A stretch of DNA of 64,000 nt from Halococcus salifodinae DSM 8989 (GTDB lineage Archaea; Halobacteriota; Halobacteria; Halobacteriales; Halococcaceae). Positions 1 to 64,000 of this stretch are shown here, piece by piece; position 1 is the stretch's first letter; each line of letters starts with the position of its first letter. The position numbers and the translations under genes were made by a program. The stretch spans positions 10,511 through 74,510 of the forward strand of contig NZ_AOME01000076.1 of the NCBI RefSeq assembly GCF_000336935.1, written 5' to 3'. A model generated the notes under the pieces. That model was not told the origin of the DNA. It did no database searches and saw only the letters and a program-made list of their open reading frames with translations.

Positions 1-1412
1 AACGCCTCGCTGAAATGCTCGCGATCCTCGGGCGTGAGCCACGATTCCCGCGCTGCACTCAGCACGTGATCGGGCATGAGCTGGTCGTTCGCGGGGTTGA
101 CGACCGCCTGTTCGGGGTCGCCATCGAAGAAGTCCGCGGGGTTATCCATCAGGTACTGGTCGAGTTGATCCTCGCCGGCGACGAGCACGACCAGACTCGG
201 ATCGTCGCCCCTGCCTGCCCGCCCGGCACGCTGGTGAGTCGACATTCGCGTGTCCGGATAGCCGTCGAGCAGTACCACATCGAGTTCGCCAATGTCGACC
301 CCGAGTTCGAGCGCGTTCGTCGACCAGACGCCGCGGATCGACCCATCGTGAAGCCCGTCTTCGATGGTGTTGCGGCGGGACTGCGGGAGCGCCGCCTGAT
401 AGGCGGTGACGCTGCTGGCGAGGTCGCCGTGACCGCGGTCGCGGAGAGCGTCGGCGCTCTCGGACGCGTAGCGTTCGGCGGCCTGACGGGCGCTCGTGAA
501 CGCCACGGTCTGGAAGCCCCGACTCACGAGGTCCGCGAACAGCCGTTTGGTCTCGGTATGGCTCGATCGTCGTCGTCCGCTGCTGTCGCTGCGGCCCTGC
601 TGGGATTCGTCGTCGTACTCGGGCGGGTTCCAGAACAGCCAGTGGGTCGGCCCGGTCGTACTCGTGTCCTCGTCGACCAGCGCGAACGAGGAGGCAGGCT
701 GGCCGGTGACGGCACTGGCGTGCTCGGTGGGATTGCCGATGGTGGCCGAACAGCAGACGAACTGGGGATCGGCGTCGAACTCCTCGCAGACGCGCGCCAG
801 CCGGCGGAGCACGAGCGAAACGTGGCTGCCGAACACCCCACGGTACTCGTGAACCTCGTCGATCACGACGGTGTCGAGCCGCTCGACGAACCAGTCCCAG
901 AGCCGGCGAGCGTGCGGCAGAATCCCGTAGTGGAGCATATCCGGTGTCGTGAGAAGGACCGTGGGCTGGCGGTCGCGGACGCCGCGTTTCTCTGATTTCG
1001 AGAGGCGGCCGGTGTACTGGTCGACGCGGACGCGGCTGCCGAAGCCGAGGCCGTGAGCGAGCTCGGAGAGGGTATCGGCCTGATCGTTGATGAGCGCGAC
1101 CTGTGGCGCGATGTAGAGCGTGCAGCGACTGTCCGCGAGCGCGCGCTCGAAGGCTGGAACCGTGTAGGCGAGACTCTTCCCGCTCGCGGTCCGGGTCGCG
1201 AGGACGGTGTTCTGGCCGTCGCGGACGGCTTCGATCGCGGCGGCCTGGTGGTCGTAGAACTGCTCGATCCCGTCGTCGGTGAGGACACCCCCGAGGCGGG
1301 ACTCGACATCGACATCTCGGAAGGTAGCGGACCGGCCGGAAACTTGCTGGTGGAGCTGCACCTGCCCATCGTAGTACGGCCGGTCCCGGAGCCACGCGAC
1401 GGTGTTCTCCAC
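1..1412 (-). CDS. DEAD/DEAH-box helicase, YprA/Hrq1-like (C-terminus beyond window)
   Basis: Superfamily 2 helicase read on the minus strand; the reading frame is open to the left edge, so only about 470 N-terminal residues are visible. The Walker A motif is TASGKS (about residue 72), the DEAD-box variant is DEVH (about 181), and motif VI is QRAGRAGRG (about 397). The stretch NALELGVDIG followed by QRAGRAGRG is typical of the YprA (MrfA)/Hrq1 group of DNA helicases, which often carry a DUF1998 metal-binding C-terminus; that part is not visible here. The start is a GTG (MENTVAWLRD); an in-frame TAG lies 27 bases upstream, so little extension is possible. Role in DNA repair is inferred from family only. 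Confidence 0.88.
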   Translation of the reverse strand, partial: MENTVAWLRDRPYYDGQVQLHQQVSGRSATFRDVDVESRLGGVLTDDGIEQFYDHQAAAIEAVRDGQNTVLATRTASGKSLAYTVPAFERALADSRCTLYIAPQVALINDQADTLSELAHGLGFGSRVRVDQYTGRLSKSEKRGVRDRQPTVLLTTPDMLHYGILPHARRLWDWFVERLDTVVIDEVHEYRGVFGSHVSLVLRRLARVCEEFDADPQFVCCSATIGNPTEHASAVTGQPASSFALVDEDTSTTGPTHWLFWNPPEYDDESQQGRSDSSGRRRSSHTETKRLFADLVSRGFQTVAFTSARQAAERYASESADALRDRGHGDLASSVTAYQAALPQSRRNTIEDGLHDGSIRGVWSTNALELGVDIGELDVVLLDGYPDTRMSTHQRAGRAGRGDDPSLVVLVAGEDQLDQYLMDNPADFFDGDPEQAVVNPANDQLMPDHVLSAARESWLTPEDREHFSEA

Positions 1413-1598
1413 AGAATCAGTACGCAGTCCGCGGAGCTAACGGTTGCGATCCCGGACCTCGCTCGCTGATGTACTCGGCTACTGTTGACAGTAGTCGGTG
1501 ACACGGTTTCTTCGTTCGGGGTCGGGTGACGTGACTGGAGCAAACAGCAGCCTCGTCGGCCAGTCGATCTTGTCACTTCCGGTGATCCACCTATCCGT

Positions 1599-3353
1599 TC
1601 ATCCCGACCATTCTGCATCGAGCAGCGTCTGCTGGACGATGTCTTGGCCGACGGCGTCGGCGAGCACCTCGAAACCAGCACGCTCGCTCCGATCGCTCGC
1701 GTTCGCCACCAGTCGTGAGACGATGAACTCCGGCGTGGATCGACCGACGGTCCCGAATTGTGGCTGATAATCCACGTCGAGCGTCAGATCGTCGCGCAGG
1801 CCTCTGGCGAAAATGCCGTCGGTACGCGCCCGATCCGGCAGGGGTTCGAGATCGTCCGCGAGGTGGGTGACGTAGACGCCGACGGCTCCCGCATCGACCG
1901 CGAGACGCACTAATCCGTACAGCAGGTCGGCGGCGCTTCCCGGTTCGGTGATCGCCTCGAACTCGTCGACCAGCATCAGCGTCCGGTTGCTTTCGGTCAG
2001 CGGCGGCACGATCGTCTGGAGCGTGGATTCGAGCACGCCAGCGTTGAAACTCGCGTGCCGGCGATGGAACACGATGGCGTCGACGCGGCTCACTTCGGCC
2101 TCATCGGCCGGGACGGGCAAGCCCATGTGCGCGAGGACGACCACCTGACAGAGCGTCTCCAAAAGGGTGGTCTTCCCACCACTGTTCGCCCCGGTGAGTA
2201 CCGTGACCTGATCCCCGGTCGGTACCTCGGCCGCACACTCGTGGTCGCCGACGGCGTACGTGACTGGCTGCACATCGTCGTTGGCCGCGACGAGCGAGAG
2301 GTTGCGTGCGTTCACAGCCCCAACACAACCCGACTCGACGAACGTGGGGCGAGTCAGATCGTAGGCGCGGACGAACCGTGCGAGCGAGAGCTGGAAGGCC
2401 GTCTCGCTCACTGCGGTGACGGCAGCTTCGATCTCGTCGCGGCTATCGTCGAGTGCGGCCTCCAGTTCGTCTGCGACCGCTTGCTCGCGAGCTTCGACCG
2501 ATTCGCGGAGTGTCCCGAGCAGCTCGCGGAGGCCCTGCGTCACGAAATCCGTGGCGTCGGCAGCCCCGGTGGGGGTTGCCTCCCGGACCCGCGGTGCCGG
2601 GAGTGGCGTCTCGCTCGCCACATGACTGATGAACGCTTCACGGAACTCCTCGCTCGAACGAACGCCGTCGGATTGGATGGCCTCGATGACGTCGATGCCC
2701 TGCGCTTCGAGCTGTTCGACCGCCGTGAGCTGCTCGCGGGCCGTATCGAGTTCGTCGTCGATGCCTTCGCGAACGGTGGGCTCACCTCCCTCTGTGTCGA
2801 GGGAGCCGAGCGCTTCGCGGGCATCGTCGAGCGCGTCGGGGTCGATGGCGTCGATCGAGGCGAACACACCGATGCTGACGCCGATGTCTTGGAGTGCGAG
2901 CACAGTCTCGACCGCGGCGCGGTCGCCACCACCCATCTCATCGAAGCCGGCGAAGACGTCGAGAACTTCCTCGCAAGTGGCGTCGTCGAGATCGCCCCAG
3001 GTGTCCGTTGCGAGGATCACCTCGTCGAGGCGGTCTTCCATAGCGTCGCGCGAGGTAAGCGGTGCCAGCACACGGATACGGTCGCCCGCGTGATCGGTGA
3101 CAGCGTATGTTTGGACCCGTGCGAGGAGGTCCTTGTAGACGGTGCGTGCATCCGGCGTCGTGAGGATTCCCATCCCCTGTTCGCCGTGGGCGTGCCGAAG
3201 GATCCGGGTTGCCCGCCCGCGGGCGAGTCCAGCATCGACGAGGACGCCGATATCCATCGATTCGATCGCCCGAATCGCGCGCTCAGTGCCGAGTCCGTCT
3301 TCGAGCTGGGAGGCTGTCTTCGGGCCGATTCCCCAGTAGTCCTGGAGGTGCAT
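1599..3353 (-). CDS. MutS-like ATPase with N-terminal helix-hairpin-helix
   Basis: A 584-aa protein. The N-terminus (residues about 3-60) looks like helix-hairpin-helix DNA binding (YWGIGPKTASQLEDGLG). A central coiled-coil-rich region precedes a MutS-type ATPase domain with Walker A TGANSGGKTTLLE (about 388) and Walker B LMLVDEFE (about 462). It lacks the N-terminal mismatch-recognition domain of MutS1, so it belongs with the MutS-related ATPases of haloarchaea rather than canonical mismatch repair. The frame stays open well upstream, but the start MHLQDYW is chosen because it begins the recognisable domain and has an AT-rich TATA-like stretch about 30 bp upstream. The real function, whether recombination or repair, is not shown by sequence. 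Confidence 0.85.
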   Translation of the reverse strand: MHLQDYWGIGPKTASQLEDGLGTERAIRAIESMDIGVLVDAGLARGRATRILRHAHGEQGMGILTTPDARTVYKDLLARVQTYAVTDHAGDRIRVLAPLTSRDAMEDRLDEVILATDTWGDLDDATCEEVLDVFAGFDEMGGGDRAAVETVLALQDIGVSIGVFASIDAIDPDALDDAREALGSLDTEGGEPTVREGIDDELDTAREQLTAVEQLEAQGIDVIEAIQSDGVRSSEEFREAFISHVASETPLPAPRVREATPTGAADATDFVTQGLRELLGTLRESVEAREQAVADELEAALDDSRDEIEAAVTAVSETAFQLSLARFVRAYDLTRPTFVESGCVGAVNARNLSLVAANDDVQPVTYAVGDHECAAEVPTGDQVTVLTGANSGGKTTLLETLCQVVVLAHMGLPVPADEAEVSRVDAIVFHRRHASFNAGVLESTLQTIVPPLTESNRTLMLVDEFEAITEPGSAADLLYGLVRLAVDAGAVGVYVTHLADDLEPLPDRARTDGIFARGLRDDLTLDVDYQPQFGTVGRSTPEFIVSRLVANASDRSERAGFEVLADAVGQDIVQQTLLDAEWSG

Positions 3354-3518
3354 AGAAACCCGCTCCGCTGCGAGCACCCAAATAGGTGCTTGGCTCGTGA
3401 TCCCCGGGCTCCTGCGTGAAGCACACGCGATTGGCGAGCCAAGGACGAGCAAGAGCGCGGACTGAGAGCGGGTCAGCACCGACGAAAGAGTGTAGTTCGT
3501 ACGGATGTTCGGAGCACC

Positions 3519-4067
3519 ATGACTGGCGACCGCGTCACGGTCTCGTTGGATAGCGATGCAAGTGCCGCCCTCGAAACGCTCACTAGCCGCACAGAGAACG
3601 GACAAAGTGAGCTCGTCCGCCAGGCACTCACGTTCTATGCGGCAAATTTCGAAGCGGCGACGGCCGATGCGAGCGCCAACTTGGAAGAGTATCATCGAAT
3701 GCTCGCTGGTGGTGAACACGTCCTTCTCGATGTCGACTTCCTGCACTGCTTTCTCGAACATATCGAGGGTGAGTCGGGCGATCCCGACCCCGACTTTCTG
3801 GAGTGTACCGATCGCGTTGCAGAGTATCATACGAGCGAATACGACGAGCGATTCACCGATCTCGGCGAACTTCTCGATTGGCTGTCGTTCTGTGGTTTTC
3901 TCACGGTTCGCGAAACCGAAGCGGACACCTACCACATCGTCTTTCCGACGGAGTCGATGAAGTGGTTCATGCTTCGGTTCATCGAGCGGAGCACCGCATC
4001 GCTCGACTTCGATATCGATGTCAACGAGGGTGTTTCGAAAGTGCTGCTCACCGAACGACACGAATGA
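3519..4067 (+). CDS. Ribbon-helix-helix (CopG-like) domain protein
   Basis: A 182-aa protein. Residues about 4-45 fit a ribbon-helix-helix fold: a short basic strand DRVTVSLD followed by two helices with SELVRQAL. The remaining 130 residues are acidic and resemble the C-terminal region of similar haloarchaeal RHH proteins of unknown ligand. It is divergently transcribed from the MutS-like gene and lies just upstream of the transporter/hydantoinase operon, so it is a candidate local regulator; that link is inference from position only. Confidence 0.7.
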   Translation: MTGDRVTVSLDSDASAALETLTSRTENGQSELVRQALTFYAANFEAATADASANLEEYHRMLAGGEHVLLDVDFLHCFLEHIEGESGDPDPDFLECTDRVAEYHTSEYDERFTDLGELLDWLSFCGFLTVRETEADTYHIVFPTESMKWFMLRFIERSTASLDFDIDVNEGVSKVLLTERHE

Positions 4068-4122
4068 ATACCGATGCAGTGAGTCCGGTTCGCAGTGGTC
4101 TTGCTTGGCCAGTTCATACGGC

Positions 4123-4137
4123 TGCATACTGTATGCA
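4123..4137. promoter_or_regulatory. 15-bp perfect palindrome, candidate operator
   Basis: TGCATAC-T-GTATGCA is a perfect 7-bp inverted repeat around one central base, lying 63 bp before the start of the transporter/hyuAB operon and 56 bp after the RHH gene. It fits a dimeric repressor site. The binding protein is unknown; the RHH protein immediately upstream is a candidate. Confidence 0.5.
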
Positions 4138-4199
4138 CACCGTTCACAGCAACCCTTTTCACCCGATTGTGTAGTGATCTATCGTGAGGTAGATTGGGA

Positions 4200-5408
4200 A
4201 TGGGACTCATCCAACGATTGCGGACGATCGGCCCGGGAGCGATGGTCGCGGCGGCGTTCATCGGACCCGGAACCGTCACGACGGCGAGCGTCACGGGCGC
4301 ACGCTTCGGCTATGCACTGGTCTGGACGCTCGGCTTTTCGATACTCGCAACGATCGTCCTTCAGGAGATGAGCGCTCGCCTGGGGCTCGTTTCTCGTGAG
4401 GGGCTTGGCGAAGCGTTGCGTGATCAGTTTGACAATCCGATCGCCAAATGGGGATCGATCGTCCTCGTCGTTGCTGCCATCGGGGCCGGCACGGCCGCGT
4501 ACGAAGCCGGGAACATCCTCGGCGGGGCGGCCGGGTTGGAAACCATCACCGGCGTGAGTTCGACGATCTGGGGGATCACGATGGGAGTTGTGGCCGGAGC
4601 GCTCCTCTATACGGGGAAATACAAGCTCATTGAGCGCGCGCTCGTCGGGCTGGTCGCCATTATGGCGATCTCGTTTCTCGTGTCGGCAGCACTCATCGGC
4701 CCGGACTTCGGTGCGCTCGCGGCCGGGTTCGTCCCGACGATTCCCGACGGATCGGTGTTTCTCATCACGGGACTCATCGGCACGACAGTCGTCGGCTACA
4801 ACCTCTTCTTGCACGCGAGCAACGTCCAGGAGCGCTGGAGCGGTCCAGCGGAACTGTCCGACTGTCGGACGGACACGGTGCTATCGATCCTCATCGGCGG
4901 GCTCATCACTATCGCCGTGCTCGTGACGGCGGCGGCTGCGTTCCCGACCGGCACCGAGATCTCCGACGTCGGGCGGATGGCCGAGCAGCTCCGGCCGATC
5001 GCCGGTCCGTACGCGACGCTGTTTTTCAGCATCGGACTGTTCGCGGCCGGGTTCACGAGCGCAACGACCGCCCCGCTGGCTGGTGCCTACGCCACCACGG
5101 GCGCGCTCGGGTGGGATACCGACCTCTCCGCGCCCCGGTTTCAGGCGGTGTGGGGTGTCATTCTTCTGGTGGGCGTCTCGTCGGTCCTTCTTGGCGGGAG
5201 TCCGGTCGAAATCATCGTGTTCGCACAGGTCGTCAACGGTATTCTCCTCCCGATCATCGCGATCTTCCTCATCATCGCAATGAACTCCGATACACTACTC
5301 GGCGAGTACACCAACGGCACGGTGTCGAACGTTCTCGGTGGTCTCGTGACGATAATCGTCGTCTGGCTCGGCGTCCGGACGTTCCTCACGGTGACGGGAG
5401 TGCTCTAA
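4200..5408 (+). CDS. NRAMP-fold transporter lacking canonical metal-site motifs
   Basis: A 402-aa polytopic membrane protein of the SLC11/NRAMP family. In canonical NRAMPs helix 1 carries DPGN and helix 6 carries an A/M-x-P-H-N type motif for transition-metal binding. Here helix 1 reads GPGT (residues 22-25) and helix 6 reads VVGYN (about 197-201), so the Asp, Asn, Met and His ligands are absent. The substrate is therefore probably not Mn or Fe. The stop overlaps the hyuA start by one base, implying a transport role for the hyu pathway. ATG 4200 is preferred over the in-frame TTG at 4194 because GAGGT lies 10 bases upstream of the ATG. Confidence 0.85.
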   Translation: MGLIQRLRTIGPGAMVAAAFIGPGTVTTASVTGARFGYALVWTLGFSILATIVLQEMSARLGLVSREGLGEALRDQFDNPIAKWGSIVLVVAAIGAGTAAYEAGNILGGAAGLETITGVSSTIWGITMGVVAGALLYTGKYKLIERALVGLVAIMAISFLVSAALIGPDFGALAAGFVPTIPDGSVFLITGLIGTTVVGYNLFLHASNVQERWSGPAELSDCRTDTVLSILIGGLITIAVLVTAAAAFPTGTEISDVGRMAEQLRPIAGPYATLFFSIGLFAAGFTSATTAPLAGAYATTGALGWDTDLSAPRFQAVWGVILLVGVSSVLLGGSPVEIIVFAQVVNGILLPIIAIFLIIAMNSDTLLGEYTNGTVSNVLGGLVTIIVVWLGVRTFLTVTGVL

Positions 5409-7468
5409 TGGACGATACAGCCCGCCTCGATGCCGAGACCCACGATATGCGCCTCGGTATCGAGGATCACGATGTGCGCCTCGCTGTCGATGTCGGTGGC
5501 ACGTTCACCGACGTGGTGGTGCTCAGCGGTGACGACCTCACGACCGCGAAGGTGCCGAGCACCGACGACCAGAGCGTCGGCGTCATCGAGGGCATCGAGA
5601 AAGCCTGCGCCGAGGCCGGCATCGACCCCGCGGACATCGACTCGTTCGCCCACGGCATGACCGTCTCGGTCAACGCACTTCTCGAAGAGACAGGTGCGAA
5701 GACCGCGCTAGTCACGACCGAGGGCTTCGGCGACGTGCTCGAAATCGGCCGTCAGGATCGCCCCGCGCTGTACGATCTCGACGCCGAAAAGCCGACGCCG
5801 CTGGTTCCCCGCCGCCGACGTCACGAACTCACCGAACGCGCGACCGTCGATGGTATCGAGACGCCGATCGACGACGAGGACGTGCGGGCGCTCGCCGACG
5901 AACTCGCCGACGACATCGATTCCGTCGCGGTCTGTCTGCTGCACGCCTACGCCCACCCCGAAAACGAGCGCCGCGTCGCCGAGATCCTCCGCGAGGAGTG
6001 CGACGCCCACGTTTCGGTCTCCCACGAGGTACTGGCCGAGTTCCGCGAGTACGAACGCACTGCAACCACGGTCGCCGATGCGTACGTCACGCCCGCAATC
6101 GATAGCTACATCGGTCAGCTCGAAGCGCGCGCCGACGAGCACGGGATATCGACGCCGCGCGTGATGCAGTCGAACGGTGGCATCGCCGACCCGACGACCG
6201 TGCGTGAGAACGCCGTTACCACCGTTCTATCGGGACCGGCGGCGGGCGTCGTCGGAGCCGACACGACTGCCGCCGACCGAGCGGACGAACTGGCGGGCCT
6301 CATCACCTTCGACATGGGCGGGACCTCCTCGGACGTGAGCCTCGTCCGCGATGGCGAGGTCGAACGCACGACCGACGCCACGATCGGGAACCGCCCCATC
6401 GGCGTCCCGATGGTCGATCTGACCACGGTCGGCGCTGGTGGCGGCTCGGTTGCGTGGGTGGATGCGGGCGGCGCACTCCGTGTCGGTCCCGAGAGCGCCG
6501 GCGCGAACCCCGGTCCCGCCTGCTACGGGCGCGGCGGAACCACGCCCACAGTGACCGATGCGAACGTCGTGCTCGGCTATATCGGTGGGAGCTCCGCACT
6601 GGGCGGCGAACTCGAACTCGACGAGGTGGCCGCCCACGAAGCGCTCGCTGGCCTCGCGGCCGAGGCGGGGCTCGACGATGCAGTTGAAGCCGCACGCGGG
6701 GTCTATCGGGTGGCGAACGCGACGATGACGCGCACGATTCGCTCGATTACCGTCGAGCGCGGCCACGATCCGCGGCAGTTCGGCCTCGTCGCCTTTGGCG
6801 GTGCAGGGCCGATGCACGCGACCGCACTCGCCGACGCGCTCGACATCGAGCGGGTCGTCGTCCCGCGTGCCTGCGGCGTGCTATCGGCGTACGGGCTGCT
6901 GGCGGCCGACGAGAAACACGATGCTGTCCAGACCTACCGGACGCCGCTTGCGGCTATCGACACCGACGCGGTCGAGAACGCCTACGACGATCTCGCCGAA
7001 AGCGTCAGAGCGGACGCTTCTGCCCCGAACGCCGCGTCCATCGAGCGGGCGGCGGACTGTCGGTACGCTGGCCAGAGCTTCGAACTCACCGTCCCGGTCG
7101 CGGAGCCGCTCGATCCGACGGCGCTCGAAGAGCGCTTCCAGACGGCCCACGACACCGCCTACGGCTATCGGATGGACGACGCGGTCGAACTCGTCACGCT
7201 GCGGACGACCGCAACCATCGAGCGCGAACCGACGACCCCCGCGTACGCCGGCGAGGGCGAGCCGCAGAAGGACCAGCGGGAGGCGGTCTTCGGTGACGAG
7301 CGACACCGAACGCCGGTCTATGCTCGTGAAGCGCTTCCCGCCGAGGACGAACTGACTGGACCGGTGATTTGTGAAGGGAACGAAAGTACCGTCGTCGTCC
7401 CACCGGGATGGTGCGGAACGGTCGGGACCGATGGAACGCTCGTTCTCGAACGGGGTGATGAACCATGA
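5408..7468 (+). CDS. hyuA: Hydantoinase/oxoprolinase family subunit A
   Basis: A 686-aa protein of the HyuA family, the ATP-dependent subunit that acts on hydantoins or 5-oxoproline. The N-terminal actin-like phosphate-binding segment VDVGGTFTDVVVL (about 29-41), a central SGPAAGVVGA, and DMGGTSSDVSLV are characteristic. The C-terminal region after AFGGAGPMHA continues to the end at usual length. The start ATG overlaps the stop of the transporter gene (TAATG). The stop overlaps hyuB by four bases (ATGA), so the complex is co-translated. Which cyclic amide is the substrate cannot be told from the sequence. Confidence 0.93.
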   Translation: MDDTARLDAETHDMRLGIEDHDVRLAVDVGGTFTDVVVLSGDDLTTAKVPSTDDQSVGVIEGIEKACAEAGIDPADIDSFAHGMTVSVNALLEETGAKTALVTTEGFGDVLEIGRQDRPALYDLDAEKPTPLVPRRRRHELTERATVDGIETPIDDEDVRALADELADDIDSVAVCLLHAYAHPENERRVAEILREECDAHVSVSHEVLAEFREYERTATTVADAYVTPAIDSYIGQLEARADEHGISTPRVMQSNGGIADPTTVRENAVTTVLSGPAAGVVGADTTAADRADELAGLITFDMGGTSSDVSLVRDGEVERTTDATIGNRPIGVPMVDLTTVGAGGGSVAWVDAGGALRVGPESAGANPGPACYGRGGTTPTVTDANVVLGYIGGSSALGGELELDEVAAHEALAGLAAEAGLDDAVEAARGVYRVANATMTRTIRSITVERGHDPRQFGLVAFGGAGPMHATALADALDIERVVVPRACGVLSAYGLLAADEKHDAVQTYRTPLAAIDTDAVENAYDDLAESVRADASAPNAASIERAADCRYAGQSFELTVPVAEPLDPTALEERFQTAHDTAYGYRMDDAVELVTLRTTATIEREPTTPAYAGEGEPQKDQREAVFGDERHRTPVYAREALPAEDELTGPVICEGNESTVVVPPGWCGTVGTDGTLVLERGDEP
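5441..5494 (+). repeat. 27-bp imperfect tandem duplication at hyuA N-terminus
   Basis: Two adjacent 27-bp units encode HDMRLGIED and HDVRLAVDV. The second unit belongs to the conserved actin-like fold start; the first looks like a recent in-frame duplication that extended the N-terminus. Confidence 0.6.
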
Positions 7469-9150
7469 GTGATACCGAATCGACCCTCGACGCAGTAACG
7501 CTCGAAATCATTCGCAATCAGCTCGAAGGCGTCGCCGAGGAGATGGGCGAGGTGCTCATCACGAGCGCGTACTCTCCCAACATCAAGGAGCGCCGGGACT
7601 GCTCGACGGCGCTCTTCGATGCGGACGGACGGCTCGTCGCTCAGGCCGAACATATCCCCGTGCATCTCGGCGCGATGCCCGAGGCGGTCGATGCCGTGCT
7701 CGACGACGAGCCCAAGCCGGGCGACGTGTTCGTGCTCAACGACCCCTTCGCGGGTGGCACACACCTCCCCGACATCACGATGGTCTCCCCGATCTCCGTA
7801 GCGGAGACCGGAAGTGCTGAGGCCAGCTCGGATGCTGAGACCAGCCCGGAAATCGTCGGCTATGCGGTCTCACGCGCTCATCACGCCGACGTGGGTGGGA
7901 TGACGCCCGGCAGCATGCCGGCCGGCGCGCGCGACATCCAGCAGGAAGGGCTTCGCCTCCCGCCGACGCGACTCGTCGACGGCGGCGAGATCGACGCGGA
8001 CGTCCGGGAGCTGATCCTCGCGAACGTTCGCGATTCCCGCGAGCGCTGGGCGGACCTGCGCGCCCAGCTCGCGGCCAACGAGCGTGGCGGCGAACGGCTC
8101 CGAGCGCTGCTCGACGAACACGGCCACGAGGAACTCCTCACGGCGTTCGATGCAGTCATCGACTACTCGCGCGACCGGGTCGCAAGCGAACTTTCCGAGC
8201 TTCCCGATGGCACGTGGGAAGCCAGCGATGCACTCGAAGGCGACGGTGTGACCGACGTGGACATTCCAATCGAAGTGACGGTCGAACTCGATGGTGGCGA
8301 AGCGACCGTCGATTTCACGGGCACCGCTGGACAAGTCGCAGGCAACCTGAACGCGCCGCTGGCGGTGGCCAAAAGTGCGGTGTATTTCGTCATCCGGTGC
8401 GTGACGGACCCGGAAATACCACCGAACCAAGGGTGTTACGACCCGATCTCGGTTCATGTCCCGTCGAAATCGCTGTTGAACCCCGAGTCGCCGGCCGCCG
8501 TCGTCGGTGGCAACGTCGAGACGAGCCAGCGCGTGACCGACGTGACCTTCGCTGCGCTCGCCAATGCCGCCCCCGAGGTGGTGCCTGCCGGTGGTCAGGG
8601 GACGATGAACAACCTCACTATTGGCGGCCGGACCGACGGCGATGACGAGATCACGGCCGAGGAGTTCTCCTACTACGAAACCATCGGCGGTGGCTTCGGC
8701 GCACGTCCAAGCAAAGACGGCATGGACGGCGTACAGGTGGGAATGACGAACACGTTGAACACCCCAGTCGAGGCGCTCGAAGCGGCCTACCCACTTGCCG
8801 TCGAGCGGTATGCGCTGCGGCCGGGCAGCGGTGGGAACGGACGGTATCGTGGTGGGTTGGGAATCGAACGTTCCGTCACGCTCGGCACCGACGCGACCGT
8901 CTCGCTGCTCACCGAGCGCCGCCGAATCCCGCCGCGTGGCATCGCTGGCGGTGCGGACGGCGCGACCGGCGAGAACTTCATTGACGACGAGCCGGTGCCA
9001 GCAAAGACGACTCGCGAGGTCGATGCCGGAACGACCGTAACTGTGCGCACGCCGGGCGGCGGCGGTCATGGTGATCCCGACGAGCGCGACGAGACACTCG
9101 AAGCACGCGACCGTGCGGACGGCAAGACGGGTATGGAGAACCAGTCATGA
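7465..9150 (+). CDS. hyuB: Hydantoinase/oxoprolinase family subunit B
   Basis: A 561-aa HyuB-family protein. Signature segments are ITSAYSPNIKERRDCS, HLGAMPEAVD, DPFAGGTHLPDI, SRAHHADVGG and a Gly-rich C-terminus GTTVTVRTPGGGGHGDP. It pairs with HyuA to hydrolyse a cyclic amide (hydantoin or 5-oxoproline type) with ATP. Residues about 108-130, between the TMVSPIS segment and the conserved EIVGYAVSRAHHADVGG, form a low-complexity Ala/Ser/Glu insertion that coincides with an inverted repeat in the DNA. The gene overlaps both neighbours by ATGA. Confidence 0.93.
   Translation: MSDTESTLDAVTLEIIRNQLEGVAEEMGEVLITSAYSPNIKERRDCSTALFDADGRLVAQAEHIPVHLGAMPEAVDAVLDDEPKPGDVFVLNDPFAGGTHLPDITMVSPISVAETGSAEASSDAETSPEIVGYAVSRAHHADVGGMTPGSMPAGARDIQQEGLRLPPTRLVDGGEIDADVRELILANVRDSRERWADLRAQLAANERGGERLRALLDEHGHEELLTAFDAVIDYSRDRVASELSELPDGTWEASDALEGDGVTDVDIPIEVTVELDGGEATVDFTGTAGQVAGNLNAPLAVAKSAVYFVIRCVTDPEIPPNQGCYDPISVHVPSKSLLNPESPAAVVGGNVETSQRVTDVTFAALANAAPEVVPAGGQGTMNNLTIGGRTDGDDEITAEEFSYYETIGGGFGARPSKDGMDGVQVGMTNTLNTPVEALEAAYPLAVERYALRPGSGGNGRYRGGLGIERSVTLGTDATVSLLTERRRIPPRGIAGGADGATGENFIDDEPVPAKTTREVDAGTTVTVRTPGGGGHGDPDERDETLEARDRADGKTGMENQS
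7783..7809. repeat. Inverted repeat inside hyuB insertion
   Basis: TCTCCG and CGGAGA (7793-7798 and 7802-7807) form a perfect hairpin with a TAG triloop. An outer pair, GGTCTCC/GGAGACC (7783-7789 and 7803-7809), shares bases with it. The hairpin lies exactly where the protein carries its low-complexity insertion. Confidence 0.6.
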
Positions 9151-9854
9151 ACGGCTGGCGCGCCCGGATCGGACTGATCGTCCCTTCCTCGAACACGACC
9201 GCCGAGCCGGAGCTTTCGGCAGCCACTCCGGCAGGCGTGAGCGTTCATGCCGCTCGAATGCCGCTGGAAAACGTCACTGCGGACGATCTCGATACGATGG
9301 CGGACCGTGCGATCGAGTGCGCGGAGCTTCTGAACGACGCCGCTGTCGACGTCGTCGCCTACGGGTGTACGACCGGCAGCCTGCTGCACGGACACGGCTT
9401 CGACGCCGAACTGGAAGCGACAATCGAGGCGACGGCAGACTGCCCGACGGTGGCGACTGCACTCTCGGTCGAGCGGTGTCTCGATGCGCTCGGGTGTCAG
9501 CGTATCGCCCTCGCGACACCGTACGTGAACGACCTCACACGGCGTGAAGTCGAGTATCTCGAAGCGAGCGACCGCGAGGTCGTCGCCGTCGACGGCCGGG
9601 AGATCGAGGCGAACACGGCCATCGGCTCGCTCACGGCTGAAGACGCCTACCGACAGGTCAAAGCGCTTCTCGCGGACGTCGACGAACCCGATGGCGTCTT
9701 CGTCTCGTGTACGAACTATTCATCCCTGTCGGTCGTGGAGACACTCGAAGCCGATCTCGGACTCCCGGTCGTCACCAGCAACGCAGCCACAGCGTGGGAT
9801 GCACTGCGGACAGTCGACGTCGATGCCGAAGCCGTTCCCGGTCGACGACACTGA
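9147..9854 (+). CDS. Asp/Glu racemase superfamily enzyme (maleate isomerase/hydantoin racemase-like)
   Basis: A 235-aa protein with the two-domain racemase layout: a first catalytic Cys in YGCTTGSLLHG (about residue 72) and a second in SCTNYSSL (about 190). The N-terminus IGLIVPSSNTTAEPE is typical of the maleate cis-trans isomerase/arylmalonate decarboxylase branch. As the last gene of the operon, with ATGA overlap to hyuB, it may racemise or isomerise the hyuAB substrate or product. The exact reaction is not assignable. Confidence 0.85.
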   Translation: MNGWRARIGLIVPSSNTTAEPELSAATPAGVSVHAARMPLENVTADDLDTMADRAIECAELLNDAAVDVVAYGCTTGSLLHGHGFDAELEATIEATADCPTVATALSVERCLDALGCQRIALATPYVNDLTRREVEYLEASDREVVAVDGREIEANTAIGSLTAEDAYRQVKALLADVDEPDGVFVSCTNYSSLSVVETLEADLGLPVVTSNAATAWDALRTVDVDAEAVPGRRH

Positions 9855-9872
9855 TGGGCTTGTCGTCCACTG

Positions 9873-10204
9873 TTAGACGGTCGATTCGGCACTGTCGTCG
9901 CTGTCGGCTGCCTCCTCGGACCGCCAGACGGGAACCTCGCCGCCGTAGAACTCGTCGTCGCTGGATAGTTCCGCTTTCAGCTGAGGTTCGGCTGGCTCTC
10001 GGCCGATCGATGCTCGAAGGCGCCGTCCCACTCGGAGTGTAGCTCGTCGATGCGAGTTTCGATGTCCTCTGGCGTTCAGAGAGAGCCTCTGCCTCGTTGG
10101 TGACTTCCTCGGCTTTTTGCCTCCATAACTGGCGGCGCTCGGAGAATCGCTCGATAGCGTCTTCGGTATCGAGTAGCCATGCCCGATAGTTCTCTGAGGA
10201 GAGG
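9873..10204 (-). pseudogene. Decayed gene remnant with at least two frameshifts
   Basis: On the minus strand three successive frames give continuous protein-like sequence: ENYRAWLLDTEDAIERF and KAEEVTNEAEALSER, then EDIETRIDELHSEWDGAFEH, then ELSSDDEFYGGEVPVW to a TAA at 9873-9875. The pieces abut at frameshifts near 10075 and 9980. The original protein was charged and helical, and its family is not recognised. No intact start is present on the right, where it meets the nucleotidyltransferase remnant. Confidence 0.55.
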
Positions 10205-10387
10205 ATGGCGGCGGCGGTCGCCTCGCGGTCGAACGGTGACCGATTCGACTTCGAGCAGTACGTCGAGTCGGTCGACAGCGCACGTCTGGTCGGCGACGAT
10301 CTCCGGACGATTTTCGCCGAGGGAATCTGTGTGTACGGGACCGACGAGCTGCAGTCGCTTCGCAAGGCGGTGTTCGCCGATGAGTAG
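10205..10387 (+). pseudogene. Truncated nucleotidyltransferase-like C-terminus
   Basis: A 60-aa reading frame with DRFDFEQYVESVDSARLVGD and IFAEGICVYGTDELQSLRKA resembles the C-terminal end of small haloarchaeal nucleotidyltransferase (MNT/pol-beta-like) proteins. The catalytic N-terminal half is absent, so it is most likely a remnant of a toxin-antitoxin-type nucleotidyltransferase gene. The assignment rests on memory of the family and is moderate. Confidence 0.45.
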
Positions 10388-10663
10388 CACGCAAATCGAG
10401 AGGTGACGAAATCGTTCAGTAGCATCTCGACTCCCGCAAGCGAAAGTACCGTACGAGTGGAAGGCGCGTGAGAGTGGGTCATTCGGTATAAATCTACCGC
10501 AACCGCCGATTGATTATATGGTCCGACACCGTTTCGGATGTTGTGAACCGCAAGACGGCAGGCACCGCGTTCGATAATCGAATGAAATCAAACGCACAGC
10601 CGGAGGATCGTTTAAAAGCATCCGTACGCCGTCGGCCAAATGCGGACCGTTCGAAAACCGAAT

Positions 10664-10737
10664 GGGCGCTGCAGGATTTGAACCCGCGACAATTTGGTCC
10701 GAAGCCAAACACTCTGTCCAAACTGAGCTAAGCGCCC
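10664..10737 (-). tRNA. tRNA-Arg (anticodon TCG)
   Basis: A 74-nt cloverleaf on the minus strand. The acceptor stem GGGCGCT/AGCGCCC is perfect; the anticodon stem TTTGG/CCAAA encloses the loop CTTCGGA, giving anticodon TCG; the T-arm is GCGGG-TTCAAAT-CCTGC. CCA is not encoded. There is no intron. The remnants at 9.87-10.39 kb lie on its 3-prime side. Confidence 0.95.
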
Positions 10738-10763
10738 TCGACCGTCGGTACAGGCGAGCCGCA

Positions 10764-10770
10764 GTTAAAC
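10764..10770 (-). promoter_or_regulatory. TATA-like element for tRNA-Arg
   Basis: GTTTAAC on the minus strand is centred about 27-30 bp upstream of the mature tRNA 5-prime end, the usual archaeal spacing. Confidence 0.45.
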
Positions 10771-10793
10771 CCCGCGATCGACGCGTTCCGCGC

Positions 10794-10802
10794 CCTTTAT
10801 TC
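10794..10802 (+). promoter_or_regulatory. TATA box of UbiA-family prenyltransferase gene
   Basis: CTTTATTC is centred about 28 bp before ATG 10826, consistent with a leaderless transcript. Confidence 0.5.
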
Positions 10803-10825
10803 GCCAGCCCCCGGGAGTCGCAGAT

Positions 10826-11665
10826 ATGACTGGCGAGCGCGCCCGTGGCTTGTTCGAACTCACGCGCCCGATCAACGCGGTCGCTGCGGGCGCGCTGACG
10901 TTCATCGGTGCGTTCGTCGTCGGTGGGCTGGATCGACCTGCGATGGTGGCCGCGGCGGCAGGTGCGACCGTCCTCGCCGTGGCCGCGGGCAACACGATGA
11001 ACGACTACTTCGACCGCGAGATCGACCGGATCAACCAGCCCGATCGGGCGATCCCGCGCGGTGCGGTCACGCCGCGCGAGGCACTCGTCTCCAGTCTCGT
11101 GCTGTTCGCCGGCGCAGTCGCACTTTCACTCTTTCTTCCCCTGCTCGCGGTCGCGATCGCGGTCGTGAACCTCCTCGCGCTCGTCGCCTACACGGAGCTG
11201 TTCAAGGGGCTACCGGGCGTCGGCAACGCCGTCGTCGGCTATCTCGGCGGGAGCACGTTTCTGTTCGGTGCGGCGGCGGTCGGACGGGTCACGGCTGCGG
11301 TCGTCGTGCTGTTCGCGCTGGCGGCGCTCTCGACGGTAGCCCGCGAGATCGTGAAGGATGTCGAGGACCTCGCCGGCGATCGCGAAGAAGGGCTGAAAAC
11401 CCTCCCGATCGCCGTCGGCGAGCGTACTGCGCTCTGGCTCGCGGTCGGGCTGCTCGCGGTCGCGCTTGCCGCCAGCCCGCTGCCGTACGTCCAGGGGACG
11501 TTCGGCTGGCCGTATCTCGTCGTGGTCGCGCTCGCGGATCTCGCCATGATCTACGCCGCAGTCGAGAGCTTCGCCGATCCGACCGCCGGCCAGGAGCATC
11601 TGAGCTACGCGATGTTCCTCGCTGCCGCCGCGTTCGTCGTCGGCCGGGTCGCGGTCGCACTCTGA
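10826..11665 (+). CDS. Digeranylgeranylglyceryl phosphate synthase (UbiA family)
   Basis: A 279-aa membrane prenyltransferase that adds the second geranylgeranyl chain in archaeal ether-lipid synthesis. The first Asp-rich motif is NTMNDYFDREIDR (about 70-82) and the second is DVEDLAGDREEG (about 181-192). About eight hydrophobic helices are visible, and the N-terminus LFELTRPINAV is typical of archaeal GGGP-using UbiA enzymes. Length is normal for the family. The TATA spacing supports this start. It could in principle be another UbiA enzyme, but the motif pattern favours the lipid enzyme. Confidence 0.87.
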   Translation: MTGERARGLFELTRPINAVAAGALTFIGAFVVGGLDRPAMVAAAAGATVLAVAAGNTMNDYFDREIDRINQPDRAIPRGAVTPREALVSSLVLFAGAVALSLFLPLLAVAIAVVNLLALVAYTELFKGLPGVGNAVVGYLGGSTFLFGAAAVGRVTAAVVVLFALAALSTVAREIVKDVEDLAGDREEGLKTLPIAVGERTALWLAVGLLAVALAASPLPYVQGTFGWPYLVVVALADLAMIYAAVESFADPTAGQEHLSYAMFLAAAAFVVGRVAVAL

Positions 11666-11729
11666 ATCGGCCACAGCCACGACCCCGATCGGCGGTGCGT
11701 TTTTGTCCGCGGATCGCCTCCGAACGGGT

Positions 11730-12137
11730 ATGCCAGTGACTGACGACGACGAACTCCGCGAGATCCTGGGTCTGGAAACGGTGGCTGTCGTCGGGTGTTC
11801 GTCCACACCGGGTAAGGACGCCCACGAGATCCCGCGCTACCTCCGCGAACACGGCTACGACGTCATCCCGATCAACCCCTACGCCGACGAAATCTTCGGG
11901 CGCGAGCCCGCCGACTCGCTCGCTGACGTCGACGAAGCGATCGACATCGTCGACGTGTTCCGTCCGAGCGACGAGGTGAGCGGGATCGTCGATAGCGCGC
12001 TCGATCGCGACGATGCACCCGTCATCTGGACGCAGCTCGGGATCCGCGACCCGGAAGCGACCGATCGGGCCGAGGATTCGGGTCGGCAGGTCGTCGAGGA
12101 CAAATGCATAAAAGTCGAACACGGGCGGCTCTGTTGA
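11730..12137 (+). CDS. CoA-binding domain protein (YccU-like)
   Basis: A 135-aa single-domain Rossmann protein with VAVVGCSSTPGKDAHEIPRY near the N-terminus and a conserved IDIVDVFRPSDEV, as in the succinyl-CoA-synthetase-type CoA-binding family. The catalytic partner domains of acyl-CoA synthetases are absent, so it is the stand-alone form whose function is unknown. ATG 11730 is preferred over an upstream in-frame start because the domain begins directly after it. Confidence 0.85.
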   Translation: MPVTDDDELREILGLETVAVVGCSSTPGKDAHEIPRYLREHGYDVIPINPYADEIFGREPADSLADVDEAIDIVDVFRPSDEVSGIVDSALDRDDAPVIWTQLGIRDPEATDRAEDSGRQVVEDKCIKVEHGRLC

Positions 12138-12173
12138 GGCGACGACCCGGCTTCGGGTGACGATCGAGCCGAC

Positions 12174-12581
12174 TTATCGGTTGGCTCCGGCGGTCCCCTC
12201 CGCCCCGCTTCGGTCCGTCTCTGTTTCGTCTGTTCCGGTCTCGTTCACCTCGACTCCGCCCGTTCCGGCGTTGTCCGCGTCGGCCCCCTCTTCGCTCGAG
12301 ATATCGGCGTTCGCGTCGGCTGCGTGGTCGGGCTCGGCCTCTCTGATCGTCGCTTCGGCGACCTGCTCGTCGATATCGATCCCCTGCTCCTCGGCGAGCG
12401 CGTCGAGGATCGCCCGCTGTTCGTCGAGATCGCGTTCGATGCGTTCGACTCGGTTGCTCGTGGCCTCGACGTGAGTCTTGACTTCGTTGACCTGGGTTCT
12501 GAGTTCGTCGACTTTCGTGTACAGCTTTTCGGCCATCTCCGTCACCGTCTGGAGCTTCTTGGCCGTGGTTCCGAGTCCCAT
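12174..12581 (-). CDS. Haloarchaeal coiled-coil protein (DUF5798-like)
   Basis: A 135-aa protein. Residues 1-75 form a predicted coiled coil (TEMAEKLYTKVDELRTQVNE and ERIERDLDEQRAILDALAEE), followed by an acidic disordered tail rich in Asp, Glu, Thr and Gly. The N-terminus MGLGTTAKKLQTV matches a conserved haloarchaeal family I recall as DUF5798, of unknown function. It converges on the CoA-binding gene with a short spacer. Confidence 0.7.
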   Translation of the reverse strand: MGLGTTAKKLQTVTEMAEKLYTKVDELRTQVNEVKTHVEATSNRVERIERDLDEQRAILDALAEEQGIDIDEQVAEATIREAEPDHAADANADISSEEGADADNAGTGGVEVNETGTDETETDRSGAEGTAGANR

Positions 12582-12683
12582 ATCCGGTCACTGGGGACGG
12601 AGCTACGTGGCTTTTGTGCTCGACAGCAGTCACGGAGGCCCGTCGAACGCGGCGATTAAGACGCCGCCGTTCGGAGCCGTGGT

Positions 12684-13097
12684 ATGGACGGTACGCGGTC
12701 CGCCCCGCTGGTCGGCATCGTCGGCTGCCTCGCCGTGCTCGCCGCGCTCGTCGCCCCCTATCTCGTCGCTGACGCCGGGGCGGTCGGCGTCTACTACGAC
12801 GCTGGCACCGGGCCGACCCCGCTCCTCGTCGGCCTGTTCGCTGCCGTCACGGTCATCGCCCTCGCTGCGGGGCGCGCGGACCGAACCGATCCGGCGACCG
12901 CCGCCGGTGTCGCGCTGGTCTTTGGCGTCTGTATCGCGGCGCTCGCGCTCGTGTGGGCCGTGACGGTCCCTGACGCGATCGTCTTCCAGCTCTCGCGGAC
13001 CGATCTCGTCTCGTTCCATCGATGGGTGCTCGCCGCGGTCTCGCTCGCCGTTCCGATCGGTAGCGCGTGGTACACCCGTGCACTCGGGCTGGTGTAG
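12684..13097 (+). CDS. Small haloarchaeal membrane protein
   Basis: A 137-aa protein with four hydrophobic helices (about 9-30, 46-62, 73-95 and 110-130) and no recognisable catalytic motif. It is divergent from the coiled-coil gene. I do not recognise a characterised family; short membrane proteins of this layout are common in haloarchaea. Confidence 0.65.
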   Translation: MDGTRSAPLVGIVGCLAVLAALVAPYLVADAGAVGVYYDAGTGPTPLLVGLFAAVTVIALAAGRADRTDPATAAGVALVFGVCIAALALVWAVTVPDAIVFQLSRTDLVSFHRWVLAAVSLAVPIGSAWYTRALGLV

Positions 13098-13410
13098 TTC
13101 GGCTTGGCGGTGCGGTTGCGGGGCGGGCCTGGCGTCTCGACGAGCACGGCGAGTCGAGGCTCAGGAGAGCAACGCTCTCCTGGCGGATGAAGGGCGAGAC
13201 GCGACCGCAGGGAGTGTCGAGGGCTTCGGGCGTGCGGTTGCGGTCGTGGGACGGTTGCGGTCGTGGGACGGTTGCGGTCGTGGGGCGGTCGGCAAGCGAT
13301 CGTCCCGCGAGCGAACGCAGTGAGCGAGCGTGGTTCGAGACGGATTCGCCGTCTCGTCATCGCGAAAGACGCTTCGCGTCTTTCGAGCGACAGCAAAAGG
13401 TGGAGGTAGG
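13098..13410 (+). repeat. GC-rich intergenic repeat region with hairpins and 17-bp tandem repeats
   Basis: No gene is visible. The stretch holds a copy of a repeat family (CCTGGCGGATGAAGGGCGAG at 13179-13198, GAGGGCTTCGGGCGTGCGG near 13221), and a 17-bp unit GTTGCGGTCGTGGGACG repeated about three times at 13238-13290. Three perfect hairpins are present: 13163-13181 (AAC loop), 13336-13356 (5-nt loop) and 13363-13385 (10-bp stem, TTC loop). The related copies are at 13.8-13.9 kb (inverted) and 57.2-57.6 kb. Confidence 0.65.
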
Positions 13411-13421
13411 GTCCGAAAAGT

Positions 13422-13428
13422 CCTTATG
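13422..13428 (+). promoter_or_regulatory. TATA-like box of 7S RNA gene
   Basis: CCTTATG is centred about 27 bp upstream of the predicted RNA 5-prime end at 13452. Confidence 0.45.
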
Positions 13429-13451
13429 GGCGAGCAGGCAAGGATGAAACC

Positions 13452-13760
13452 GGACTAGGCCGGGCAGTTAGGCCCTGCTCGTTACCCGCGATACGGTCTT
13501 CAGCGGGGGCCGAACCCCGGGTGCGTCCGTGCCGACCGGCACGGGCCTCGCAAGCCAACATGGAAGCCTCGTCCGTCGGGGGCGGCGGTCCACGGCACCT
13601 CGTCCGCAGGGACGACTCGCCGTGGTTAACCGGCGGCAGTCCGTCAGGCACGGAAGTGAGCAGCGGACCGCCGGACAGCCGTCGCTCGCCGGGTCGCGGG
13701 GTGGAGAAGGCGCGCGGGTCTCCCCGTGCCGGAACGCCGGGCAATCCCGGGCCGTCCGAT
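13452..13760 (+). ncRNA. ffs: 7S (SRP) RNA
   Basis: About 309 nt, GC-rich and highly base-paired. The signature is helix 8, GTCAGGCACGGAAGTGAGCA at 13643-13662, the SRP54-binding loop shared by SRP RNAs. The ends pair: GGACTAGGCC at the 5-prime side against GGGCCGTCC near 13749-13757, closing helix 1/5. It is the RNA core of the signal recognition particle that targets membrane proteins. The ends are set by pairing and are accurate to a few bases only. Confidence 0.88.
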
Positions 13761-13794
13761 CTACTACTTCATCAATCACATCTGTTAGCTTAGT

Positions 13795-13920
13795 CGCTTC
13801 GCTGGCGTTCGCAGTACGGTTACTCGTGCCGACCGCCCCGCAACCGCACTGCCGAAGCCCTCGGCCACTCACTCCGTTCGGACCTCGCCCTTCATCCACC
13901 AGGAGAATGGGACACCAGAA
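13795..13920 (-). repeat. Inverted copy of the intergenic repeat family
   Basis: Read on the minus strand, 13920 down to 13795 contains TCTCCTGGTGGATGAAGGGC, then GAACGGAGTGAG, GAGGGCTTCGGCAGTGCGG and TTGCGGGGCGGTCGG, in the same order as the copies at 13.1 and 57.2 kb. The 7S RNA gene therefore sits between two oppositely oriented copies. The rest of 13760-14063 shows no gene. Confidence 0.6.
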
Positions 13921-14063
13921 TCGCACTGCTCTATCGTTCGAAACCTGCACAGCGTGAAGCTTGGGAGGGCTACCGAACGCGTCCTTCATGCGAAAATAGA
14001 CAACTGGACAACTAAAAGTCGTTTCAGCGAATCGTTTTGTGGGTGTGCCAGCAACACACGTAC

Positions 14064-15809
14064 ATGGCGGTCGAAGACACGGAGTACGTTCAGGTCGCAT
14101 CGCTGTCGGATCTCGAAGACGAGGGCCGGCAGGTCGTGAGTAGCGACGGCCGACCCATCGCACTCTTTCACCACGAGGGCGAGGTCTACGCCGTCGACAA
14201 CCGGTGTCCGCACATGGGATTTCCGCTCACTCGCGGCACCGTCGAGGACGGCATCCTCACCTGTCACTGGCACCACGCGCGCTTCGAACTGGAGGAGGGC
14301 GACACGTTCGATCTGTTCGCCGACGATGTCCAGACTTTCCCGACCGAGATCGACGACGGCGAGGTGTATCTCGATCCCGATCCCGAACCCGACGTGCCGC
14401 CCGCGACCCGACGACGCAATCGCCTCGCCGACGGCCTCCAGGAGAACATCTCGCTCGTGATGGCGAAGTCGGTTATCGGCCTTGACGAGGAGGACGAGGG
14501 GTTCTACACGCCACTCGAAACAGCAGTCAACTTCGGCACCAGGTATCGAGCGATGGGGTGGGGGCGCGGTCTCACCACGCTCGGCTGCATGGCGAACCTC
14601 CACGAGCACGTCGGCGGCCGGGACAAGCGCCGCGCGATGTTTATGGGTGTTCGCGAGGTCGCCGACGACTCCGCCGGCGAGCCGCCCCGCTTCCAGCAGT
14701 ACGCCTTCGACAACCAGGACCTCTCGAAGTCCCGGCTCAAGTCGTGGTTCCGGAACACCTGCGAGGTGCGCGACACCGACGGCGCGGAGCGGTGTCTGCT
14801 CACCGCGATCGACTCTCTCCCGCCCAAGGACGTCGCGGAGATCGTCTTCGCCGCCGCGACCGACCATCGGTACATGAACACCGGCCACACGCTGGATTTC
14901 ATCAATACGGCACTCGAAACTACGGAGCGTCTCGGGTGGGACGAGCACGCCGAGAGCGCGCTCGCCGCGACGGTCGCCCAGATCACCGACGCCACCCGCT
15001 CGGAAGAACTCTCGTCGTGGCGACAGCCCGTCGACATCGCCAGTCTCTGCGCCGACGCGAACGATCTCCTGCCAGACTTGGTGGCGGCCGGTGAGGGGAA
15101 AGACTGGGAGCGACCAGAGGGGTTCGTCGAGACGCTGCTCTCGGAGGACGCTGAGGCGATCATCGACGCGCTGACCGACGCGATCAAGGAGGGGGCGACG
15201 ACGAGCCAGCTCGCGGACGCAGTCGCGCGCGCGGCCACGCGACGGGTGTTGTGGTTCGCCACGAACAACGAGTTCAACGACTGGAACACCGTCCACCACA
15301 CGTTCACCTACGCGAACGCGGTCCACCGCGCGACCCGAAAGACCGACGCGACCGAACTCTATCGGGCGTGTTTCGACGGTGCCATGTCGGTCTACCTCGA
15401 TCGATTCCTCAACTCGCCGCGTGCGCCGGTGCCCGATCCGGGCGAGTCCGACCGCGCACCCGACGAAATCCGCGCCGACCTGCTCGACGCGTTCGACGAA
15501 CAGGGCCAGGTCAATCAGGCCGCGGCGCTCGTGAGCGAACACTTCGACGCCAGCGGCGATCCTGACGACCTCAAGCGTACCCTCGGCCGGGGGCTGCTCC
15601 GCGAGGACGCGAACTTCCACACTCTCCAGAACGTGGAGGGAGCCTTCGGCCGGTTCGGGGTCGTTGACGAGGAGAACGAACAGCGAACGGCGCTGATGGC
15701 GTGTGCGCGATACATGGCCGCACACTTCCCGACGCGGCGCTCGGCCGAACAGACGTTCTCGATCGCGACCAGACTCCACCGCGGCGAGCGCCTCCACGAA
15801 GTGGAGTAG
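14064..15809 (+). CDS. Rieske [2Fe-2S] protein with large uncharacterised C-terminal domain
   Basis: A 581-aa protein. Residues 8-115 are a complete Rieske domain with ligands C48, H50, C67 and H70 (CPHMGF and CHWHHARF). The following 450 residues match no family I can name and are mostly helical. They carry several conserved-looking His clusters, such as TDHRYMNTGHTLDF and NTVHHTFTYANAVH, which could bind metal or haem. The frame starts 27 bases further up, but ATG 14064 begins the usual Rieske N-terminus. The electron acceptor and reaction are unknown. No signal peptide or membrane segment is visible, so it should be cytosolic. Confidence 0.82.
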   Translation: MAVEDTEYVQVASLSDLEDEGRQVVSSDGRPIALFHHEGEVYAVDNRCPHMGFPLTRGTVEDGILTCHWHHARFELEEGDTFDLFADDVQTFPTEIDDGEVYLDPDPEPDVPPATRRRNRLADGLQENISLVMAKSVIGLDEEDEGFYTPLETAVNFGTRYRAMGWGRGLTTLGCMANLHEHVGGRDKRRAMFMGVREVADDSAGEPPRFQQYAFDNQDLSKSRLKSWFRNTCEVRDTDGAERCLLTAIDSLPPKDVAEIVFAAATDHRYMNTGHTLDFINTALETTERLGWDEHAESALAATVAQITDATRSEELSSWRQPVDIASLCADANDLLPDLVAAGEGKDWERPEGFVETLLSEDAEAIIDALTDAIKEGATTSQLADAVARAATRRVLWFATNNEFNDWNTVHHTFTYANAVHRATRKTDATELYRACFDGAMSVYLDRFLNSPRAPVPDPGESDRAPDEIRADLLDAFDEQGQVNQAAALVSEHFDASGDPDDLKRTLGRGLLREDANFHTLQNVEGAFGRFGVVDEENEQRTALMACARYMAAHFPTRRSAEQTFSIATRLHRGERLHEVE

Positions 15810-15837
15810 CCGCTGTCGGTCAAGAATCTGCTATGTT

Positions 15838-15973
15838 TTGACGGTGGCGCGCGGGAGGGCGTCGAAGACGCCCGACTCGCGCGAGGAATGAGCGAAGCGA
15901 GGGCCGCCAAGCGAACGGGGAGCAAAGCGACCCGTGAGCGAAACGAGCGAGCGCACCCGATGAAGTAAAAAGT
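15838..15973. repeat. Hairpin-rich intergenic spacer
   Basis: Contains a perfect 7-bp hairpin GGGCGTC-GAA-GACGCCC (15857-15873), then GAGCGAAGCGAG and GTGAGCGAAACGAGCGAG motifs of the kind seen in the other intergenic repeats of this window. It lies between convergent genes, so it could also serve in termination. Confidence 0.5.
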
Positions 15974-15979
15974 AGGCGG

Positions 15980-16567
15980 TTATCCAGGCAGGAAGACGTT
16001 GAGCACCGCGACGACGACGCCAGCGAGCCCCATCCGAATGCCGGCGACATACCACCGCTGTCGGGAGATCGAGGCCATGTACGCGCCGAAGGTGAACAGG
16101 ATACCGACCGCCATGGCGACCGAGGCCAGCGTGGCCTGAAACAGCGTGAACACCGATCCCTCGAACAGGAACGGGGTAAGCGGCACCACGAGCCCGAGCA
16201 GCGGTCCCAGGCCGCTCATGAGTGCGTTGACGACCTGGTCGCTCATTTTGTCACGCTCGACCTGTGTGTCACTCAGGTCGGTGAGCATCGCCTCTTCGGT
16301 TTCCTGAATCTCGGCGCGCATCTCCGCACGCTCGATCTCCCAGACGCTCCACACGCCCGATGTGGTGAGACCGACGGCCGCACCGAGCCCGAGGCTGATG
16401 ACGGTGAGCCCGTCGTCGATCCCCGAGAGATACGCGCCGACCGTGACCCCGACGCCGGTGAGCGCGCCGTCGAACCCGTTCGAGACGAAATACCGCCGGG
16501 CGATCGGACCGATCATGTCGGTCCCGATCCGCTCTACCAGCGACTCCGGGTCCGATTCCGCACTCAT
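15980..16567 (-). CDS. VIT1/CCC1-family membrane transporter
   Basis: A 195-aa protein with about five membrane segments. An N-terminal GFDGALTGVGVTVGAYLSG resembles the first helix of VIT1/CCC1 iron/manganese transporters, and a hydrophilic EIERAEMRAEIQETEEAM stretch matches the cytoplasmic metal-binding helical segment. Its start overlaps the stop of the DUF211 gene by one base (TGATG), so the two form an operon. Confidence 0.75.
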   Translation of the reverse strand: MSAESDPESLVERIGTDMIGPIARRYFVSNGFDGALTGVGVTVGAYLSGIDDGLTVISLGLGAAVGLTTSGVWSVWEIERAEMRAEIQETEEAMLTDLSDTQVERDKMSDQVVNALMSGLGPLLGLVVPLTPFLFEGSVFTLFQATLASVAMAVGILFTFGAYMASISRQRWYVAGIRMGLAGVVVAVLNVFLPG

Positions 16568-16854
16568 CAGTCCTGAGGCGTCGGCATCTCGTCGACGATA
16601 CGGTCCCCGCAGGCGACCTGATCGACCGAGTGGACCGTCGCGCCCGTGTCCTCGATCACCCCGGTCACGGTGTCGTAATCGATGTCCTCGCCCTCGATGG
16701 TGAACTTGATGTTACGAACCTCCTCGTCCATCTCGATGAGAATGGCGTTCACGCCGTCGACGCCGTCGGTCTCGGCGATCTCCTGGGCGACCGAGAGCAT
16801 CGTCGGTTCATGCGGCTTGAGAACGTCCAGCACTAGCTGGCGAATCATAGCCAT
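16567..16854 (-). CDS. DUF211 family protein
   Basis: A 95-aa ferredoxin-like-fold protein with IRQLVLDVLKPHEP at the N-terminus and the DUF211 core NAILIEMDEEVRNIKFTIEG. Function is unknown; it is translationally coupled to the VIT1/CCC1-like transporter downstream, so a role in that transport process is possible. Confidence 0.85.
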   Translation of the reverse strand: MAMIRQLVLDVLKPHEPTMLSVAQEIAETDGVDGVNAILIEMDEEVRNIKFTIEGEDIDYDTVTGVIEDTGATVHSVDQVACGDRIVDEMPTPQD

Positions 16855-16925
16855 ACGTTCACAATACGGGGCCGCTATGATAAGGATGTACTGGTGGAGC
16901 TATGCTCTCGCTGGGGGGCTCCGGG

Positions 16926-18860
16926 TTACGAAGATGACTCGTCGTCGTCTTCGTCCACGTCCTCGAAGTCGGCGTCGACGTACTCCTCGTCGTCGTCGGC
17001 CGCACCGTCGCCGCCCATATCACCCATTCCTCCGGGCCCCGCGCCGCCAGGCCCGCCCGCCGCACCACCGGGACCGGCACCCGCGCCGCCGGCTCCGCCC
17101 GCGGCCTGCTGGGCGGCCTCCTGCTGTTGGTACATCTGTTTGCCGATCTCCTGGAGCTCGGTCGAGAGCTCCTCGGTGGCATCCTGGAGCTCCTCGGTCG
17201 TGGCGTCCTCGTCCTCCAGAACGTCCTCGACATCGCCGATCGCGTCCTCGATGTCCGCCCGCAGATCGTCGTCGACCTCTTCCTCGTTCTCCTCCAAGAG
17301 GGAGTTCGCGCGCTGGACCGCGCTCTCGGCCTCGTTGCGCGCCTCGATGCGCTCGCGGCGCTGCTCGTCCTCTTCGGCGTACTCCTCGGCTTCGTCCTGC
17401 ATCCGGTCGATCTCGTCGTCAGAGAGACCCGCGCCACCCTCGATGGTGATGTCCTCCTTGTTGCCCGAGCCCTGGTCCTCGGCCTCGACGTTCACGATGC
17501 CGTTCTCGTCGATGTTGAACGTCACCTCGATCTGGGGCGTCCCCGCAGGAGCGGGCGGGATGCCCGAAAGCTGGAACTCGCCCAGCAGCTCGTTCTCGTT
17601 GGCGATCTCGCGCTCGCCCTGGAAGACGCGAACCTGAACCTGGGTCTGGTTCGCCGCCGCGGTCGTGAAGATCTTCGATTCCTCGGTGGGAATCGTCGTA
17701 TTTTTGTCGATCAGGCGCTCGAAGAGGCCACCTTTGACCTCGATCCCGAGGCTCAGGGGGGTGACGTCGAGCAGCACGATGTCGTCGACGTCACCCGAGA
17801 GCACGCCGCCCTGGATCGCCGCGCCGAGCGCGACGGCTTCGTCGGGGTTGACGTTCTTCTGGGGGTCCTGGCCGGCGAGATCCGAGACCTGGTCTTGGAC
17901 CTGGGGCATCCGGGTCGAACCACCGACCAGAATCACCTCGTCGATGTCGTCGGCGTCGTAGCCCGCGTCGGAGAGTGCCTGCTCGGTCGGCTCGACGGTT
18001 CGCTCGATCAAATCGGCGGTCAGCGACTCGAACTTCGCGCGGGTGAGGTCCTCCTCCAAATGAACCGGTCCGGAGTCCGTGGCGGTGATGAACGGGAGGT
18101 TGATCGTGGTCTCTTTGCGGTTCGAGAGTTCGATCTTGGCCTCCTCGGCCGCGTCCTTCAGCCGCTGGAGGGCCTGGCGATCCTCTCGGAGGTCGAACCC
18201 GTGCTCGGATTCGAACTCTTCGGCGAGCCAGTCGACGACGGCGTCGTCCCAGTCGTCTCCTCCAAGGTCGTTGTCACCGTTCGTGGCGACGACCTCGTAG
18301 ACGCCGCCACCCAGATCGAGCACCGAGACGTCGAACGTCCCGCCACCCAGATCGTAGACCATCACGGTCTGGTCGGACTCGTCGTCGAGACCGTACGCCA
18401 TCGACGCCGCGGTCGGCTCGTTGATGATGCGCTCGACCTCGAAGCCCGCGATCTCGCCGGCGTCCTTCGTCGCCTGGCGCTGGCTGTCCGAGAAGTAGGC
18501 GGGGACGGTGATGACCGCTTTCTCGACCTCGTCACCGAGGTACTCCTCGGCGTCGCGCTTGATCTTGCCGAGGATCAGCGCCGAGATCTCTTCCGGAGTG
18601 TAGTCCTCGCCGTCGATCTCGACGGTGTGATCCTCCCCCATGTAGCGTTTGATCGATTCGACGGTTCGATCGGGGTTCTGGATCGCCTGGTTCTTCGCCG
18701 GTTTGCCGACGAGTCGTTCGTCGTCGTCGAAGGCCACCACGGAGGGTGTGGTGCGGTCGCCCTCGCCATTCACGATGATCTCGGGGTCGCTCCCCTCCAT
18801 CACTGCGAAGGCGCTGTTCGTCGTGCCGAGATCGATACCGAGGATCTTGTTGCTCGCCAT
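16926..18860 (-). CDS. dnaK: Molecular chaperone DnaK (Hsp70)
   Basis: A 644-aa Hsp70. It has the N-terminal ATPase motif [19 protein letters not shown], the phosphate-2 region [15 protein letters not shown], and substrate-binding-domain segments [14 protein letters not shown] and [16 protein letters not shown]. The helical lid is followed by a Gly/Pro/Met-rich linker ([16 protein letters not shown]) and a very acidic C-terminus, as is usual in haloarchaea. It works with DnaJ and GrpE in protein folding; grpE lies 1 kb away on the same strand, while dnaJ is not in the window. Confidence 0.98.
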
Positions 18861-18889
18861 TGTTGGGTACGCGTATCGCTTTCGGCGGG

Positions 18890-18897
18890 TTAAAAGT
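18890..18897 (-). promoter_or_regulatory. TATA box of dnaK
   Basis: CTTTTAAC on the minus strand lies about 33 bp before the dnaK ATG, predicting a short or absent leader. The remaining spacer to 19089 shows no gene. Confidence 0.5.
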
Positions 18898-19089
18898 TGC
18901 TAAGATGCGTCACCAGCCGCGTCTCGTGGATCGTACTCCCCGGTTGCGATTTCGTGGTTCACGAGCCGTGCTCGCCACCGGCCTATATTCCGACCGCAAT
19001 ACGACCGTTCGGCGGGCGATCGGTGAAACGCGCTCCGATCTGCGTTCGCGGCGAAACACACGAACCCTCGCGGCCCCTTCCTCATTCAT

Positions 19090-19788
19090 ATGGTCATCGC
19101 CCTCGCGATGGACTGGCAGGAGCTCCTCTTCGCCAACTGGCCCGTCGATCCCGACGTCGTCGATGCACACCTGCCGGACGCGCTCGCGGTCGATACCTAC
19201 GACGGGAGCGCGTGGCTTTCGGTGGTGCCGTTCACGAACGCGGCCGTCCGCCCGTGCGGGTTGCCCACCCGACTCGGCGTCGACCTCCCCGAACTCAACC
19301 TCCGGACCTACGTCACCTGCGAGGGCACCCCCAGCGTCTACTTCTTCAGCCTCGACGCCGAGGGCATCCTCGGGGTGCTCGGCGCACGCCTCTTTCATCA
19401 CCTGCCGTACTACTACGCCCGCATGAACCACCGCCGGAGCGAGAGCGGGACGAGCCGGTTCGAGAGTCGTCGGCTCCATCCGGGTGCGCGGCCGGTAGAG
19501 TTCGCTGCCACGTACGAACCCGCCGGCGAGCGCCTCAACCCGGAGCCGGACTCCCTCGCGGCGTTTTTGACCGAACGCTATCGCTTTCACACTGAGGCCC
19601 CCGACGGCACGGTGCGGTACTCGACGGTCGAACACGATCCGTGGCCGCTCTATCCCGCAAACGTCCGGATCGACGAGAACACCATCTTCCGGGCGAACGG
19701 GTTCGCTGATCCGTTGGGTGAGCCGGTTCATTACTACAGCCCTGGCGTCGAGATCACTGCCTCGGCGAGCAAGCGACTCCAAGAGTAG
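19090..19788 (+). CDS. DUF2071 (YqjF-like) family protein
   Basis: A 232-aa protein of the DUF2071 family. Typical segments are WQELLFANWPVDPDVV near the start, GSAWLSVVPFTN, LNLRTYV and YYSPGVEI near the C-terminus. The fold is acetoacetate-decarboxylase-like, but no reaction is established. It is encoded between dnaK and grpE on the opposite strand, which splits a chaperone pair often found together. Confidence 0.83.
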   Translation: MVIALAMDWQELLFANWPVDPDVVDAHLPDALAVDTYDGSAWLSVVPFTNAAVRPCGLPTRLGVDLPELNLRTYVTCEGTPSVYFFSLDAEGILGVLGARLFHHLPYYYARMNHRRSESGTSRFESRRLHPGARPVEFAATYEPAGERLNPEPDSLAAFLTERYRFHTEAPDGTVRYSTVEHDPWPLYPANVRIDENTIFRANGFADPLGEPVHYYSPGVEITASASKRLQE

Positions 19789-19819
19789 TAACCAGATATC
19801 GGTCGAGCGATCGTGAACG

Positions 19820-20476
19820 CTACTCGCTGACGGTGATCTGGGCCGGCCGGAGCACCTTCTCGCCCATCTCGTAGCCTGGTCGGAAGACCTCCGCGACAGT
19901 ATCCCCTGGCTGGTCACTCTCGACGCTCATCATGACCTCGTGGCGCTGGGGATCGACCTCGCTGCCCGGTTCGGGCTCGATGGTCGTGAGGTTCTCCTCG
20001 TCGAGCACCCGGTCGAACTCCGCGAACGTGCTCTCGACGCCCGGCCGGATGTCGGCGTCGTCGTCCTGAGAGAGAGCGCGCGCGAGATTGTCCCGAACGT
20101 CGAGCAGGCGCTCGACGAGGTCCTCGGTCGCGCGTTCCTGGAGCTCCTCTTGCTGGCGCTCGGTGCGCTGCTTGTAGTTCTGGAAGTCGGCCTGCTTGCG
20201 CTTGAGTTTCGATTCGAGATCGTCGATCTCCTCGGTTCGCTCTTCGAGTTCGCGCTCGGCCGCCGCAGCGCGCTCGCGGAGCCCGGCGATCTCGCGAGCA
20301 AGTTCCTCTGTCGAGGCGTCCGCGACGCGGGCTTCGAGCTCCTCGCCGACCGCTCCCGTCTCCGCGCCCCCGGCCGCCGACTCCGATGGCGAACTCGCCT
20401 CGGACGTCGGCTCGTCCGCCGCGCTCTCGGCCGGTTCGCTCGGATCGGTCACGTCCGCGGCGTCGTCCTCGCTCAT
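19820..20476 (-). CDS. grpE: Nucleotide exchange factor GrpE
   Basis: A 218-aa protein. An acidic low-complexity N-terminus (1-60) leads to a long coiled coil (ELEERTEEIDDLESKLKRKQ) and the C-terminal beta domain with EVFRPGYEMGEKVLRPAQIT, the GrpE signature. It releases ADP from DnaK. A TATA element on the minus strand about 27 bp upstream supports the start. Confidence 0.96.
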   Translation of the reverse strand: MSEDDAADVTDPSEPAESAADEPTSEASSPSESAAGGAETGAVGEELEARVADASTEELAREIAGLRERAAAAERELEERTEEIDDLESKLKRKQADFQNYKQRTERQQEELQERATEDLVERLLDVRDNLARALSQDDDADIRPGVESTFAEFDRVLDEENLTTIEPEPGSEVDPQRHEVMMSVESDQPGDTVAEVFRPGYEMGEKVLRPAQITVSE

Positions 20477-20501
20477 GGTCGAAACCAGCCGACACGCGGG
20501 T

Positions 20502-20532
20502 AAAAGGATTCAGAAATCACCCAGGGTTAAGC
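20502..20532. promoter_or_regulatory. Divergent TATA pair of grpE and XPB helicase gene
   Basis: CTTTTA (minus strand, 20502-20508) is about 27 bp before the grpE ATG. GGTTAAGC (20525-20532) is about 27 bp before the XPB GTG. Both genes are therefore predicted to be leaderless. Confidence 0.5.
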
Positions 20533-20554
20533 GCTCGGGACCCCGAGCAGCGGT

Positions 20555-21889
20555 GTGGCCGTCACGCTCGCGTTCGAGGACGGAACAATCAGAATCGAGG
20601 GGAGCGTTCCCGATCTCCCGTTCGTCGAGACCGATCCGCGCTCGAAGACCGCCCGCGCGCCCGCCGTCCGCTACGTCGCCCTCCGCGAGGCGATCGACGA
20701 GCGGGGCGTCGCCGTCGATGATCGCGTGCTCGACGCCCCCTCGATCGACGTGGCGTCGGCGTACGAACTCCGAGAGTACCAACAGGAAGCGCTCGATGCG
20801 TGGCGTGCGAACGACGATCGGGGCTGTCTCGAACTCCCGACCGGGAGCGGGAAGACCGTGATCGGGCTCGCGGCGATCGAGGCGCTCGACACCGCGGCGC
20901 TCGTGGTCGTGCCGACCATCGATCTGCTCGAACAGTGGCGGCGGGAGTGCGAAACCGAGTTCGACGTGCCGGTGGGGCAGTTGGGTGGCGGCGAACAGCG
21001 CGTCGAAGCCCTCTCGATCGCGACGTACGACTCCGCCTACCTCCGGGCCGACGACATCGGCGATCGGTTCGGGCTCGTGATCTTCGACGAGGTCCACCAC
21101 CTCGGCGGCGAGGGGTACCGCGAGATCGCGCGCCTGGTCGCCGCGCCCGCGCGGCTCGGGCTGACCGCGACGTTCGAACGCCCCGATGGGGCACACGAGA
21201 TCGTCGAGGACCTCTGTGGCCCGCTCGTCCATCGGATCGCGCCCGACGATCTGGCGGGGGAGCATCTCGCGGCCTACGACATCAAGCGACTCGAAGTCGA
21301 ACTCACCGAGGAGGAACGAGCAGAATACGACGATCACCGCGAGACGTTCACGAACTACCTCGCTCGCTCGAACCTCGACATGCAAAGCGGGAGCGACTAC
21401 CGGAAGCTCGTGATGCGCTCGGGCAACGACCCGCAGGCGCGCGAGGCGCTGCTCGCCAACCAGCGCGCTCGCGAGGTGATGATGAACGCCGACGCCAAGG
21501 TAGAGACGCTCGCCGACCTCCTCGATCACCACCGCGAGGACAGGGTGATCGTCTTCACGGCGCACAACGACCTCGTGTATCGGCTTTCGGAGCGGTTTCT
21601 CATCCCGGCGATCACCCACCAGACGGGAGCGGCCGAGCGCCATGAGGTCCTCGCGAAGTTCCGCGAGGGGACCTACTCGCGGGTCGTCGCGGCGAACGTG
21701 CTCGACGAGGGTGTGGACGTGCCGGCCGCGAACGTCGCGGTCGTTCTTTCAGGGAGTGGTTCGACCCGGGAGTTCACTCAGCGGCTCGGGCGGATTCTGC
21801 GTCCGACAGAGGACGGGGGACGGGCGCTGCTCTACGAGGTCGTCACCGAGGAAACCGCCGAGGAGAATATTGCTGACCGGAGGCATTAA
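20555..21889 (+). CDS. XPB/Rad25-family DNA repair helicase
   Basis: A 444-aa SF2 helicase. The N-terminal damage-recognition-like domain (1-70) precedes ELREYQQEAL, Walker A PTGSGKTV, the DEVHHL box, LTATFERPDG, and motifs V-VI VLDEGVDVPAANV and FTQRLGRILRP. This is the archaeal XPB that pairs with the nuclease Bax1 in DNA repair. The start is a leaderless GTG. The last codons (ENIADRRH) shift toward AT-rich usage just before the foreign gene, suggesting the insertion replaced the original C-terminus or stop region. Confidence 0.92.
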   Translation: MAVTLAFEDGTIRIEGSVPDLPFVETDPRSKTARAPAVRYVALREAIDERGVAVDDRVLDAPSIDVASAYELREYQQEALDAWRANDDRGCLELPTGSGKTVIGLAAIEALDTAALVVVPTIDLLEQWRRECETEFDVPVGQLGGGEQRVEALSIATYDSAYLRADDIGDRFGLVIFDEVHHLGGEGYREIARLVAAPARLGLTATFERPDGAHEIVEDLCGPLVHRIAPDDLAGEHLAAYDIKRLEVELTEEERAEYDDHRETFTNYLARSNLDMQSGSDYRKLVMRSGNDPQAREALLANQRAREVMMNADAKVETLADLLDHHREDRVIVFTAHNDLVYRLSERFLIPAITHQTGAAERHEVLAKFREGTYSRVVAANVLDEGVDVPAANVAVVLSGSGSTREFTQRLGRILRPTEDGGRALLYEVVTEETAEENIADRRH

Positions 21890-21892
21890 CAA

Positions 21893-22966
21893 TGATCCGG
21901 TTGAACCGCAGAGCACCTCGTTATGTATCTGGATACGATTAAGATTGTAACTGCACCAAGAGAAGGATCTGAGAGTATAGATCCGTTATTTTTCACCAAC
22001 AAAACGATCGAGCAGAATGAGGACCATTTCGAGGTGTTAGATCCTGGTACAGAGATTAACCAAGAGGTTCAAAACTATATGGAGGACCGGGAAGAAGGTG
22101 TGAAAAAGAAATTATCTTCGTTTGGTCCAGTGGTAAGTAATAGTATTTGGGATGCGCTGGCTCCAGAGCGGGAGTTATCTATGATAAAGGAATTTTTCCG
22201 AGAAAGCAGTTCACTTTTAATATATGGTGGACCTGAAACAGATGGCCAAATTCTGGCATTTTTCAATAGAAATTCTCAGCCAAGACGAACGACTAGTATT
22301 AACAACTATGTCACTCGATTGCAACTAGTTGCAGAATCTTCAGACGATTGTCAAAATTTCGTTCAGTTCATGAAGTCGGAAATAGAGTCTATATCAGAAG
22401 TTGTCGGTGAATTTGTGTCTTTAGATGGGTTGTCAAATGGAGTGGAACTCGTGAAGGAGTATCTAGATAGTCATGATCAGATACAAAGTTGGGAGACAAC
22501 AGAATCTCAGAACGATTTTGAAGAAAATGTCCAACTGAATGTAGAAGAGTTTGTGGGGCCCTCTATACGAAACGTAAGGGTATATTTTGACTCGGGCAAC
22601 GGAGAATATGATGTAGTTGCGCTTCCATTAGGAGGACAGGGTAGCAAATTTGCTATCGAGGCAAAGAATTTTCAGAGTGTTCAGCAGTCTATAGACGAGG
22701 AAGAACGCGAATCAGAATTAAGTGCAGACAATCTTCAATCTAAGCTCATAAATCAGCCAAAGGTGAGTGCTGAACGGATTGGGCTTTCTCTGATCATGAT
22801 TGTGAACGATATTCCTGAGCAGACATACGCAAGTCTTCAATCACAAGCAAGTCCTATCGGGGTAACTCTCCTCAATAATGAAGATCATCGAGAGGGACTG
22901 GATGAACAACTTGTCACCAATACAATTCAAGATATCACAGAGTAACTTATAGTCATATCTGGGACT
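21893..22966 (+). mobile_element. AT-rich inserted segment between XPB and Bax1 genes
   Basis: Base composition and codon use change abruptly at about 21868 and revert exactly at the bax1 ATG (22967). The segment holds one gene and no visible transposase, terminal inverted repeat or target duplication. It is called an insertion because XPB and Bax1 are normally adjacent and the surrounding DNA is GC-rich. Confidence 0.6.
21923..22945 (+). CDS. AT-rich gene with PD-(D/E)XK nuclease-like signature
   Basis: A 340-aa protein of no family I recognise. The N-terminal 200 residues are mixed alpha/beta. Residues 198-300 fit a restriction-endonuclease-like core: an acidic helix NDFEENVQLNVEEF, then EYDVVAL with D230, a hairpin, and FAIEAKNF giving E246-x-K248. 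After this come a helix rich in Glu, NLQSKLINQPKVSAERIGLS and a strand LIMIVNDI. This order (D...ExK, then helix and a closing strand) is the PD-(D/E)XK pattern. It lies between a repair helicase and its nuclease partner and could be a defence or accessory nuclease using that operon. The nuclease call is inference from motif order. Confidence 0.7.
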   Translation: MYLDTIKIVTAPREGSESIDPLFFTNKTIEQNEDHFEVLDPGTEINQEVQNYMEDREEGVKKKLSSFGPVVSNSIWDALAPERELSMIKEFFRESSSLLIYGGPETDGQILAFFNRNSQPRRTTSINNYVTRLQLVAESSDDCQNFVQFMKSEIESISEVVGEFVSLDGLSNGVELVKEYLDSHDQIQSWETTESQNDFEENVQLNVEEFVGPSIRNVRVYFDSGNGEYDVVALPLGGQGSKFAIEAKNFQSVQQSIDEEERESELSADNLQSKLINQPKVSAERIGLSLIMIVNDIPEQTYASLQSQASPIGVTLLNNEDHREGLDEQLVTNTIQDITE

Positions 22967-24550
22967 ATGCTCACGAAGGACCTCCTCCGGGTGTCACGCG
23001 CGGGCGGGGGCTACCACCCGCAGTTTTCGATCCGGGAGGACCGCCCGCTCGCGGCGCGGGTCATCGGGGTCTACCAGGGCCACGTCGGCGAGGCCCGCCA
23101 CGAACTCGACGCCGCGCTCGAAGAACTCGAACGCGCGGCCGACGACTTCAAGCTCGTCCGGGGGTTCGCGAAGCTGCTCGATCGCGAGGCCACCTTCGAG
23201 ACGCGGGCGGCAATCGACCCCGAGCGCGCGCGGCGCGCGACGTTCGCGGCCGCGGAGTCCGTCGGGATCGTCACCACGGCTGAACGTGGCCAGGCACTCA
23301 CTGCGGCCGCCGACCGACTCGACACCACCCCCGAAACCGTCGAGCGCTCGTTGTACGCCGACCTCGAAGAACGCGAGATCCTCGCGGCGTTCGATTCGCC
23401 GTGGAATCCCGAAGCACTCTGCGCGCAGTACGACCTCTCACTCGCCCAAACAGTACTGTTCGACGCGACCGAACTCCGGGTGCGGAGTGCGGACCCGAAG
23501 GCGCTGGTCTCGGCGGTCAAACGTCTGCGACTCATGTACGAGATCCGAAACACCGACGCGAGTCCCGGTTCGGCTGCGGGCGCGCTCTCGGATCGCGAGG
23601 TGATCGTCACCGGCCCCGATAGTCTGTTCCGGCGAACGCGGCGGTACGGCACGCGGTTCGCCCGGCTGCTCCGGACGATCACGAAGGCGGGCGAGTGGGA
23701 ACTTTCGGCCACCATCGACGACCGCGGGACCGACCGCGAACTCCGACTCACACACGATGACCTCCGGATGCCAGGCACCGAGCCCGTGGTCGAAATCGAG
23801 TACGATAGCGCCGTGGAAGCGGACTTCGCCGCGCGGTTCGAATCGCTCGATCTCGACTGGGAGCTCGTGCGCGAACCCGAACCGCTCGCGACCGGCTCGC
23901 GGGTGATGATCCCGGACTTCGCGTTCGACTGGAAACACGGGACTCGCGACGTCGCCGACGGCGACTCGAGAGCAGGGAAGACTGTCTCTTCCCGCGCGTT
24001 CCGGGTGTTCTTCGAGATCATGGGCTTCTGGACGCCCGAGTACGTCGAAAAGAAGCTCGATCAGATCCACGGTTTGGAGGACGTCGAACTGCTCGTGGCG
24101 GTCGACGAGTCGCTCGGCGTCGGCGAGGACCTCGAAGCCCGCGACGCCCGCGCAATTCCGTACTCGGGCACCGTGGGACTCGCGGACGTCCGCGACGCGC
24201 TTCGAGAGTACGAAGACCGACTGAACGACGAGCAGGCGGCGGCGTTGCCCGACGAGCTGATTCCCGAGCCGGACACTATCACGCTCGCCACACTCGCGGC
24301 CGATCACGGTGTGAGCGAGACCGCGATCGAGAACACGGTGTTTCCCGAGCACGAACGAGTCGGCCGGACGCTCGTTCGCCCCACCGTGCTCGATGCGCTC
24401 GCCAGCGAAATCGAACCAGGGATGGAGCTATCGACTGCTGAGGACCGGCTCGATGAGCACGGCATCGATGACGCGAGTGCGGTGCTGTCGCGGCTCGGCT
24501 ACCGCATCGAGTGGAAGGGATTGAGCGGCGGCGACGTCCGAGAAAAGTAG
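22967..24550 (+). CDS. Bax1-like nuclease (DUF790), XPB partner
   Basis: A 527-aa DUF790 protein. The N-terminus MLTKDLLRVSRAGGGYHPQF and a helical region lead to a nuclease core with VEIEYDSAVEADFAARF, MIPDFAFDW and FFEIMGFWTPEYVEKKLDQ (PD...ExK-like acidic residues). Bax1 binds XPB and cuts DNA at bubble structures in archaea. Residues about 324-343 (WKHGTRDVADG to SRAFRVFFEI) look longer than in relatives and carry an inverted repeat in the DNA. The partner XPB gene is upstream, but an AT-rich gene intervenes. Confidence 0.9.
   Translation: MLTKDLLRVSRAGGGYHPQFSIREDRPLAARVIGVYQGHVGEARHELDAALEELERAADDFKLVRGFAKLLDREATFETRAAIDPERARRATFAAAESVGIVTTAERGQALTAAADRLDTTPETVERSLYADLEEREILAAFDSPWNPEALCAQYDLSLAQTVLFDATELRVRSADPKALVSAVKRLRLMYEIRNTDASPGSAAGALSDREVIVTGPDSLFRRTRRYGTRFARLLRTITKAGEWELSATIDDRGTDRELRLTHDDLRMPGTEPVVEIEYDSAVEADFAARFESLDLDWELVREPEPLATGSRVMIPDFAFDWKHGTRDVADGDSRAGKTVSSRAFRVFFEIMGFWTPEYVEKKLDQIHGLEDVELLVAVDESLGVGEDLEARDARAIPYSGTVGLADVRDALREYEDRLNDEQAAALPDELIPEPDTITLATLAADHGVSETAIENTVFPEHERVGRTLVRPTVLDALASEIEPGMELSTAEDRLDEHGIDDASAVLSRLGYRIEWKGLSGGDVREK
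23975..23993. repeat. Inverted repeat inside Bax1 coding sequence
   Basis: GGGAAGA-CTGTC-TCTTCCC is a perfect 7-bp stem with a 5-nt loop. It encodes part of the RAGKTVSSR stretch just before the conserved FRVFFEIMGFW. Confidence 0.55.
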
Positions 24551-24580
24551 TCGTCGAGTGGGAGACTCGTCCGGACGCGA

Positions 24581-25432
24581 TCACCCGAGCGCGACGTCGA
24601 GCGAAAGCATCACGACGAGGCCGACGATGGTGCCGAGCGTCGCCACCCGTTCGTGACCACGGGCGTGGGTCTGAGGGATGATCTCGTCGACGATGACGTA
24701 GAGCATGCCACCGGCGGCAAAGCCCATCGCATAGGGCAGAAGTGGGGCGGCGACCGAAACCGCGACCGCGCCGAACACCGCGAGCGGGACCTCGACCAGT
24801 CCGGAACGGATTCCGGTCACGCCGGCGTAGAACAGCGAGCCCAGCCCGGCGTTTCTGGCGGCGACCGCGACCGCGAGCCCCTCCGGGATGTTCTGGATGC
24901 CGATGGCGAGCATCAGCGCGATGGCGTTACCGAGGTTGTCGGAGCCGAACCCGACCCCGACCGCGAGCGCCTCGGGCATGTTGTGGAGCGTGATGGCGAC
25001 GATGAAGACGATCACTGGCGCGACCCGATCACTGGCGGCGGCTCTGCTCGCCGCGGCTGCTTCTGCTTCCGCCCCACCATCAGTCGAGAACTCCTCGCTG
25101 CGCCGTCCAGTGACGAGCCGCTGGACGTACGGTACCCACTTCTCGCCGCGATCGAGTACGACCGCTCCCAGCAAGATCCCGGCGACGACCGGGAACAGGC
25201 TCCCGCCAGCGTACTCTTCGATGCCCGGGATGATGAGGCTCGTAAAACTCGCCGCGAGCATTACACCGCCCGCAAAGCCGAGCGCGCCGTCGAGCGCACG
25301 GTCGCTCGGATTCCGCCAGACGAGCACCGACAGCGCGCCGACCGCGTTGAAGCCGGCGATCACCAAGCCGCCGACGAGCGCCTGCCACAGCGGGTCCGTT
25401 CCGACGAGCCGAACGAACGCGTTCTCTAACAC
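24581..25432 (-). CDS. ZIP-family divalent metal transporter
   Basis: A 283-aa membrane protein with about eight helices. The ZIP metal-site motifs are present: HNMPEALAVG in helix 4 and NIPEGLAVA in helix 5. A cytoplasmic loop between helices 3 and 4 is acidic and Ala-rich. The start is a GTG (LENAFVRLVGTDPLW); no other in-frame start lies between it and the promoter elements about 90 bp upstream. Zn or other divalent metals are the likely substrate. Confidence 0.88.
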   Translation of the reverse strand: MLENAFVRLVGTDPLWQALVGGLVIAGFNAVGALSVLVWRNPSDRALDGALGFAGGVMLAASFTSLIIPGIEEYAGGSLFPVVAGILLGAVVLDRGEKWVPYVQRLVTGRRSEEFSTDGGAEAEAAAASRAAASDRVAPVIVFIVAITLHNMPEALAVGVGFGSDNLGNAIALMLAIGIQNIPEGLAVAVAARNAGLGSLFYAGVTGIRSGLVEVPLAVFGAVAVSVAAPLLPYAMGFAAGGMLYVIVDEIIPQTHARGHERVATLGTIVGLVVMLSLDVALG

Positions 25433-25522
25433 GAGCGACCCGCTCCCGATCGGAGGCTGACACCTCCGGCGATCGGTCCCTTCGACATGATGTCGATCGA
25501 ACCGGCCGTAGAGAGCTCCATC

Positions 25523-25560
25523 TAAGTAACGTCTTAGTCGAGTGCAATATATGAATTGCG
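25523..25560 (-). promoter_or_regulatory. Promoter with two inverted repeats upstream of ZIP gene
   Basis: CTAAG-N6-CTTAG (25523-25538) and GCAAT-N6-ATTGC (25545-25560) lie side by side. The second overlaps a TATA-like CATATATTG on the minus strand and the first covers the expected transcription start. This layout fits a metal-responsive repressor of DtxR type, but the regulator is not identified. Confidence 0.4.
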
Positions 25561-25605
25561 TCTCTGAAACGGCCGTCGGTGGCAATCTCCTAACGGCGAG
25601 CGGCG

Positions 25606-26400
25606 CTACGTGGCGGCGGGCCGAATCTGCCGGTAGAACGCGACCCCGTACGTCATCGAAAACGCCCCAACGATGCCGGTGAGAACAACGAACACGGCCA
25701 CGGCCACGATTGCCGCGCTCGGCGAAAGTGTCGGGAGACCGTCGGCGGTCGTTGGGTTTTGAAGCAGCGCGAACAGCGCCCCGAACGCACCGAAGATGCC
25801 ACCGATGAGTGAGAGGACGAGCGTATAGCCGAGCGTGCTGAGTTTGTGTCCCCGGACCGCTCCGACGCTTCGCTTGAACCCGTCGACAGCACCCACGTCA
25901 TCGAGCACGATGGCCTGTCCGAAAAACTGGATGAAAAAGAACAGCACGAAGTACAATAGAAAGGCCACCAGTGCGACGCCAGCAACGGCGAGGAACGCGA
26001 CTCCGCCGAGCGCGTCGCCGGCGGAGACGACAGCGACACCGCCGACAGCGGTGACGACGAACAGCGCGATGACGTACAGGATCGCCACCCCCATCAGGAT
26101 GAGGTACGCACCGAACAGCGAGACGTAGTTCGCCTTCCCGGCGCTCACGAACGTCCCGAGACTCGTTTTTCCTTCGACCGCCTCGTTGCCCATTCCGATG
26201 ATGCCGCCAAAGAAAAACGGGTAGAGCAGCAAAAAGAGCAGCGAGAGAAGCCCGGTGACGGTCACGATGGCGGTGGAGTTGGCGGACTGAGCGAGCAGCT
26301 GTGGCACTTGAACGAGCCCGAGCACCAACGCGACAACGATCAGAATCGGGTTCCGTGCGACCGCCGTAACCGTCTGTCGGCCTGCCGATATCGCACCCAT
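25606..26400 (-). CDS. Haloarchaeal multi-pass membrane protein (DUF7847-like)
   Basis: A 264-aa protein with about six membrane segments. AISAGRQTVTAVARNPIL at the N-terminus and KRSVGAVRGHKLSTLGYTLV in the second half match a haloarchaeal membrane family of unknown function that I recall as DUF7847. No catalytic residues are apparent. Confidence 0.75.
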   Translation of the reverse strand: MGAISAGRQTVTAVARNPILIVVALVLGLVQVPQLLAQSANSTAIVTVTGLLSLLFLLLYPFFFGGIIGMGNEAVEGKTSLGTFVSAGKANYVSLFGAYLILMGVAILYVIALFVVTAVGGVAVVSAGDALGGVAFLAVAGVALVAFLLYFVLFFFIQFFGQAIVLDDVGAVDGFKRSVGAVRGHKLSTLGYTLVLSLIGGIFGAFGALFALLQNPTTADGLPTLSPSAAIVAVAVFVVLTGIVGAFSMTYGVAFYRQIRPAAT

Positions 26401-26522
26401 GACAGCATCTCATGAAGGCATCTAATAAATATTTTGCATCCAACACCGGGGTCGTGCACGAAGACGGTATGCATCGATACGCATATCCCAGACCCTATCA
26501 CCGATCCCGGTAGAGTGGCGAC

Positions 26523-26843
26523 ATGAACCCGTGGCTCGTGCTCGTCGTCGCTGGCGTGTTCGAGATCGGCTGGGCCATCGGCCTCGAATACTCCGAGGGG
26601 TTCACCGAACTCCTGCCGAGCATCGCGACTGTCGTCGCGCTCGTCATCAGCATGCTGTTGCTGGCGCGGGCGGTCCAATCGCTCCCCATCGGGACGGCCT
26701 ACGCGGTCTGGACCGGCATCGGTGCGGTCGGGGCGGCGACCCTCGGCGTCGTGCTGTTCGACGAACCGATCAGCGTCGCCCGTGTGGGGTTCATCTCGTG
26801 TATCGTCCTCGGCGTCGTCGGACTGAACTTCACCACCCACTGA
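26523..26843 (+). CDS. SMR-family exporter, SugE/Gdx type
   Basis: A 106-aa, four-helix small multidrug resistance protein. The essential Glu is in FEIGWAIGLEYSEGF, and AYAVWTGIGAVGAATLGV is the SMR helix-3 signature. The WAIGL and GIGAVG wording matches the SugE/Gdx branch, which in bacteria exports guanidinium. It acts as a dimer in the membrane. A TATGC...GCATA half-site pair lies at 26468-26485, about 40 bp upstream. Confidence 0.88.
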   Translation: MNPWLVLVVAGVFEIGWAIGLEYSEGFTELLPSIATVVALVISMLLLARAVQSLPIGTAYAVWTGIGAVGAATLGVVLFDEPISVARVGFISCIVLGVVGLNFTTH

Positions 26844-26858
26844 TCATCCACGGCGCGC

Positions 26859-27407
26859 TCACTGCTCGCCCGTATCGACCTCTCGAAGCTCCCGACGACG
26901 TCCCTTCGGGATCTGTGACCGGAGTTCGCCGTGGAGGTAGAGCCCAACGCCGAGCGGTTCGCGCTCGCCCGCGAGGTCGTGGGCGACGATCAGATACCCC
27001 CAGTCACCGTCCCACTCGATCTCTTGATCTTCGCCCGCGACGAACCGCCGCGCCGCCTCCCGCGAGAGGGTGAGCACGTTTTGGGTCGCGTGTCGGCCGA
27101 ATCGCTGCACCGCGTCGGTGGTGGGCTTCCAGTGTTCCTGGCGCGTCCGGAGAAACGTGATCCCGAGGCTCTCGATTTCGATCGGCGAGTCGATCTCCCC
27201 ACGAAACGCCCAGAGCTTCCGGCTTCCCTTCTCCCAGAACGTGTAGTCGGCGAAGATCGCGGGGTCGATACCGTACCGCTCCTCCCAGAAATCGAGTACC
27301 GACTCGCGGGTCGCCCGTCCCGAAACCTCGCGCTCGGCGGCGGTGGCGGGCAGGCGATCGAATCGGGAGCCATCGTTTTCGGCGAGTCCGTCGCTCGGCT
27401 CGCTCAT
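26859..27407 (-). CDS. PUA-like RNA-binding protein (DUF7122-like)
   Basis: A 182-aa protein. The end region with GYLIVAHDLAGEREPLGVGL and LRSQIPKGRRRELREV resembles the RNA-binding extension found fused to NOP2/RsmF m5C methyltransferases. Here it is a separate gene directly behind such a methyltransferase with ATGA overlap, so it probably helps that enzyme bind RNA. Start MSEPSDGL is fixed by the overlap. Confidence 0.75.
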   Translation of the reverse strand: MSEPSDGLAENDGSRFDRLPATAAEREVSGRATRESVLDFWEERYGIDPAIFADYTFWEKGSRKLWAFRGEIDSPIEIESLGITFLRTRQEHWKPTTDAVQRFGRHATQNVLTLSREAARRFVAGEDQEIEWDGDWGYLIVAHDLAGEREPLGVGLYLHGELRSQIPKGRRRELREVDTGEQ

Positions 27408-28312
27408 CCGCCGACCTCCAACTTCGCACAGAAGAAGCCACCCGTGTCGTTCAGGTGGGGATAGATCCGCTTGGCTCGTTGCACGCTCGGATCGAAGTGC
27501 TCGCCCTCCCACTCGGTGACACCGGGGCGGCTGTCGAGCGCACAGGTAAAATCGACGAGCCGGCAGTCCTCGCGGTCGAGAACGTCATCGAGCACCGCCT
27601 CGTTCTCTTCGGGCGCGAACGTACACGTCGAGTAGACCACCGTGCCGCCGGATCGAGTCGCCTGGATCGCCCGTCGGAGGATCGCTTCTTGGGTACTCGC
27701 GATCTCGTCGAGATAGCCGAGCGACCACCTGTCGAGCGCGTCCGGGTTCTTCCGGATGGTTCCTTCGCACGAACACGGCACGTCACAGAGCGCGCGATCG
27801 AACTCCTCGAAGTCGAAGGGGTCGAGCGAGTAGTTCCGAGCGTCGCGGTTCGTCACCGCCATCGATGTCACGCCGAGACGTTCGGCGTTGAACCGCAGTG
27901 CCGAGAGTCGGCCGAGATTGCGATCGTTGGCGACCACGAGGCCGGCGTCGTCGGCGCGCGCCGCGAGCTGGGTGGCCTTCCCACCGGGGGCGGCGCAGGC
28001 GGCCCAGACACGCTCGCCGGGCTCGGGATCACAGACCACTGCGGGCAGCGCTGACACCTCCTCCTGGCCGTGGACCCAACCGTGAAACGCGCCCCACGTC
28101 CGACCCGGATGGTCGGTATCGAGGCGCAGGAGTCCGGGATGCCACTCACAGGGTTCGTAGCCAACGCCCTCCTCCTCAAGGGCGGTGCGAGCGCGCTCGG
28201 GCGTCGCCTTGATCTCGTTGACGCGGACGACCGACGGCAGCGGGCGTTCGCAGGCCGCCCGGAACGCCGCGAAATCGTCGATCAGTGGCTCGTATCGGGA
28301 GAGTACGTCCAT
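27404..28312 (-). CDS. tRNA/rRNA cytosine-C5 methyltransferase (NOL1/NOP2/Sun family)
   Basis: A 302-aa SAM-dependent RNA methyltransferase. SAM motif I is ACAAPGGKATQLAA; the two catalytic Cys lie in DVPCSCEGTIRKNP (motif IV) and VVYSTCTFAPEENE (motif VI). The start MDVLSRYEPLIDDF is chosen over upstream in-frame codons because it opens the usual N-terminal domain. It forms a coupled pair with the downstream PUA-like gene, resembling a split NOP2/RsmF protein. Confidence 0.92.
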   Translation of the reverse strand: MDVLSRYEPLIDDFAAFRAACERPLPSVVRVNEIKATPERARTALEEEGVGYEPCEWHPGLLRLDTDHPGRTWGAFHGWVHGQEEVSALPAVVCDPEPGERVWAACAAPGGKATQLAARADDAGLVVANDRNLGRLSALRFNAERLGVTSMAVTNRDARNYSLDPFDFEEFDRALCDVPCSCEGTIRKNPDALDRWSLGYLDEIASTQEAILRRAIQATRSGGTVVYSTCTFAPEENEAVLDDVLDREDCRLVDFTCALDSRPGVTEWEGEHFDPSVQRAKRIYPHLNDTGGFFCAKLEVGG

Positions 28313-28484
28313 TGGGTGACGATCGTCGTCGGCTCGTTTGTCGATTTCGGAGTGTGTGTCTGTCGGCCATCGGATCAGCGACGTTGGGTGCATCCCACGG
28401 AACGGGACAGTCCCGACAGCTCCGAACAGAATGCCGACCGGCAGTATGGTCGGGAATTAAGTCGACTCAGTGAAAAGAGTACGC

Positions 28485-29222
28485 ATGGCACGCATCGATG
28501 TCGTCGCCGACGACGTGTCCCTCGACGCGCCGACGCTCGTCGAGGGGTTGCCCGGGGTGGGTCTGGTCGGGAAGATCGTGGCCGATCACCTCGTCAGCAC
28601 GTTCGAGATGGACTACTACGCGGGCGTCCACTGCGATGGCGTCCCGCAGGCGGCGGTCTATCGTGGCGAGCGCTCGCCGCTCCGGCCGCCCGTCCGCCTC
28701 CACGCCGACGCAGACCGGAACCTGCTCGTGCTCCAGAGCGACGTTCCGGTGTCGCCGGCCGAGGCAACCGAGTTCGCGGCTTGTATCACGGGCTGGCTCG
28801 ACGCGAACGACGTCACACCGCTGTATCTCAGTGGCCTCCCGGAGCAGTCGGAAAAGGTACCAGAGGTCTACGGCGTCTCGACCGGCGAAGGCGAGCGCCT
28901 GCTCGACGACGCCGGCATCGTGCCACCCGCAGAGGGTGGCCTCGTCAGCGGCCCGACTGGCGCGCTGCTCTATCACGCCGGCCGGAACGACCTCGACAGC
29001 GTGGGCCTGATCGCCGAAACCAACCCCCAGTTCCCCGACCCCGAGGCCGCCCGCGCGGTGATCGACGGCGGCGTCGAACCAATCGCCGGCATCGATATCG
29101 ATACCGACGCGCTCGTCGATCAGGCCGAGGAGATCCAGGACGCCCGCGAGCGCCTCGCAAAGCAGATGCAGCAGGCCGACGACGAGAGCTCCCAGGCCGA
29201 GCCGCTACGGATGTTCCAGTAG
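28485..29222 (+). CDS. PAC2-family protein (proteasome assembly chaperone-like)
   Basis: A 245-aa protein with LVEGLPGVGLVGKIVADHLV at the N-terminus, SGPTGALLYHAG, and a C-terminal helix rich in Glu, Arg and Gln. This is the archaeal PAC2/PbaB-type family linked to proteasome assembly. ATG 28485 is used instead of the in-frame start 15 bases earlier because it opens the conserved region. It faces the methyltransferase gene divergently. Confidence 0.85.
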   Translation: MARIDVVADDVSLDAPTLVEGLPGVGLVGKIVADHLVSTFEMDYYAGVHCDGVPQAAVYRGERSPLRPPVRLHADADRNLLVLQSDVPVSPAEATEFAACITGWLDANDVTPLYLSGLPEQSEKVPEVYGVSTGEGERLLDDAGIVPPAEGGLVSGPTGALLYHAGRNDLDSVGLIAETNPQFPDPEAARAVIDGGVEPIAGIDIDTDALVDQAEEIQDARERLAKQMQQADDESSQAEPLRMFQ

Positions 29223-29238
29223 TACCTTTTACTGAGGT

Positions 29239-29251
29239 GGGGGGGGGGGGG
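29239..29251 (+). repeat. Run of 13 G
   Basis: A 13-base G homopolymer directly after the PAC2 gene, at the left boundary of the AT-rich patch. It may be a real length-variable tract or an assembly artefact. The rest of 29223-29547 holds the direct repeat pair and no gene. Confidence 0.6.
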
Positions 29252-29422
29252 ATCAACCCTCTTGACCGATTAACAGTCTATCCCTCCTGTGGGGACGATC
29301 ACGTCTGTTGTGAAGCCACCCGCCTTCATCGTATAGTTTCTGACGACACAACATATCGTGCAACAATACAAAAGATATATTGGTGCGAAAGTGCTACTCA
29401 CAGTTAGCAGCCGGATGGGTCG

Positions 29423-29525
29423 GTCAATGATCCCTCGGGTAAAGGGGAATGAGCCCACCTAATCTGGCTGAGTAGTATGGCTGGCAGCGTGCGAGTCAAT
29501 GATCCCTCGGGTAAAGGGGAACGAG
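29423..29525 (-). repeat. Two 31-bp direct repeats 72 bp apart
   Basis: Copies at 29423-29453 and 29495-29525 differ at one base and share GTCAATGATCCCTCGGGTAA. On the minus strand each reads as a short TCCC...GGGA hairpin followed by ATCATTGAC, which resembles the right-end hairpin of IS200/IS605-type elements (TnpB guide RNA scaffold). The 41-bp spacer is unique. No tnpA, tnpB or cas gene is nearby. A CRISPR call is not supported with two copies. Confidence 0.5.
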
Positions 29526-29547
29526 ACTCCCTGTCTGTCGGCCGTTT

Positions 29548-30249
29548 TCAACCTTGTAGCAGTAAGTCCTTCATCATCCTGGCTGGTGTTTCGCAACGGC
29601 CTTTTGTAGCAAACTGAGCCCATGAGTACGCAGCCACGTCAGCAAACTGAATTCCTGGTGTAGATTTACTGTCTCTTATTGCAAATTCAACATCATCTGG
29701 TACGTTTTCAATTTGACATAACCCACTGTCGATGTAGTTCGCGGGTGCTGTCCATGTTTCAGCATCCAAAACCACTCGTACACTTTCGACCGGAGAGCAA
29801 TTTACTAGGTGATTGTTCAAAATAGGATTTAATATTGATGATAGCAGGAATGTCTGAAGCATAGCGGGAGACTGTTGGTCGATCCCCGCAACGTCTTTGA
29901 CCAAGGTATTCATGAGGCCTGGATTCAGGTTGTTAGCAGTATATCGAAATACTCGATCATCGGTCCATACTGGTGGGTTCTGATGAATGGAATCGTCCCC
30001 ACGAAAGGTGGATTGCAACGTGCTAAAAAGTACATCTAATCCGTCATTGCGGATTTGGCTACCCTTGAGTTCATTTTCGGGTCCTCGACGCGCGTAGTTG
30101 GTGTTCATTTGCTCCAGCAGCTTATCCTTAGATGATTGGAGAACTGCGGAAGGTTGTCGGTCAGAGACACACCAAAACCCGGCAACAGTGAAGAACGAGC
30201 CATTACCAGGAGTACCACTTTCATCAACAAACACATAAAGACTACTCAT
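29548..30249 (-). CDS. DUF3800 domain protein
   Basis: A 233-aa protein with the DUF3800 hallmarks: LYVFVDESGTPGNGSFFTVA at the N-terminus and IRDSKSTPGIQFADVAAYSW near the C-terminus. These Asp/Glu residues suggest an RNase-H-like metal site. The gene is AT-rich compared with its surroundings, as DUF3800 genes often are in mobile or defence regions. The role here is unknown; the 31-bp repeats lie just downstream. Confidence 0.8.
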   Translation of the reverse strand: MSSLYVFVDESGTPGNGSFFTVAGFWCVSDRQPSAVLQSSKDKLLEQMNTNYARRGPENELKGSQIRNDGLDVLFSTLQSTFRGDDSIHQNPPVWTDDRVFRYTANNLNPGLMNTLVKDVAGIDQQSPAMLQTFLLSSILNPILNNHLVNCSPVESVRVVLDAETWTAPANYIDSGLCQIENVPDDVEFAIRDSKSTPGIQFADVAAYSWAQFATKGRCETPARMMKDLLLQG

Positions 30250-30363
30250 AGATCATCAGTCTGCTTCCTTTACTGCTCTGTTGCAGGATAATACTTTACA
30301 AATCCGATAGACTACCTATCGAAGAGACGATATTATAGACAAGTGTCTGACTTATATTCTCAA

Positions 30364-30605
30364 TCAAGTGCTCGGTATGAATTGTCGAAAAAGACTCAAT
30401 TTCCCTGGTCTATGTTTCGGGTGGATCGATAGCCGATGTAACTCTTGATCGATCTCGATATCGACTCCTTCTCCGTGATGCGGTTTTGCGAAAATCCCAT
30501 CAACATTTGCATGTGAAGTCATTTGTCGCTGGCATAGGACGATCGAACTTACTGAACGGATATCACCTGATACTTGCCCCTTCCGGTCGAGATCTGCCCT
30601 GCCTC
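30364..30605 (-). pseudogene. Possible gene remnant of unknown family
   Basis: An open stretch with protein-like composition (DLDRKGQVSGDIRSVSSIV, ANVDGIFAKPHHGEGVDI, DIEIDQELHRLSIHPKH) ends at a stop at 30364-30366 but has no clear start on the right, where it runs into the YkgJ gene in another frame. The family is not recognised. It may be a truncated gene left beside the DUF3800 insertion. The remaining bases of 30250-30610 show no gene. Confidence 0.25.
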
Positions 30606-30610
30606 TGAAA

Positions 30611-31282
30611 TCACTGATCGACTGGCTCGCCGTCGTGCCGTTTCGCGCCCTCGGAGTCGTGGACGACCACCTCGCCAGGCTCGGGGTCGGCGGGCTCGTA
30701 GTTCTCGCGCACCCCGATAGCCTCTTCGAGTTCGCGCACTGCGCGGCGTTTGAGCGCGGCGGCCAACTCTTCTGCGTCCTCGCGGTCGATATCGCGGCCG
30801 AGCCCCTCACATTCGTGGGCGCGGACCTGCCCCACCCGATCCACCGCCTCGCCCATCGGCTGGCTCGATCCCTCGACAGCGACGCTGAACGGGTAGGTCC
30901 GACAGATCAGCGGCCGATCGTCGTGGACGGTACACGCCCCCGTCCCGTCGTCGTCCTCGGCGTAGAACGTGCAGTCGCCACAACCGTCGGTCTGGAGCGC
31001 CCACTCGAAGGTCTCTCCCTCCGGGCCTTCGGGGCCGTCAGTCAGGCCATAGGGCATCGGCCTGGCGACGTCCCGGTGGTCGTACTCGCCCCCTTCCTGC
31101 AGATCCCTGATCTCGTCCGGAAACACCGTCGCGGTATGCTCCTCGTCCTCACCGGTCTCCGTCTCGGCGGCCTTACAGCACGCACCGCAGCGCGTACACT
31201 CGAACCCGATCGACTCGATCGCGTCGGCCAGCTCCGTGGTGTCGAGTTCGCGCGCCCGGTCGAGTTCGGATTCGAGGCTCAC
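30611..31282 (-). CDS. YkgJ-family cysteine-cluster protein
   Basis: A 223-aa protein. The Cys pattern CTRCGACCKAAE (about 31-42), DGCGDCTFY and ACTVHDDRPLICRTYPF is that of YkgJ (UPF0153) proteins, thought to bind a Zn or Fe-S centre. The start is a GTG that overlaps the stop of the MBL hydrolase (GTGA), so the two are co-transcribed. Confidence 0.85.
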   Translation of the reverse strand: MSLESELDRARELDTTELADAIESIGFECTRCGACCKAAETETGEDEEHTATVFPDEIRDLQEGGEYDHRDVARPMPYGLTDGPEGPEGETFEWALQTDGCGDCTFYAEDDDGTGACTVHDDRPLICRTYPFSVAVEGSSQPMGEAVDRVGQVRAHECEGLGRDIDREDAEELAAALKRRAVRELEEAIGVRENYEPADPEPGEVVVHDSEGAKRHDGEPVDQ

Positions 31283-32088
31283 GACCCCGTTTCGCGCTCG
31301 CGCCGCAAAAACGCTTCTCGCGCGCTCGCCCGCACGCCGTCCCACGCCACCCGCTCCTCGACCGCGAGCTTTTCGAGATGGGCCTCGACCGTCGCTTCCG
31401 CAAGCCCCCGGACTCCCGAGACGTCCTTCTCGTAGGCCGCGTCGGTGATTTCCGTGACCGTCTCCGCACCCCCTATCACCGCCCGCAGCACCGCCGTCTC
31501 TCGATCAAGACGGTGGGTGAGCAGCCGTTCCAAAACTGTCCGTGGTTCGTCGATCGCCGGCCCGTGGCCCGGGTACAGCCGCTCGGGATCGCGGGCGTGG
31601 AGCCGTCGGAGTGCGGTGAGGTACCCGCGCATGTCACCCTCGCCCGATCCCACGACCACGCTCCCCGACGCGATCGCGAGATCACCGACGAGAATCCCGC
31701 CATCGAACGCGAGCGCGACGTGATCGGGAGCGTGACCCGGCGTCGATGCCACCCGCACTGTCCCCACATCGGTCTCGATCGTGGCTCCGTCACGAACCGT
31801 GTCGTCGGGAACGACCCCGGTCGCGCGCTCGAATCGGTCTTCGTAACCAGCCCGTGCGAGAACGGTGGCCCCGCGGTCGGCGTACCTCGCGACGCCACCG
31901 ACGTGGTCGGGATGGGCGTGGGTGACGAGAACAGTATCGATCTGCCGCCCGTCGAGCACGGCGTCGAGTGTGTCCGTCTCGGCTGCGGGATCGATCAGCA
32001 CGGCGCGATCGCTGCCGAGCACATAGGCGTTCGTCGTGCCGCCGGGCGCGGCGGTGTCGACCGGGATCGGGACCCGCTCGGGCTCCAT
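31279..32088 (-). CDS. MBL-fold metallo-hydrolase (LACTB2-like)
   Basis: A 269-aa metallo-beta-lactamase-fold protein. Metal-ligand motifs are VTHAHPDHVGG (HxHxDH), STPGHAPDHV, GDLAIASG and YPGHGPAI. A winged-helix-like C-terminus (EAHLEKLAVEERVAWDGV) matches the LACTB2/glyoxalase-II-like group, which hydrolyse thioesters or RNA. The substrate is not determined. Confidence 0.88.
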   Translation of the reverse strand: MEPERVPIPVDTAAPGGTTNAYVLGSDRAVLIDPAAETDTLDAVLDGRQIDTVLVTHAHPDHVGGVARYADRGATVLARAGYEDRFERATGVVPDDTVRDGATIETDVGTVRVASTPGHAPDHVALAFDGGILVGDLAIASGSVVVGSGEGDMRGYLTALRRLHARDPERLYPGHGPAIDEPRTVLERLLTHRLDRETAVLRAVIGGAETVTEITDAAYEKDVSGVRGLAEATVEAHLEKLAVEERVAWDGVRASAREAFLRRERETGS

Positions 32089-32130
32089 GCCGGTTGGCGG
32101 GTGCGATGAAGCAAAAACCGCTCGGCAGCG

Positions 32131-32403
32131 CTACGTGTTGAGGAAGTAGACCTGCTTGCGCGCGTCGTGGAAGCTGTACCGTGAGCCGACGAGCTCGACG
32201 TCTTCGAGCCTGTTGAGCGCGTAGCGAACGGTTCTGTCGGGGAGCAGCGACTCGTCGGCGAGCTGGCCCTGCGAGAGCGGCGAATCGGATTCGAGGACCT
32301 TGGCGACGAGCTTCGCGCTCGGGGGGAGTTCGCGCAAGCGATCGCGGTACTCGGTCTTCGACAGCGCGCCGTCGGTTTGTGCGTGGTCCGTCGTGGCACT
32401 CAT
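32131..32403 (-). CDS. Small winged-helix transcription regulator
   Basis: A 90-aa protein. Residues 20-80 form one winged-helix domain: LPPSAKLVAKVLESDSPLSQ, QLADESLLPDRTVRYALNRL as the recognition helix, and a wing GSRYSFHDARKQVYF. This haloarchaeal single-domain MarR/TrmB-like family is usually a regulator of unknown target. A TATA-like GTTTTACC on the minus strand lies about 30 bp upstream of the start. A palindrome in the divergent spacer could be its own site. Confidence 0.78.
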   Translation of the reverse strand: MSATTDHAQTDGALSKTEYRDRLRELPPSAKLVAKVLESDSPLSQGQLADESLLPDRTVRYALNRLEDVELVGSRYSFHDARKQVYFLNT

Positions 32404-32441
32404 ACCTGCCCCTCCAGTGAGGGAACTGGTAAAACTTCCCC

Positions 32442-32457
32442 ATATATGCGCATGTAT
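32442..32457. promoter_or_regulatory. Palindromic candidate operator in divergent promoter
   Basis: ATATATGCGCATGTAT is a 16-bp palindrome with a single mismatched pair, centred on ATGCGCAT. It lies between the winged-helix gene and the PPOX gene, upstream of both TATA-like elements (32429-32438 on minus, 32488-32497 on plus). Confidence 0.4.
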
Positions 32458-32538
32458 AATACGGCCACATGAGTTTCTACATATGCCATTATATTTTTTC
32501 GGCACAACCGCTTTGACCGGGTCGACCGAAGCCAGCGC

Positions 32539-32949
32539 ATGGCGTCGATCCCGGAGTCGTTCCACGATCTGTTCGAGCGCGAGACGTTCGCCCATTTCAC
32601 CACGATGATGCCCGACGGCACGCCCCAGGCGACACCGGTCTGGGTGGATTACGACCCTGACGCCGGCCGCGTGCTGGTCAATACGGCGCGGGGCCGACAG
32701 AAAGAGCAGAACGTCGTCCGGAATCCGAAGGTCGCGCTCTCGATGGTCGATCCCGACGACCCCTACCGGTTCGTCTCAGTGCGTGGCGAGGTCGACGAGC
32801 TCACCGAGGACGGAGCGGTCGAGCACATCCACCAGCTCGCACGCCGATACATGGACGTCGAGGAGTATCCTGGCCTCGAAGACGAGGAGGGTGCGCGCGT
32901 CCAGATCCGGATCCGGCCCGACGACGTCGCCGCCGGCGGGGCCGACTGA
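32539..32949 (+). CDS. PPOX-class F420-dependent oxidoreductase
   Basis: A 136-aa split-barrel flavin/F420-binding protein. FAHFTTMMPDGTPQATPVWV at the N-terminus, NTARGRQKEQNVVRNPKVAL and FVSVRGEVDEL are typical of the TIGR03618-like F420 group. It is divergent from the small winged-helix regulator, which may control it. The substrate is unknown. Confidence 0.85.
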   Translation: MASIPESFHDLFERETFAHFTTMMPDGTPQATPVWVDYDPDAGRVLVNTARGRQKEQNVVRNPKVALSMVDPDDPYRFVSVRGEVDELTEDGAVEHIHQLARRYMDVEEYPGLEDEEGARVQIRIRPDDVAAGGAD

Positions 32950-33035
32950 GGGCCCGCCGGCGAACCGAGGTGGGAGGCAGCCCGTCGAGCGCATCCAGTA
33001 CGGTTTTATCCCCGGGCGGGCGAACATCGGACAGC

Positions 33036-33746
33036 GTGAAGGGACAGGAGTGGTACCAGGCCGACGAGATCGCCGAGACCTACGAGTCGAAGCGGTTCTC
33101 CGACGGCGGCCGGCTGATCGACGAGCGCGAGAAGCGAGCCGTGCTCTCGGCGGTCGGTCCGGTCGAGGGCAAGCGAATGCTCGAGATCGCCTGCGGAACG
33201 GGGCGATTCACCACGATGCTCGCCGAGCGCGGCGCGGACATCGTGGGTCTCGACATCTCCCCCGCAATGTTGCAGGAGGGCCGAAAGAAGGCCCGCGCGG
33301 CGGGCGTCGCCGACCACCTCGAGTTCATGCGCGGTGACGCCGCTCGGCTCCCTTTCCCCGACGATCACTTTCAAACTGTTATCGCGATGCGGTTTTTCCA
33401 CCTCGCCGACACTCCGGCCTCCTTCCTCGCGGAGATGCAGCGGGTCGCACGCGATCAGGTGGTCTTCGACACCTTCCGACGTTTCAGCACCCGGAGCATC
33501 TACAACTGGCTCCTCCCGATGGGATCGCGGCTCTATGCTCGAATGGAGGTCGAACAGCTGCTCGACGGCGCTGGCCTCCGGCTCGCCGACGAGGAACACG
33601 ACTTCGTCCTCCCGTACGGCCTGTATCGCAAGCTCCCCGATCGGCTGGCGGGTCGTCTTCGTGAGGTCGATACGGCCGTCATGGAGTCGCCGATCGGCGA
33701 CCACGTGGCGTCGGTGTCGTACTGGGACGCACGACTGAAGCGTTAG
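33036..33746 (+). CDS. Class I SAM-dependent methyltransferase
   Basis: A 236-aa methyltransferase. SAM motif I is MLEIACGTGRFTTML, followed by IVGLDISPAMLQ, GDAARLPFPDDHF and VIAMRFFHL. The start is a GTG with a TATA-like GGTTTTATC about 30 bp upstream, so the transcript is nearly leaderless. The target, a small molecule or quinone, cannot be told. Confidence 0.85.
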   Translation: MKGQEWYQADEIAETYESKRFSDGGRLIDEREKRAVLSAVGPVEGKRMLEIACGTGRFTTMLAERGADIVGLDISPAMLQEGRKKARAAGVADHLEFMRGDAARLPFPDDHFQTVIAMRFFHLADTPASFLAEMQRVARDQVVFDTFRRFSTRSIYNWLLPMGSRLYARMEVEQLLDGAGLRLADEEHDFVLPYGLYRKLPDRLAGRLREVDTAVMESPIGDHVASVSYWDARLKR

Positions 33747-33835
33747 TATCCCGGCGCTCGTGAGTCGTATCGTTCGCCGTCCAACCACGCGATAAGGGCG
33801 ACACATCTTTACGACCAGCCTCGGGCCAAACGAGT

Positions 33836-34708
33836 ATGCGTCGGCGAACGTATCTCGCGGCGGTGTCTGTCGGAATGCTCGGCTTCTCTGGCTGTTCGAA
33901 TCTCGCCGGCGATGGGGCCTCCGCCGAGAACGACGGAACCCCGACCGACATCGTCGAAACGCTCGAACCGACCGAAACGGCTGCGGAAACGGGCACAGTG
34001 AGTGGAACGGACGTGTCGGGAGCCGGAACCACGACTGGAGCGACCGTCGGGACGAACGCTGTGAACCACTCTGACGGCGGAACCACCGCAAACACCGCGA
34101 TTGCCGGTGGCAACGGAAGCGTCGGCGGTCGGGACATCGTTCCGTTGCACGGGAGCGACGATCCGGTGACGGTCACGAGTGGTGAAGGTCCGCAAAATGA
34201 ACTGTTCGGACTGACGGCGGGTCCCGTCACGGCCGCGTTCAGCCACGAGGGCGAATCGAACTTCATCGTGAGGCTGGTCCCGACCGAAAGCGACCTCGCC
34301 GGGAGCGTCACGCTCGTGAACACGATCGGGGAAGTAGAGGGGAGCCAGGTGACAGGTGTGGACGCGGCCGGGCCCTATACGCTCGATGTCACTGCCGCAG
34401 ACGACTGGGAACTCACGCTGAACCAGCCCACCGACTCCGACTCCGAACCGCTACCGATCGATGTGGACGGGGAGGGTCTCGACTACGCCGGGCCGTACGC
34501 GTTCGACGGCCCGACGACGTTCGTGGGATCGCACGACGGCGATGGCCCCTTCGTCGTCTCCCCGATCGCGGCCGACGATCGGCCAATCACGACGTCGATC
34601 TTCAACGAGCTCGGCTCGTTCGAGGGTGAGAGCACCAGCACGCTCTCCGGTCTCGCCTATCTGAACGTCCGAGCGACCGGAGAGTGGACGCTGTCGACGG
34701 CGGAGTGA
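33836..34708 (+). CDS. Secreted lipoprotein with Tat-type lipobox
   Basis: A 290-aa protein. MRRRTYLAAVSVGMLGFSGC is a twin-Arg signal followed by a lipobox Cys (residue 20). A Thr/Glu/Gly-rich linker (25-105) precedes two related beta-rich segments: FSHEGESNFIVRLVPTESDL and FVGSHDGDGPFVVSPIAADD begin the copies. This duplicated extracellular domain is of unknown function. No catalytic motif is visible. Confidence 0.8.
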   Translation: MRRRTYLAAVSVGMLGFSGCSNLAGDGASAENDGTPTDIVETLEPTETAAETGTVSGTDVSGAGTTTGATVGTNAVNHSDGGTTANTAIAGGNGSVGGRDIVPLHGSDDPVTVTSGEGPQNELFGLTAGPVTAAFSHEGESNFIVRLVPTESDLAGSVTLVNTIGEVEGSQVTGVDAAGPYTLDVTAADDWELTLNQPTDSDSEPLPIDVDGEGLDYAGPYAFDGPTTFVGSHDGDGPFVVSPIAADDRPITTSIFNELGSFEGESTSTLSGLAYLNVRATGEWTLSTAE

Positions 34709-34774
34709 CGGCTGGCTATCCCTCCGGTGTCGCGATCGATTCGAGCGGCGCGAGCGTGACGCTGAACACGGGCA

Positions 34775-34782
34775 TTTTTATA
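34775..34782 (+). promoter_or_regulatory. TATA box of glycosyltransferase gene
   Basis: TTTTTATA is centred 27 bp before ATG 34806, predicting a leaderless transcript and favouring this ATG over an in-frame TTG at 34800. Confidence 0.6.
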
Positions 34783-34805
34783 CAGAGATCGTCTATCGGT
34801 TGTTC

Positions 34806-35804
34806 ATGCAGCTCTCGGTGGTCGTGCCGACACTCAACGGCCGGACCCAGCTCGTGGCGTGTCTCGACGCGCTCGCCACGGCGGCCCCCGAGAGCGAGGT
34901 CGTCGTCGTGAACGGCCCCTCGGCCGACGGCACCACCGGGATGGTCAGAGAGCGCGACGACGTCGACGTACTCGTCGAAATCGCGGACCGCAACCTCAAC
35001 GTCGCCCGGAACGCAGGCATCGAGCACGCTTCCGGCGAGTGGATCGCGCTCGTCGGCCACGATCGGACTGTGGAACCGGGCTGGTACGACGCCGTCACGG
35101 CGGGGCTCGATCCCGGGGCGGCACGCGCGGGCGCACACGTTTTTGCCGAAGGGTATCCCATGCCTGGCGGCCGCGAACGGGTTGGAGCGGTCACCGGTCC
35201 CACCGGAGTCGACGGCGAACGGAGCGATGGCCCGGAATCGAGAGCGATCGCCGGACGTGAGGTAACGTACGTCGACGGTCGGAACGTCGCGTTCTCGCGC
35301 GCGGCGCTCGACGCACTCGACGGGTTCGACGAGTACCTCCAAACCGGCGGGGCGCGCGATCTCGCCCACCGACTCGCCGCAAACGGGTATGCGGTGGACT
35401 GGCAGGACGATATGTGTGTGCGGGACGCGGCCGCCGTCGGTCCCACGAGGCCGGGGGCCGCCGGCAGTCCGGTGATCTCCGACGGCGGCCGGACCGAGCG
35501 CGACTGGTACTGGAAGTATCGGGCGCTCGCCTACCGGCTCGTCAAAAACTATGGCGTTCGGCCAACGACTGCCCGCCGGCTCGCGAACCACGCCGTGCGC
35601 GACGCGTTCTCAGGATTCGTCGGGGTCGCCAGGGGCGACGGGACGCCGACGGCGTGGTTCGGCAACGGCCGGGACGTGCTCACGGGCTCGGGCCGCGGTG
35701 AAGGGGCGGGCCTCCTCGCGCGATGGCGCGATCGGGACCGACGAAACCCGAACGGGATCTCCTCGCGGTCGGATCGTGCGGTCGCGGTCTACGATCGACG
35801 CTAA
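34806..35804 (+). CDS. Family 2 glycosyltransferase
   Basis: A 332-aa GT-A fold enzyme. The N-terminus QLSVVVPTLNGRTQL, then VVVNGPSADGTT and LNVARNAGIEHASGEWIALV follow the GT2 nucleotide-sugar pattern; the metal-binding DxD position is altered to GHDRT. A central GRNVAFSRAALDALDGFDEY is the acceptor-side motif. It may act in glycoprotein or glycolipid assembly. No membrane helices are seen. Confidence 0.85.
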   Translation: MQLSVVVPTLNGRTQLVACLDALATAAPESEVVVVNGPSADGTTGMVRERDDVDVLVEIADRNLNVARNAGIEHASGEWIALVGHDRTVEPGWYDAVTAGLDPGAARAGAHVFAEGYPMPGGRERVGAVTGPTGVDGERSDGPESRAIAGREVTYVDGRNVAFSRAALDALDGFDEYLQTGGARDLAHRLAANGYAVDWQDDMCVRDAAAVGPTRPGAAGSPVISDGGRTERDWYWKYRALAYRLVKNYGVRPTTARRLANHAVRDAFSGFVGVARGDGTPTAWFGNGRDVLTGSGRGEGAGLLARWRDRDRRNPNGISSRSDRAVAVYDRR

Positions 35805-35920
35805 ACTCGCACTCGACTCGATCCGTTCCCGTCCTGCGGATGGCCATATGAACGCGTTTCCATTAGGTACGACGTGACATACCACCCTGCTCACGTCCGG
35901 CGTTTTCTCGCCACGCAGTA

Positions 35921-35934
35921 AGAAGGTTTATATA
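35921..35934 (+). promoter_or_regulatory. BRE/TATA of thermosome gene
   Basis: AGAAGG followed by TTTATATA (35927-35934) is a strong archaeal promoter. The predicted start is near 35957; GGTGAGG at 35954-35960 lies 8 bases before the ATG and can act as a ribosome binding site. Confidence 0.65.
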
Positions 35935-35968
35935 GAACCGCAAACGACCCGTTGGTGAGGAATCCATC

Positions 35969-37549
35969 ATGGCACAGCAACAGCGCATGGGTGGACAGCC
36001 GATGTTCATCTTGAGCGAGGACTCGGAGCGGACACGCGGTCAGGACGCACAGGGCTCGAACATCGCCGCCGGCAAGGCGGTCTCGGAGGCCGTACGTACG
36101 ACGCTCGGTCCCCGCGGCATGGACAAGATGCTCGTCTCCGATGCGGGCGACGTCGTCATCACGAACGACGGCGCGACCATCCTCGGCGAGATGGACATCG
36201 AGCATCCCGCAGCCCAGATGATCGTCGAAGTCGCCGAAACACAGGAAGAAGAGGTCGGCGACGGCACGACGACCGCCGCCGTTCTGGCTGGTCAGCTTCT
36301 CGCCAAGGCCGAAACCCTGCTCGACGACGACGTTCATCCGACGACGATCGTCGAGGGGTACCACGAGGCGGCCCAGCTGGCCCACGAGGCCGTCGACGAG
36401 CAGGTGCTCGCCGGCGGCGACCTCGACGACGACCGACTCCGCGGGGTCGCCCGCACCTCGATGACCGGCAAGGGCACCGGCGACGTGGGTGCGGACGCGC
36501 TCGCCGAAACGGTCGTCGAGGCCGTCCGACAGGTCGAGGGCGACAGCGTCGCGCGTGACGAGATCACCGTTCGAACGCAGACCGGCGCGAGTTCGAGCGC
36601 CACCGAGCTCGTCGAGGGCGTCATCAGCGAGGAGGAGCCGGTTCGCGAGGACATGCCGAAAAGCGTCGAGAACGCCTCGATCGCCGTCCTCGACGTCGAG
36701 TTCGACATCCGAGAGGCGAACGTCGACGCCGAGTACGACGTCTCCAGCGTCGATCAGCTGAACGCCGCGATCGACGCCGAGGAGAGCCAGTTCGAGCAGT
36801 ACGCCGACGCACTCGCCGACCTCGATGTCGACGTCGCGTTCGTCACCGAGGACATCGAGGACCGCGCGGCAGCGTACCTCGCCGAGGAGGGTATCCTCGC
36901 GTTCGAGGGCGTCGACGACGACGAGGCACGTTCGATCGTCCAGGCCACGGGCGCGAGCCGCGTCGGCGCGATCGAGGACCTCGAAGAAGCCGATCTCGGT
37001 GAGGCCGAGCACGTCCGCGTCGAGTCCTTCGGCGGGGACGAGCTCGCGTTCGTCGAGGGCGGCGCGGCCACGGAGGCGGTCACGGTGTTCGCCCGCGGCG
37101 GCACCGACCACGTCACCGACGAGCTCGAACGCGCACTCCACGACGCGCTCGACGTCGCGACCGCCGCGCTCGATTCGGGTGGTGTCGTGCCTGGCGGTGG
37201 TGCGAGCGAAGTCGCCATCGCAGCCCACGTCCGCGACCAGACCGCGAGCATCGAGGGCCGTCGTCAGCTCGCCGTCGAGGCGTTCGCCGACGCGATCGAC
37301 GTCCTGCCGCGCACGCTCGCGGAGAACACCGGGATGGACCCGATCGACGCGCTCGTGGACCTCCGCTCGCGCCACGACAGCGAGGGTCGCGCTGGCCTCA
37401 TCAGCGAGGGTCAGAGCGGCCGTGCCGACGATCCCGTCGACGCTGGCGTGTTCGATCCGGCAGCGGTCAAACACGAGGCGATCGAGAGCGCCACCGAGGC
37501 CGCGACGATGATCGCCCGGATCGACGACGTCATCTCCGCCGACAACTGA
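35969..37549 (+). CDS. Thermosome subunit (group II chaperonin)
   Basis: A 526-aa CCT-type chaperonin. The N-terminus [18 protein letters not shown] and the ATP-site motifs [24 protein letters not shown] and [13 protein letters not shown] are complete, and [15 protein letters not shown] marks the C-terminal equatorial domain. It ends [15 protein letters not shown] with no Gly/Met-rich tail, unlike many archaeal subunits. It folds proteins in an eight- or nine-fold double ring, probably heat-induced. Confidence 0.95.
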
Positions 37550-37647
37550 GGCGGCCGAGCGGCTTCACGATCACTGATTTTTCGCAACCGATTCACCTCT
37601 CCGAGCAGGCCGCGGTGTGGCTGTTCGTCCGTAATCGTTCGACGGAC

Positions 37648-38256
37648 TCAGATCGTTGGCAGATGCCAGTCGTACCGGAGCGCAAGGAGTCTGAGAGCGA
37701 AGACGAACGCCGCACAGCCGAGGGTTGCCTGGCCGGCGGCGACGCCGATCCCCGTCGCCAGCCAGAACGCCCCGCCGCCGAGCACCGCAGGCGTCGCGTA
37801 GAAGTCCTCGTGAAGCACCGCGGGAACCCGCCCCAGGAGGACGTCCGCGATACTTCCGCCACCGACGCCGGTGAGCGTCGCGAGCACCACCACCCCGAAC
37901 GGCGAGAGTCCGGCGTCGGTCCCGACGAGCGCGCCAGTGGCCGCAAAGGCCGCCAATCCCACGGCGTCAGGGAGCTGAACCGCCGTGTGGTTCCGGAGCC
38001 GGCCGCCCATCGCCCGCGCGAGCACGACACCGATCCCGACGCCGACGAGTGCGACGCTCACGTCCGAAGTCGTCCGGAGCACGACGGGAACACGGCCGGC
38101 GAGCACGTCCCGGAGGATGCCGCCGCCGAGCGCGGTCGCCATCCCGAGAACGCCGACGCCGAACAGGTCGAGATCGGCGTCCGCACCCTTGAGCGCGCCC
38201 ACGACCGCGAACGCCACCAGCCCGATCGCGTTCATCGCTCCGAACGCACCGATCAT
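37648..38256 (-). CDS. TRIC/YadS-family membrane protein (UPF0126)
   Basis: A 202-aa protein with about seven short hydrophobic helices. Two repeats of the family motif are seen: ATALGGGILRDVLAGRVPVV and TGVGGGSIADVLLGRVPAVL. These define the TRIC-type cation channel family. Its ATG overlaps the stop of the upstream SAM hydrolase gene (TGATG); a GTG three bases earlier is an alternative start. Confidence 0.87.
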   Translation of the reverse strand: MIGAFGAMNAIGLVAFAVVGALKGADADLDLFGVGVLGMATALGGGILRDVLAGRVPVVLRTTSDVSVALVGVGIGVVLARAMGGRLRNHTAVQLPDAVGLAAFAATGALVGTDAGLSPFGVVVLATLTGVGGGSIADVLLGRVPAVLHEDFYATPAVLGGGAFWLATGIGVAAGQATLGCAAFVFALRLLALRYDWHLPTI

Positions 38257-39056
38257 CACTCGAACGCCAGCTCGATCGGGTTACCGACCCCGACGCCGAA
38301 CGTCTCGTCGCCCCGGCCCCGATTCGCGGCGAGTTCGACGTTGCCGTGGCTCCCTACTGTGACGAGTCGCTCGCCGGCCGCGACGTGTGCGTACGACTGT
38401 GCGACCGGAACGTGCTCGCCGTCGACCGCGATCCGTTCGCCGAACCGTCCATCCAGCATCTCACCGGGGACGTTCGTGACGGCGTTGCCGAACCCGTCGA
38501 CGACGAGTACCTCGCCCGTGGCGTCGCCGTCCCGAACCTCTGGCTCCGGAAACCGGAGGTCCTCGTAGCCGTCGGCGGAGACGAACTCCTCACACTCGGC
38601 GAGGCGATCCGCGCCCGCCTCGTGGGCCAACGCGGCCGCGGGCGCGAACACGTCTCGGCCGTGGAAGGTCGCGCTCTCGGGCTCGTCGACGACGATCTCG
38701 AACGGTTCGATACCCGCGCTCGCTTGGGCGTCGTCGTCCGGCGCTCCCACTGCGTCGCCGGCGAGTCGCCTGGCAACGGGAGCTAGCACGCCGTTGTCCG
38801 GCCCGACGAGGACGTGCTCGCCCGCCCGGATCGCGAGCGCCGCCCGATCGGTCCCGACGCCGGGATCGACCACCACGAGGTGAGTCGCGGGCGGAAAATA
38901 GGGGAAAACCTCGCGGAGCCAGAACGCGGTCGTCCGGACGTCCTGGCGGGGGAAGTCGTGGGCGATGTCGACGAGCCTGGCGTCGGTGTGCGCACAGAGA
39001 ACGCCCTTCATCGCGGCGGGGTACGGCGAACCGAAGTCGGAGGTGAGCGTGATCAT
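38256..39056 (-). CDS. S-adenosyl-L-methionine hydroxide adenosyltransferase (DUF62)
   Basis: A 266-aa enzyme that splits SAM into adenosine and methionine using hydroxide. N-terminal ITLTSDFGSPYPAAMKGV, HDFPRQDVRTTAFWL, VVDPGVGTDRAAL and GPDNGVL are characteristic, as is DGFGNAVTN in the C-terminal domain. It is transcribed with the TRIC-like gene. Confidence 0.92.
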   Translation of the reverse strand: MITLTSDFGSPYPAAMKGVLCAHTDARLVDIAHDFPRQDVRTTAFWLREVFPYFPPATHLVVVDPGVGTDRAALAIRAGEHVLVGPDNGVLAPVARRLAGDAVGAPDDDAQASAGIEPFEIVVDEPESATFHGRDVFAPAAALAHEAGADRLAECEEFVSADGYEDLRFPEPEVRDGDATGEVLVVDGFGNAVTNVPGEMLDGRFGERIAVDGEHVPVAQSYAHVAAGERLVTVGSHGNVELAANRGRGDETFGVGVGNPIELAFE

Positions 39057-39080
39057 GTGGGATGGCTCGTTCGGTGTCGA

Positions 39081-39629
39081 TCACTCGGGGTCGGCCGTGG
39101 CGTCGGCGCGATAGGAGTCCGCACCGTCGGTGTCGCTCACGCGCTGGATGCGTTCGATCCCGCCGATCTCCCGCACGACGTCCACGACGGCGTCGGGGAC
39201 GAGCGCCTCCCAGCCGTCGTCGGCGATCATCCGCTCTCTGATCTCCGTGCCTTCGAGTTTCTCGCGTTCGAACATCGGCGACTGGCGCACCTCGACGCCG
39301 GCCTCGGTGAACAGCTGCACCACGAGGGGGTTGTTCGAGTACGCGATCTCGAAGGTCGGCGACATGCTCCGAACGTGGGAGACCCAGACCGCGTTCCGGT
39401 CGAGATCCTCGATCGGCACGGGATAGATCACGAGGTCGGCATCGTCGAGCGCCTTGGTGAGCATCATGATGCGCTCGCCGGCGGTGAAGGGGTCGTGGCG
39501 GGTGTGGGAATCGTCGGCGCTGCCGATCCCGAGCACGAGCTCGTCGACCTCGCCCGCGATCCGCTCGACCATCCGGTGGTGGCCGTCGTGGTAGGGCTGG
39601 AACCGGCCGATGTAGAAGCCACGGCGCAT
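39081..39629 (-). CDS. nadM: Nicotinamide-nucleotide adenylyltransferase (archaeal)
   Basis: A 182-aa enzyme making NAD from NMN and ATP. The nucleotidyltransferase site GFYIGRFQPYHDGHHRMVE (with HDGH) is at the N-terminus, and GTEIRERMIADDGWEALVP is the C-terminal signature. ATG 39629 is chosen because it immediately precedes the conserved RRGFYIGRF; a Met 27 bases upstream is possible. nadK and part of nadC are also in this window but far away. Confidence 0.93.
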   Translation of the reverse strand: MRRGFYIGRFQPYHDGHHRMVERIAGEVDELVLGIGSADDSHTRHDPFTAGERIMMLTKALDDADLVIYPVPIEDLDRNAVWVSHVRSMSPTFEIAYSNNPLVVQLFTEAGVEVRQSPMFEREKLEGTEIRERMIADDGWEALVPDAVVDVVREIGGIERIQRVSDTDGADSYRADATADPE

Positions 39630-39850
39630 GTGATCGGCCAGAACGCCATCGTGCATAAACTCCCGCTTTCGGGTCGCTGCTCGTCGATTCGTTCCGGGCT
39701 GTCTCGAAGGAGTTCCGATCGGTGAAACAGCGCCCGATCGACCGATTTGTTTATAAGTGAATCGTGGGGTTTTCCGCGATCGGCACCCGGCCGAGACGGC
39801 TTCTCGACAGCGTATTCCGGAAGTGCGGCCGGGACGTCCGAGGGGAGAAA

Positions 39851-39857
39851 GTATATC
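39851..39857 (+). promoter_or_regulatory. TATA box of lonB
   Basis: GTATATC lies about 43 bp upstream of the lonB ATG, giving a leader of about 15 nt that contains TTGAGGTG as a possible ribosome binding site. Confidence 0.45.
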
Positions 39858-39896
39858 AGTAAACGTGCCCTCCTTTGAGGTGTTAGAGACAGTCTC

Positions 39897-41951
39897 ATGA
39901 GTAACGACACGGACACCGACGACGCGTTCCCGACCGAGCACGACCCGGATCCGGACCCGGGACCGAACTCGGATGCGGGAGACGACGAGAGGGTTCCTCT
40001 GGGGGAGGAGCTCGGTAGCGACGTCGAGATCGAGGCCGAGATCGACGAGGACGCCGAGGACGGGCTGCTCGGCGGGCTCAAGATCGAGACCACGGCGGAC
40101 ATCGAGATCCCCGACCGGCTCGTCGATCAGGTCATCGGGCAGGACCACGCCCGCGACGTGGTGATGAAGGCCGCCAAACAGCGCCGCCACGTCATGATGA
40201 TCGGCACGCCGGGCACAGGCAAGTCGATGCTGGCGAAGGCGATGAGCCAGCTCCTCCCGAAGGAAGACCTCCAGGACGTACTGGTCTATCACAACCCCGA
40301 CGATGGGAACGAGCCGAAGGTGCGGACCGTTCCAGGGGGGAAGGGCCAACAGATCATCGAGGCCCACAAGGAGGAGGCCCAAAAGCGCAACCAGATGCGC
40401 CAGTTCCTGATGTGGATCATCATCGCCATCGTGCTGGGCTACTCCTTCCTGATCGCGGGCCAGATCCTGCTGGGTGGCGTGCTCGCCGTCCTGATCTACC
40501 TCGCGTTCAAGTACAGCTCCCGAAGTACCGACGCGATGATCCCGAACCTCCTGATCGACTCTTCGGACACCCAGACCGCGCCGTTCAAGGACGCGACCGG
40601 CGCGCACGCCGGTGCACTGCTCGGCGACGTCCGCCACGACCCCTTCCAGTCGGGCGGGATGGAGACGCCGAGCCACGACCGCGTCGAGTCGGGCGCGATC
40701 CACGAGGCCAACAAGGGCGTGCTGTTCGTCGACGAGATGAACACGCTCGACATCCGATCCCAGCAGAAGCTGATGACCGCGATCCAGGAGGGCGAGTTCT
40801 CCATTACTGGCCAGTCCGAGCGCTCCTCGGGCGCGATGGTCCAGACCGAGCCCGTCCCGACGGACTTCATCATGATCGCGGCTGGGAACCTCGACGCGAT
40901 GGAGAACATGCACCCGGCGCTGCGCTCGCGGATCAAGGGGTACGGCTACGAGGTGTACATGGACGACACCATCGAGGACGAGCCCGAGATGCGCCGGAAG
41001 TACGCTCGGTTCGTGGCCCAGGAGGTCGACAAGGACGGTCGGCTGCCCCACTTCACCCGCGAGGCGATGGAAGAGATGATCCTCGAAGCCCAGCGCCGTG
41101 CGGGCCGGAAGGGTCACCTCACGCTCAAGATGCGTGACCTCGGTGGGCTCGTCAGAGTGGCGGGCGACATCGCTCGTGCCGAGGACAAGGAGTTCACCGA
41201 GCGCGAGGACGTGCTTCAGGCGAAACGCCGGTCGCGCTCGATCGAACAGCAGCTCGCGGACAACTACATCGAGCGCCGGAAGGACTACGAGCTCTCGGTC
41301 TCGGAGGGCGACGTCGTGGGCCGTGTCAACGGCCTCGCGGTGATGGGCGACGACTCCGGGATCGTGCTGCCGGTGATGGCCGAGGTGACGCCATCGCAGG
41401 GCCCCGGCGGCGTGATCGCCACCGGGAAGCTCCAGGAGATCGCCGAGGAAGCAGTACAAAACGTCTCGGCGATCATCAAGAAGTTCTCGGACGAGAACAT
41501 CTCCGAGAAGGACATCCACATCCAGTTCGTCCAAACCGGCCAGCAGGGCGTCGACGGCGACTCGGCCTCCATCACGGTGGCCACGGCCGTCATCAGCGCG
41601 CTCGAAAACGCCCCGGTCAAACAGAACATCGCGATGACCGGATCGCTCTCGGTCCGGGGTGACGTCCTCCCGGTCGGCGGGGTGACCCACAAGATCGAGG
41701 CGGCGGCGAAGACCGGCTACGACACGGTCATCATCCCGGCGGCGAACGAACAGGACGTGATGATCGAGGACGAGTACAAGGACCAGATCGAGATCGTCCC
41801 GGTCAATCACATCAGCGAAGTGCTCGAAGTCGCCCTCGCCGGCGAGGGCGAGGCCGACGGTCTCGTGGATCGCTTGAAGTCGATCACGGGCCAGGCGCTC
41901 GATCGGCAGGGACAGGTCGGACAGAGCACCGGCAGCCCGAGCCCGCAGTAA
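39897..41951 (+). CDS. lonB: Archaeal membrane-anchored Lon protease (LonB)
   Basis: A 684-aa ATP-dependent protease. An acidic N-terminus is followed by the AAA+ domain with Walker A GTPGTGKSMLAKAMS. Two hydrophobic helices (about 171-205, MWIIIAIVLGYSFLIAG and LGGVLAVLIYLAF) are inserted in the AAA+ domain and anchor it to the membrane. The Lon protease domain has catalytic Ser in DGDSASITVAT (about 555) and Lys in GGVTHKIEAAAK (about 598). In haloarchaea it is essential and controls carotenoid and membrane protein levels. Confidence 0.97.
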   Translation: MSNDTDTDDAFPTEHDPDPDPGPNSDAGDDERVPLGEELGSDVEIEAEIDEDAEDGLLGGLKIETTADIEIPDRLVDQVIGQDHARDVVMKAAKQRRHVMMIGTPGTGKSMLAKAMSQLLPKEDLQDVLVYHNPDDGNEPKVRTVPGGKGQQIIEAHKEEAQKRNQMRQFLMWIIIAIVLGYSFLIAGQILLGGVLAVLIYLAFKYSSRSTDAMIPNLLIDSSDTQTAPFKDATGAHAGALLGDVRHDPFQSGGMETPSHDRVESGAIHEANKGVLFVDEMNTLDIRSQQKLMTAIQEGEFSITGQSERSSGAMVQTEPVPTDFIMIAAGNLDAMENMHPALRSRIKGYGYEVYMDDTIEDEPEMRRKYARFVAQEVDKDGRLPHFTREAMEEMILEAQRRAGRKGHLTLKMRDLGGLVRVAGDIARAEDKEFTEREDVLQAKRRSRSIEQQLADNYIERRKDYELSVSEGDVVGRVNGLAVMGDDSGIVLPVMAEVTPSQGPGGVIATGKLQEIAEEAVQNVSAIIKKFSDENISEKDIHIQFVQTGQQGVDGDSASITVATAVISALENAPVKQNIAMTGSLSVRGDVLPVGGVTHKIEAAAKTGYDTVIIPAANEQDVMIEDEYKDQIEIVPVNHISEVLEVALAGEGEADGLVDRLKSITGQALDRQGQVGQSTGSPSPQ

Positions 41952-41952
41952 C

Positions 41953-42834
41953 GTGGCTCGGTGGGCGGTCTTCGCCGGCCTGACCGCCCTCGTTCTCTTC
42001 GTTTTGCTCGCGCTCGCGCGCGCTTCACAGTCGACTATCGACGACGGCTCTTCGACGGTCGACGACGCCTCGGCGATTGACGACACAACCTCGACAGTCG
42101 GCAACACGCCGTCGAGCGTCGAGCCCGTTCCCACTCGTCGTGACGAGGACGTTTCACCCGACAGTCCGTTGGATTACGACGCCAGGGACTCGATCGAACA
42201 GCCATCGGCGGGGCCGGACGGCACTCGTCGGTCACCGTCGTTTTCGACCGGCGCGCTGCTCGCGAACGTTGCGCTCTCGCAGGGGCTGTTCGCGGTCGTC
42301 TTGATCGGTGGCGCGTGGTACGCCGAGATCCCGCTCGCCGCACTCGGGTTGGATGGGGCCCCACTCAGCACCGGACTACCGGCGCTCGGGGTCGGGATCG
42401 TCGTGGGTGTCGGGCTCTATCTCGTCAACGAACTCGGCACGCTCGGCGCGAACGCGGCCGGGATCGAGACGCCCGACGCGCTCCGCGAGTCGCTCGCCCC
42501 CGACTCGCGGACAGGGTGGGCGGTGTTACTCGGGGTGGTGCTGCCGACCATCGCGATCTTCGAGGAACTCCTCTTCCGGGCGGCGCTGATCGGTGCGCTT
42601 GCGGCCGGGTTCGGGCTCTCGCCGTGGCTGCTTGCCGTGCTTTCGTCGATCGCGTTCGCGCTCGGCCACGGCGCGCAGGGCACGATCGGAATGGTCGCGA
42701 CCGGGGGGCTGGGGTTCGTGCTCGCGAGCGTGTTCGTGCTGACCGGCAGCTTCCTCGCCGTCGTGATCGCCCATTACCTCGTCAACGCCCTGGAGTTCGT
42801 CGTCCACGAGAGTCTCGCCGTCGAGTGGTCGTAA
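41953..42834 (+). CDS. CPBP-family intramembrane metalloprotease/glutamic endopeptidase
   Basis: A 293-aa membrane protein. One N-terminal helix is followed by a low-complexity repeat of S-T-[IV]-D-D units (about 26-48) and at least six further helices. The CPBP (Abi) motifs are IFEELLFRAALIG with the catalytic Glu pair, SSIAFALGHG, and VVIAHYLVNALEF. The GTG start lies two bases after the lonB stop, so it is likely co-transcribed with lonB. The Asp-rich linker is unusual for the family. Confidence 0.87.
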   Translation: MARWAVFAGLTALVLFVLLALARASQSTIDDGSSTVDDASAIDDTTSTVGNTPSSVEPVPTRRDEDVSPDSPLDYDARDSIEQPSAGPDGTRRSPSFSTGALLANVALSQGLFAVVLIGGAWYAEIPLAALGLDGAPLSTGLPALGVGIVVGVGLYLVNELGTLGANAAGIETPDALRESLAPDSRTGWAVLLGVVLPTIAIFEELLFRAALIGALAAGFGLSPWLLAVLSSIAFALGHGAQGTIGMVATGGLGFVLASVFVLTGSFLAVVIAHYLVNALEFVVHESLAVEWS

Positions 42835-42845
42835 GCCCGGATTCT

Positions 42846-43307
42846 CTACAACCCTTCCAGCGACCGCAACCGCTGTTCGACTTTCGGCGGAGCGGCGCTC
42901 GGGGCGTCGCGAACGCGGTGGTCGGGGATCACGAGCGGCACGGGGTTCCCGTCGAGTGCCGCCCGCACGCGGTCACGGTCGTCCTCCTCGTCGGCGTCGA
43001 AATCGGCAATGCGGCGGGTGAGGCGCTCGACAGTGACCTGGCTCCCGTAAGGGATCTCCCGGACGGCTTCGAGCACCGCCCGCTGGTCGGTGGGAACGGT
43101 CAGCGCTACTTCGACGTCCTCGAAGTCGTCCTCGACACCTTCCAGATAGTCGAAGATCCGATCGAGGAGGTCGTGATCGGACTCTGCCTCGCTCGCGAGG
43201 CTGCCGGGAAACGAGACCGAAACCACGCGCCCGCTCGCGATCCCCACCTGGACACACCGACCGAGATACGACGACTCGCGGGCGTAAATACCGGCTTCCT
43301 CAGTCAT
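42846..43307 (-). CDS. Alkyltransferase-like protein (MGMT/Ogt family without catalytic Cys)
   Basis: A 153-aa protein of the O6-alkylguanine-DNA alkyltransferase family. The C-terminal DNA-binding part IPYGSQVTVERLTRRI and NPVPLVIPDHRV align with the Ogt core, but the active-site PCHR is PDHR: Asp129 replaces the nucleophilic Cys. The only Cys is residue 18. It therefore resembles ATL proteins, which bind alkylated guanine and hand it to nucleotide excision repair instead of repairing it directly. Confidence 0.8.
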   Translation of the reverse strand: MTEEAGIYARESSYLGRCVQVGIASGRVVSVSFPGSLASEAESDHDLLDRIFDYLEGVEDDFEDVEVALTVPTDQRAVLEAVREIPYGSQVTVERLTRRIADFDADEEDDRDRVRAALDGNPVPLVIPDHRVRDAPSAAPPKVEQRLRSLEGL

Positions 43308-43370
43308 GACGGTGATTGAGCGGTGTCGTCCTTCAACATTCGGCTACCGTGCGCCCCCGCGACGCAAGTC

Positions 43371-43399
43371 TTATGTACAGAACAGTCCTTCGATGTACA
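43371..43399 (+). promoter_or_regulatory. Two TRP boxes (TGTACA) over the trpC promoter
   Basis: TGTACA occurs at 43374-43379 and 43394-43399, exactly 20 bp apart (two helical turns). The first overlaps the TATA-like TTATGTA and the second the predicted start of a leaderless transcript at 43403. TGTACA is the box bound by the TrpY repressor in Methanothermobacter, so tryptophan-dependent repression of trpCBA is likely. Confidence 0.6.
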
Positions 43400-43402
43400 A
43401 CT

Positions 43403-44167
43403 ATGAACGCGAGCGAGGGGTACGCCCCCGCGATCGAGTCGATCCTCGCCGCCGCCCGTGAGCGCGAGGGTGGGGACGAACGAGTGTCCGTCGACGCGCG
43501 CTCGCTGCCCGCAGCGCTTTCGACGGCCGATGCCGACGGGCGTGTGCCGGTGATCGCGGAGATCAAACCCACGAGCCCGACGACCGACGGCCGGCGCGAC
43601 GCCGACCCGGTCGCACTCGCCGAAGCGATGGTCGAGGGCGGCGCGGCGGCGCTCTCGGTACTGACCGAACCCGCCCACTTCGGCGGGTCGCCCGACGCCC
43701 TTCGCGATGTACGGGCGGCCGTCGACGTTCCGGTGCTCCGAAAGGACTTCGTGCTGGAGGAGGCCCAGCTGGACACCGTCGAAGCCGACGCCGTGCTCCT
43801 GATCGTGCGCTTTCTCGACGATCTCGATGGGATGATCGAAGCGGCGCGCGAGCGCGGGTTCCAGCCGCTGGTCGAGGTCCACACCGCGGCGGAGCTCGAT
43901 CGCGCGCTCGCGGCGGGTGCGGAGCTCGTGGGTGTAAACAACCGTGACCTCGCGCGGCTCGACGTGGACCTCTCGACGTTCGAGCAAGTCGCTGCTGAGG
44001 CTCCAGCGGATGTCACGCTGATCGCCGAAAGCGGTATCGGGAGTTCCGAAGACGCCAGGCGAATGCGTCGGGCAGGTGCGGACGGACTCCTCGTTGGAAG
44101 TGCGATCATGGACGGCGACCCTGAGGCGAACACACGCCGACTCACGACGGCGGAGGTGGAAGCGTGA
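43403..44167 (+). CDS. trpC: Indole-3-glycerol-phosphate synthase
   Basis: A 254-aa TIM-barrel enzyme of tryptophan synthesis. [47 protein letters not shown] and [15 protein letters not shown] are the family motifs, with the catalytic Lys and Glu in place. It is the first gene of trpCBA. The start is set by the promoter, since no leader is expected. It overlaps trpB by four bases (GTGA). Confidence 0.96.
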
Positions 44168-45447
44168 GCGACGCGGGTGGCGGTGCGGGTATCGGCACGG
44201 AGGGCCGGAACACGGACGGGAAGTTCGGCGAGTACGGTGGTCAGTACGTCCCTGAGGCGCTGATGCCCGCGATCGAGGAGCTGACCGACGCCTACGAGCG
44301 GTACGTCCTCGACAACGAGGACGGGTTCATGGACGAGTTCCGCGATCGCCTCCGCGACTTCGGCGGCCGACCGACGCCGCTCCAGCACGCCGAGCGGCTG
44401 AGCGAGCGCTACGACACCGAGGTGTACCTCAAACGTGAGGACCTGCTCCACGGCGGCGCACACAAACTGAACAACGCGCTCGGCCAGGTCCTGCTCGCGA
44501 AGTACATGGGCAAGGAGCGAATCGTCGCCGAGACCGGCGCGGGCCAGCACGGTACCGCGACCGCGATGGCCGCCGCCCACCTCGATATGCCCTGCGAGGT
44601 CTACATGGGCGAGACCGACATCAACCGCCAGCGCCCCAACGTCTTCCGGATGCGGCTGAACGGTGCGGACGTCACCCCGGTCACGGCGGGCCGCGGGACG
44701 CTGAAGGAAGCCATCAACGAGACGATGCGCGACTGGGCCACGACTGTCGAAAACACCCACTACGTGCTCGGGAGCGTCGTCGGCCCACATCCGTTCCCCG
44801 CGATGGTCAGGGACTTTCAGGCCGTGATCTCCGAGGAGGCCAGGCGACAGGTCCGCGGTCAGGCCGGCAGACTCCCCGACAGCGTGCTCGCGTGCGCAGG
44901 TGGAGGATCGAACACGATGGGGGCGTTCGCGGAGTTCGTTTCGGATGACGGGGTCGATCTCCACGCAGTCGAGGCGGGCGGCTCGTCGCTCGCGGTCGAC
45001 GAGGAACGCGGCGTCGCGCCCAACTCCGCGTCGCTCTCCACGGGAGAAGAGGGCGTGCTCCACGGCGCGCGCACGCGGCTCCTCCAGGACGACGACGGCC
45101 AGATCCTCGAATCCCACTCGGTCTCGGCAGGGCTCGACTACGCGGGGGTCGGTCCGGAACTCGCGCACCTCGTCGACTCCGGTCGGGTTCGGGCCACCAA
45201 CGTCGACGACGACGCCGCGCTCGCGGCGTTTCATCGACTTTCCAGCACGGAGGGAATCATTCCGGCGCTCGAAAGCGCCCACGCGCTCGCCCATCTCCAC
45301 GAGGCCCACGACGACCTCGGTGATACAGTCGTCGTGAACGTCTCCGGACGGGGCGACAAGGACCTCGAAACGGTGATCGAGGAGACCGATCGGCGCGAGA
45401 TCGACGAAGCGCCCGAAATGGACGTCTTCACGGAGGGACTCCGATGA
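44164..45447 (+). CDS. trpB: Tryptophan synthase beta chain
   Basis: A 427-aa PLP enzyme joining indole and serine. [20 protein letters not shown], the PLP Lys in [35 protein letters not shown] and [15 protein letters not shown] are all intact. The N-terminal 15 residues are Gly-rich and variable. GTG start overlapping trpC; ATGA overlap with trpA. Confidence 0.98.
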
Positions 45448-46283
45448 ACGCCATCGAGGCGGCTTTCGCCGAGGGACCGGCGTTCGTGCCGTACCTCGCG
45501 GCGGGTGATCCCGACTACGACGCGTCGCTCGAATACGTCGAAGCGCTCGCACGCGGCGGGGCCGACGTGATCGAACTCGGCCTCCCCTTCTCCGAGCCCG
45601 TCGCGGAGGGCCCGACGATCCAGGCGGCGGTCAACCGCTCGCTCGACGCCGGGATGACCCCCGAGCGCTTCTTCGCGTTCGTCGAGGAGCTCGATGTGGA
45701 CGTGCCGCTGGTCTGTATGACCTACTACAATCTGATCTACCGGTACGGCGATGATGACGCCGAACGACCCCGAGCGTTCGTCGAGCGCGCTGCCGCAGCG
45801 GGGATCGAAGGGTTCGTCGTGCCCGACCTGCCGGCCGAGGAGGCCGATCCGCTTCGCGAGGCCTGCGACGAGTTCGACTGTGACCTCGTGTTCATCGTTG
45901 CGCCCACGACCCAGGGCGAGCGCCTCGATCGGATCATGTCGCGGGTCTCGGGGTACGTCTACGTCCAGGCGCGCCTCGGCGTCACCGGCGCGAAGGCGGA
46001 CGTCTCGGCACAGACGGGACAGAGCCTCGATCGGCTCGCTGAGTGGGAGGTCCCGAAGGCGGTCGGGTTCGGGATTGCGTCGGGCGAGCAGGCGGGCGAG
46101 GTGGTCGCGGCGGGCGCGGACGGCGTCATCGTTGGGAGCGCGCTCGTCGACATCGTGGCCGAGGGTTACGAGGCAGGCGAGGATGCTGCGACCGTGGCCG
46201 AGCGACTCGAAGCGAAGGCCCGCGAACTCAAAGACGGGGCGGTCGCAGGCGCGCAACGCACACCGCGACCGGAACGAACATAA
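45444..46283 (+). CDS. trpA: Tryptophan synthase alpha chain
   Basis: A 279-aa TIM barrel that cleaves indole-3-glycerol phosphate to indole for Trp[40 protein letters not shown] (catalytic Glu) and [12 protein letters not shown] are family motifs; the second catalytic Asp is in PYLAAGDPD. The last 20 residues are a basic extension. Confidence 0.97.
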
Positions 46284-46306
46284 CCGCCGTGCGACCGAAA
46301 ACCAGT

Positions 46307-47101
46307 ATGACATCCGGCACGCAGGCACGACTCGATCGCATCGGCACAGACGGTCGCTACCTCACGGTCCCGATGGATCACGGCATCACCATCGGGGCCG
46401 TCGGCGGCCTGAAAGAGATCGAGGCGACGATCGACGCAGTGACACGCGGCGGCGCGGACGCGGTCCTGACACAGAAGGGGATCGCACCGCGGGTCCATCC
46501 CAACAGAAACGACGCGGGCTACGTGGTCCACTGCAACGCCTCGACCGCGGTCGGGCCCGACGCCAACGACAAGCGGATGACTGCGACCGTCGAGGAGGCG
46601 ATTCGAGCGGGTGCGGACGCGGTCTCGATGCACGTCAACGTCGGCAGCGACTCCGAGCCGACTCAGATCGAGGACCTCGCGGAGCTATCCAAACGAGCCG
46701 GTGAGTTCGGGATCCCCGTTCTGGCGATGACGTACGCTCGCGGGCCCGGCGTCGACGCAACCGATCCCGAACGCCTCGGTCACGCGGTCCGGCTGGGCGA
46801 GGAGCTCGGAGCCGACGTGGTGAAGACCGGCTACTCGGGGGATGCAGAGAGCTTCGAGCACGTGGTCGAATCCACCCGACTCCCGGTCGTGATCGCGGGT
46901 GGCGAACCCGAGGGCGATCACGCGACGCTCGACGCTGTCCGGGGCGCGATGGACGCGGGCGCGGCCGGCGTCTCGATGGGCCGGACGATCTTCCAGCACG
47001 ACGATCCTGAGGCGATCACCAGCGCGGTTTCGGGCGTCGTCCACGACGACCTCCCGGCCGACGAGGCGCTCGACCGGGCGGACCTCGCGGTCGAGGCCTG
47101 A
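46307..47101 (+). CDS. 2-amino-3,7-dideoxy-D-threo-hept-6-ulosonate synthase
   Basis: A 264-aa class I aldolase-like enzyme (ADH synthase) opening the archaeal route to 3-dehydroquinate. PMDHGITIGAVGGL, GADAVLTQKGIAPRV, MTYARGPGVDATDPE and DVVKTGYSGDAESF (Schiff-base Lys) support the call. It lies 23 bp after trpA, and 3-dehydroquinate synthase II follows after one opposing gene, so both early shikimate enzymes sit beside the trp operon. Confidence 0.92.
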   Translation: MTSGTQARLDRIGTDGRYLTVPMDHGITIGAVGGLKEIEATIDAVTRGGADAVLTQKGIAPRVHPNRNDAGYVVHCNASTAVGPDANDKRMTATVEEAIRAGADAVSMHVNVGSDSEPTQIEDLAELSKRAGEFGIPVLAMTYARGPGVDATDPERLGHAVRLGEELGADVVKTGYSGDAESFEHVVESTRLPVVIAGGEPEGDHATLDAVRGAMDAGAAGVSMGRTIFQHDDPEAITSAVSGVVHDDLPADEALDRADLAVEA

Positions 47102-47112
47102 CCTCCTGTTCT

Positions 47113-47799
47113 TCAGAGCACGTCGTCGAGGTCGTGGAGGCTCTCGAAGACGTGGTGGGGCTCGTGGCCATCGCCGTCGCCCCGGTCGTCGCGATCGCCC
47201 ATGACCGGGAACCACGCCGCCTGAAGGCCGGCAGCTCGCGCGCCCGCCACGTCGTGTCGGAGCGAGTTACCGACGTACAGCGTCCGCTCGGGGTCAGCGT
47301 CGAGAGCGGTTATCGCTCGCTCGAACGGCTCGGTGGCGGGCTTTGGCGGGGTGGTCTCACCGGCGTAGATGTGGGTCTCGAAGGCGTCGTGGATGTCGAG
47401 CGCGTCGAGCTTTTGTCGCTGGGTCGCTCGCCCGCCGTTCGTGATCAGGCCGACGCGACCGTGCTCGCGGGCTCGATCTAGCGCTGTCTGCGCACCGGGG
47501 CGAAAGGAGACGTCGGTGTGATCGGTCGCGTCGTCGTACGCCCGTGCGAGCACGTCCGGACTGTCGATCTCACCGTCCTGACGCTCGCCCGCGACCCGGA
47601 AGGTCTTCGTCAGGAAGTCGATGTCGTCGTCGGCGTCGTCCACGTCGTCGGCGGCGGCCCAGAGCTGAGTCGGGTCGCAGAACTGCTCGACGCCCGCGTC
47701 GTCGAACGCGGTCGCGAGCACCTCGTCGGGGTCGTGGTCGTAGGTCAGCAGCGTCCCGTCGAGATCGAAACAGACCGTCGAAATCGGAGGTGTCGTCAC
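47113..47799 (-). CDS. HAD-superfamily hydrolase
   Basis: A 228-aa phosphatase-like protein. Motif I is STVCFDLDGTLLTYDHD, motif II LITNGG, motif III PKPATEPFERAI and motif IV LYVGNSLRHDVAGARAAG. It is the Cof/NagD-distant, phosphoglycolate-phosphatase-like HAD type with an alpha-helical cap. The start is a GTG; upstream in-frame codons belong to the antisense of the next gene. It is embedded on the opposite strand between two shikimate genes. Confidence 0.87.
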   Translation of the reverse strand: MTTPPISTVCFDLDGTLLTYDHDPDEVLATAFDDAGVEQFCDPTQLWAAADDVDDADDDIDFLTKTFRVAGERQDGEIDSPDVLARAYDDATDHTDVSFRPGAQTALDRAREHGRVGLITNGGRATQRQKLDALDIHDAFETHIYAGETTPPKPATEPFERAITALDADPERTLYVGNSLRHDVAGARAAGLQAAWFPVMGDRDDRGDGDGHEPHHVFESLHDLDDVL

Positions 47800-47905
47800 T
47801 GCCGGGCGTTGGCGAGCGGCGGCGATAAGCGTTCGGCCGCACACTGTCCGGGTTTCCGTTGGCGGTTTCGCCACGTTCAAGCCGCCCCGCACCGAGCGCC
47901 ACGCT

Positions 47906-49141
47906 ATGACACGTTCCGTCTGGCTCAAGGCCGACGACGCGGTGGGCGACTGGGAGAGTAGAAAGAAGCGGATCACCGCGGGGCTTGAGGCCGGCGTCGA
48001 CTGGGTCCTCGTCGACGAGGACGATGTCTCGCGCGTGCGCGATCTCGGTGCGGTGTCGATCGCCGCCTTCCGGAACGGGGGGATCGATGTCGTCGACACC
48101 GCAGACGACGGGCCGGATGCGGTCGCCGTCGGCAAGGACGGCGAGGGCGATGGCACCGCCGACCTCCCACCCGACCTCTCGGGATCGGCGGACCTCTCGA
48201 CGCTCCGACGGGGCGACGCCGACACCGCCTACGTCCGGGTGTTCAACCAGGATTACGAATCTTTCGCCGAGACCGCGGCCGAGGCCGCCGATCACACCCT
48301 CGTGGTGAGCGAGGACTGGACCATCATCCCGCTCGAAAACCTGATCGCACGGATCGGCGACGAGACCGAACTCGTCGCGGGTGTCGAGACCGCGGCGGAG
48401 GCCCGCACCGCGTTCGAGACGCTCGAAACCGGGGCTGACGGCGTCCTGCTCGATTCGGACGATCCCGACGAGATCAGGCAAACCGTCGAAATCAGGGACG
48501 AGGCCGAGCGCGAACAGCTCGACCTCCAGTGGGCGACGATCACCGAGATCGAGCGGGTCGGCTCCGCCGATCGGGTCTGCGTCGACACCGGCTCGCTGAT
48601 GGAGAGCGACGAGGGGATGCTCGTGGGATCGATGAGCCGCGGGCTCTTCTTCGTCCACGCCGAGACCGCCGAATCGCCGTACGTCGCTTCCCGCCCGTTC
48701 CGGGTGAACGCGGGCGCGGTTCACGCCTACGTCCGGACGCCCGGCGGCGGGACGAAGTACCTCGCGGAGCTAGGAAGCGGCGACGAGGTCCAGGTGATCG
48801 ACACCGACGGCCGGGCGCGCGAGGCGGTCGTCGGACGCGCCAAGATCGAGCGCCGGCCGATGTTCCGGATCGAGGCCGCAGTCGGCGGCGACACCGAGGC
48901 GGGCGATGTGGACGATTCCGGCGGGGTCGATGAGGCCGAGCTGGACGACAGCGACAGTACGCCGCCTGAGGGGGACCGGATCGAGACGCTGCTCCAGAAC
49001 GCCGAAACCATCAAAGTCGCCACCCGCGACGGGCCGCGGGCGGTGACCGATCTCGAAGCCGGCGACGAGGTGCGGGTCTACTACGAGGACACCGCCCGCC
49101 ACTTCGGCGAGGCGGTCGACGAGCGGATCGTCGAGAAGTAG
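47906..49141 (+). CDS. 3-dehydroquinate synthase II (archaeal)
   Basis: A 411-aa enzyme that converts the ADH product into 3-dehydroquinate with NAD. The N-terminus SVWLKADDAVGDWESRKKRI, ENLIARIGDETELVAGVETA, CVDTGSLMESDEGMLVGS and FRVNAGAVHAYVRTPGGGTK are typical. An acidic insertion of about 25 residues (around 331-356, DTEAGDVDDSGGVDEAELDD) precedes LLQNAETIKVATRDGP. It completes the archaeal entry to aromatic amino acids near trpCBA. Confidence 0.95.
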   Translation: MTRSVWLKADDAVGDWESRKKRITAGLEAGVDWVLVDEDDVSRVRDLGAVSIAAFRNGGIDVVDTADDGPDAVAVGKDGEGDGTADLPPDLSGSADLSTLRRGDADTAYVRVFNQDYESFAETAAEAADHTLVVSEDWTIIPLENLIARIGDETELVAGVETAAEARTAFETLETGADGVLLDSDDPDEIRQTVEIRDEAEREQLDLQWATITEIERVGSADRVCVDTGSLMESDEGMLVGSMSRGLFFVHAETAESPYVASRPFRVNAGAVHAYVRTPGGGTKYLAELGSGDEVQVIDTDGRAREAVVGRAKIERRPMFRIEAAVGGDTEAGDVDDSGGVDEAELDDSDSTPPEGDRIETLLQNAETIKVATRDGPRAVTDLEAGDEVRVYYEDTARHFGEAVDERIVEK

Positions 49142-49237
49142 CACCCAGGCCACGAAGCAGCGATCGTCGGATGGTTTTTCTCTCGGATCGTGGCACAATG
49201 ATAAGGTGGTGGGGGCGGTAGGTCCGTGTGGAGAATC

Positions 49238-50305
49238 ATGAACGAACGTATCGTCTTCGCGCGCGAGCCGGCCGAGTTCCTCGAAGGAATGGACTGCGAT
49301 GTCGTCGAGACGTACCACTTCGGCGATGTCGGGAGCGCGGCGCTCGTGGAGTGTGAGGCCGAGCACGAGTCGGCCATCGCCGACGACGACCGGGTGCTCG
49401 CGATCGAGGCGAACTACGAGATCGAACCTCACGTCGAACCCGCACACGTGAGCGAGGAGCGCGACACGGTGGCCACGATCGAGGACGTCCGGCGACTCCA
49501 CGACGTTCCCGAGGACGACGCCACCGGCGCGGGTCTCACCGTGGTGGCGATGGATTCGGGGATCGATCCCGACCATCCGGTGTTCGAGGACGTCGCCATC
49601 CAGCAGGTCGACGTCACGGGATCGGGGACGGGCGATGCGGTCGGTCACGGCACTGCCGTGCTGGGGCAGATCACCCGAACTGCCCCCGAAGCGGACCTGA
49701 TCGCACTCCGAATCTTCGGCGCGGAGGGCCGGACGAAAAACAACGTCATCATGCGCGCCTACGAGTGGCTCCACGACAACACCGACGCGTACGACGTCGT
49801 GAACATGTCGTGGGGATCGCAGGAAAACTCACGAGCGATCAACCGCGTCCACAACGGCCTCGTCGAGACGGGCATCCGGGACGTGGTGTCGGCCGGCAAC
49901 TCCGGGAAGCGATCGGGCAGCCCCGCGACTGCCGAGCGCGCGTTCTCGATCGCGGCCTGCACCGAGGACGGGGCGATCGCGGAGTTTTCTTCCTACAACC
50001 CCGACCGCGACAACCCCGACGTGGCCGCCATCGGGAAGGACAACCGACTCGCCCAGGCGTCGGGGACGACGATGGGAACCGATCTCGACGGGCCGTGGGT
50101 GAAATCGTCGGGGACCTCGTTTTCGGCTCCCGAGGTGGCCGGCATGGTGGCGAAGTATCTCGACGCCGGGGAATCGACGGAACCGGAGACGATCATGCGC
50201 GACTTCGAGGCGGCTGCTCGTGATATCCCGGACCAACCGCGCGATGGGGCCGGCCTCGCCGACTACGCGGCTGCCGTGAGGGGCGACGTTGGCGACGAGC
50301 GCTGA
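49238..50305 (+). CDS. Subtilisin-like serine protease without signal peptide
   Basis: A 355-aa S8 protease. The triad is Asp in VVAMDSGIDPDHP, His in GHGTAVLGQI and Ser in GTSFSAPEVAGM; the oxyanion Asn lies in SAGNSGKRSGSPATAE. Residues 1-75 look like an I9-type propeptide (DDRVLAIEANYEIEPH). There is no Tat or Sec signal, unlike the secreted halolysins, so it is probably intracellular. ATG 49238 is preferred over GTG 49226 because GGAG lies just upstream. Confidence 0.88.
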   Translation: MNERIVFAREPAEFLEGMDCDVVETYHFGDVGSAALVECEAEHESAIADDDRVLAIEANYEIEPHVEPAHVSEERDTVATIEDVRRLHDVPEDDATGAGLTVVAMDSGIDPDHPVFEDVAIQQVDVTGSGTGDAVGHGTAVLGQITRTAPEADLIALRIFGAEGRTKNNVIMRAYEWLHDNTDAYDVVNMSWGSQENSRAINRVHNGLVETGIRDVVSAGNSGKRSGSPATAERAFSIAACTEDGAIAEFSSYNPDRDNPDVAAIGKDNRLAQASGTTMGTDLDGPWVKSSGTSFSAPEVAGMVAKYLDAGESTEPETIMRDFEAAARDIPDQPRDGAGLADYAAAVRGDVGDER

Positions 50306-50326
50306 CCGCCGACAGCACCGGTGTCA

Positions 50327-50797
50327 TCACCCGTCAAGATCTCGAACCAACACGAATGCGTCCTCGCCGTCGGCGTAGTAGCCCGGTGAGGTGGTGCGGT
50401 GGGTGAAGCCGAACCGACGGTAGAGCGCGAGCGCGGGCTCGTTGCTCTCGCGGACTTCGAGCCTGACCGACCCTGCGTTCCGCTCGCGCATGACGTCGAT
50501 CGCCCGACCGAGTAGGGTCGCGCCGACGCCCTGCCCCCGGGCGAACGGGGCCACCGCGATGTCCTTGACGTGGCCGATCCGTCGGCCGCCGTTCGGCGTC
50601 ACGTCGGCGAGCACGTACCCGACCACCTCGCCGGAATCGGCCACCAGAAATCCCGGTTCGCCGAGGAACCGCTCGAACGCACGATACGGCCACGGCTGCG
50701 GAAACGAGGCCTTCTCGATCCGGAACACCGCCAGCAGATCGGCCCGATCGGCCGCACGGGTCCGGACGGGGCGATCGTCCGTGGCCGTCGTGGTCAC
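50327..50797 (-). CDS. rimI: RimI-type GNAT N-acetyltransferase
   Basis: A 156-aa GNAT enzyme that probably acetylates protein N-termini. HVKDIAVAPFARGQGVGATL is the acetyl-CoA loop and VRLEVRESNEPALALYRRFG the RimI signature. GTG 50797 is chosen over GTG 50821 because the TATA box at 50821-50827 places the transcription start there. Confidence 0.9.
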   Translation of the reverse strand: MTTTATDDRPVRTRAADRADLLAVFRIEKASFPQPWPYRAFERFLGEPGFLVADSGEVVGYVLADVTPNGGRRIGHVKDIAVAPFARGQGVGATLLGRAIDVMRERNAGSVRLEVRESNEPALALYRRFGFTHRTTSPGYYADGEDAFVLVRDLDG

Positions 50798-50820
50798 GCC
50801 CGGCGTAGGGCTGGTGGACA

Positions 50821-50827
50821 CTTATAC
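50821..50827 (-). promoter_or_regulatory. TATA box of rimI
   Basis: GTATAAG on the minus strand is centred 27 bp upstream of GTG 50797, predicting a leaderless transcript from that codon. Confidence 0.55.
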
Positions 50828-50970
50828 TGCCGGAGAATCGCCCCGTGATCGATCTCGCTGTCGGCGGAGTCGCCCTGGTTCGACGGAGTCGCCCCGAGCC
50901 GGGGGAATCGCCCCGAGTCGGCGGACCGTCGCGGTGCTCACTCGGGACGGGCGTGACACTGCGTCGTAAG

Positions 50971-50978
50971 AGATATAC
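50971..50978 (+). promoter_or_regulatory. TATA box of sepF
   Basis: AGATATAC is centred 27 bp before ATG 51002, the spacing of a leaderless gene. Confidence 0.6.
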
Positions 50979-51001
50979 CGCCGACGGCCGCGGTAGCGGG
51001 C

Positions 51002-51367
51002 ATGGGTCTGATGGACAACCTTCTCGGGAGTCGCGAGCCGCGACGCGGGACCGGCGGCGGCGAGTACGTCGAACTCGATGCCGACGACGTCGAGGGGTCG
51101 GTCGGCGAGACGGCGACTACGGTGCATATCGCCAGTATCGACAGCCAGCGTGACGTCATCGACATCAAAAACGCCATCTACGACGGCGACATCGTGATCG
51201 CCGACATCACTCGTCACTCCACCACCGACCAGACGATGGAGCGCATCACCCAGGACCTCCAGGAGATCACCAGCGAGGTCGGCGGCGACATCATCCAGAA
51301 GGCCGACGACCAGCTCATCATCACGCCCGGGACGATCGGCATTTCGCGCACGAAACTCGGCCAGTAA
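51002..51367 (+). CDS. sepF: Cell division protein SepF
   Basis: A 121-aa protein. A short N-terminal amphipathic helix (MGLMDNLLGSRE) can bind the membrane. The SepF core runs from YVELDADDVEG to the C-terminus with VIDIKNAIYDGDIVIADIT and LITPGTIGISRTKLGQ. It anchors FtsZ to the membrane in archaea. Confidence 0.95.
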   Translation: MGLMDNLLGSREPRRGTGGGEYVELDADDVEGSVGETATTVHIASIDSQRDVIDIKNAIYDGDIVIADITRHSTTDQTMERITQDLQEITSEVGGDIIQKADDQLIITPGTIGISRTKLGQ

Positions 51368-51431
51368 TCTCCGTCCCGTCGTTCTTTCCTCGCCCGTCCT
51401 CGCGGCTCTTGCGTACTCGTCCCTGCCGCAC

Positions 51432-51824
51432 TCAGACGTTGTCAGGTGTGTCCGCGTCGTCTTCGACCGTTCGCTTCATCGACTCGCGGCGGCTCTTCGC
51501 GTCGCGGCCGGTGGCTTCGAGCAGGAACTCGTTTTTCGCGTCGACCGCGTCGGCGGCCGCATCGGCGTTGCCTTCGGCGATCACGTCCTCGGCCGGCCGT
51601 TCCTCGAAATCGACTGCGAGAGTGTCTTTCTTGCTGCCGTAGGATACCGTGCCCGCGACGATCCGTTCGAACACCGGGTTCTCGGGATCCTCGACGACGT
51701 GGAGATCGCTGCCGTTGTGCTCCTGGGTCGCCGTAATCTCCCCGAAGTACCCCTCGACGGTGCCTGTCATGTCGGGGATCCGTTCGTCGAGATGCTCACC
51801 GCGCCGCATCTTGTACTCACGCAT
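51432..51824 (-). CDS. DUF5611 family protein
   Basis: A 130-aa acidic protein starting MREYKMRRGEHLDERIPDM, a start I recall for haloarchaeal DUF5611 proteins. GTVEGYFGEITATQEH and KKDTLAVDFEERPAEDV follow, then a helical C-terminus. Function is unknown. Upstream in-frame codons belong to the spacer before the next gene. Confidence 0.75.
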   Translation of the reverse strand: MREYKMRRGEHLDERIPDMTGTVEGYFGEITATQEHNGSDLHVVEDPENPVFERIVAGTVSYGSKKDTLAVDFEERPAEDVIAEGNADAAADAVDAKNEFLLEATGRDAKSRRESMKRTVEDDADTPDNV

Positions 51825-51850
51825 GAACGGTTCGTTTGCGAGCAGCGGGG

Positions 51851-52816
51851 TTATTCCTTTCGCGTCCCGCGCGCGAGATACCCCGTCCGACACTCCGGAC
51901 AGCTGTCACCCGCCCGCAGCGGCGAGTCGACGACCACGGCGGTGAACCCACACTGCCGGCACACGAACGTCTCTCCCGGCTCGGCCGTCCCGGGCGAGCC
52001 GTTCGTCCCGGCTGCACCTTCCTCTTTCGCGCGCGCTTCAGCTCTCTCCAGCGTCCACCCCTCGGTGAGCGGCTGTGTCCTCGATCCCGGGTCGCTGCCG
52101 GCCGCGGTGTCAGCTGCGTCGCCGATGGGCGTGAGCGACCCCACCCCGTTCCCCGTCCGTCCCGTCGATCCTGCCGATTCGGTACCTGGATCCGCTGGCC
52201 ACTCACCGGGTGCGCGGCCCGGTTCGTCGGCAGGGTCGTCAGTCCGTGACGCCTCGACGGTCGGAATCTCGCTCTCGTCGTCCGCCACAGCGGTGTCCGT
52301 CGCGGTGGTGCCGGAGTCGTGTTCGGTCGCAGCGGTGTCGGATTCGCGTTCGGTCGCGGTGGTGTCGGTCGTTGGCTCGGCTGCAGTGGCGTCGGGCTCG
52401 TGTTCGTTCGCGGCCGTGCCGCTTGCTGGCTCGTTCGTCGATAGCCCCTCGACGTCCGTTCCCGAGATCTCGTCGAGTGAGACCGCCGTGTCCCCCGTAG
52501 AACTCGTCGCGTCGTCGGTCGCGGTTCCGCCATCGAGCGTGCCGTCCTCGATCGTGATCGAGCCAGTTCCGTCGGCCGCCACGTTCTCCTCGGCGGTCGC
52601 CGCGACCACGCGGCCATCCCCGTCGCGGACCACGCCGGCCTCGGGTTCAAGCGCCGTGATCTCGGTGTTCGCCGAGACGGTCCGTTCGTGACCGCAGTGT
52701 CGACACGTCTGGACCCGCTTTGCCGTCCGGACGACCTCCGCTCCCCGTTCGTCGCGCTCGCGCTCGACGCCGGTCTCACCGTAGTCGTGCCCGAGCACCG
52801 AACAGCGAAGCCCCAT
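51851..52816 (-). CDS. Zinc-ribbon protein with long low-complexity linker (DUF7093-like)
   Basis: A 321-aa protein. An N-terminal zinc ribbon (LRCSVLGHDYGE and QTCRHCGHERTVS) and a C-terminal one (FVCRQCGFTAVVVD and DSCPECRTGYL) flank about 200 residues rich in Thr, Ala, Asp and Glu, including imperfect repeats of TAATEHDSGTTATDTAV type. The start MGLRCSVLGHDYGE matches a haloarchaeal family I recall as DUF7093. Nucleic-acid binding is possible. Confidence 0.7.
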   Translation of the reverse strand: MGLRCSVLGHDYGETGVERERDERGAEVVRTAKRVQTCRHCGHERTVSANTEITALEPEAGVVRDGDGRVVAATAEENVAADGTGSITIEDGTLDGGTATDDATSSTGDTAVSLDEISGTDVEGLSTNEPASGTAANEHEPDATAAEPTTDTTATERESDTAATEHDSGTTATDTAVADDESEIPTVEASRTDDPADEPGRAPGEWPADPGTESAGSTGRTGNGVGSLTPIGDAADTAAGSDPGSRTQPLTEGWTLERAEARAKEEGAAGTNGSPGTAEPGETFVCRQCGFTAVVVDSPLRAGDSCPECRTGYLARGTRKE

Positions 52817-52965
52817 TGAAACGCCATTGGGACCCTGTGTGACATAAAGACTCCCCTTCGGGCGAACGAAACCGGAAGAGCAGGCGACGCGGTCGAGATG
52901 GTCGTGGCGACGACCACTCCATCGAGGGGATAAGGGTAAGTCGAATCCGACCGAACCCGCAGTCC

Positions 52966-53259
52966 ATGAAGGCAAAGCGGGAGTTCCGGAACCGCGACGA
53001 CACGGAGGTGGCCGTCCTCGACGCGCTGGTCGATCGTCAGGACGGCATGACCGTGTTCGAACTCCGCTCGCACGTCGCGGTCGGCATCGACGATCTGGAG
53101 GATGCGCTCGCCGCGCTCAAGGACGACGGCCTGATCGAGGCCGACGACGACGGCGAGCGCATGTTGATCAAACCCGACGACCAGGTGGTGCCCGAACCAG
53201 GTGACGAAGACACCGAGGAGTCGTTTTTCGATGAGCTCCGCGATCGGCTCGGCCTATAG
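52966..53259 (+). CDS. Small winged-helix protein (DUF6432-like)
   Basis: A 97-aa protein: KREFRNRDDTEVAVLDALVD, a helix-turn-helix TVFELRSHVAVGIDDLEDAL, a wing LIEADDDGERMLIKP, and an acidic tail ending FFDELRDRLGL. It is probably a DNA-binding regulator; the target is unknown. Its TATA-like GATAAGG about 40 bp upstream is shared with the divergent zinc-ribbon gene region. Confidence 0.72.
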   Translation: MKAKREFRNRDDTEVAVLDALVDRQDGMTVFELRSHVAVGIDDLEDALAALKDDGLIEADDDGERMLIKPDDQVVPEPGDEDTEESFFDELRDRLGL

Positions 53260-53295
53260 CACGACTTATCCCCGCCCGGGGCCGACGATACGGAA

Positions 53296-54387
53296 ATGAC
53301 GCTCGTCGCCGGCGTCCACGAATCCCACGGCGCGACGTTCGAAGAGCGCGGTGGCGTCCGGGTCGCCACCGAGTACGGCCGCCCCGATCGTGCGGCCCGT
53401 GCAGTCCGAAACGTGGTCGGCACGATCGAGATGGGCTACGGTGTGCTCACCGTCACCGGCGACGACCGGGTCGAGTTCGTGGACAACGCGGTGTCGAACC
53501 GTGTTCCCCACGAGGACGGCGCGGGCTGCTATGCACTTCTGTGTGATCCCCAGGGCAAGATCGAGACCGACCTCTATATCTACAACGCCGGCGAGCGTCT
53601 CCTCCTCTTCACCCCACCCGAGCGCGCCGCACCAGTCGCCGATGACTGGAGCGAGAAGACGTTCATCCAGGACGTCGATATCGAAGTCGCCACCGAGGCG
53701 TTCGGCGTGTTCGGCGTCCACGGCGCGAAGGCGACCGAGAAGATCGCGAGCGTGCTCAACGGCGCGAGCACCCCCGAAGAACACCTCCAGTTCGTGCGCG
53801 GGACGATGGGTGACGACGGCGTGACGGTGATTCGGGGCGACGGCCTCGTCGGCGAGGAGGGGTACGAGGTGGTCTGTGCGGCCGATCGCGCCGAGTCCGT
53901 GTTCGACACCCTCATCAACAACGGACTGAACGCCGCGCCCTTCGGCTATCGGACGTGGGACGCGCTCACCCTCGAAGCCGGGACACCGCTCTATCACACC
54001 GAACTCGAAGGGCGGATTCCGAACGTGCTCGGCCTCCGGAACGCGCTTGACTTCGAGAAAGGGTGTTACGTCGGTCAGGAAGTCGTCTCGCGCGTCGAGA
54101 ACCGCGGACAGCCGAGCCGACGGCTGGTCGGACTCCGGTGTGAGACGCTGCCCGAAGCGGGCGCGACGGTGCTCGCCGGGAGCGAGTCGGTCGGCGAAGT
54201 GACTCGCGCGGCCGAGAGTCCGATGCTCGAAGCGCCGATCGCGCTCGCGCTGGTCGCGTTCGACGCCCCGACCGACGACCTCGCGATCGAAGCCGAGGAC
54301 GAAAAACACGACGCGACCAAGGAGCCGCTGCCGTTCGTCGACGGCAGCGATCGATCGGCACGACTCCCTGACTACGGCGAGAGTTGA
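53296..54387 (+). CDS. YgfZ/GcvT-like folate-binding protein
   Basis: A 363-aa protein of the aminomethyltransferase fold. The YgfZ signature KGCYVGQEVVSRVENRGQPS (about 254-273) is intact, with the conserved Cys. GVLTVTGDDRVEFVDNAVSN is the N-terminal core. In bacteria YgfZ helps Fe-S cluster enzymes with tetrahydrofolate. Annotated often as GcvT, but the KGCYxGQE motif fits YgfZ better. It starts 36 bp after the winged-helix gene. Confidence 0.88.
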   Translation: MTLVAGVHESHGATFEERGGVRVATEYGRPDRAARAVRNVVGTIEMGYGVLTVTGDDRVEFVDNAVSNRVPHEDGAGCYALLCDPQGKIETDLYIYNAGERLLLFTPPERAAPVADDWSEKTFIQDVDIEVATEAFGVFGVHGAKATEKIASVLNGASTPEEHLQFVRGTMGDDGVTVIRGDGLVGEEGYEVVCAADRAESVFDTLINNGLNAAPFGYRTWDALTLEAGTPLYHTELEGRIPNVLGLRNALDFEKGCYVGQEVVSRVENRGQPSRRLVGLRCETLPEAGATVLAGSESVGEVTRAAESPMLEAPIALALVAFDAPTDDLAIEAEDEKHDATKEPLPFVDGSDRSARLPDYGES

Positions 54388-54441
54388 GCAGTCGGCGTAA
54401 ACTGCCGGTGGGTTTATCCTCGCGCGGTCACGGATGGTGGT

Positions 54442-55254
54442 ATGGCGAGTCTCAGGGATCTCGGTCTCTCGGAGTACGAGGCGCGGGTCTACCGGGCGCT
54501 GCTCGACACCGGGCCGACGACCGCGAAGGAGCTCTCGCGCGCGAGCGAGGTCCCGATGGGCCGGATCTACGATGTCCTGGCGAGCATCGAAACTCACGGA
54601 CTGGTGCGCGCCCAGACCGCGAGCCGCCCCAAGAAGTACGTCGCGGTCGAGCCCGACACCGCGCTCTCGCGGCTGCTGGAGGACCGCCAGCGCGAGCTCG
54701 ACGCCAAGGCCGACCAGTACGAGGAGATCGTCGACGACCTGATCGGCGAGCTCGACGCGACCGACCAGTCCAGCGAGACGTTCTGGACGGCGGCGGTCGG
54801 GCCGGCCGACACCGCTGACCTCCTCGTCGAGCGGCTCGCGACAGCCGACGAGAGCGTGGTCATGGTGGCCTCGGCGCTCTCCAGGCAGTTCGACGTCGAT
54901 TCGGTCGGCGACCGGATCACCGCGGAGCTCGATGCGGCAGTCGAGCGCGGCGTCGAGGTATCGTTGCTGATGCGCCCGGACCTCGTGTCGGCGTTGCCCG
55001 AGACCGTCGGCGAGCGCTATCTCGACCGACTTGCGCCGAACGAGCGATTTGCCACCCGGACCAGCGACGCGGTCGAGCGGACGTTCACGGTGATCGACGG
55101 GGTCGAGACCTGTATCGAGGTCCCTCACCCGCTCGACAGTAGCGAGTCGTTCGCGATGATCGATTTCCAGGACCCGGCGTTCGCGACGGAAATCTTAGAG
55201 GAGTTCACCCCGCGGTGGGAGCAAGCCGAGCCGCTCGCGCTCGGGGACAGATAG
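54442..55254 (+). CDS. TrmB-family transcription regulator
   Basis: A 270-aa regulator. The N-terminal winged helix is SLRDLGLSEYEARVYRALLD, ELSRASEVPMGRIYDVLASI and RPKKYVAVEP, followed by a coiled-coil dimerisation helix. The C-terminal half (about 110-265) has the phospholipase-D-like effector fold of short TrmB proteins (VVMVASALSRQFDVDSV, VSLLMRPDLVSAL). The ligand and targets are unknown. Confidence 0.9.
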   Translation: MASLRDLGLSEYEARVYRALLDTGPTTAKELSRASEVPMGRIYDVLASIETHGLVRAQTASRPKKYVAVEPDTALSRLLEDRQRELDAKADQYEEIVDDLIGELDATDQSSETFWTAAVGPADTADLLVERLATADESVVMVASALSRQFDVDSVGDRITAELDAAVERGVEVSLLMRPDLVSALPETVGERYLDRLAPNERFATRTSDAVERTFTVIDGVETCIEVPHPLDSSESFAMIDFQDPAFATEILEEFTPRWEQAEPLALGDR

Positions 55255-55271
55255 GCGGAGAGATAGCGGAT

Positions 55272-56219
55272 TCAGTCGTCTGCCGGGGTGTCCGTGTCGT
55301 CGAGTTCCTCGCGGAGGGTGCTCACTTGGGCGACCCGTTCGGCGTGAGCGTTGTGCTGATGGATCGACTCGTCGTTCGACTGTTTCATCGTCACGACCGC
55401 GTCGTCGGGGAGGTCGGGGAACTCCCGGACCACACCTTCGGCCATGTCGCGAACGCAGTCCTCGACGAACTTCGCGTTCGCGTGGGCGTGCTCGGTCATG
55501 TAGTCCTCGTCGGGCCGCTTGGCGAGGTTGTAGATCCGTGCGCTCATCGAATCGCGCGCGACGTCGATCAGATCGGAGAGGTCGGCCTCGGGTGCGCCGT
55601 CGCTTTCGACCCTGAGCGTCGCGTGGCCGCGCTGGGAGTGGCCCGCCTGAGGCACGCGATCGAGGAACTCTTCCGTGGTTTCGTCGTCGACGCCGAGGTC
55701 GGCGAGGGTTTCGCGGGCGCGCGAGTTCGACATCCCCTGTGAACACGGACAGACCGTCATCCCGGTCACGCGAGTGCCGATCTCCTCGGTGGTGCCCTCC
55801 TCGGTCGCACAGGCTCCGGCGATGATGGTTGCGGTTCCTTGGGTGGGGCGGTCGGTCGCGGGGGTGCGCTCGCGCGTGACGAGTTCGGCCTCCATCTCGA
55901 CGGTGGCTTCGGTGGTGTACTCGTGTTTTTCGAGGAGGCGCTCGGCGGCGTCGCCACAGACGTCTTCCACTCGGTAGGCCGGCTCCGCGACCGCGGCTTC
56001 TAAGGTCTCGTCGACGACCTCCATGTTCCGGCTCATGTCCGCGCCCTTGCGCCACGAGGGGAGATCGACGAACACCTCGAACTCCGCCATCAGGACGATC
56101 GGGCGGTCGTCGGGCCGATCGAGTTCGACGAGCTTCTCGACCCCGGTGACGCCGACCTGATTGAGGCCGACGGTGACGTCGGGCTGGGCGGCCTGGACAT
56201 CCGGCAGCTGCTGACTCAT
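55272..56219 (-). CDS. mptA: GTP cyclohydrolase MptA
   Basis: A 315-aa Fe(II)-dependent GTP cyclohydrolase (GCYH-IB/MptA family) that opens archaeal pterin synthesis. The metal motif is [15 protein letters not shown]; His ligands occur in [18 protein letters not shown] and [19 protein letters not shown]. Start [15 protein letters not shown] matches the known N-terminus. It converges on the TrmB gene. Confidence 0.94.
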
Positions 56220-56321
56220 TGGATCGGTGTTGGTGGTGGCGCTGGTTACGTTTTGCGAAAGCCACAAACTGTTTCGTGTTTTCCCAGCCAGTCAGTCAGC
56301 TGTCGGGCGGCCGCGGTGCGG

Positions 56322-57140
56322 TCAGTCGAGTTTGTCGAGTGCGCTGAAAAATTCGAGTGGCGGGCCCGCGATCCGCAGTGGTTCGGGAGCGAGGTCGATG
56401 GTGACCTCGGCGGGCGGCGTGATCGTCTCGCGGGTCCGGCCGTCGCCCACGACGACAGCCTCGGGCGCGTTCGTCACTCGGACGACGACCTCGTCGGCGT
56501 CGACGACCAGCGGGGGCATCGTCTCGGTCCCGCACATCGCGGTGACGACGAGCGCATCGACGTCGGGATGGACCAGCGGGCCGCCCTCGCTCAGGTTGTA
56601 CGCGGTCGAGCCGGTCGGGGTGGCGACGAGCACGCCGTCGGCGTGGCCCTCGAGATACGACGCACCGTCGATCTCGACCGCGACGTCGGCCCCCCCGCCA
56701 GGCCCGCGCCGGCCCTGGACCACGACTTCGTTGAGCGCGGGCGGGAGCGTTCGGCCGTCGGTGGTCGCACGGAGCCGCGGCACGGTGCGTGTGCGGGGCT
56801 GACCGTCGGTCTCGATGCGCTCGACCTCGCGTTCGACCGTCGCCACCGCTTCCTCGGGTGGGGTGGCGTTCAGGAAGCCGACCTCGCCGAGGTTCACCCC
56901 CATCACGGGGGCCTCGTCAGCGCCGCGCGCGGCGAAGAGGAGGGTGCCGTCGCCGCCGATCGAGACCACGAGGTCACACTCGCTCATTCGATCGACCGGG
57001 TGGCCAGCGTGACCGAGCGCGTCGGCGGTCGCCTCGTCGAGTCGGACTTCGACGCCATCCTTGCGGAGGCGCTCGCGGACGTCGCTGGCGAGCGAGGCTG
57101 CGCGTTCGTTGCCTCGCCGCGCGACGATCCCGACTCTCAT
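56322..57140 (-). CDS. nadK: NAD kinase
   Basis: A 272-aa ATP-NAD kinase. The GGDG motif in DLVVSIGGDGTLLFAARG, GVNLGEVGFLNAT, GVLVATPTGSTAYNLSEGGP and PLVVDADEVVVRV mark the family. It makes NADP. The N-terminus GIVARRGNERAASLA is intact. Confidence 0.96.
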   Translation of the reverse strand: MRVGIVARRGNERAASLASDVRERLRKDGVEVRLDEATADALGHAGHPVDRMSECDLVVSIGGDGTLLFAARGADEAPVMGVNLGEVGFLNATPPEEAVATVEREVERIETDGQPRTRTVPRLRATTDGRTLPPALNEVVVQGRRGPGGGADVAVEIDGASYLEGHADGVLVATPTGSTAYNLSEGGPLVHPDVDALVVTAMCGTETMPPLVVDADEVVVRVTNAPEAVVVGDGRTRETITPPAEVTIDLAPEPLRIAGPPLEFFSALDKLD

Positions 57141-57174
57141 CGTTCGGTACTAACGCCCACCAGACAAAAGCCGC

Positions 57175-57600
57175 ATGGTCCGCCGTGCCGTGCGGCGGTT
57201 GCGGGGCGGGTGCGGGGCGGTTGCGGGGCGGGTGCGGCTGTGGCGGCGGTTGCAGAGCGGTGCGGGCCTGGCGGATGAAGGGCGAGCGTCGGGCGGTGCG
57301 AACGGAGTGAGCACCGTCGAACGCGCGAACGGGGAGGAACGACCCGTGAGCGAGTGAAACGAGCGAGGGCTTCAGCGGTTTGCGGCTGCGGGGGCTGCCC
57401 TCGGTGGATCGAGGGCGAGCGCCGAAGGCGCGAGGGCTCGGGCGGTGCTGTGCGGTCGCGGAGCAGTGCGGAGAAGGCTAGTTGTTGTACCGCGAGCGAC
57501 CGGAGGGAGCGAGCGGGTGTTTTTCATGTCCTCGTGAGCAGCGTGGGACCGAAGGTCCCACGGGCCGTTCGCGCGGCTTCGCCGCGCGAAGACGAAGCGA
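57175..57600 (+). repeat. Third copy of the intergenic repeat family, with hairpins
   Basis: 57141-57619 holds no convincing gene. It opens with G-rich GCGGTTGCGGGGCGGGTGCG units, then GCCTGGCGGATGAAGGGCGA at 57269-57288, GAACGGAGTGAG, and GAGGGCTTCAG, in the same order as at 13.1 kb. Two perfect hairpins lie near its end: GTGGGACC-GAA-GGTCCCAC (57543-57561) and a 10-bp stem TTCGCGCGGC with TTC loop (57568-57590). Confidence 0.6.
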
Positions 57601-57619
57601 ACGAGGGCTCGGAGCGGCT

Positions 57620-58042
57620 TCACCGGACGACAGTCACCGGCACCGGCGAGCGCCGGACGGTGGTTTCGGCGACGCTGCCGAGCAGGATGCGCGAGACACC
57701 CTCGCGGCCGTGGCTGCCCATCACGATGGCGTCGATCGGGTGCTCGTCGGCGAACTCCACGATCGCCCGAGAGGGGCGACCGACCACGATCTCGCTGTCG
57801 AACGCATGACCATCGAGACGATCGGCGGCGACGTCGAACAGCTCCTCGGCGCGACGTTCGGCGGTCTCGTACCACTCCTCGGCGTAGCCGACGTCGCCGA
57901 CCTGGCCACCTGCGCCCGCTCCGACAGGGTTGATGACGTACAGCAGCGTGAGGTGTGCGTCCGGGTGTTCCGTGACGGCGTGCTCCAGTGCATCCCACGC
58001 TCCGTCCGAGCCGTCGATCGGCACCAACACGCGTTTCGCCAT
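57620..58042 (-). CDS. Universal stress protein (UspA family)
   Basis: A 140-aa single-domain UspA protein. MAKRVLVPIDGSDGAWDALE at the N-terminus and the ATP-binding G-2x-G-9x-G(S/T) pattern in MGSHGREGVSRILLGSVAET are intact, so it is of the ATP-binding type. The start MAKRVLVPIDG fits the family. Confidence 0.92.
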   Translation of the reverse strand: MAKRVLVPIDGSDGAWDALEHAVTEHPDAHLTLLYVINPVGAGAGGQVGDVGYAEEWYETAERRAEELFDVAADRLDGHAFDSEIVVGRPSRAIVEFADEHPIDAIVMGSHGREGVSRILLGSVAETTVRRSPVPVTVVR

Positions 58043-58168
58043 GTGGAGTAGTAGCATAGCATCCGAGTTAAATCCACGGCTTGTTGTCTCCGAGGGGATC
58101 GGCCACCGCCCCATCGACCGCCCGCCGGCGAACACCGAGGTTTTGGCCGCTCGGTACCGAGAATGGGT

Positions 58169-58525
58169 ATGCTTCTGATCTGCGGACGGGCCGGCGGAAC
58201 CGATCTGACCGGGACGCTCTACGAGCGCGGTGAGGACGCTCCCTCCTTCAGCGGTGCGCCCGACGAGGACGCGCCCTACGTCTGGGTCTGTGACTCCTTC
58301 TACGAGGTCGAGAGCGGCGGCCAGCGCCAGATGGTTGGCGGCGAAACGGTGAACGTCGCCTTCGAATCGCCGGTGGCCCACGGGTTCGAGACCCGCGAGC
58401 GCGCGGTCGACGGCGCACACGAGCATCTCCGGACCCAGTTCGCCCGGATCGGTGTCGCCGAGGCCGACGTCGAGATCGAAGTCGTCGAGCGCGACCCCGA
58501 CACCCACGACGAACCGATCCTCTGA
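58169..58525 (+). CDS. Haloarchaeal conserved protein (DUF7113-like)
   Basis: A 118-aa acidic protein starting MLLICGRAGGTDLTGTLYE; an in-frame ATG six bases upstream is an alternative. SFYEVESGGQRQMVGGETVN is in the middle. It resembles a haloarchaeal family I recall as DUF7113 of unknown function. It is divergent from the universal stress protein gene. Confidence 0.7.
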   Translation: MLLICGRAGGTDLTGTLYERGEDAPSFSGAPDEDAPYVWVCDSFYEVESGGQRQMVGGETVNVAFESPVAHGFETRERAVDGAHEHLRTQFARIGVAEADVEIEVVERDPDTHDEPIL

Positions 58526-58629
58526 CTCCGGCGGTAGCGACACGGCTGTACTCCCGCCACGACCACGGTTCGGCCACGCCCGGCGCTCGAAAGCCGGGCG
58601 ACTATCGGGCTTCGGGTGCTGTCGATCGT

Positions 58630-58755
58630 ATGGTCAAAACCAGTACGCTGGTGATCGCGATCGGTGTCGTGATGCTGTTCCTCCCCGAGCCGATCACGTC
58701 GGTTCTCGGGCTCGTCGTGATCGCGATCGGCGTCGGCCTCCGACTGTTCGGCTGA
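58630..58755 (+). CDS. 41-residue single-pass or hairpin membrane protein
   Basis: ATG to TGA encodes 41 residues: MVKTSTLVIAIGVVMLFLPE, then two hydrophobic stretches separated by PEPITS and a C-terminal GLRLFG. Codon use is normal for the genome, and it lies between two genes on the same strand, so it is probably real. Similar short haloarchaeal membrane peptides are often missed by annotation. Confidence 0.6.
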   Translation: MVKTSTLVIAIGVVMLFLPEPITSVLGLVVIAIGVGLRLFG

Positions 58756-58805
58756 CTCGGTGTCGACATCACCAGTCCGCCCACCGTGTGGGCCCGAGTG
58801 CGAAG

Positions 58806-58812
58806 GTAATTA
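58806..58812 (+). promoter_or_regulatory. TATA-like element of gpmI
   Basis: GTAATTA is centred about 29 bp before ATG 58838, favouring this ATG over an in-frame GTG at 58829. Confidence 0.4.
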
Positions 58813-58837
58813 GCCACCCACGACGAGAGTGACGCGT

Positions 58838-60421
58838 ATGCGAGCGGCGCTCGTCGTGCTCGACGGCTGGGGGATCGGCGACCACGATCGGCTCGACGCG
58901 ATCCGAGCGGCCGACACGCCAACGATGGATCGCCTCGCCGACGAGGGAGCGACAGGCACTCTCGACACCTCGGGGCGGTCGGTCGGCCTCCCCGACGGCC
59001 AGATGGGCAACAGCGAGGTCGGCCACCTCACCATCGGCGCAGGGCGAGTGATCGATCAGCAGTACACCCGGATCACGCGGGCGGTCGAGGCGGGCGAGCT
59101 CCCGACGAACGACGCCATCGAGTCGGCGTTCGCCCACGCCGAGACGAACGGCGGCCGAGTCCATTTCATGGGTCTGGTGAGCGACGGCGGCGTGCACTCC
59201 GACCAGCGCCACCTCCACGCGCTGATCGAGGCTGCCGCCGACCGCGGCGTCGACGCGGTCACCCACGCGTTCACCGACGGCCGGGACACACCCCCCAAGA
59301 GCGGCGCGGGCTACCTCGCGGACCTCGAAGCCACGATCGACGAGCACGGCACCGGCGACGTGGCGACCGTCACTGGTCGGTACTACGCGATGGACAGGGA
59401 CAAAAACTGGGAGCGTACTCGCCGGGCCTACGACGCGATCGTGGAACGCGACGCCGACCACACGGCCGGAACGGCGGTCGCGGCGGTCGAAGATTCGTAC
59501 GACCGCGGCGAGACCGACGAGTTCGTCGAGCCGACGACGATCGAGGGCGAGGCGCAAAGCGCCTCTCGAACGACCTCGGAGAGCGAACGGCGGAGCCGTG
59601 AGCAGGGCGGACCGGCGCTCGGCGACGGCGACTCGGTCGTGTTCTTCAATTTTCGGGCCGACCGCGCGCGCCAGCTCGTCCGGATGCTGACTGACACTCG
59701 TCCCGAGTGGGGGTCCGCTCTCGACCAGCCCGCGATCGAACTGGTGACGATGACCGAGTACGACGAGACCTTCGATTTTCTTGTGGCGTTCGAGCCTCAC
59801 GAGCCCACGGACAGCCTCGGCGAGACCCTCGCCGCCAACGGGTTGACACAGCTCCGGATCGCGGAATCCGAGAAGTATCCTCACGTCACCTACTTCCTCA
59901 ATGGGGGACGCGAGGTGGAGTTCGACGGCGAAATCCGAGAGATCGTCGACAGCCCGGACGTGCCGACCTACGACCACCAGCCGGCAATGAGCGCCGAAGC
60001 GGTGACCGACACGGCCATCGGAGTGATCGAGACGGACGATCCCGACGTGATGGTTCTCAACTACGCGAACCCCGACATGGTCGGTCACACCGGCGACTTC
60101 GACGCGGCGGTTGCCGCGTGCGAGGCCGTCGACACCCAGCTAGAACGCCTTGTCGCGACCTGCCGCGAGGCGGGTGCTCACGTCCTCGTGACCGCAGATC
60201 ACGGCAACGCCGACGACATGGGCACGCCAGGCGACCCCGACACGGCGCACACGCTGAACCCCGTGCCGCTGGTTTACCTCACGCCCGACGACGCATCGTC
60301 GGAAGACCGACGTGTGCGCCCCGACGGGAAACTCTCCGACATCGCGCCGACGCTCCTCTCGCTGCTTGGCATCGAGGTACCCCAGGTGATGACCGGCGAG
60401 ACGCTGATCGTGGATGAATAG
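58838..60421 (+). CDS. gpmI: 2,3-bisphosphoglycerate-independent phosphoglycerate mutase
   Basis: A 527-aa metal-dependent mutase of glycolysis/gluconeogenesis. LVVLDGWGIGDHDRLDAI starts the phosphatase domain, the nucleophilic Ser is in LPDGQMGNSEVGHLTIG, and the C-terminal metal site includes NYANPDMVGHTGDFDAAV and VTADHGNADDMG. Residues about 234-262 (EGEAQSASRTTSESERRSRE) form an extra polar loop just before DGDSVVFFNFRADRARQ; the DNA there has two perfect hairpins like the intergenic repeats. Confidence 0.96.
   Translation: MRAALVVLDGWGIGDHDRLDAIRAADTPTMDRLADEGATGTLDTSGRSVGLPDGQMGNSEVGHLTIGAGRVIDQQYTRITRAVEAGELPTNDAIESAFAHAETNGGRVHFMGLVSDGGVHSDQRHLHALIEAAADRGVDAVTHAFTDGRDTPPKSGAGYLADLEATIDEHGTGDVATVTGRYYAMDRDKNWERTRRAYDAIVERDADHTAGTAVAAVEDSYDRGETDEFVEPTTIEGEAQSASRTTSESERRSREQGGPALGDGDSVVFFNFRADRARQLVRMLTDTRPEWGSALDQPAIELVTMTEYDETFDFLVAFEPHEPTDSLGETLAANGLTQLRIAESEKYPHVTYFLNGGREVEFDGEIREIVDSPDVPTYDHQPAMSAEAVTDTAIGVIETDDPDVMVLNYANPDMVGHTGDFDAAVAACEAVDTQLERLVATCREAGAHVLVTADHGNADDMGTPGDPDTAHTLNPVPLVYLTPDDASSEDRRVRPDGKLSDIAPTLLSLLGIEVPQVMTGETLIVDE
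59549..59599. repeat. Two hairpins inside gpmI insertion loop
   Basis: GAGGCGC-AAA-GCGCCTC (59549-59565) and ACGGC-GGA-GCCGT (59587-59599) are perfect stems with triloops. The sequence between them, with GAGAGCGAACGGCGGAGCCG, is close in style to the GAGCGAACGCAGTGAGCG motifs of the intergenic repeats. Confidence 0.6.
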
Positions 60422-60486
60422 GCCGCGCGGCTCGGGGTTCATCCCCCGTCTCGTCGGCGCGCACGTCGCGCTCTCCACCGGCGAGA

Positions 60487-62421
60487 TCAGTTCTTGTAGT
60501 CCTCGATCATCCCGCCTTGGAGCACGACTTCGACCTGGCGCGGGCTCAGCGTGTGTTCGGCCGTGAACGTGGTGTCCCGCGTAGCGTTGCGCACGGTGAC
60601 GTCGGAGCCGTTCTGTAGCTCCTCGCGGACGCTGGGGAGTTCGAGGGTGTCGCCCTGCTCGATGGCGTCGTAGTCGTCACGGTCGACGAACTCCAGGGGA
60701 ACGATCCCGAAGTTCACGAGGTTCTGCCAGTGAATGCGGGCGTAGCTCACGGCTAGCGCGGCCCGCATTCCGAGGTGGTAGGGCGCGAGGGCGGCGTGCT
60801 CGCGCGAACTCCCCTGGCCGTAGTTCGACCCGCCGACGGCCAGCCACGGCGCGCCCTGGGCTTCGGCGCGCTGGTAGAACCCCTGCTCCACCTGATCGAA
60901 CACCCACTCGCTGATCTTCGGGATGTTTGATCGGTAGGGAAGCACATCCGATCCGGCGGGCATGATCTCGTCGGTCGAGATGTCGTCGCCGACTTTCATC
61001 AACACCGGGCCAGCGAGCGAGTCGGGAACCGCCTCGAATGTAGGCAGCGATTTGACGTTCGGCCCCTTTTCGAGGTCGCCACCGGGCTGTTCGGGCGGCG
61101 GGCTCAGCGACGCCTCGTCCACGATGACCGCCTCGGGTTCGGACCACTCGGGGTAGGTCATGTCGTGGGTGTCTTCGAGCGTGCGCGGGTCCGTGATTTC
61201 ACCACTGAGAGCGCTCGCGGTCGCGGTCTCCGGGCTACAGAGGAACACGCTGTCCTCGCGGGTGCCGGTGCGCCCGGGGAAGTTCCGGGGGACGGTTCGC
61301 AGGCTGTTTCTGCCGGTGGCGGGGGCCTGACCCATCCCGATGCAGCCGTTGCAGCCGGCCTGGTGGACACGCGCGCCGCTGGCGTACAGATCTCCCAAAT
61401 ATCTCATCTCGGTCAGGTTCTGGAGCAGCTGCCGGGAAGTGGGGTTCACGTCGAAGCTCACCGCGGGCGGGACGCGCTCGCCCGCGACCATCATCGCCGG
61501 CACCGCGAAATCCCGAAGACCGGGGTTCGCACTGGAGCCGATGTAGGCCTGGTAGAGATCGTCGCCAGCCACCTCGGTCACCGGGACGACGTTGCCTGGA
61601 CTAGAGGGTTTGGCGATCAGCGGCTCGATCTCGTCGAGTGCGATGGTCTCGGTGACGTGGTACTCGGCGTCGTCGTCGGCGTGCAGTTCACGGAACTCGT
61701 CCTCTCGACCCTGCTGGGCGAGGAACTGCTTCACGGCGTCGTCGGCGGGGAACACAGTCGAAGTGGCTCCGAGTTCGGTTCCCATGTTGGCGATCACGTG
61801 CCGGTCCATCGCGGTCAGGGTCTCTAGTCCGGGTCCGTGATACTCGATCACGCGGCCGACGCCGCCGTCGACGTCGTGGCGACGCAGCATCTCGAGGATC
61901 ACGTCCTTCGCGCTGCACCAGTCGGGGAGTTCGCCAGTCAGTTCGATGCCCCACACCTCGGGCATCGCCACGTGGTAGGGTTCGCCGGCCATCGCCATCG
62001 CGATGTCCAGCCCTCCGGAGCCGATCGCCAGCATTCCCATCGCGCCCGCGGCCGGCGTGTGCGAGTCCGAGCCGAGCAGCGTCTTTCCAGGTACTCCAAA
62101 TCGCTGCTGGTGGACGGGATGGGAGACGCCGTTGCCGGCGGCGGAGTACCAGACGCCCCACTTCTCGCAGGCGCTTTCGAGGAAGAGATGGTCGTCGGGG
62201 TTCTTGTTGTCCTCCTGGATCAGGTTGTGATCCACGTACTGGGCCGAGAGTTCGGTCTCGGTCCGCTCGACGTCCATGGCTTCGAGCTCGAGCATCACCA
62301 CCGTGCCGGTGGCGTCCTGTGTCAGCGTCTGGTCGATCTCGAGGGCGATCTCCTCGCCTGGTTCCATCTCCCCTTCGACGAGGTGGTCGTCGATGAGTTG
62401 CTCCGCGACGGTTCCGGACAT
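60487..62421 (-). CDS. acn: Aconitate hydratase
   Basis: A 644-aa TCA-cycle aconitase of the mitochondrial-like type. Substrate and cluster motifs include GSDSHTPAAGAMGMLAIG, AGCNGCIGMGQAPATG with Fe-S Cys, and SNYGQGSSREHAALAPYHLG in the swivel domain. A frame extension of 15 residues upstream exists (ATG 62466). The start at MSGTVAEQLIDDHLVEGE is preferred because it matches the usual N-terminus and because the TATA element sits only about 22 bp from 62466. Confidence 0.94.
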   Translation of the reverse strand: MSGTVAEQLIDDHLVEGEMEPGEEIALEIDQTLTQDATGTVVMLELEAMDVERTETELSAQYVDHNLIQEDNKNPDDHLFLESACEKWGVWYSAAGNGVSHPVHQQRFGVPGKTLLGSDSHTPAAGAMGMLAIGSGGLDIAMAMAGEPYHVAMPEVWGIELTGELPDWCSAKDVILEMLRRHDVDGGVGRVIEYHGPGLETLTAMDRHVIANMGTELGATSTVFPADDAVKQFLAQQGREDEFRELHADDDAEYHVTETIALDEIEPLIAKPSSPGNVVPVTEVAGDDLYQAYIGSSANPGLRDFAVPAMMVAGERVPPAVSFDVNPTSRQLLQNLTEMRYLGDLYASGARVHQAGCNGCIGMGQAPATGRNSLRTVPRNFPGRTGTREDSVFLCSPETATASALSGEITDPRTLEDTHDMTYPEWSEPEAVIVDEASLSPPPEQPGGDLEKGPNVKSLPTFEAVPDSLAGPVLMKVGDDISTDEIMPAGSDVLPYRSNIPKISEWVFDQVEQGFYQRAEAQGAPWLAVGGSNYGQGSSREHAALAPYHLGMRAALAVSYARIHWQNLVNFGIVPLEFVDRDDYDAIEQGDTLELPSVREELQNGSDVTVRNATRDTTFTAEHTLSPRQVEVVLQGGMIEDYKN

Positions 62422-62484
62422 GGGCTGGAACCACGTGGGGAACGGCCTTTGCTCTTGCGCTGACATCCCTCGCGCCGGGAAACC

Positions 62485-62490
62485 GTATTA
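62485..62490. promoter_or_regulatory. Shared TATA-like element for aconitase and Gfo dehydrogenase genes
   Basis: GTATTA is centred 27 bp before ATG 62515 on the plus strand. Its complement TAATAC is the only AT-rich element upstream of the aconitase gene, so one site may serve both directions. Confidence 0.4.
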
Positions 62491-62514
62491 CCGCCGACGG
62501 CCGTAGCGCGGGCA

Positions 62515-63579
62515 ATGGCTCTCGACGGCTACTTCGAGGGGTTCACGAGGCGCGACTGGCAGACGATCGACGAGGGGCAAGTCGAAATCGCCGTGATCGG
62601 TCTCGGTGGGTTCGCCCGCGAGCGCGCCCTGCCTGCGATCCGCGACGCGGAGTTCTGCGAGGTCACCGTCCTCGTGAGTGGGTCGCCCGAGAAGGCTGCG
62701 GACCTCGCCACGTCGTTCGGCGTCGAGCGGGTGCTTGACTACGAGGCGTTCCGCGACGGAGAGGCCAGCGACGCGTACGACGCGGTCTACGTCGCGACTC
62801 CGCCGGCGTTCCACGAGGAGTACGCGACGACCGCCGCCGACCGCGGCAAACACGTCCTCTGTGAGAAGCCCCTCGCCGTGGATCACGCGGCGGCCGAGCG
62901 CATCGTCGCGGCCTGTGCAGACGCCGGCGTGGTGTGTATGACAGCCTACCGGCTCCGAACCGAACCCGCGGTCAGGCGGATGCGCGAACTGATCGCCGAC
63001 GGCGCGATCGGCGATCCAGTCCAGGTCCACGGCGGGTTCTCCGCACGGCTGCTCGACGACATGAGCGCCGACACGTGGCGGCTCGATCCCGACGTTGCGG
63101 GCGGCGGCGCGCTGATGGATCTGGGAGTGTACCCGCTCAACACCACCCGCTTCCTGCTCGATGCCGATCCCACGTCGGTGGTGGCCGAGACTCACTCCGG
63201 GGAAGCACCGTTCGACCGCGTGGACGAGCATGTCGCCCTCCAACTCACCTTCCCAGGTGGCGTGACTGCCTCGTGTACGGCGAGTTTCGACGCCCACCCC
63301 GACAGCCGTCTCCAGGTGCTCGGCACCGACGGCCAAGTGCTCATCACCGACCCTTTCGGCGGCGACGTCTCCCAGGAGATCGTGGTCGAGCGCGGCGACA
63401 CTCACACCCGCTACGCCGGCCCGTCGGTCGACGAGGTCCGCGAGGAGTTCGATTACTTCGCGCACTGCGTGCTCACCGGCGAGGACTGTGAGACCGACGG
63501 CGAGGACGGACTCACCGATCTCCGCATCATCGAAGCGGCCTACGAATCCGCTGAGATCGGCGAGCGCGTCGAACTGTAA
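62515..63579 (+). CDS. Gfo/Idh/MocA-family dehydrogenase, close to haloarchaeal D-xylose dehydrogenase
   Basis: A 354-aa NAD(P)-dependent oxidoreductase. The Rossmann start is VEIAVIGLGGFARERALPAI, followed by VYVATPPAFHEEY and the catalytic Lys in HVLCEKPLAVDHAAAERIV. DYFAHCVLTGEDCETDGEDG and MDLGVYPLNTTRFLLDADP resemble closely the haloarchaeal D-xylose 1-dehydrogenase (Gfo6). The sugar substrate is inferred. The gene is leaderless by TATA spacing. Confidence 0.88.
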   Translation: MALDGYFEGFTRRDWQTIDEGQVEIAVIGLGGFARERALPAIRDAEFCEVTVLVSGSPEKAADLATSFGVERVLDYEAFRDGEASDAYDAVYVATPPAFHEEYATTAADRGKHVLCEKPLAVDHAAAERIVAACADAGVVCMTAYRLRTEPAVRRMRELIADGAIGDPVQVHGGFSARLLDDMSADTWRLDPDVAGGGALMDLGVYPLNTTRFLLDADPTSVVAETHSGEAPFDRVDEHVALQLTFPGGVTASCTASFDAHPDSRLQVLGTDGQVLITDPFGGDVSQEIVVERGDTHTRYAGPSVDEVREEFDYFAHCVLTGEDCETDGEDGLTDLRIIEAAYESAEIGERVEL

Positions 63580-63617
63580 CTGTCGAATCAGTCGCCGAGA
63601 AACGTGACTGAACGCCC

Positions 63618-64000
63618 TCACCCCGTCCGGAAGGAGTAATCGAATGCCGGGGCCGAATGGGTGAGCGAGCCCAACGAGATCACGTCGACGCCGGTGGCGG
63701 CGTATTCGGGAACGGTGTCGAGCGTGATCCCGCCGCTCGCCTCCGCGAGCACGCCCGCAGGCAGCGCCTCGACGCCCTCCGAAACCGCCGCGGGCGCGAG
63801 GTTGTCGAACAGCACGATGTCCGCACCCGCTTCGGCGGCCCGCCGGCCCTCGGCGGGGCGCTCGACTTCGACTTCGATCTTCGTGGCGAAGGAGGCACGC
63901 TCCCGGAAGTGCGAAACGGCGTCTTCGAGCCCCATCTCCGCGACGTGGTTGTCCTTCACCATCACCATATGCGAGAGATCGAGCCGGTGGGTGTCGCCGC
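63618..64000 (-). CDS. nadC: Nicotinate-nucleotide pyrophosphorylase, C-terminal part
   Basis: About 127 C-terminal residues are visible; the N-terminus is beyond the right edge. MVMVKDNHVAEMGLEDAV, FATKIEVEVERPAEGRRAAE, VLFDNLAPAAVSEGVE, AEASGGITLDTVPEYAATG and DVISLGSLTHSAPAFDYSF are conserved quinolinate phosphoribosyltransferase segments. It makes nicotinate mononucleotide from quinolinate in NAD synthesis. Confidence 0.93.
   Translation of the reverse strand, partial: GDTHRLDLSHMVMVKDNHVAEMGLEDAVSHFRERASFATKIEVEVERPAEGRRAAEAGADIVLFDNLAPAAVSEGVEALPAGVLAEASGGITLDTVPEYAATGVDVISLGSLTHSAPAFDYSFRTG

Follow-up and report, generated by a model that had tools for sequence, protein, structure and literature searches.

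The XPB and bax1 genes in the 64-kb stretch of DNA analysed here (the window, which lies in a 201-kb contig, C76, of the haloarchaeal genome G000) are separated by a gene for a 340-amino-acid protein that, judged by its composition and the position of its boundaries, is foreign and horizontally acquired. On balance we take it to be single-gene mobile cargo, probably encoding a stand-alone defence nuclease. Coordinates of the gene, of its predicted nuclease domain and of the sequences that flank it are collected in Table 1.

Table 1. Features of the insert and its flanks in the window, and of the integrative element that carries a relative
Feature	Position	Strand	Details
XPB helicase gene (flank), full length	20555-21889	+	444 aa; Pfam XPB_DRD, ResIII, Helicase_C, ERCC3_RAD25_C
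Left boundary of the foreign DNA, as judged from codon usage	21866-21922	+	last seven XPB codons insert-like, TAA stop, 33-bp spacer
Inserted gene, 340-aa two-domain protein, ATG start	21923-22945	+	ORF; full-length homology to L002, L003 and L066
Predicted C-terminal PD-(D/E)XK-like nuclease domain, residues 182-340	22466-22942	+	AlphaFold domain model and VIA-align
Predicted catalytic motif	22610-22666	+	D230 GAT 22610-22612; E246 GAG 22658-22660; K248 AAG 22664-22666
Right boundary: AT-rich tail that replaces the native sequence upstream of bax1, TATA-like stretch included	22946-22966	+
bax1 (DUF790) nuclease gene (flank), intact	22967-24550	+	Pfam DUF790 E 7.5e-121
tRNA-Leu integrative element of G182 (L021/L022)	G182:C1:2406474-2420552		integrase, type IIG restriction gene, nuclease homologue

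A foreign gene and its boundaries

The original prediction, of an AT-rich gene on the same strand as XPB and bax1 and of a shift in composition running from the last XPB codons to the bax1 ATG, was borne out in both parts by codon scores and by comparison with the other genomes of the host genus (10 genomes including G000). The GC content of the inserted gene is 0.406 compared to 0.657 for the whole window, its GC3 is 0.356 where native genes have 0.834, and no other 1.1-kb stretch of the 64 kb is as low in GC as the one that runs from position 21851 onward. On the left-hand side, XPB codons 438-444 (AAT ATT GCT GAC CGG AGG CAT) include several rare ones, and the eight-codon window at this tail has a score matched by just 0.57% of native eight-codon windows, while at the same position all congeners with XPB in view have GC-rich codons, as in CGC GTC GCC GAG CGC CG... 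XPB is not truncated by this, as it has the same length and the same C-terminus, TAEERVAERR(R/H), as in the congeners. On the right-hand side native sequence restarts exactly with the start codon of bax1 (ATG in the window), and bax1 itself is 70-86% identical to its congeneric counterparts. Taken together, this indicates that the insert took the place of a short XPB-bax1 spacer and that the exchange points lie in the conserved last XPB codons and at the bax1 start codon; both repair genes are intact. An assembly error at the insert is unlikely, given the intact frame within a contig of 201 kb.

No direct repeats were found at the ends of the insert in the window, and hence no target-site repeat, and the only neighbours of the gene are XPB and bax1, with no integrase or other element gene beside it, so that both the flanking repeat and the integrase of a tRNA-type integrative element are absent for this copy. 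Nor is there a methylase beside it, which leaves the locus without the cognate methyltransferase of a restriction-modification system, and an Rfam search gave no match. In several congeners TTTTTATA sits, as judged by eye, about 27-32 nt upstream of the bax1 GTG; the stretch bearing it was removed by the insert, suggesting that bax1 may now depend on read-through. The inserted gene would probably also be transcribed by read-through, in its case from XPB.

A rare family carried by mobile DNA

Among at least ~840 distinct archaeal genomes searched, one per species, homologues were found in four (the window copy counted), together with a fifth member on one tailed-virus contig. The three other haloarchaeal relatives (L002 in G182, L003/L017 in Natronomonas aquatica and L066 in G774) share 31-33% identity with the window protein over its full length (E to 5e-53) and are 50-67% identical among themselves, and the viral member, L067, recovered by a scan of viral contigs, is 21% identical to the window protein. 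Two further genome matches were judged to be false, L004 (E 0.005) lying antisense within an unrelated gene and L020 (E 0.009) being merely a 55-position match. No profile in Pfam, NCBIfam, PADLOC or PHROGs matched the family and no member was found in the plasmid and phage collections. The protein belongs to a rare and as yet unnamed family, whose members have about 340-355 amino acids with an N-terminal domain and a C-terminal domain of probable PD-(D/E)XK fold. Had homologues been widespread as unlinked core genes with the composition of their hosts, this would have spoken against the original reading; those found occur in few genomes, show no linkage to XPB and are AT-rich in each haloarchaeal host, and all four haloarchaeal copies have 39-42% GC irrespective of the genome in which they reside.

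The surroundings of the relatives are mobile in character. The G182 copy lies inside an element of 14,025 bp whose two ends are exact 54-bp repeats of the 3' half of tRNA-Leu (Table 1), where it adjoins a tyrosine integrase gene (Phage_integrase E 7.8e-15) and is divergent to a type IIG restriction-methylase gene. The N. aquatica copy has a tRNA-Val gene on one side and HsdM/specificity-like type I restriction genes on the other. The G774 copy is a 41% GC gene in 66% GC surroundings on a 5.3-kb MAG contig, which carries no restriction genes. L067 (4974-5930 of IMGVR_UViG_3300031876_000242) is found in an AT-rich block with the major head protein gene on one side and head-tail connector genes on the other; this block has 35-39% GC compared to ~51% for the rest of the virus contig. 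A divergent gene on the minus strand (3820-4848) lies beside L067 within the same block. The low GC content of the gene in every host, along with these mobile surroundings, is what would be expected of mobile cargo that came from an AT-rich source, and the family is evidently carried by haloarchaeal integrative elements and by at least one tailed virus.

It is this mobile carriage, together with the restriction-gene neighbours, that leads us to favour defence over other uses, bearing in mind that only two of the four other members have enough chromosomal context to be placed near restriction genes. That the PADLOC defence library did not recognise the protein counts against a defence reading. 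The same surroundings could be those of a selfish or element-maintenance nuclease, homing-like or acting in plasmid or virus exclusion, that serves a mobile element and not its host; copies beside an integrase in a tRNA-bounded element and among tailed-virus virion genes, and a very patchy distribution, would fit this well, but the window copy has neither an adjoining element gene nor a target-site repeat, and we regard this reading as rather unlikely while giving it some weight. It overlaps with defence, and sequence cannot separate the two. Methylase/specificity genes lie no more than a few kb from two relatives, which could also mean that the protein is the nuclease subunit of a restriction-modification system from which it is now separated, but the neighbouring systems are of different types (type IIG and type I), the window copy has no adjoining methylase and an active restriction subunit on its own would be toxic, making such an origin improbable.

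The predicted nuclease domain and its possible role

The proposed D230...E246-x-K248 arrangement is present in the inserted gene, and in an alignment of the family the three residues are invariant in 4/4 haloarchaeal members. In the viral L067 the last motif reads E-P-T, its Lys having changed to Thr, so that L067 may be inactive and not every member of the family need be an active nuclease. A full-length AlphaFold model of the product was poor (pLDDT 46), with a C-terminal half predicted to run in the order H199-214, E220-223, E230-233, E242-247, H268-285, E289-294. The C-terminal domain modelled alone, from 3 sequences, reached a pLDDT of 60.7 and a pTM of 0.59. Foldseek alone gave no significant match for this domain (best E 0.22), but when VIA-align was applied to the Foldseek candidates it ranked PD-(D/E)XK nucleases first, with Z of 11.9 for Cdn1, 11.6 for VC1899, 11.3 for Can2, 8.2 for Card1, 8.1 for truncated Bax1 (6p4w_B), 8.0 for AF1548, 7.5 for BstEII, 7.3 for BsaWI and 7.0 for PspGI, where the stated background reaches a best Z of 7-8. 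A viral fold library gave weak matches, some of them named restriction or endonuclease-like. From the invariant triad and these structural matches it is probable that the C-terminal half adopts a PD-(D/E)XK fold, as was originally predicted. The full-length model is too weak for the N-terminal half; it does match ferredoxin-like parts of M20 peptidases (Z about 8-9), but no better than would be expected of a common arrangement.

The high divergence within the family and the loss of the motif Lys in the viral member could be taken to mean that the insert is foreign DNA which was trapped in a permissive gap and persists as an inactive relic without present function, but this is very doubtful as the 340-residue frame is intact, the motif is whole and other positions are common to all members.

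Comparison with known systems places the predicted domain closest to that of VC1899 and the CRISPR ancillary CARF nucleases Can2, Card1 and Cdn1, which are its best structural matches (Z 8.2-11.9 over 122-135 residues) and which have the same layout of an N-terminal domain followed by a C-terminal PD-(D/E)XK domain. In CARF nucleases such as Can2 the N-terminal part serves in target recognition or assembly (PMC7969007). The insert matches that family in neither Pfam nor NCBIfam, and no CARF-type match was listed for its weak full-length model. Shedu (SduA), a single-gene anti-phage nuclease, similarly joins a variable N-terminal domain, which gives target recognition or assembly, to a C-terminal PD-(D/E)XK nuclease (PMC12904381), but the insert has no match to DUF4263 in Pfam or to SduA in PADLOC at E <= 1, and so it is a profile member of neither Shedu nor the CARF nucleases. 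The type II restriction endonucleases BstEII, BsaWI and PspGI share the PD-(D/E)XK core (Z 7.0-7.5) but differ in that the insert has a different N-terminal domain and no cognate methylase at the window locus.

We therefore propose, tentatively, that the protein works alone, without XPB or Bax1, and that its N-terminal domain of about 180 residues may act in target recognition or oligomerisation while the C-terminal domain would carry out metal-dependent cutting of nucleic acid with the ion held by D230, E246 and K248; its role would most likely be that of a defence (or inter-element exclusion) nuclease. This would add a small unnamed family to the mobile PD-(D/E)XK nucleases of archaea and, as its members are few, its copies distant and one relative virus-borne, a defence role could be tested directly in a laboratory haloarchaeon. 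A more elaborate scheme, in which this is an antiviral single-gene archaeal nuclease family with a new N-terminal sensor and the Lys-less viral copy acts against the host enzyme as its decoy or inhibitor, is a long shot.

The XPB-bax1 gap in haloarchaea

Among the matches listed, which favour the closest relatives, there were 103 haloarchaeal genomes with both genes, and in 91 of these XPB and bax1 lie on the same strand within ~4 kb (gaps of 5 bp to 4 kb), so that the two are normally neighbours as had been claimed; they do not normally abut, since only 20 of the gaps are under 150 bp, with 46 at 300-700 bp and 25 above 800 bp, the window included. Within the genus, eight of the nine congeners have a gap of 42-351 bp with no gene inside, and the ninth, G006, has a DUF2891 gene there. 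The insert of the window was not found at this junction in any other genome searched. Fetched gaps from 40 haloarchaea (L024-L063), as judged by eye, most commonly hold a small convergent lipoprotein-like gene, and others hold VapBC-like (L045), TnpB-like (L027) and further genes. The XPB-bax1 gap is thus a variable, tolerated slot for many unrelated genes in haloarchaea, and with the composition of the insert, the gene-free gaps of most congeners and the mobile surroundings of the relatives, this agrees with the suggestion that the foreign gene is cargo at the junction.

The other suggestion made for this locus was a three-part repair or defence module, in which the nuclease would act with XPB and Bax1, XPB delivering it to lesions or to foreign DNA. 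The insert does lie on the same strand between the two genes with no promoter of its own visible, and Bax1 has a restriction-like nuclease domain (PMC7293015) and is itself a fold match of the insert (6p4w_B, Z 8.1). However, the insert has no sequence relation to Bax1 and no DUF790 match, linkage to XPB or bax1 is seen in 0/4 of the remaining family members, which disfavours a partnership with them, and a gap that is empty of genes in 8/9 congeners and holds many unrelated genes in other haloarchaea does not support a module. Such a partnership is thus highly improbable. Since foreign genes can land in this gap and be tolerated there, XPB-Bax1 adjacency alone is no evidence of a common pathway.

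The junction of G006 (L023, G006:C184, 380-1600) contains the DUF2891 gene and then, beyond it, a duplicated XPB 3' end (29/39 matches compared to <=24/39 for shuffles). A block, GACCGCCGAGGAG, is common to G006 and the window and lies just before the point at which the window XPB turns AT-rich; the window has no right-hand copy of the XPB 3' end. A general role for the XPB 3' end as an attachment site was considered and rejected, because a second copy was seen in G006 alone among 44 junctions. A diverged second XPB-like gene beside a bax1-like gene, at 32-51% identity, was also found within the genus, G000 included (L015 and L016, at G009:C157 and G000:C63).

Another AT-rich insert, with a GC of about 0.43-0.50, is present nearby in the window at 29230-30560, where a PAC2 gene and a CxxCxxCC gene flank it, and is absent from the same place in G006 (L023), so that the window has two single foreign genes within 8 kb of each other. 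The second insert contains a DUF3800 gene on the minus strand (29548-30249, Pfam E 1.1e-8), beside which is a 38-nt direct repeat (29423-29460 and 29495-29532) whose copies are 89% identical.
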